Shown here piece after piece: positions 1 to 21,676 of a stretch of 21,676 bases of DNA. Under the pieces are notes generated by a model. It did not search any database. It was not told where the DNA came from and worked only from the letters and a program-made list of their open reading frames with translations. The stretch is from a virus: positions 1 through 21,676 of the IMG/VR virus record IMGVR_UViG_3300010883_000588, one strand, 5' to 3'. The position numbers and the translations under genes are program-made. Position 1 is the first letter of the stretch; every line of letters begins with the position of its first letter.

Positions 1-34
1 ATATATGCAAGTAAATATAATAGAGGAGAAACCA

Positions 35-151
35 ATGACAAAGAATGTAAATACATATAATGTGTCTAGTTTATTCATCAATTTACAAGACAATGAACCG
101 AATAGAAATAGTAATCAGCTCAACAAAACAATAGAAGTGTATCTAATATGA
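35..151 (+). CDS. Small hypothetical protein (38 aa, possibly longer at its N-terminus)
   Basis: This short frame starts at an ATG preceded by GAGGAGA, the only clear Shine-Dalgarno-like sequence seen in the window. The product has 38 residues, is rich in Asn, and shows no recognisable motif. The same frame is open leftwards to the window edge and holds another in-frame ATG at 5, so the true start could be at 5 or outside the window. The stop codon TGA (149-151) overlaps an ATG at 148. That ATG opens only a 16-codon frame ending at 198, which I do not call a gene. The support is the ribosome-binding-like sequence and the position at the head of a run of tiny same-strand frames. Function unknown. 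Confidence 0.35.
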   Translation: MTKNVNTYNVSSLFINLQDNEPNRNSNQLNKTIEVYLI

Positions 152-191
152 AACAAAACAAGGTAAAATGTAACTTATATGAAACATTAAC

Positions 192-212
192 AAACTAAAA
201 CAATAGATATGG
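192..212 (+). repeat. 21-bp direct repeat, copy 1, over a start codon
   Basis: A 21-base sequence beginning AAACTAAAACAATAG and ending in ATATGG is identical at 192-212 and 359-379. In this copy it supplies the leader and ATG (209-211) of the 54-residue protein. The duplication looks like a reused translation-initiation region. Confidence 0.8.
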
Positions 213-373
213 CAGAAAATAAACAGTGTCCAACATGTGGACAAGACTATCCAAAGTATTCAACTCATGGAGAAGTAAATGAAACTCCAATAGAGGAGTT
301 AATAGAAAAACATACAGGTATGAAGTATGAAGATTACTTAAAGCAGAAACAACGTAAGAAACTAAAACAATAG
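209..373 (+). CDS. Small hypothetical protein with a CPTCG motif (54 aa)
   Basis: This 54-residue frame starts at the ATG inside the first copy of the 21-bp repeat. An in-frame stop at 188-190 rules out a longer start. Near the N-terminus lies a CPTCG knuckle (residues 7-11), the type of half-site seen in zinc ribbons. No second CxxC pair is present, so zinc binding would need a dimer or other ligands. The rest is charged and helical, ending in a Lys/Gln-rich tail encoded by the second copy of the repeat. The next gene starts 3 nt after the stop. Function unknown; a small early protein of a phage is the likely context. Confidence 0.55.
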   Translation: MAENKQCPTCGQDYPKYSTHGEVNETPIEELIEKHTGMKYEDYLKQKQRKKLKQ

Positions 374-379
374 ATATGG
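359..379 (+). repeat. 21-bp direct repeat, copy 2, over a start codon
   Basis: This copy is identical to 192-212. It encodes the last four residues and stop codon of the upstream 54-residue protein and also the leader and ATG (376-378) of the next small gene. It therefore serves as both coding sequence and initiation region. Confidence 0.8.
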
Positions 380-486
380 AACAAACAAAAGAAATAGTTA
401 TTAATATTGCAGAGATAAAAATACTGTGGTGTATCCTTGGTGGTATACTAGGTTTTATACTTTGTGAAATAAAAAATAGACAATAA
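376..486 (+). CDS. Small predicted single-pass membrane protein (36 aa)
   Basis: This 36-residue frame starts at the ATG in the second copy of the 21-bp repeat and ends in TAA at 484-486. A hydrophobic run (about residues 16-31, containing LWCILGGILGFILC) is long enough for one membrane span. It is preceded by a mildly charged N-terminus and followed by a short basic tail. The stop overlaps the next ATG as TAATG, which suggests translational coupling. No family is recognised. Small membrane proteins are common in phage early regions, but no role can be assigned. Confidence 0.5.
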   Translation: MEQTKEIVINIAEIKILWCILGGILGFILCEIKNRQ

Positions 487-737
487 TGGGACAAATGAAA
501 TGGGTGTATAGTCTTGCCCAAAATGGAAGACTAGAAGAGTACATGCAAGTATATTATAAGAACTTAGGTAAGAATTGTGCTGGGTTTACATACAATGGAA
601 AGTTTTTAACTATGGTTCGTGCTGCAGCAGTATTAAAGTTATTAAAAGATGCGGATAAACAATATCAAGAGCACATTGACCAACAAGCAGAAATGTTGAT
701 TGATGGTTATACTGATATGCAATACTTAGAGCAATGA
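486..737 (+). CDS. Hypothetical protein (83 aa)
   Basis: This 83-residue soluble, mostly helical protein starts at an ATG that overlaps the previous stop (TAATG). It ends in a TGA that overlaps the polymerase ATG (ATGA at 734-737). Double coupling to both neighbours supports it as a real gene. It contains several aromatic residues and a central helix (MVRAAAVLKLLKDADKQY), but no catalytic or metal-binding motif that I can name. Co-transcription with the polymerase suggests a replication-linked role, which is inference only. Confidence 0.7.
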   Translation: MGQMKWVYSLAQNGRLEEYMQVYYKNLGKNCAGFTYNGKFLTMVRAAAVLKLLKDADKQYQEHIDQQAEMLIDGYTDMQYLEQ

Positions 738-2632
738 TTTATTTAGTAGATGGTTCAACACAAACAATGCCTTCACCTCATTTTCAGTTGGGAACAATTG
801 ATGATGTGGTTAGGTATTGTGCTACTAAGCAAGTATTAGGTGTAGATACAGAAACTGAAGGTTTAGATTTCACATCTAAGAAAATGATTATGTTTCAAAT
901 TGGTGATAATGAAAAACAATTTGTCATTGATACAAGAATTGTAAGCATTGAACCACTACGAAATATTTTAGAAGCTAAAACAATTACAAAGATATTTCAT
1001 AACGCTAAGTTTGATTATAAGTTTATAAGGAAATGGTCAGATATATGTTGTGAAGGTATTTATGACACGTTTTTAACAGAACGTGTTATTAATTGTGGTA
1101 AGGATAAATATGGGTATGGACTTAAAGATGTGTGCAAGAGATATTTAAATGTAGATTTAAATAAAGATGTACGTAATCAATTTATAGGTTTAAGTGGTGA
1201 ACCATTTAAGAATGATCAAATAGTTTATGGTGCTAAAGATGTAGAGTATTTATTAAAAATACGTACGCATCAATTACCACTCATAGATAAACATAAACTT
1301 AATAATGTAGTTGATCTTGAAAATGAGGTAGTATCAGCATTTGCAGACATTGAGTTTAATGGTTTAGATTTAGATATAGAAAAGTGGTCTAAACTAGAAG
1401 CTATTAATACTGAGAATGCTGATGGTTTAGGAGAAGAGTTAGATGATATGATTAGAAATGATCACAGAGTCAAACATTTTGTATCTAGATATGTACAAAC
1501 AGACATGTTTACACCAGTTGAAGAGATTAGAGACATAGATATAAAATGGACATCACCTAAACAGGTGTTAGATGTATTTAATTGTCTTGTACCTGAACTT
1601 GACAACGTTAATGGTAAACAAATGTATAAGTATAGATTTAAGTTTCCTCTTATTGACAAGTATGTAAAATATAAAGAGGCTATGAAATTGTGTACTTCTT
1701 ATGGTGATGGATTCTTTAAAAACTTAGGAGCAGATAATAAAATACACACTAACTTTCATCAAATACTTGATACTGGGCGTGTTAGTAGTAGTAAACCAAA
1801 CATGCAACAGATACCTGCAGACAATGTGTATAGAAATTGTTTTACTGCTCCAGATGGTTGGAGTTTTGTAAGTGCTGACTATAGTTCACAAGAATTAAAT
1901 GTAATTGCATTTGGGTCTCAAGATCCTGTGTGGTTAAAAGCTTTAAAAGAAGAGCAAGACTTGCATTCAACATGTGCTGAACTAGTATATGGAGATGAAT
2001 GGATTAACTGTGCTGAGGATAGTTGTATTTATATGACAAAGAAACAGAAATGTAATTGTCCATCACATAAAAAACTTAGAACAAATGTCAAAACTATTAA
2101 TTTCGGTCTTGCTTACGGGATGGGTCCTAATAAGCTTTCTGATACTCTTAATATCAGCGTGGACGCAGCTAAAGAACTCATCGAAAAATACTTCAAAGCC
2201 TTTCCGTCAATCAAAGGATTCTTAGATAAACTAGGGAACTTTGGTAAACAATTTGGATACATTAAAACATTTCCTCCTTATAATAGGAAGAGGTGGTTTG
2301 ATAACTGGTATCCTAAAATTTGGACAAATAAATCATCAATGATGGAGCTTGGTAGTATTGAAAGAGCTAGTAAGAATACACCTATTCAAGGAGCTAGTGC
2401 TGACATGACTAAGAGGGCTTTAGTATTAATGCGTGAGTATATAAGCTACAATGATGTTCCTGTTAAACTAGTAATGACTGTACATGATCAGATAGATACT
2501 ATATGTAGAGAAGACTGGTTAGAAGTATGGACAAGAGACATGAAACATTTAATGGAAGTAGCTGCTAAAGAAATAGTAACTAACGGCCTGTTAAAAGCTG
2601 AAGTCTCAGTAAGTAATTGCTGGGAAAAATAA
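734..2632 (+). CDS. Family A DNA polymerase with 3'-5' exonuclease domain
   Basis: This is the replicative DNA polymerase of the phage, a two-domain family A enzyme (632 aa) without a 5' nuclease domain; that activity is encoded separately at 15715. The N-terminal DEDD exonuclease shows Exo I (DTE, residues 38-40), Exo II (NAKFD, 90-94) and Exo III (YGAKD, 165-169). The polymerase domain has motif A (ADYSSQELN, catalytic D382), the following DLHS (409-412), motif B on the O helix (K453, F457, Y461) and motif C (H584-D585). Two features are odd. Motif C reads HDQ where the family usually has HDE, and a cysteine-rich insertion (C426, C431, C440, C442, H445) sits between motif A and the O helix. 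F457 at the sugar-selecting position is the form of most bacterial Pol I enzymes. The start overlaps the previous gene by 4 nt. Confidence 0.97.
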   Translation: MIYLVDGSTQTMPSPHFQLGTIDDVVRYCATKQVLGVDTETEGLDFTSKKMIMFQIGDNEKQFVIDTRIVSIEPLRNILEAKTITKIFHNAKFDYKFIRKWSDICCEGIYDTFLTERVINCGKDKYGYGLKDVCKRYLNVDLNKDVRNQFIGLSGEPFKNDQIVYGAKDVEYLLKIRTHQLPLIDKHKLNNVVDLENEVVSAFADIEFNGLDLDIEKWSKLEAINTENADGLGEELDDMIRNDHRVKHFVSRYVQTDMFTPVEEIRDIDIKWTSPKQVLDVFNCLVPELDNVNGKQMYKYRFKFPLIDKYVKYKEAMKLCTSYGDGFFKNLGADNKIHTNFHQILDTGRVSSSKPNMQQIPADNVYRNCFTAPDGWSFVSADYSSQELNVIAFGSQDPVWLKALKEEQDLHSTCAELVYGDEWINCAEDSCIYMTKKQKCNCPSHKKLRTNVKTINFGLAYGMGPNKLSDTLNISVDAAKELIEKYFKAFPSIKGFLDKLGNFGKQFGYIKTFPPYNRKRWFDNWYPKIWTNKSSMMELGSIERASKNTPIQGASADMTKRALVLMREYISYNDVPVKLVMTVHDQIDTICREDWLEVWTRDMKHLMEVAAKEIVTNGLLKAEVSVSNCWEK

Positions 2633-2635
2633 AAT

Positions 2636-2721
2636 AATGCAGAGAGGGGGTGCACACAACGTGCAAACAATAACTATAATTAGATTATTAAATGTTTTCT
2701 TTCTAACTCTCTCTCTGCATT
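2636..2721 (+). other. Non-coding gap with a potential three-way-junction RNA or DNA structure
   Basis: The 110-bp gap between the polymerase and the next gene holds nested inverted repeats. The outer arms AATGCAGAGAG (2636-2646) and CTCTCTGCATT (2711-2721) pair perfectly over 11 bp, extendable to about 15 bp with G-T pairs. Inside lie a hairpin TGCAC/GTGCA (2651-2655 with 2661-2665, 5-nt loop) and a second hairpin AATAACTA (2669-2676) pairing with TAG and TTATT (2681-2683 and 2685-2689), with one bulged A and a 4-nt loop. The 3' flank is T/A-rich. It could be a processing or termination element of the mRNA, a small RNA, or part of a replication origin. The fold is hand-drawn and no known RNA family is recognised. 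Confidence 0.5.
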
Positions 2722-2742
2722 TTAATTTAAATATATATAATT

Positions 2743-3096
2743 ATGAGTGAAAATTCAAGGGCTTTAATAGCAAAATATAAAGAGCGTAAATTTTTAAAAG
2801 ATTTGTATAATCAAAATGTTATTGAGATGGATGACTGGTTTAGATGTAGTGCTAAAGCAGAAGCTAATGAGAATCTTATAGCTTTAGTACCTGAATACAG
2901 AAAGAAACAAATCGTACGTACTTTTACTGATATGAGTAAATATCAATTAGATAATAAATTAAATCATAAACCAAGATATAAAAACATAAATAGAAATGAC
3001 AAAAAATATAAGGCAGACTCAAGTAGAGTCTTTAAAGAAATTGACTCCCTCCATAGGTTTGAGGCAGAAAAGCGTTTACGAAGTACTAAAAAGTAA
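2743..3096 (+). CDS. Hypothetical basic protein (117 aa)
   Basis: This 117-residue protein is helical and highly charged, with a Lys/Arg-rich C-terminal half. Its ATG follows an A/T-only leader typical of this genome. I recognise no domain. The final 34 codons share DNA with the start of the winged-helix gene in another frame (101-bp overlap from 2996). The basic tail suggests nucleic-acid contact, but this is inference. It lies directly downstream of the structured gap after the polymerase and may be the first gene of a new transcript. Confidence 0.65.
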   Translation: MSENSRALIAKYKERKFLKDLYNQNVIEMDDWFRCSAKAEANENLIALVPEYRKKQIVRTFTDMSKYQLDNKLNHKPRYKNINRNDKKYKADSSRVFKEIDSLHRFEAEKRLRSTKK

Positions 3097-3259
3097 AGGC
3101 ATGGCTACTAACCGTATGATTGCTAGACAATTAGGTTGGGACATTAATCGTGTAACAGGTAGGATGACTGAACTTGTAAATTTAGGTATGGTTACCACTA
3201 ATGGTACATATCAAGATAAAGAAACTAATAGAACTGTGACATTATGGAAAGCACTGTGA
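2996..3259 (+). CDS. Small winged-helix DNA-binding protein (87 aa)
   Basis: This 87-residue protein carries a winged helix-turn-helix at about residues 24-70. The order is first helix (RQKSVYEVLKSKG), recognition unit (ATNRMIARQLGWDINRVTGRMTEL) and a wing (NLGMVTTNG). The pattern 'T-N-x-x-I-A-x-x-L-G-x-x-x-N-x-V-T-x-R-x-x-E-L' is typical of small phage regulators of this type. The upstream ATG at 2996 is kept because the preceding MTKN...TQxESL segment resembles the N-terminus of such phage proteins. A shorter start at 3102 would cut the first helix. It overlaps the previous gene by 101 bp and the helicase by 16 bp. It may regulate transcription or assist replication initiation; its target is unknown. 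Confidence 0.8.
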   Translation: MTKNIRQTQVESLKKLTPSIGLRQKSVYEVLKSKGMATNRMIARQLGWDINRVTGRMTELVNLGMVTTNGTYQDKETNRTVTLWKAL

Positions 3260-4422
3260 GTCAAATTAATCAAATCAGAGATGTAGAACAACGTAAAGCA
3301 TTAAATGCTTGGGCCGGAGACGGCTTCATTGGTTCAGTGATTGCAGGTACTGGCTTTGGTAAATCAAGAGTTGGTGTGCTTGCAGCTAAATATATACTAG
3401 AAAAGAAATGTAGTCATACTCATGTTAAATCTATATTAATACTAGTACCTACTGTACAGTTACAAGATCAGTTTATTGAAGAGTTTATAAAATGGGGTGT
3501 ACCTACTGACAATGTAGAGGTAATATGCTATCAAAGTGCTTATAAATTAAAAGGTGAACACTATGATTTAGTTATATGTGATGAAATACATTTAGGTTTA
3601 TCTATAAAATATCGTAAGTTCTTTCAATATAATATGTATGATAGCTTGTTGTGCATGACTGCAACACTACCAGAAGAAGAAGAGTATAATGAAGTTCTTA
3701 ATAAACTAGCACCCACAGTATATACAATTACATTAGATAAATGTGTAGAATTAGGTATTGTTAGTCCTTATAAGATTACCTGTATACCGGTTAAACTGCG
3801 AGCTCAAGAAGCTATTGATTATAAGAAAATAAATAATAGGTTTATATATTGGAAGCTACAACTAGGTAATTTTGATGCATTTACTGAGGCAAAAAGAATT
3901 TTAGGAGATAAAAATAGTACTGCAGATCAGAAACGTGCAGCTGTAGGATTCTATCAAACTATTAGACAACGTAAAGCTATCATAGATTATGCAGCTGATA
4001 AGATAACGAAGTTTAAAAGTATTTATTATAAGAATGTAGATAAAAAAATACTTGTATTTGGTGGCGCTAATGATTTTACAGATCAATTGTGTGATTCTAT
4101 AGCCCCGTATGCAATGGCTTATCACTCTAAGAAAACTAAAAAGCAAAAAGATTTAGCTCTTGAGTTATTTAAAACTGGAGATATAAATGTGCTCTGTTCT
4201 ACTAAAGCTCTTAACCAAGGGTTTGATGTTCCTAATGCAAATATGGGGATAGTTTGTGGAATTACTAGTAAATCTTTATCTATGATACAGAGAGTTGGAC
4301 GTCTTGTTAGATTTCAAGAAGGTAAAATAGGTGATATTATAATACTGTATGTTGCTGATAGTCAGGAACAGAAGTGGTTAACTAACGCAACAAAAAATTT
4401 AAACAATGTTATTTGGAAATAA
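3244..4422 (+). CDS. Superfamily 2 DEAD/DEAH-like helicase
   Basis: This is an ATP-dependent nucleic-acid helicase or translocase (392 aa) with two RecA-like domains. Motif I is GTGFGKS (residues 35-41), motif II is DEIH (113-116), motif III is TAT (139-141), and motif VI is QRVGRLVR (349-356). A conserved NQGFDVP segment precedes motif VI. The size and motif set fit compact phage helicases of the UvsW/RecQ/RAD25-like kind, which act on branched DNA, R-loops or recombination intermediates. The start overlaps the winged-helix gene by 16 bp. No accessory nuclease or zinc domain is visible. Assignment to SF2 is firm; the exact substrate is not shown by the sequence. Confidence 0.93.
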   Translation: MESTVSQINQIRDVEQRKALNAWAGDGFIGSVIAGTGFGKSRVGVLAAKYILEKKCSHTHVKSILILVPTVQLQDQFIEEFIKWGVPTDNVEVICYQSAYKLKGEHYDLVICDEIHLGLSIKYRKFFQYNMYDSLLCMTATLPEEEEYNEVLNKLAPTVYTITLDKCVELGIVSPYKITCIPVKLRAQEAIDYKKINNRFIYWKLQLGNFDAFTEAKRILGDKNSTADQKRAAVGFYQTIRQRKAIIDYAADKITKFKSIYYKNVDKKILVFGGANDFTDQLCDSIAPYAMAYHSKKTKKQKDLALELFKTGDINVLCSTKALNQGFDVPNANMGIVCGITSKSLSMIQRVGRLVRFQEGKIGDIIILYVADSQEQKWLTNATKNLNNVIWK

Positions 4423-4434
4423 TTGTTTAAAATA

Positions 4435-4466
4435 TTTGTACATAATAATAGATTTTGTTATATTTG
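4435..4466 (+). promoter_or_regulatory. Candidate Bacteroidota-type promoter
   Basis: TTTG (4435-4438) is followed after 20 nt by TATATTTG (4459-4466). This matches the Bacteroidota primary-sigma consensus TTTG, about 19-21 nt, TAnnTTTG. It lies in the 96-nt gap after the SF2 helicase and about 53 nt before the ATG at 4519, so it would drive the loader-helicase block. AT-rich DNA can produce such matches by chance, but both boxes and the spacing agree. Confidence 0.55.
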
Positions 4467-4518
4467 TTCAAGATTCACAAATAAGTATAACAGAACTTTT
4501 TATAACCTTTACTGCCAT

Positions 4519-5070
4519 ATGAATGTTGATATAGATTTTGAAGTGTTAGAGCAAACAGGAATGTCTGCTGATGACTATTTATATCTTTATATAATACATA
4601 AGGAAAGTTATACTTATTTAAACAATCTTAATCTTAAACCAAATTTAGAGAAGTTACAAGAAGACGGATATATCAAGTTAGGCGAAACACCTGATCAACA
4701 TTTTATAAGACAAGAGTTCATTGACCTTTTCTCTTCTAATTTTGATCAGATGTTTGCTGAGCTTGTAAGTACGTATCCTATGAAAGTAATGACTCCAGAT
4801 AGGGGTGTTAGAATGTTACACGCTAAGGATCCAGATGCTTTAAATAATAAAAAAGCTAGAGACAGGTATGAAAAAATAGTAAAGAATAAGCTATACAAAC
4901 ATCAGCACATAATGAAATGTTTAGACAAAGAGCTTACTATTAATAGATTTAACCTGTCTTACATGCAAAATTTACAAACCTGGATTAATAACCATACTTG
5001 GGAAAAGTATGAAAACTTAGATGAAAATGACACAAAACAAGACACCAATAGGATCACAAGATCTCTTTAA
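4519..5070 (+). CDS. Hypothetical protein, possible helicase loader (183 aa)
   Basis: I place the start at the ATG at 4519. The frame stays open back to a TTG at 4423, but that stretch reads like non-coding AT-rich DNA and contains the candidate promoter. The 183-residue product has an N-terminal segment that could be a winged helix (about residues 8-55, ending in EDGYIKL). A middle segment follows (YPMKVMTPDRGVRML), then a basic stretch with KARDRYEKIVKNK, and a C-terminal MQNLQTWINNHTWEKYENL helix. The 3' end overlaps the DnaB-type helicase by 50 bp. This order, and a weak resemblance to phage proteins with a C-terminal tryptophan motif beside replicative helicases, suggests a helicase loader. 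That is inference; no ATPase motif is present. Confidence 0.7.
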   Translation: MNVDIDFEVLEQTGMSADDYLYLYIIHKESYTYLNNLNLKPNLEKLQEDGYIKLGETPDQHFIRQEFIDLFSSNFDQMFAELVSTYPMKVMTPDRGVRMLHAKDPDALNNKKARDRYEKIVKNKLYKHQHIMKCLDKELTINRFNLSYMQNLQTWINNHTWEKYENLDENDTKQDTNRITRSL

Positions 5071-5971
5071 AGATAGAGGGTTTAAGAGTATAAGGAAAGC
5101 AATCAGCGCCTCTCTACATCAGGTAGCAGACGGTATGAATGGTAAACGTAAAGTTTATCCTACTAAATGGAACAGACTAAATAAGAATTTACTTGGAGGT
5201 TTACAGCCAGGTAAGATGTATGTAGTTGCAGGTCGTCCAGGTGTAGGTAAATCAGCGTTTAGTAATCAACTTATCTTTGACTTACTAGATAGAAACATAG
5301 GTAAAAACTTATTAGTATTATACTGGAGCTTTGAGATGCCGGGGTATCAACAGATACTGCGTGCAGGTTCAAAAGGTATAAATAAACAAGTAGGAGACTT
5401 ATTATCAGTAGAAAAGAGATTAGACAACGCTGAGTATATGAAATTTAAAGAAGAAGTTATGAAGTACGGGAATTATCCTGTATATTTTAACAACGTTCCT
5501 AGAGATATAGAATTTATTAAACAAGCTAATATAGATGTAGCTAACAAACGCCCAGACTCAATCGTAGTTAACGTATTTGATCACTCTCGCTTGATACTAA
5601 GCAATAAAGAGATGGAATTACAAAAACTTAATGATGTAAGTAAAGGATGTATGTGGATGCAATCACAATTAGGATGTATTAATATACTATTGTCTCAGCT
5701 TAACCGGAACATAGAGTCAGAGCATAGAGCTAAGGCTCAGTATCAACCACTATTAACAGATTTATTTGGTGGTGATAGTATAGGTCAAGATGCACATGTA
5801 GTTATGATGCTGCAACGACCTCATGATTTGTATGGTATTACAGAAAAATATTGTAATGAAGATCCTAAAGGATTACTAGCTGTACATATAGAAAAGAACA
5901 GGGATGGTTTGTTAGGTATGATACCTTATGAAGCAGAAATGTCAACGTTTACAATTAAAGAAAGAGAATAA
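5021..5971 (+). CDS. Replicative DNA helicase, DnaB/gp4-type (SF4) ATPase domain
   Basis: This 316-residue protein corresponds to the C-terminal helicase domain of DnaB, with only a short N-terminal linker. Hexameric helicases of this kind unwind the fork 5'-3'. Visible motifs are Walker A GRPGVGKS (71-78), the catalytic Glu in SFEMP (E105), a Walker B strand ending in D187 (NVFDHSRL), the H4 sensor with Q226 (LLSQLNRN) and the arginine-finger-like KNRDG (292-296). The DnaB N-terminal collar is missing and no primase domain is fused; the primase is separate at 8010. The first ATG at 5021 overlaps the upstream gene by 50 nt, and a second in-frame ATG at 5027 is equally possible. Confidence 0.92.
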   Translation: MKMTQNKTPIGSQDLFKDRGFKSIRKAISASLHQVADGMNGKRKVYPTKWNRLNKNLLGGLQPGKMYVVAGRPGVGKSAFSNQLIFDLLDRNIGKNLLVLYWSFEMPGYQQILRAGSKGINKQVGDLLSVEKRLDNAEYMKFKEEVMKYGNYPVYFNNVPRDIEFIKQANIDVANKRPDSIVVNVFDHSRLILSNKEMELQKLNDVSKGCMWMQSQLGCINILLSQLNRNIESEHRAKAQYQPLLTDLFGGDSIGQDAHVVMMLQRPHDLYGITEKYCNEDPKGLLAVHIEKNRDGLLGMIPYEAEMSTFTIKERE

Positions 5972-5972
5972 A

Positions 5973-6128
5973 ATGCAAACAATAATGATAACATTTCTTA
6001 TGGTTATAGTAATAATATATTTTATTGTTATAATAACAAATGCTCTTGAAAAAGACAGAAATAAACTAATAGAAAATTTAAACAAATTTGAAGAAAATGG
6101 AGTTACCAAAAAAGAAGGTAAAGGCTAG
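5973..6128 (+). CDS. Small single-pass membrane protein (51 aa)
   Basis: Translation from the ATG at 5973, just after the helicase stop and an A-rich leader, gives 51 residues. The N-terminal half is strongly hydrophobic (about residues 3-24, MITFLMVIVIIYFIVIIT), which is enough for one membrane helix. It is followed by a charged Glu/Lys/Asn tail probably in the cytoplasm. A longer frame from 5928 would lie inside the helicase gene and is less likely. The 3' end overlaps the next ATPase by 32 bp. Function unknown. Confidence 0.6.
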   Translation: MQTIMITFLMVIVIIYFIVIITNALEKDRNKLIENLNKFEENGVTKKEGKG

Positions 6129-6795
6129 CCGTAAATCGCCTAAAAATATGATAATATATGGAGCACCTAAAATAGGGAAGACTACAGTATTATCACAACT
6201 AGATGATTGCTTAATCATTGACTTAGAAGATGGCTCAGATATGGTAGATGCTTTAAAAGTTAAAGCAAATAGCCTGAGTGATTTACAAGCTATTGGTGCA
6301 GCAATTATGAAGGAAGGAAGACCGTATAAATATATAGCTATAGATACTATATCTAAGCTAGAAGATTGGTGTGAAGGATACGCTAAACAAATTTATATGA
6401 AAACTCCTATGGGTAAAAGCTTTGAGAAAAATAATCCCGGAACCTCAGTTCTATCATTGCCAAATGGCGCAGGCTACTTATATTTAAGATTAGCATACAA
6501 AGAATGGATGGACAAGTTAGGCAAACTAGCGGATCATATTATCTTAGTTGGACACCTAAAAGATAAGATGCTTGAAAAGAAAGGTAAAGAGGTTGCTGTT
6601 AAAGACCTTGATTTAACTGGTAAGATTAAGCAGATTACTTGTACAAATGCAGATGCAGTTGGATACATATTTAGAGAAGGAGAAGAGACTATGATTTCTT
6701 TTGATTCTTTAGATGATATAACTGCTGGAACCAGATGTGCGCACTTAAAGGGCAAGACCATGCCTTTAGAATGGTCAAAAATATTTATAGATTAA
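6097..6795 (+). CDS. RecA-like P-loop ATPase, AAA_24/Sak4-type
   Basis: This is a compact single-domain RecA-fold ATPase (232 aa). Walker A is GAPKIGKTT (22-30), the next strand carries LIIDLEDGSD (39-48), and Walker B is YIAIDT (79-84). A later strand, HIILVGHLKD, fits a sensor position. Phage proteins of this type (Pfam AAA_24; Sak4-like) bind ssDNA and aid single-strand annealing recombination, often with a phage SSB, which is encoded two genes downstream. I use the ATG at 6097 because the frame upstream of it offers only a TTG. The basic N-terminus (PKKKVKASRKSPK) may touch DNA. The ATPase fold is certain; the Sak4 role is inferred from family and context. Confidence 0.85.
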   Translation: MELPKKKVKASRKSPKNMIIYGAPKIGKTTVLSQLDDCLIIDLEDGSDMVDALKVKANSLSDLQAIGAAIMKEGRPYKYIAIDTISKLEDWCEGYAKQIYMKTPMGKSFEKNNPGTSVLSLPNGAGYLYLRLAYKEWMDKLGKLADHIILVGHLKDKMLEKKGKEVAVKDLDLTGKIKQITCTNADAVGYIFREGEETMISFDSLDDITAGTRCAHLKGKTMPLEWSKIFID

Positions 6796-6814
6796 CCAAT
6801 TAAACCAATTAAAC
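6794..6814 (+). promoter_or_regulatory. AACCAATTAA leader element, tandem copy
   Basis: AACCAATTAA occurs here twice in tandem (from 6794 and from 6803) immediately before the ATG at 6815. The first copy begins 21 nt upstream of the start codon. Related elements precede the genes at 7237, 10842 and 14442 at nearly the same distance. Confidence 0.5.
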
Positions 6815-7216
6815 ATGATTGATGCAAATGAACCAACTGTAGTTGCAGTTGTAAAACAAGAGACACCAACACAAATAACTACTACTATGATCTTAAAAGA
6901 TCTAGATGATGGTGTTGGAAGAGAAGGTATTAAAGAGAAATACTCTTTAGAAACTTGGGAAGTAACAGAAATGTTTAAAAACCCTAAATTGAAAGGTAAG
7001 AAAGCTAGAAAAATTAGAAAATTGTCTTTTCAATTTATAGATGATACAGCTACAGAAGACACGGTGGATACATCAGAGCCTCAGTTTTCTAAAAGAGAGG
7101 TAGATGAAGTAGATCCTAATCAAACTAGCATTCCTGTAGAGACGCAAACAGCTTTTGATAATCAAACAAGAGTAGAAGAAGGGGCAGACTACAAAGGAGA
7201 AATAACACAATTTTAA
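6815..7216 (+). CDS. Hypothetical protein (133 aa)
   Basis: The 133-residue product has a compact N-terminal half and a long acidic, Thr/Glu/Asp-rich C-terminal half (about residues 75-133) that is probably disordered. The segment at about 27-65 (LKDLDDGVGREGIKEKY...MFKNPKLKGKKARK) reads like a small helix-turn-helix followed by a basic patch. I have the impression of similar segments in other phage replication clusters, but no function is known to me. It sits between the RecA-like ATPase and the probable SSB, preceded by the duplicated AACCAATTAA leader. A recombination or replication accessory role is plausible but unproven. Confidence 0.75.
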   Translation: MIDANEPTVVAVVKQETPTQITTTMILKDLDDGVGREGIKEKYSLETWEVTEMFKNPKLKGKKARKIRKLSFQFIDDTATEDTVDTSEPQFSKREVDEVDPNQTSIPVETQTAFDNQTRVEEGADYKGEITQF

Positions 7217-7217
7217 T

Positions 7218-7236
7218 AACCAATAAATAATTAATT
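7218..7236 (+). promoter_or_regulatory. AACCAAT leader element
   Basis: AACCAATAAA begins 19 nt before the ATG of the probable SSB gene (7237). It differs by one base from the AACCAATTAA elements ahead of other genes in the window. Confidence 0.4.
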
Positions 7237-8010
7237 ATGGCAATACAAAGTAATGCAAGTACGGAAGAAGTAACTGGAGGAGGAAAAGAATTCTTTTCTG
7301 GATTAACAAATGTAAGTGTTTTAGCAGTTAACCCTACAATGGCAGAGTTACATGCACTTGATATAAATGTAAAACAAGAACCTGCATATTCAGGTACTAG
7401 TAATGATCAAGAATGGAATAAAGTAACATTTTGGCTAAACAATGAGGATGGTAATTTTAAATTAGATTTATTTCTAAAAAATTCTCATAAACTATCTCAA
7501 ACTGGTAAACACTTATGGCTAAATAATGTAGGTCAATCTACATGGTCAGAAGACGCACCAACGTATGATTGGTGGAAAGTTGAAGGCCAAAGAAAAGCTT
7601 ATGATGGAGAAAGAGAACTAATTGAATTCACAAAAGCTTGGGCTAATGTAGCTGCAGGTGGATCTGTATTCTATGATACAATGAGTGCAATTGCTGCTGG
7701 TGATGTAACAGAGGTTAAAAACCTTGCTGCAGCACTAAAAAGTAATCAACTTAGAGTTCTTATAGGTGTTAAAGACTCACAATATCAAGGTGTTTATACT
7801 GGATATTTTGGTAGAGTTAAACCACAAAGAGATGATATGTTTGTTAAGAATCTTAATGATGAGTATTCTCAATTTAAGAATCATGACTTCAATGCAGATC
7901 TTAAGTGGGGTAAACATATATCTACAGCAAGTCTAGTTACTCCAGACACTATTGATGAAAATGCAGATTGGACAGTGCCTGCAGACCCACAAGCAAACGC
8001 ACCATTCTAA
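7237..8010 (+). CDS. Probable phage single-stranded DNA-binding protein
   Basis: This 257-residue, Trp- and Asn-rich protein has no transmembrane or catalytic motif. It has many beta-prone segments with aromatics (VTFWLNNEDGNFKLDLFLKN, TYDWWKVEG, VYTGYFGRVKP), consistent with an OB-type ssDNA-binding fold. The C-terminus ends in PADPQANAPF, recalling the acidic/proline-phenylalanine tips that SSBs use to recruit partners, though it is less acidic than in E. coli SSB. The location between a Sak4-like ATPase and the primase is where phages often encode SSB. The assignment rests on composition, tail and neighbourhood, so it is probable rather than certain. Its stop overlaps the primase start (TAATG). 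Confidence 0.65.
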   Translation: MAIQSNASTEEVTGGGKEFFSGLTNVSVLAVNPTMAELHALDINVKQEPAYSGTSNDQEWNKVTFWLNNEDGNFKLDLFLKNSHKLSQTGKHLWLNNVGQSTWSEDAPTYDWWKVEGQRKAYDGERELIEFTKAWANVAAGGSVFYDTMSAIAAGDVTEVKNLAAALKSNQLRVLIGVKDSQYQGVYTGYFGRVKPQRDDMFVKNLNDEYSQFKNHDFNADLKWGKHISTASLVTPDTIDENADWTVPADPQANAPF

Positions 8011-9020
8011 TGGGAATTGATCGTAGAGACAGTAACGATCACCTACATACCGATGTCATACTTAGTAAAATTACTGAGTATGACATTTTTCGGTATTATT
8101 GCCCTAACTTTAAAGACTTAGGTAAGTTATTTCCAAGTGATTTACGTGAAGACAGGTCGCCAACTGTTTCTATAATTCCTTATAATGGTAAATTATTATA
8201 TAAAGATTTTGGACACTCGGATCATACATTCGACTGTTTTAACTATATTAAATTTAAATATAATTGTACATTTATTGATTCTTTAAGAATTATCGACTCT
8301 GATTTCAATCTTAATCTAAGCTCTAAAAAAGCAAGTATTAAGTTTACTATGGGTATTATGGCATACAGACAAAACAAAGTTCCGTCTTTTGCTAAGACTG
8401 AAGTAATATTAAAAAAGCGTAAAAGATTATGGACTAGAGCTGACGCAAACTTTTGGCGACAATATTTGGTTAGTAAGCAAATATTACTTATGTTTGGGGT
8501 TGAGCCTGTAAGTCACTTCTGGGTAAATAGTACTAGATTTACTTGTAAATCAATTACTTACGCTTTTAGATTCAAGACTCGATATAAAATTTATTCTCCT
8601 TATGAAGAAACAAATAAGTGGTTAAGCAATACAAAAAAGACAGATGTCCAAGGCTATGACCAACTCCCGTATAAAGGTGAGAGACTTATCATTACTTCAT
8701 CTCTTAAAGATGTTATGTGTTTACATGCAGCCGGCTACAATGCTATCGCTTTGCAGAGTGAAATGCAAATACCTTCAGATAAACTAATAAGTGAGCTGAA
8801 AACAAGATTTAAAACAATAGATATTTTATACGACAATGATTTCGACAAAGTAACAAACCCAGGTCAAACTATGGCTGTTAAGATTTGTGACTTATATGGT
8901 TTTAATAATATCTGCATACCAGATAGCTATCAATCTAAAGATCCATCAGATTTAGTTAAAAGTGTAAGTAGGTTTAATGAACTTAAAAACATATTAAATG
9001 AACAGAGAAGAGATTATTGA
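8010..9020 (+). CDS. DNA primase, TOPRIM-type
   Basis: This primase (336 aa) would make RNA primers at the fork for the polymerase. From the ATG at 8010 (TAATG overlap with the SSB stop), the N-terminal part (about 25-85) resembles a degenerate CHC2 zinc-binding primase domain. YYCP, LRxDxxPT and the LLYKDFG strand are retained, but not a full set of zinc ligands. The TOPRIM region has the ITSSLKDVM segment (228-236) and the acidic DNDFD (275-279). The Glu normally expected in the first TOPRIM motif is replaced by Ser, as I believe is seen in other phage primases with a 'T-x-S-L-K-D' form. An in-frame ATG at 7968 lies inside the SSB gene and was rejected. The gene overlaps the phosphoesterase by 23 bp. 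Confidence 0.85.
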   Translation: MGIDRRDSNDHLHTDVILSKITEYDIFRYYCPNFKDLGKLFPSDLREDRSPTVSIIPYNGKLLYKDFGHSDHTFDCFNYIKFKYNCTFIDSLRIIDSDFNLNLSSKKASIKFTMGIMAYRQNKVPSFAKTEVILKKRKRLWTRADANFWRQYLVSKQILLMFGVEPVSHFWVNSTRFTCKSITYAFRFKTRYKIYSPYEETNKWLSNTKKTDVQGYDQLPYKGERLIITSSLKDVMCLHAAGYNAIALQSEMQIPSDKLISELKTRFKTIDILYDNDFDKVTNPGQTMAVKICDLYGFNNICIPDSYQSKDPSDLVKSVSRFNELKNILNEQRRDY

Positions 9021-10161
9021 AAAATTAAGGACTAAAAAAGGCTACTTAAAAAAAGGAGCACAATTTTTAGCCGACAAATGGGAAGTAGATATAGCTATTA
9101 TAAGAGATTGTAAAAAGCTAGTAACCTCAGAAGAGTGGGTGCAAGAGAGGATGAACAATGACAATGGTCATGAGTTAAGTGACAGTCAAGCATTTTCAAA
9201 GCATTTACTAGATAATGGGTTAACTATGGCAGATGTAAAGTCTGTTAAATTTTGGCAAAATTTTAATGGGGAACAGCGTTATAGTGTAGTAACTCACAAC
9301 CAGTGGCATGAACAGCCTCAAGTTAAAGAAGAGTTATTAGACTACATTAAAGAAAACTCCCATAAAGTATCTAAGCACAAATGGAAAAAATCAAAAGATC
9401 CTATATGTTACGAAATATCATTACCTGATATTCATTATGGTAAGATAACAGAAGAAGATCCAGGAGCTATGGAGAGACATTATATGCAAGCTATTGTAGA
9501 TTTACATAGAAAGGCAGATGGTGTTGAAATAGAACGTTTCTTATTACCTGTAGGTAATGATGGATTAAACTCTGAAGGATATTCAAGAGCTACAACTAAA
9601 GGTACACCTCAACATGATAGGATGCAATGGCGTCAATCTTTTAGAGGTTATTGGCATTTAGTTACTAAAGCAATTGATTATTTAGCACAGTTTGCCCCGG
9701 TAGACGTTGTAGTAGTACAAGGTAATCATGATTTTGAACGCATGTTTTATGCAGGAGAAGTTTTAGATGCTGTATACAATAACAATGAAAACGTTAACAT
9801 AGACAACAGTTTAAACTCTCGTAAATACTATGAGTATGGGATCAACATGATTATGTTTACACATGGTGATAAAGAAAAAGCTCAAGAACTTCCATTATTA
9901 ATAGCAACAGAACAGCCGGAGATGTGGAGTAGGTCTAAAGTTAGGGAAGTACATTGTGGACATAAGCATAAAGAAATGCTAAATGAATATATGGGGACTA
10001 AAGTTAGGTTTATACCTTCTATATGTGCAAACGATGCTTGGCATAAAACCCAAGGATATGTAGGTACATTAAGATGTGGGCAAGCATTTATCTGGAATAA
10101 GAATAGAGGTCTGGAAGGGTACCTTCAAACAAACGTGATGAACTATGGCTTGGAGAAGTAA
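8998..10161 (+). CDS. Calcineurin-like metallophosphoesterase with N-terminal HTH-like region
   Basis: This is a two-metal phosphoesterase of 387 aa. The canonical motifs appear in order: DIH (D144, H146), GND (186-188), GNHD (242-245), HGD (289-291) and GHKHK (321-325). The first 45 residues form a separate helical segment (YLKKGAQFLADKWEVDIAII) that resembles a small helix-turn-helix and may bind DNA. Phage enzymes of this fold act on nucleic acids (for example the Mre11/SbcD-like group) or on nucleotides; the substrate cannot be read from the sequence. The position between the primase and a PD-(D/E)XK nuclease favours a DNA-processing role. The start overlaps the primase by 23 bp. Confidence 0.9.
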   Translation: MNREEIIEKLRTKKGYLKKGAQFLADKWEVDIAIIRDCKKLVTSEEWVQERMNNDNGHELSDSQAFSKHLLDNGLTMADVKSVKFWQNFNGEQRYSVVTHNQWHEQPQVKEELLDYIKENSHKVSKHKWKKSKDPICYEISLPDIHYGKITEEDPGAMERHYMQAIVDLHRKADGVEIERFLLPVGNDGLNSEGYSRATTKGTPQHDRMQWRQSFRGYWHLVTKAIDYLAQFAPVDVVVVQGNHDFERMFYAGEVLDAVYNNNENVNIDNSLNSRKYYEYGINMIMFTHGDKEKAQELPLLIATEQPEMWSRSKVREVHCGHKHKEMLNEYMGTKVRFIPSICANDAWHKTQGYVGTLRCGQAFIWNKNRGLEGYLQTNVMNYGLEK

Positions 10162-10579
10162 AGGAAGATCTAAAGTAAAAAATGCTAAAAAAAGCACATA
10201 TGATGGGCACAATTTTCAGTCTAATCTAGAACTTTATTGTTATAAAGAACTTGAAAAAGCTAAAGTCCCTATAAAATATGAAGAGCGTACATTTACAATA
10301 TTTGATGGGTTAGTTTATCCGCAAGCATGCTATGAAGGCACAGCTAAAAAGCTTTACAATAAAGGAAGTAAGATTCGACCAATTACTTATACTCCTGACT
10401 TTGTAGATCCAGCAGGTAAATTTATCATTGAAACAAAAGGCTATGCTAATGAGTCTTTTCCTTTAAGGTGGAAACTATTTAAAAAACATCTTAAAGATAC
10501 TAAGCAACAATACGTACTATTTATGCCTCGTAATAAGAAGCAAGTAGACGAAGTTGTTGATCTTATTAAGCAATTATAA
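10145..10579 (+). CDS. PD-(D/E)XK superfamily endonuclease
   Basis: This 144-residue single-domain nuclease has the core residues of the PD-(D/E)XK fold. These are an N-terminal Glu in FQSNLELYCY (E29), TPDF with D85, IIETKG with E96 and K98, and a following W-K pair (W109-K110). The basic N-terminus (MAWRSKGRSKVKNAKK) could contact DNA. The layout resembles DUF1064-like phage nucleases and T7 endonuclease I-type resolvases, which cut branched DNA or degrade host DNA. I cannot choose between these. It overlaps the phosphoesterase by 17 bp, consistent with joint expression. Confidence 0.85.
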   Translation: MAWRSKGRSKVKNAKKSTYDGHNFQSNLELYCYKELEKAKVPIKYEERTFTIFDGLVYPQACYEGTAKKLYNKGSKIRPITYTPDFVDPAGKFIIETKGYANESFPLRWKLFKKHLKDTKQQYVLFMPRNKKQVDEVVDLIKQL

Positions 10580-10588
10580 CAAATTTTT

Positions 10589-10610
10589 AACTTATTAAAC
10601 ACTTTAAATT
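10589..10610 (+). promoter_or_regulatory. Degenerate leader element
   Basis: AACTTATTAAACACT starts 22 nt before the ATG at 10611. It matches AACCAATTAAACACT at 10822 in all but two positions. It is a weaker member of the same leader family. Confidence 0.3.
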
Positions 10611-10811
10611 ATGGCTAATACCGTTAGCTCCTGCTGTGGCTATGATTACAGCGAAGAGACTTTATATTGTGGATGTGAAGTCTACAAATGTGAAAGTCCA
10701 CACTGCAAAACCAAATACTTTGATGAGCCCGTAGATGAATACGAGTACGAGCAAGAACAGCTTGACGCAAAAAAAGAAATGGAAGCAGATGAAGCCCGAG
10801 ATATGGGCTAG
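10611..10811 (+). CDS. Small cysteine-rich zinc-ribbon-like protein (66 aa)
   Basis: The N-terminal half has six cysteines (residues 8, 9, 20, 22, 27 and 32) and His31, spaced as two loose knuckles. The pattern CC...C-G-C-x4-C-x3-H-C suits one structural zinc. The C-terminal half is acidic (Glu/Asp-rich) and helical. Its own leader and its place in front of the rIIA-like gene support expression. Very small zinc-ribbon proteins are common in phages; some inhibit host enzymes, but nothing here indicates a target. Confidence 0.65.
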   Translation: MANTVSSCCGYDYSEETLYCGCEVYKCESPHCKTKYFDEPVDEYEYEQEQLDAKKEMEADEARDMG

Positions 10812-10821
10812 TAAATATATA

Positions 10822-10841
10822 AACCAATTAAACACTATTAT
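10822..10841 (+). promoter_or_regulatory. AACCAATTAA leader element
   Basis: AACCAATTAAACACT begins 20 nt upstream of the ATG of the rIIA-like gene (10842). It matches the elements at 6794 and 14421. Confidence 0.45.
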
Positions 10842-13571
10842 ATGAGTATTAAAACAATTGACAAGCCAATGCATGGTAATACCGGCATTGCAAAGCGCAT
10901 CAATAAAGGCGCAGAGAAAATGGTTTTTGACATTCTTCAATCTACACAATATTCTATGCCAATTCAATCTACTGTAAGAGAACTTGTTACCAATGCATGT
11001 GACTCTCAACGTGAGAAAGAAATAGCTATAGAAATATTAAGTGGAAAAAAGAAAGCGTCAGACTACTACATTGAGCGCCACGGTGCTCAGTACGAAGACA
11101 GTAATTTTAATCCAAACTATTATGATTTAAAAGCATTACAGGGAGGAGATGAGATATTTTTAACATACACAAAAAATGAAGGTGTTGGATATTGTGATAC
11201 ATTTGCAGTTACTGACCATGGTGTAGGTATTGGAGCAAGACGATTAGAAGGTATATTGGAACTAGGTTATTCTACGAAAAGAAATACTAGTGAAAATTTT
11301 GGTGCCTTTGGTCTTGGTGCAAAAGCTGCACTATCAACTGGTGTAGATTTCTATACTATAGAGACTTCATACAATGGTAAGAGATTTAAATGTAACTGTT
11401 ATAACTACAAAACTGATTTTATTATACCTGCATTTAATGTAAAAGAAGGTAAAACTAATCCTTTTGTTACGTTCAGTGATGGAACCAAAGTATATTATGA
11501 AGAGACAGACAAACCAAATCAAACAACTGTATCTTTTGGTGTTAAGAAACATAATCGTAATAAGTTTGAAGAGTCAGTAGAAGAACAACTGTTGTATTTT
11601 AACAATGTTAACTTTAAAATTGTAGATAATGAAGATGATGGGTATGAAAGAAAAGTTAATTTTCAAGCAGAAGTAATATATAACTCTGATAATTTAATTA
11701 TTTCTGATTCATACTATTTTAATAAACCTCACATTGTGCTTGTTAAAGATAAAAAGTCTACAACAGGTATTAATTATGGGTATATTGATTTCAGGGAGCT
11801 AGAAATGGAACAGATGTACGGTTCTATTGCTTTTAAATGCCCAACACGGCAAGTTGTTGCTAATGAAGATGGAACTGAGACAGTATTACAAGAGGGTGTA
11901 GATGTTACTCCATCTCGTGAGAAAGTTATATGGAATGAAGCTACTAAAAAGTATATTAAAGGTATAATTACAGCTGCAGCAAAACAGGCTAGTGATTTGA
12001 TTCAGGAAGAGCTTAAAGAAACAGATTTCTTAAAGTGGATAGATAAATGTACAGCTATTATTACAAAAGGTTCAGACGACAATAGAGTTATAAATAGGCT
12101 AGCAAAAATTGTAGATAAAGACACAATTAAACCTAGTTTTGTTCCTGATCCTAGAATTAAATATGGTCCTGCTAGTAAGTTGTTTGAAGGTTTTAATCTT
12201 ATGGCTCCAAAAATGGTTGGTAATAAAATGGAAAGAGACCCGGTAAAAAGCTGGGGAGGACTTCAAGCTAAACATTTATATGCAAGAGAAGGTTCTTTTA
12301 ATAGATATAAAGATGCTTATCTTAGACAGCTAGATCAAGAATCTAAATGGGATCCAAATAAAGTTTGTACTTATACTTTAGAAGATTTAGACTCTAAGTT
12401 TGCAGAAGATATAAATAAAGCTAGTGGTGAAACTTTAGCTTGGCTTATGAAAGAAAAGAATAGAATTACAGCTAAACGTAGTGCTGTTCTTAAATTCATT
12501 GAGGCATCAGAGTGGTATAAAAACTATGATGATGTTGAAGTTCCAGAATCTTTTATTACAGACTCTAAGCTTGAAGAAAGCCAACAGGCAGAACTATCTA
12601 AGTTTACTAATTTATCAGCTGCAGATCGTAGAGCTATTGAAGAAAGAATGGTAGCATATACTCTTCGTTATGATGATAAAAAAGATAGCTTGTTTACTTT
12701 AGATAAGATTGAGCCAAAAGCTAAAGATCTTATGTCTAGTACAAATCGTATTTATTATTGTACATCAGAAGACGAACATAAAATGAGATCAGCTGCTTTA
12801 GCTTTATTTCATATAGTTCCTACACATAATAAAGTATATGAAAACAGCTATCAAGCATCTTATGATAAAAATCATAGTGAGCCGGTATTTTGGTACGAGC
12901 ATCCTCCTGTTAGGTACATGACGTATAATAAAGATAAGTATGAAGACTGGGCTATTCCTAAACAAGGATGGGATACCCCTCAACTTATACGTGTTAGTCA
13001 AGATAAAGTTAAACACATTATAAAAAACCCTAATGTTAGACACATTGATGAACTATTTTTACAATTAACTCCTAACAATGAATATACTATGGATCAATCT
13101 TTAATTAAATACTACACTGCATATAAACTCTCTAGAATAGAAGACTTTACATTTATGAAAGGTATGGGGTGTATTCACCCGGACCTTCAAAAAGACTATT
13201 GTGAGCTTTTAGACTTAAGGCTAGATCATTATTCTTATAGTAACAATCGTGTTATAGATACAGAAATTAAACTTTTTATGGATAAGCTTTATGATTTTCA
13301 ACTATTTTGTGCAATACCAAATATTGATGCTCAGGATGTTCAAGCTAAATCTAAAGAAATGTTTGTACTTTCTGATATACCTAACGCAAGAGCTGCAGAT
13401 TTAGATATACTAGCTAAATATGATAATTTAGTAGAATTTGCAGAAGAAATTGCACCTATGTTAAATTCAATTGAGTCTTTAAATAATAGGGAATGTGATA
13501 TGAGTTCTGCTTTAGAGAAAGAAATTAGAGTTTATTTAAGAGCAAAAAGTCGAGAAACATGGGAAAGCTAG
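10842..13571 (+). CDS. rIIA-like protein with GHKL (HSP90-type) ATPase domain
   Basis: This large protein (909 aa; T4 rIIA is about 725) has an N-terminal GHKL ATPase fold. It shows the N-box RELVTNACDSQ (E47, N51), the G1 box DHGVGIG (125-131) and the G2 box GAFGLGAKAAL (154-164). The middle includes the transducer-like segment TPSREKVIW. The C-terminal ~500 residues are helical and unassigned. Together with the rIIB-like gene at 14442 this matches the rIIA/rIIB pair of many lytic phages. In T4 the pair acts at the membrane in lysis inhibition and is required to overcome the lambda RexAB exclusion system. No transmembrane segment is seen. The gene overlaps the next by 13 bp. The GHKL assignment is firm; the rIIA name is based on size, domain and context. 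Confidence 0.85.
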   Translation: MSIKTIDKPMHGNTGIAKRINKGAEKMVFDILQSTQYSMPIQSTVRELVTNACDSQREKEIAIEILSGKKKASDYYIERHGAQYEDSNFNPNYYDLKALQGGDEIFLTYTKNEGVGYCDTFAVTDHGVGIGARRLEGILELGYSTKRNTSENFGAFGLGAKAALSTGVDFYTIETSYNGKRFKCNCYNYKTDFIIPAFNVKEGKTNPFVTFSDGTKVYYEETDKPNQTTVSFGVKKHNRNKFEESVEEQLLYFNNVNFKIVDNEDDGYERKVNFQAEVIYNSDNLIISDSYYFNKPHIVLVKDKKSTTGINYGYIDFRELEMEQMYGSIAFKCPTRQVVANEDGTETVLQEGVDVTPSREKVIWNEATKKYIKGIITAAAKQASDLIQEELKETDFLKWIDKCTAIITKGSDDNRVINRLAKIVDKDTIKPSFVPDPRIKYGPASKLFEGFNLMAPKMVGNKMERDPVKSWGGLQAKHLYAREGSFNRYKDAYLRQLDQESKWDPNKVCTYTLEDLDSKFAEDINKASGETLAWLMKEKNRITAKRSAVLKFIEASEWYKNYDDVEVPESFITDSKLEESQQAELSKFTNLSAADRRAIEERMVAYTLRYDDKKDSLFTLDKIEPKAKDLMSSTNRIYYCTSEDEHKMRSAALALFHIVPTHNKVYENSYQASYDKNHSEPVFWYEHPPVRYMTYNKDKYEDWAIPKQGWDTPQLIRVSQDKVKHIIKNPNVRHIDELFLQLTPNNEYTMDQSLIKYYTAYKLSRIEDFTFMKGMGCIHPDLQKDYCELLDLRLDHYSYSNNRVIDTEIKLFMDKLYDFQLFCAIPNIDAQDVQAKSKEMFVLSDIPNARAADLDILAKYDNLVEFAEEIAPMLNSIESLNNRECDMSSALEKEIRVYLRAKSRETWES

Positions 13572-14422
13572 TAACTAAAGATATAAGGAAGACCTTTAAA
13601 ATAAGAGCTTCTGGAAGATCTACAGATTTTATTTCTCCTAGTTTTGGTTATGGATGTTTGTATAACTGTTCATACTGTTATATGAAACGCCATAAAGATA
13701 AAGGTTTGTCTGTAGCTACAAATACAGGTGATATATTGACTTCGGTTAATAATCACGCGTATTTTACACCTGTAGACAAACCTAATCAGACTCACAAAAC
13801 TTTTACAACTTATGATATTAGCTGCAACGAGGATTTTGCGTTGCATGCTAAGCATCATGAGTGGCAAAGGATTTTTGAATTCTTTCGTGATCATCCTGTA
13901 GCAATGGGCAGTTTTGCAACTAAGTATGTAAATCCTAATCTTTGCTCTTTTGATCCTGAAGGTAAGATACGTATTAGATTTAGTCTAATGCCTCAACACA
14001 AATCAGATTTACACGAACCAGGTACAAGTAAGATACTCGATAGAATAAAAGCTATTGATGCCTTTATAGATGCAGGTTATGATGTACATGTAAACTATAG
14101 TCCTATCATTGTATATGATGGATGGTTAAAAGATTACAAATATCTGTTTGATATGATGAATGATTATGTCAGTTATAAAGAACAAGTTTTATCAGAATGT
14201 ATTTTTCTAACCCACAATTTTAAGAAGCACACTATAAATTTAGGTAGACACCCAGACACAGAAGTAGATCTTTGGGTTCTAGACAAACAAGAAGTGAAGC
14301 GCTCTCAATATGGAGGAGAAAACATAAGATACAAACTTGGAATAAAATCTGAATACATCAGACAATTTAGAGAATTACACCAAACAACAATACCTTGGAA
14401 CACAATAAGGTATATTTTTTAA
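13559..14422 (+). CDS. Radical SAM enzyme, spore photoproduct lyase (SplB)-like
   Basis: This 287-residue protein carries the radical SAM cluster motif CLYNCSYC (C33, C37, C40) followed by Y41. Further features match the spore photoproduct lyase family as I remember it: a downstream Cys in YDISCNEDF (C89) at the place of the H-atom-donating Cys of SplB, the block FATKY, RIRFSLMP then HEPGTSKILDRI, and SPIIVYDGW. SplB uses S-adenosylmethionine to reverse the thymine dimer 5-thyminyl-5,6-dihydrothymine in UV-damaged DNA. This protein is shorter than bacterial SplB (about 340), mainly at the N-terminus, with only 32 residues before the first cluster Cys. It starts inside the end of the rIIA-like gene and precedes rIIB. 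A related but distinct DNA-lesion or base-modifying reaction is possible. Confidence 0.85.
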   Translation: MGKLVTKDIRKTFKIRASGRSTDFISPSFGYGCLYNCSYCYMKRHKDKGLSVATNTGDILTSVNNHAYFTPVDKPNQTHKTFTTYDISCNEDFALHAKHHEWQRIFEFFRDHPVAMGSFATKYVNPNLCSFDPEGKIRIRFSLMPQHKSDLHEPGTSKILDRIKAIDAFIDAGYDVHVNYSPIIVYDGWLKDYKYLFDMMNDYVSYKEQVLSECIFLTHNFKKHTINLGRHPDTEVDLWVLDKQEVKRSQYGGENIRYKLGIKSEYIRQFRELHQTTIPWNTIRYIF

Positions 14423-14441
14423 CCAATTAAATAATTAGATT
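14421..14441 (+). promoter_or_regulatory. AACCAATTAA leader element
   Basis: AACCAATTAA begins 21 nt before the ATG of the rIIB-like gene (14442), overlapping the stop codon of the radical SAM gene. The distance equals that of the first copy at 6794. Confidence 0.45.
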
Positions 14442-15614
14442 ATGATTACAATAAATGTAATAGAAGACAAAATCTGTGGATCATACGGAGAAACTCCGTT
14501 CACAGTTGATTACAGTAAAGAACTGTATAATGATATGAGTGGGCTAGCAGAAGCTAGTGCAACAGTAAATACAGTAGAAGAATACAATGAAATATTAGAA
14601 GCATTTGCTCCTTTATGTGTTGTAGACTATACTAAAACCATTGAAACACAATGTGAGTACATTCACGTTAATAAGGCTACAGGAGAATTCTTTCTTAAGC
14701 ATAACAGCATAGTATCTTCGATACCAATGCCACAAGCGCTAGTAGACAGAATATTTGACTCTTTAGATAAAGAGTTAGACTTTATGCCTTTAATTAAGAT
14801 GTGGACTAGATGGTTACGTAACCCAATCTTGTGGAGAAAGATGAAGCAAGGTCACGGGGACGATTTCTGTACGCGATTCTTTAATTTTGTGAATATGAAA
14901 TATACTCACCCTAAAATAAAAGAAGATCTTATGGAACAAGGTCTTACTCATGAAGCAGCTTCTAAGAGAGCCGAGATGTACCAAATGAAAATCACCCATG
15001 AGGGATTACTAAATGGTTACAAGGTATCTAGAGAAGTGCTTCATAAGTATGATCAAGAAACTGGTGAACAAGTTGATCGTTATAAAAGAACGTTTAACAT
15101 TGACACCGGGGAAATAGAAGGGGATGGATTACCAGAGCATGTAGAAGATAGACTATTTGAACCAGCTATGATGGGGAGTAGTGGTGATGCTTTTTATTGT
15201 GAAGGTACTAATGGCTATGCTGATCCTCAACATTTTATTAAAGTTGGGTGTACACATAGATTAGAATCATGGGACCAAGTTAACGTTGACGATAGACGTT
15301 CATGTGTTAAAGGTTTACATGTAGGTGGTCTTATGTACATCAATTGCTATAGTGGAGAGATTCACAACATCTTTGTAGATCCTATGCATATCGGGGCTGT
15401 GCCTTGTGATGAAGACGGTGCTATTAGATGTAAGCAATATTTTGTTCATTCTTCCTTAGCAGGTGTGAATGGATCTATTTACCATAGCTCTAGCTATGCA
15501 GCTATGACAGACGCTGAATGGGATGATATGCGTGCGAAAGCAGTGCAAGAAAAATCTGAACGAAAAGCTCAGTGTGACAAGGAAGTTGCAGAAATTAATA
15601 GTCTCTGTAGCTAG
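14442..15614 (+). CDS. rIIB-like protein
   Basis: This 390-residue protein has the signature of the rIIB-like family. The central part has a helical segment (LIKMWTRWLRNPILWRKM), an FFNFVNM stretch and THEGLLNGYKV (185-195), followed by a variable loop. The VDDRRSCVKGLHVG block (282-295) then leads into VDPMHIGAVPCDEDGAIRCK. The 'VDD-R-x-C-x-x-GLHVG' block is the most recognisable. In T4, rIIB works with rIIA in lysis control and in resistance to host exclusion. The C-terminal tail is helical and charged. It is separated from the rIIA-like gene by the SplB-like gene, which is unusual. The family call is from remembered motifs, not a search. Confidence 0.75.
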   Translation: MITINVIEDKICGSYGETPFTVDYSKELYNDMSGLAEASATVNTVEEYNEILEAFAPLCVVDYTKTIETQCEYIHVNKATGEFFLKHNSIVSSIPMPQALVDRIFDSLDKELDFMPLIKMWTRWLRNPILWRKMKQGHGDDFCTRFFNFVNMKYTHPKIKEDLMEQGLTHEAASKRAEMYQMKITHEGLLNGYKVSREVLHKYDQETGEQVDRYKRTFNIDTGEIEGDGLPEHVEDRLFEPAMMGSSGDAFYCEGTNGYADPQHFIKVGCTHRLESWDQVNVDDRRSCVKGLHVGGLMYINCYSGEIHNIFVDPMHIGAVPCDEDGAIRCKQYFVHSSLAGVNGSIYHSSSYAAMTDAEWDDMRAKAVQEKSERKAQCDKEVAEINSLCS

Positions 15615-15628
15615 TGTTTAATTGGTAG

Positions 15629-15695
15629 ATATAATGGGGTTATTCCATCAAAGGAATATTAAATAAGGCCTATATGTGGTTATGCCCCTTTATAT
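15629..15695 (+). other. Non-coding gap with a second potential three-way-junction structure
   Basis: The 100-nt gap before the 5' nuclease gene contains outer arms ATATAATGGGG (15629-15639) and CCCCTTTATAT (15685-15695), which pair with one T-T mismatch. Inside are hairpin TATTCC/GGAATA (15641-15646 with 15653-15658, 6-nt loop) and a weaker stem ATAA...CC with GG...TTAT (15663-15670 with 15678-15683, two bulged G). The layout of one outer stem and two inner hairpins is the same as at 2636-2721. It ends 19 nt before the ATG at 15715, so it could control that gene. No known riboswitch or tRNA is recognised. Confidence 0.45.
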
Positions 15696-15714
15696 TAACT
15701 TAAAACTTAAAAAA

Positions 15715-16467
15715 ATGGATAGAAATGAAAAGATAGCTTTGATAGATGGTGATAGTCTTATATATTATGAGATGAGTAAGCCTACACTAGAAGAAGCTTT
15801 AGAAGGAATAGATATGAGAATCACTCAAATGCTAAATATAACAAATGCGGATAGGTACGCCGGTTTTCTTACACAAGGTAAATGCTTTAGATACAACATA
15901 GCAACTACAAAACCATACAAGTACAATAGAAAAGGCGGAGACAAACCTATTATATGGCCAGCAATTAAAGAGTATTTAAAACAAAAATGGAACTTTACAT
16001 ACATACCTGAATTAGAAGCAGATGATCTTGTGTCTGTATATCACGACCCTTTAAAAACTGTTATATGCAGTCCAGATAAAGATGTGCTATACCAAAACAA
16101 AGTCTCTAATTATAACTACGGTAAAGCAGAGTTTATAACACTTGATGAGAATGATGCTTTAAGGTTTTTGTGGAAACAGGTCCTAATGGGTGATTCTACA
16201 GATGGCATTGTAGGTATACCAAAAGTAGGGGAAAAAACAGCTTCTGCATGGTTAGAAGACTTGGTTCCAGTAGAAATGCCTGAGTTTGTTTTGAATAAAT
16301 ATATAGAAAAGTTTGGAATTGCAGATGGAATTCATAGATTTACAGAAACGTTTAAACTTATTTATATCTTAAAAACTAAAGAAGATGTGTTAAGAGAAAC
16401 TGGTATAGAACTTCCAGAGCTAGTAACACATAAAGTTGAAATATTAAACCAAGAAGAATTATGGTAA
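15715..16467 (+). CDS. FEN/PIN-type 5'-3' exonuclease
   Basis: This is a structure-specific 5' nuclease (250 aa) like T5 D15, T4 RNase H or the N-terminal domain of Pol I. It removes RNA primers and flaps and complements the polymerase at 734, which lacks this domain. Acidic residues line the expected metal sites: D11 and D13 (LIDGDS), E101, D103 and D104 (LEADDLV), D121 and D123 (SPDKDV), D160 and D163 (GDSTDG). The helix-hairpin-helix GIVGIPKVGEKTA (164-176) binds duplex DNA. I choose the ATG at 15715 after an A-rich leader. Upstream in-frame GTG (15676) and ATG (15682) codons would place the structured element in coding sequence and precede the conserved N-terminus. Confidence 0.93.
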   Translation: MDRNEKIALIDGDSLIYYEMSKPTLEEALEGIDMRITQMLNITNADRYAGFLTQGKCFRYNIATTKPYKYNRKGGDKPIIWPAIKEYLKQKWNFTYIPELEADDLVSVYHDPLKTVICSPDKDVLYQNKVSNYNYGKAEFITLDENDALRFLWKQVLMGDSTDGIVGIPKVGEKTASAWLEDLVPVEMPEFVLNKYIEKFGIADGIHRFTETFKLIYILKTKEDVLRETGIELPELVTHKVEILNQEELW

Positions 16468-17237
16468 CAAAGTGTGATGAATTAGTATATACACCTGTAA
16501 ATGCATTAATGTTTAAAATTACAGGAAATACTTTATGTTTAAAACCTATATATAAAGATAAAAAAATTATACACGCACTAGAAGGGCCTTCAGATTATAA
16601 GCTTGAGTTGGGTTTAACAGTTGAGATTAAAAAGATAAAATACAAAGTTAATATTATAGAGCAAATAAGTAATAACGTGCTTTCTCTTAATAATAAAGTA
16701 GAATATCATATTTCAATTGCTAAACGCACTAAAGCTTCTACATTTTTAATGCCTATGCTTCCCGGCACTAGAAAATTATATTTTTGGAACAAATTTTTCT
16801 TAAATTGTTTTGTAGCTACTGAAGAAGATAGCAATTGTATTGCAATTTTATTTAGATTTTCTTCTGATTTAAGGTTTATAAAGTTTGAAAAGCTTTTAAC
16901 TACTTTTAAAATGTTTAAACGTAGATACGACCCAAATCCAAACCTTGTAATGTTTGTTTTTAATATTCCAAAAGGATATAGTAAAGAGTATAGAGCTTTT
17001 AGGCTTGGTAAATACTCTAAACTATCTAAAGAATATAAAATAGATATTTTAGATTTTCATAATGCAGATATACACGACGAAATTGGGCAAATTATATTTA
17101 AAAGTCCAAGACGTAGAGAGCTGCTTGAAGAAAAACTAGGTGCAGATTTACCGGTTAATTCAGAGTTATTAAGTGTTTTAGATATTGAAGTAGAAACTTT
17201 TAACCCTGAAATTTATAAATTAAAAAAATTGTTATGA
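16461..17237 (+). CDS. Hypothetical protein (258 aa)
   Basis: I cannot name a family for this 258-residue protein. The N-terminal 70 residues are beta-rich. The middle is aromatic and hydrophobic (FLMPMLPGTRKLYFWNKFF, then NCIAILFRFS). The later part has FNIPKGY and FRLGKYSKLSKEYK followed by ILDFH, a block I believe recurs in proteins of unknown function from other phages. No membrane segment or catalytic signature is clear. The gene overlaps both neighbours (7 bp with the 5' nuclease and 4 bp with the DUF1599 gene), so all three are probably translated together. Confidence 0.75.
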   Translation: MVTKCDELVYTPVNALMFKITGNTLCLKPIYKDKKIIHALEGPSDYKLELGLTVEIKKIKYKVNIIEQISNNVLSLNNKVEYHISIAKRTKASTFLMPMLPGTRKLYFWNKFFLNCFVATEEDSNCIAILFRFSSDLRFIKFEKLLTTFKMFKRRYDPNPNLVMFVFNIPKGYSKEYRAFRLGKYSKLSKEYKIDILDFHNADIHDEIGQIIFKSPRRRELLEEKLGADLPVNSELLSVLDIEVETFNPEIYKLKKLL

Positions 17238-17704
17238 TAGAACTAAATAGTATAGTAAAATTAATAAGTAAGCCTCAAGATGGTAGAGGGGTTATAGGAG
17301 AAAAGTATAAAGTGGCAGACATTACAAGAACTGATATAAAACTATGTTCAATTGAAACTAATGATATGTGTTTTTATACTGAACCTAAAAATGTAATAGA
17401 AGATATAATAATCTCTATACCTGATTGGATAAAATCGAGCACTTTTGGAACAGAGACTTTTGAAACTAAATTAGATAATACTACTAATAAAATTATAAAA
17501 CTCTTAAAAAGTAAAAATAAAGCTTATGGAGACACTGCTTTAAACCCGGTTAAGATTTTTAGTAGGCTAGATGCTACAGAAGCAATCTGTGCAAGAATTG
17601 ATGACAAGATTATGAGGATAAAAAATAAAGGAATTAATGATAAGACTGAAGATACAGTTGATGACTTAATTGGTTATTTATTATTATTAAAAATGTCAAT
17701 GTAA
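17234..17704 (+). CDS. DUF1599 / nucleotide-modification-associated domain protein (156 aa)
   Basis: The C-terminal half (about residues 82-153) matches the pattern of DUF1599, also described as nucleotide modification associated domain 1. It has an N-terminal helix, KAYGD (96-100), LNPVKIFSRLD (103-113), ARIDDKIMRI (120-129), and EDTVDDLIGYLLLLKM (139-154). The conserved acidic and Arg residues suggest an all-helical MazG-like nucleotide-binding fold, but the activity is not established. The N-terminal ~60 residues form a small beta-rich module (VKLISKPQDGRGVIGEKYKV) of SH3-like appearance. It is the last gene of the + strand arm and ends directly before the terminator. The DUF1599 call is by memory of the motif. 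Confidence 0.75.
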   Translation: MIELNSIVKLISKPQDGRGVIGEKYKVADITRTDIKLCSIETNDMCFYTEPKNVIEDIIISIPDWIKSSTFGTETFETKLDNTTNKIIKLLKSKNKAYGDTALNPVKIFSRLDATEAICARIDDKIMRIKNKGINDKTEDTVDDLIGYLLLLKMSM

Positions 17705-17705
17705 A

Positions 17706-17731
17706 AAGAAGGGGGCAAATGCCCCTTTTTT
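17706..17731. terminator. Bidirectional intrinsic terminator between convergent arms
   Basis: The GGGGC/GCCCC stem (17712-17716 with 17721-17725, loop AAAT) is flanked by an A-rich run on the left and TTTTTT on the right, so it reads as a hairpin plus U-tract on both strands. It lies between the stop at 17704 and the convergent stop at 17741, as expected for a shared terminator. Confidence 0.85.
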
Positions 17732-17740
17732 GTGGCCCCT

Positions 17741-20700
17741 TTAATCTAGTGTTGTAAACCACTTATATGCATCTTGTGGTGTTTTTGATTTATTTATACC
17801 TCTAAATATAGGTAGTAAATCTTCAAAATCTTTTTTGATTTTTCTATCACCTTTCTTAAATCTACCAGTTTTTCTTTGATAAAATACATCTTTTTGATCT
17901 CCTAAACCTATTGCATACGCACCTTCACTTAGTATTTGTCCTAATAATTCTCCTCCTTTTAGTATAGGCCTTGCAGTTGCTGTTGGAGATTGTAAAATTC
18001 TAAAGGCTTCTTTACTCCCTACTAGTGGCGTCCACTGCATAATTTCTGTTTCATATCTTTTAGCTTGATACAATGCAAAATTAGATAGCCACGTTTCATC
18101 CTCATCATCAAGATCTGCTAATGCTGCTACTAAAACCATAGCTCCTATTAGAGATGATAATTCTACTGCAGTTCTTTTAATATTTTGTTGTTCCATTTCA
18201 GTCATCTTACCATATGCAAATGATCCTTCTGATATACTTTCTTGGATAAGATTCCAAAAAGATATATACATACCTTGAGTTAAAACACCCATTTCTTCAT
18301 CTACATGTACTGTAGAACTACCTCCGTGTCCGTATCTTCTCCTAATTCCAGATGGCAGCCAGTTACGGAAAAGCATAAATAACTTACCATACCATCTTCT
18401 ACTTAGCATGTTAGTATGCATTTTACTTTTTATCTGATTAGTTCTTCTAGATAACCCTTGTAGTTTAGTGATAAAATCTAATCTATTAAACTCTGAATTC
18501 TTTTCATCTATTCTAGAATCTAAAGACATTTTACCTGTCTTTTCATTTATAACTAATAAATCATACAAATTAGTAGGCTTACCGTCTTCAGTAAGGATAA
18601 CATTACCATCACCGTCTTTAAAAGTACCTTCTAAATTTTTCATTAAAGCTAACATTCTTGTAGCAGATAGCTCATGTTCTGCAGCTTGTTGTAAAAATAA
18701 TAAATTACCACTTCTAGCAAATTTCCTAACTTTACCCCCAACAATTTGATTACCTTCAGTATCTGTAAATTCTGTTAAAGCATCAAAGAATTCTACAGCT
18801 TTACCAATTTTACTTTTAGGATCAAACCTACCTATATCTGTTACGGCCATCCCTGAGCCCCAGTACTCTCCTTTACCCCACGCAATATCTGATTTATTCA
18901 TAAATTGTCCTGCAAATCCTTCTTGTAGCATCATCATGTTGTCAAGAATAGACTGATTTGCTCCTTGTAGTAAATTAAAAGATAAAGTACTCATTGCTGT
19001 AAAAGCATTTAAAGTAGAAACACCTTCATTAGCTGAAAAAGTTTTACCAAATACTGTAAAATCTTGTTTTAAATTGCTTTGCCCATACATTATAGAGTCT
19101 AACCACTCATTAACATGTTTATAATTATTACTTTCTCCTTCTTTAAGCTTAGGCATAGAAATACCCATAGAAGCAGCTGCTTTTTGTATGAGCTGTATAT
19201 TTGCTGAGTTAGTTTCTAATGTTGGTCTATTTTTTAATACTTGTCTAAAGAAATTAACCTGACCAACAATTTCACTTTTACTTTTAAAATTGTGTGCCAT
19301 GTGCCTAAACCTGTATAAACTACTAGCAATATCTTTAGATACTTCTTTTGAAGCAACTCTATTTACTGCATAAACTGGAACTCTTTTATCTACATCTCTA
19401 TTATTTTCATTAAATGTATAATAATCATGATTAGTTTCTTGAATAGTAAAAGAATCTGACAGTGTGTCTTTAGCTGTATTGTAAAGACCTTTTTCTTTTA
19501 ATCTATCAATGTCTTCTTTTCTATACGTTGGCATTAAATAAGAATATTTATCCCAGTTATTCTTTTCCATTTGTTTAAGACCAATCATTCTTTGAGCAAC
19601 TTGAAATTCTTGTATCACAAAATCATAGTAAGCTTTTAGCGCTGGATCATTTTGTATTGCTTCATATTTAGCATTTTTATATACTTCCGGATTAGGTTGA
19701 ACCCAATCACCTGCCGCTTTGTTATTTATTAAGTTTCTTTTTAAAACTTTTTCTAGTTGATTTTTACGTATCCTAGCATTAGACAAAGCTTCTGTATTTA
19801 GTTCTTTTGCTCCTTTTAATTCTACAATAATTTTACTTTGTGTTTTCATCTCAGCCTTAATACTGTCTCTTTCTTTTTCCCATCCTGGGACCGGTTTAGT
19901 ATTTGCTTGATTCCATTTTAATAATTCAAGTCTATATCTTCCTCCTTTAGACTCTGTATTTCCCCATCTTTGTAGTGCTTTTTGAAATAAAGTATAATCT
20001 TCATTATAATCTTCTTTTTTTGGTATACCGTGTTTATCTCCTAATCTTTCCTTTTCTTGTTTTAGCTCTGAATAATATTTTTCACTATCAATTGGATTTA
20101 CAAGGCCTAATCTTTTCATTCCATTTATAGTAACTTCTTCTAAGAATGGATCATTTAATCTTTCAACATCTGACTCGTTTTTACCCTCTGCCATAGCTTC
20201 ATACGCAGGCGCTAACTTAGATTTTAAATCTAAAGTCATATCATTTGATTCAAGATTAGCTTTTTGAACTGCTTTAACTAACAGTTGTATACCTCTATCA
20301 CTAGAATAAGCAATTGGGTCAAAGTAATAAGAGTATGCGCTCTTGTCTTTATGTGCGGCTGTTAGCTCTGATACTAAATCTTTATAGTTTAAAAGTTGTT
20401 TTTGTTTAAATTGTTCAACATTCAATTTTACTTTTTTTGCTGTAAATTCTTCTTCAGTAATTCTCCCTACTTTTAAATCTTTTTGTAATTCTAAGTATGC
20501 TAAGTCTGTAGTGTCTAATCCAATTGTTCTTTGGTTTTTAACCATGTTATCAATCTGAGCTTGTATTTCTTTTGGTATGTTTTTATTTGTTAGCCCTATC
20601 ATAGACTGCGCTAACATAGGTACAACATCATCAACAAACGCCTTGTCTAAAGACTCTGCTCGATCTAATATTTCATTTACTCTGTCTTCTAAATTAGTAA

Positions 20701-21676
20701 AAGCCTCAAAAGAGTCCATTTCTGACATAAAGCTTTTATCTTTATTAAAAGCTTTTCTTTTTTTAGAAAGTAATAAAGATTTTATACTTTGAAACATTTC
20801 TAAACTATCAAGTTGTTTCTTTAAAGCCCACATAGTATTTAAATTCTGTGTTGTTCCTCTTTCCTCTTCAGGTAAGCGCATAAGCTCTTCATATCTAGCT
20901 TCTGTTCTAGTTAGAGCTCCAGCCATTGCATCTACAAGTTTAAATAAGTCTTCTACTTTTTCTACTTTAGTTAAACTGCTTTCTAATCTTAATAGTGTTA
21001 CTTTTTGTTCTTCATCTATCTGATCTTCAGGTAACAGGTTTAAATCATATAGCTCTGAATTAATTCTAACTCTTGCATTATCAACTAGTTCTTGTAACCT
21101 TACTTGGTCTTTACTAGCTTGTGTGTAACTACTTAGACTCTTAATCATACTTGTGCTTCTTAGCTCCTGAGCAAACATTTCTTCTGCAAGCACTGCAGCT
21201 GTGTTTGGTGTAACGCCAAATATATTACCAATAGCTCTCATTATTCTATTGATTATTCTTTGTAGTTTATTAGGGTTTTTCCTAGTAATTTTAGCTCCTT
21301 CTAACCCGATGGCCGTGGCTAATACTTCTTTGTCTAGCATTTCCCCTAATAATTCTGGATACGCTTGTTCTACTTGCGCATAAAGTGGTGTTTCTTGTAA
21401 CTCAAGAATTGCTTTAGCAACTACAGGGTTGTCTACTCCTAATAAATCTATGTAAATATGCCCAAATTCATGGTATGTTGTATCTTTTTTAACTTTCTCA
21501 GGATTAATTCTTATAGTTGGATTTTCACCCTCTATAGCAGGATCTACTTGCCCTATATTATCTATACTGCTATCAAATTCTACATTAACAGTAATACCAG
21601 CTTTAGCAAATGACTCTATTAAATGCCCAGATACTTTATATGCATTTTTAAGTTCTTCTTTTTCAAGATTAGAAAA
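17741..21676 (-). CDS. Giant virion-associated (polyvalent/ejected) protein with N-terminal zincin motif, partial
   Basis: The frame is open without a stop to the right edge, giving at least 1311 codons, so the start lies outside the window; the internal ATG at 21340 would cut the first domain. Near the visible N-terminus, TTYHEFGHIYIDLLG holds an HExxH zinc site (21458-21472). It is followed about 40 residues later by DKEVLATAIG, whose Glu could be the third ligand, as in gluzincin-type metallopeptidases of phage polyvalent proteins. The body is long, helical and charged, with coiled-coil-like stretches. A conserved-looking block (YRFRHMAHNFKSKSEI) and a basic aromatic RNWLPSGIRRRYG segment occur later. 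Near the C-terminus a hydrophobic run (about 18110-18165) precedes DLDDEDETW. This fits giant proteins packaged in virions and ejected with DNA in crAss-like and related phages. The virion role is inferred. Confidence 0.7.
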   Translation of the reverse strand, partial: FSNLEKEELKNAYKVSGHLIESFAKAGITVNVEFDSSIDNIGQVDPAIEGENPTIRINPEKVKKDTTYHEFGHIYIDLLGVDNPVVAKAILELQETPLYAQVEQAYPELLGEMLDKEVLATAIGLEGAKITRKNPNKLQRIINRIMRAIGNIFGVTPNTAAVLAEEMFAQELRSTSMIKSLSSYTQASKDQVRLQELVDNARVRINSELYDLNLLPEDQIDEEQKVTLLRLESSLTKVEKVEDLFKLVDAMAGALTRTEARYEELMRLPEEERGTTQNLNTMWALKKQLDSLEMFQSIKSLLLSKKRKAFNKDKSFMSEMDSFEAFTNLEDRVNEILDRAESLDKAFVDDVVPMLAQSMIGLTNKNIPKEIQAQIDNMVKNQRTIGLDTTDLAYLELQKDLKVGRITEEEFTAKKVKLNVEQFKQKQLLNYKDLVSELTAAHKDKSAYSYYFDPIAYSSDRGIQLLVKAVQKANLESNDMTLDLKSKLAPAYEAMAEGKNESDVERLNDPFLEEVTINGMKRLGLVNPIDSEKYYSELKQEKERLGDKHGIPKKEDYNEDYTLFQKALQRWGNTESKGGRYRLELLKWNQANTKPVPGWEKERDSIKAEMKTQSKIIVELKGAKELNTEALSNARIRKNQLEKVLKRNLINNKAAGDWVQPNPEVYKNAKYEAIQNDPALKAYYDFVIQEFQVAQRMIGLKQMEKNNWDKYSYLMPTYRKEDIDRLKEKGLYNTAKDTLSDSFTIQETNHDYYTFNENNRDVDKRVPVYAVNRVASKEVSKDIASSLYRFRHMAHNFKSKSEIVGQVNFFRQVLKNRPTLETNSANIQLIQKAAASMGISMPKLKEGESNNYKHVNEWLDSIMYGQSNLKQDFTVFGKTFSANEGVSTLNAFTAMSTLSFNLLQGANQSILDNMMMLQEGFAGQFMNKSDIAWGKGEYWGSGMAVTDIGRFDPKSKIGKAVEFFDALTEFTDTEGNQIVGGKVRKFARSGNLLFLQQAAEHELSATRMLALMKNLEGTFKDGDGNVILTEDGKPTNLYDLLVINEKTGKMSLDSRIDEKNSEFNRLDFITKLQGLSRRTNQIKSKMHTNMLSRRWYGKLFMLFRNWLPSGIRRRYGHGGSSTVHVDEEMGVLTQGMYISFWNLIQESISEGSFAYGKMTEMEQQNIKRTAVELSSLIGAMVLVAALADLDDEDETWLSNFALYQAKRYETEIMQWTPLVGSKEAFRILQSPTATARPILKGGELLGQILSEGAYAIGLGDQKDVFYQRKTGRFKKGDRKIKKDFEDLLPIFRGINKSKTPQDAYKWFTTLD

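Follow-up and report, generated by a model that had tools for sequence, protein, structure and literature searches.

A short cysteine-retaining branch of the spore photoproduct lyase family carried by crAss-like phages

We found that crAss-like phages of IMG/VR, known only from environmental sequence, carry a short branch of the spore photoproduct lyase (SPL) family in which the Cys and Tyr relay of SplB is retained. The phage protein most likely reverses directly a UV-made bi-thymine lesion in the DNA of the phage, and perhaps of its host, a reading to which we assign a probability of about 0.6. The gene came to attention in a stretch of viral DNA of 21,676 nucleotides (IMG/VR record IMGVR_UViG_3300010883_000588), hereafter the window.

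Results

Genomic context, family and predicted fold

The SPL gene of the window is an intact ORF of 287 aa that runs from ATG to TAA. Its first 13 bp (13559-13571) are shared with the end of the rIIA-like gene, and a gap of 19 bp separates its stop codon from the ATG of the rIIB-like gene. A phage-borne radical SAM gene of the SPL family flanked by rIIA-like and rIIB-like genes, as described by the first-pass annotation, was borne out.

10842..13571, + strand: rIIA-like gene (GHKL ATPase; phrog_612, 4e-17)
13559..14422, + strand: SPL-family radical SAM gene of the short Cys-type branch, 287 aa (ORF, HMM, structure match and tree)
14442..15614, + strand: rIIB-like gene (phrog_609, 6.5e-8)

Elsewhere in the window, neither Pfam nor PHROG gave a match, within the limits applied, for a protein of 1199 aa encoded on the minus strand (17741-21340).

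The ORF is genuine and belongs to the Pfam SPL family PF20903, which it matches over residues 8-286 with 94.4 bits (E 8.1e-27), above the curated cut-off of 27 bits. The match to TIGR03886 (lyase_spl_fam) reached 309.9 bits (E 2.2e-92), below the curated cut-off of 437.55; it spans residues 9-287, and the phage protein lacks residues corresponding to the first 61 positions of the model. TIGR03886 comprises SPL-family proteins, mostly of non-spore-formers, and no substrate is named in the model descriptions. The SplB model TIGR04070 gave 84.1 bits, below its curated cut-off of 400 bits. Among solved structures, a phmmer search matched the SPL of G. thermodenitrificans at 1e-15. The proposed likeness to SplB also extends to the predicted structure: the AlphaFold model, built from 42 window and locus sequences (mean pLDDT 90.6, pTM 0.89), has the SPL fold, with the best six PDB matches all being G. 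thermodenitrificans SPL (TM 0.86-0.87) and the next one the pyruvate formate-lyase activating enzyme (TM 0.55).

Conservation of the catalytic residues

The catalytic residues and sequence blocks lie at the following positions.

13655..13681, + strand: [4Fe-4S]/SAM motif C33-x3-C37-S-Y39-C40-Y41, invariant by alignment in every SPL group sampled
13823..13825, + strand: C89, in the alignment column of the H-atom donor (C141 in B. subtilis SplB, C140 in G. thermodenitrificans)
13829..13831, + strand: E91, placed by alignment with SplB and cellular relatives
14012..14029, + strand: HEPGTS block, residues 152-157, matching EPGTS of SplB
14102..14125, + strand: PIIVYDGW block, residues 182-189, with P182 and W189 conserved across SPL groups
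14288..14332, + strand: predicted beta-hairpin with strands at 244-248 and 254-258, corresponding in the alignment to K302-Y313 of SplB

All the elements that the first-pass annotation had named (C33, C37, C40, Y41, C89, HEPGTS and PIIVYDGW) are present in the ORF, and their correspondence to SplB held in the alignments. C33, C37 and C40 fall on C90, C94 and C97 of G. thermodenitrificans SPL, and C89 on C140, in the phmmer alignment; Y41 and the previously unnamed Y39 align with Y99 and Y97 of B. subtilis SplB. The reduced N-terminal region was also correctly recognised, as about 60-70 N-terminal residues of cellular SPLs are absent from the phage protein.

C89 is kept in 143 of 143 viral loci read, repeat fetches of the same contigs included, within the motif TYDISCNEDF in 142 of them and with a final Tyr in one. 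The catalytic Cys also occurs in SplB, SplB-like paralogues, the long forms of Bacteroidota and the short bacterial forms. Its column holds Glu (VYDIGEN) in the TIGR03886 proteins of Actinobacteria, Methylobacteria and Deinococcus, and in most TIGR03886 proteins sampled. Glu in place of the catalytic Cys despite an SPL-family annotation was seen in loci L145 and L146 and in most loci of Actinobacteria and Methylobacteria. The column of E91 contains Glu in the phage proteins, Ser or Thr in SplB and the other Cys-keeping groups, and Ser or Gly in the Glu-type proteins.

Phylogeny and relatives

In a tree of 55 SPL-family proteins, the SplB-like group was separated from the rest with support of 100/100, and the phage proteins fell on the TIGR03886 side. 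They form one clade (97/99) of short proteins with 284-287 aa among the branches keeping the catalytic Cys, with the short bacterial forms as its sister (94/86); the Glu-type proteins form another clade (100/100). The distribution of Cys and Glu needs one state change on this tree, and loss of Cys in the Glu branch would be the simpler reading because the SplB outgroup has Cys.

The view of the phage enzyme as an SplB did not survive this analysis, which placed it in a deep sister group around TIGR03886 (100/100). A phage copy of SplB is ruled out by this split and by the 84.1 bits with TIGR04070 against 309.9 with TIGR03886. The first-pass annotation had regarded closer similarity to another radical SAM family with a different substrate as evidence against its reading; the phage protein is indeed closer to another family, TIGR03886, of the same superfamily branch, but not to one with a known different substrate.

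SplB (TIGR04070; PDB 4fhc and 4fhd) resembles the phage protein in its fold, the CX3CX2C motif, Y39/Y41, C89, the EPGTS and P-x-GW blocks and the predicted beta-hairpin. The phage protein differs from it in its about 22-29% identity, the lack of the N-terminal 60-70 or so residues, E91 instead of Ser, and the separate clade. The Glu-type TIGR03886 proteins of Actinobacteria, Methylobacteria and Deinococcus share the same side of the deep split and about 40-45% identity with the phage SPL, but carry Glu in the column of the catalytic Cys and, with the N-terminal region, measure about 350 aa. Bacteroidota Cys-type proteins (Rufibacter, Spirosoma, Adhaeribacter), on the same side, have TYDIGCNSD at the catalytic Cys and 45-50% identity, whereas they are chromosomal, comprise about 345 aa with the N-terminal region, and several stand beside a second SplB-like paralogue. 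The nearest sister group, the short bacterial forms (Paracaedibacteraceae, Cesiribacter and a Burkholderiales MAG), has 291-293 aa and retains the catalytic Cys, but shows an unusual CX3C-X4-C cluster spacing, and no phage genes were noticed nearby. This motif (GCAGGCRNSYCYVM), two residues above the usual CX3CX2C, was read in L158 (4848-5723), L159 (5001-5876), L163 (2121-2996), L180 (4974-5852) and L241. In L160, L161, L172, L176, L232, L233 and L155, a Cys-type or Glu-type SPL-family gene adjoins a second SplB-like paralogue. Two contigs binned as Rickettsiales (L157) and Bacteroidetes (L156), read by eye, were treated as phage contigs because of the phage genes around SPL, namely a rIIA-like gene (blastp to phage rIIA, 1e-12) and a DnaB-like ORF.

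Phages carrying the gene

The window is a 21.7 kb fragment without the crAss-type major capsid protein, and crAss-like phages are among the best INPHARED matches of its PolA. An 89 kb contig (G009), which has rIIA/SPL/rIIB and replication genes in common with the window, carries genes for a terminase and a crAss-type capsid protein (PF23898, 1.3e-78). In another subgroup, represented by a 120 kb contig (G008) encoding crAss-type capsid and portal proteins, a PolB-like gene replaces PolA at the SPL locus. A GroEL-like gene, recognised by eye from its N-terminal sequence, lies near SPL in this polB-bearing subgroup (L073, 10837-12450; L269, 5036-6655). To judge by their sample numbers, most of the SPL-bearing IMG/VR contigs may be marine. 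The crAss-type capsid protein is matched by 127 INPHARED records, and tblastn searches of 50,697 INPHARED records with phage, SplB and Bacteroidota proteins as queries found no close SPL homologue, the only SPL-like matches being weak and distant ones in two faecal scaffolds. The Bacteroidota long form gave no pattern match in viral contigs, and we found no phage or crAss-like SPL in the literature searched.

Position and selection

We surveyed the position of the gene in 100 distinct viral loci. SPL lies between rIIA and rIIB in 30 of them and in 4 more seen from one side, and in about 38 it stands ahead of a DUF2201 metallopeptidase/VWA cassette that occupies the place of rIIAB in the window. 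The remaining loci use four or more other sites: dnaB|sak4, 150 aa ORF|polB, upstream of a 276 aa ORF, downstream of polA, and others. There are at least six insertion sites in all, and rIIA|rIIB belongs to the two most frequent. In L027 (6864-10271) and similar loci, two genes without assignment come after the DUF2201 metallopeptidase/VWA gene, the start of one of them resembling a P-loop, and this three-gene cassette stands at the rIIA/rIIB place of the window's group. Among close relatives of the window phage, rIIA and rIIB are adjacent in L285, with no SPL on its 93 kb contig, in L282, with SPL just upstream of rIIA, and in L290, with SPL at dnaB|sak4. An insertion between two normally adjacent genes was therefore the right description for the window phage, but the placement, called unusual in the first-pass annotation, is not special, being found in about 34 of the 100 loci. 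Different phage lineages retain the gene at changing positions, and rIIA|rIIB is one state among several. At most loci it directly follows the upstream gene, often overlapping it, in the early/replication region. The GC content of viral SPL is 0.33, like that of neighbouring genes. In the comparison with L002, dS was about 1.0 for the tested flanking genes and 0.18-0.32 for rIIA, SPL and rIIB, so that the rIIA-SPL-rIIB block may have been swapped between phages.

Pairwise dN/dS was 0.06-0.09 for SPL, 0.21-0.27 for rIIA and 0.08-0.21 for rIIB; SPL is under strong purifying selection. Together with 524 homologous stretches in IMG/VR, the SPL values place the ORF of the window far beyond chance. 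The variable position and the lack of the gene in some relatives could be taken as signs of a passenger of no current use to the phage, but the low dN/dS, the hundreds of occurrences and the Cys motif common to all viral copies in the 143 loci make this most improbable, and we reject it on dN/dS.

Discussion

Proposed function and its alternatives

By analogy with SplB, a [4Fe-4S] cluster on C33, C37 and C40 would cleave SAM, and the resulting 5'-deoxyadenosyl radical would abstract a hydrogen from the lesion, whose cross-link would then fragment; the thymine radical would receive a hydrogen from C89, and the radical would pass back to SAM by way of Y41 together with Y39. The Cys and Tyr are required in SplB chemistry (PMC3742179; PMC5368176). 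Since the phage protein has this relay intact, and the part that the relay plays is documented, direct reversal of a thymine lesion made by UV has the best support; the activity, DNA as the substrate and a thymine photoproduct as the lesion are inferences. The location of SPL next to replication genes (dnaB|sak4, 150 aa ORF|polB and after polA) also counts for repair. SPL-family genes outside spore-formers are tied to DNA damage by predicted LexA control in alpha- and beta-proteobacteria (PMC3323433), by a described splB homologue in two desert Deinococcus species that is absent from two others (PMC3314630), and by a photolyase gene adjoining the SPL-family gene of Streptomyces NBC_00184, the only such neighbour in a targeted search of bacterial copies. 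The plasmid copies of D. gobiensis and D. deserti are Glu-type. An all-against-all BLAST of ORFs for recurrent neighbours of the bacterial copies was dominated by spurious ORFs in GC-rich DNA. No photolyase (PF03441) was found in 16 large SPL-phage contigs, which may be incomplete. Against lesion reversal stand the position outside the SplB branch, E91 in place of Ser/Thr near the catalytic Cys, the absent N-terminal residues, and the fact that we found no member of its own branch with a tested substrate. The chemistry of the wider group may have drifted, as many of its proteins are without the catalytic Cys.

Spore photoproduct is the leading candidate for the lesion. Packed phage DNA is mainly B-form. 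Spore photoproduct is not seen in the hydrated DNA of other cell types, and in a marine Vibrio phage the decay of infectivity tracked the formation of CPD-type dimers (PMC3231322). In view of the B-form of packed DNA and the hydrated-DNA statement, spore photoproduct may or may not be a substrate of the phage enzyme, and formation of this lesion in virions is doubtful for hydrated DNA. Its unexpectedness in water, along with the deep split from SplB, E91 and the shorter N terminus, would fit SPL-like chemistry on a different lesion or polymer, such as RNA or a non-thymine photoproduct. We consider this unlikely, given that every known relay residue is retained and that the structural match to SPL is close. 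More broadly, the phage clade might represent a distinct SPL-family enzyme, carried by phages, that acts on a substrate of its own; this would be some lesion or base different from classical spore photoproduct. We regard this as a tentative possibility.

Hypermodified thymidine occurs in phages, some of which make it with radical SAM enzymes, and the phage SPL branch has no assigned substrate and differs in one residue beside the catalytic Cys. Modification of an undamaged base rather than lesion repair could accordingly be envisaged. It appears quite improbable, because nothing is missing from the Cys/Tyr relay used in lesion reversal, some close relatives have no SPL, which would be odd for an enzyme setting genome-wide chemistry, and neither a thymidylate-synthase homologue (PF00303, the dUMP hydroxymethylase family) nor ThyX (PF02511) was found in the 16 large, maybe incomplete, SPL-phage contigs.

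Implications

SPL is known from spores, where its lesion forms in dry DNA. A phage branch that is widespread, strongly conserved and equipped with the whole relay points to a use for SPL-type chemistry beyond spores. The annotation 'spore photoproduct lyase family' needs care, as many proteins bearing it, including those encoded by the D. gobiensis and D. deserti plasmids, are without the catalytic Cys. The phage protein, small and soluble-looking, offers a direct test case for the role of SPL relatives outside spores. If it does have its own substrate, viruses of sunlit water would keep a direct-reversal UV repair chemistry so far undescribed.
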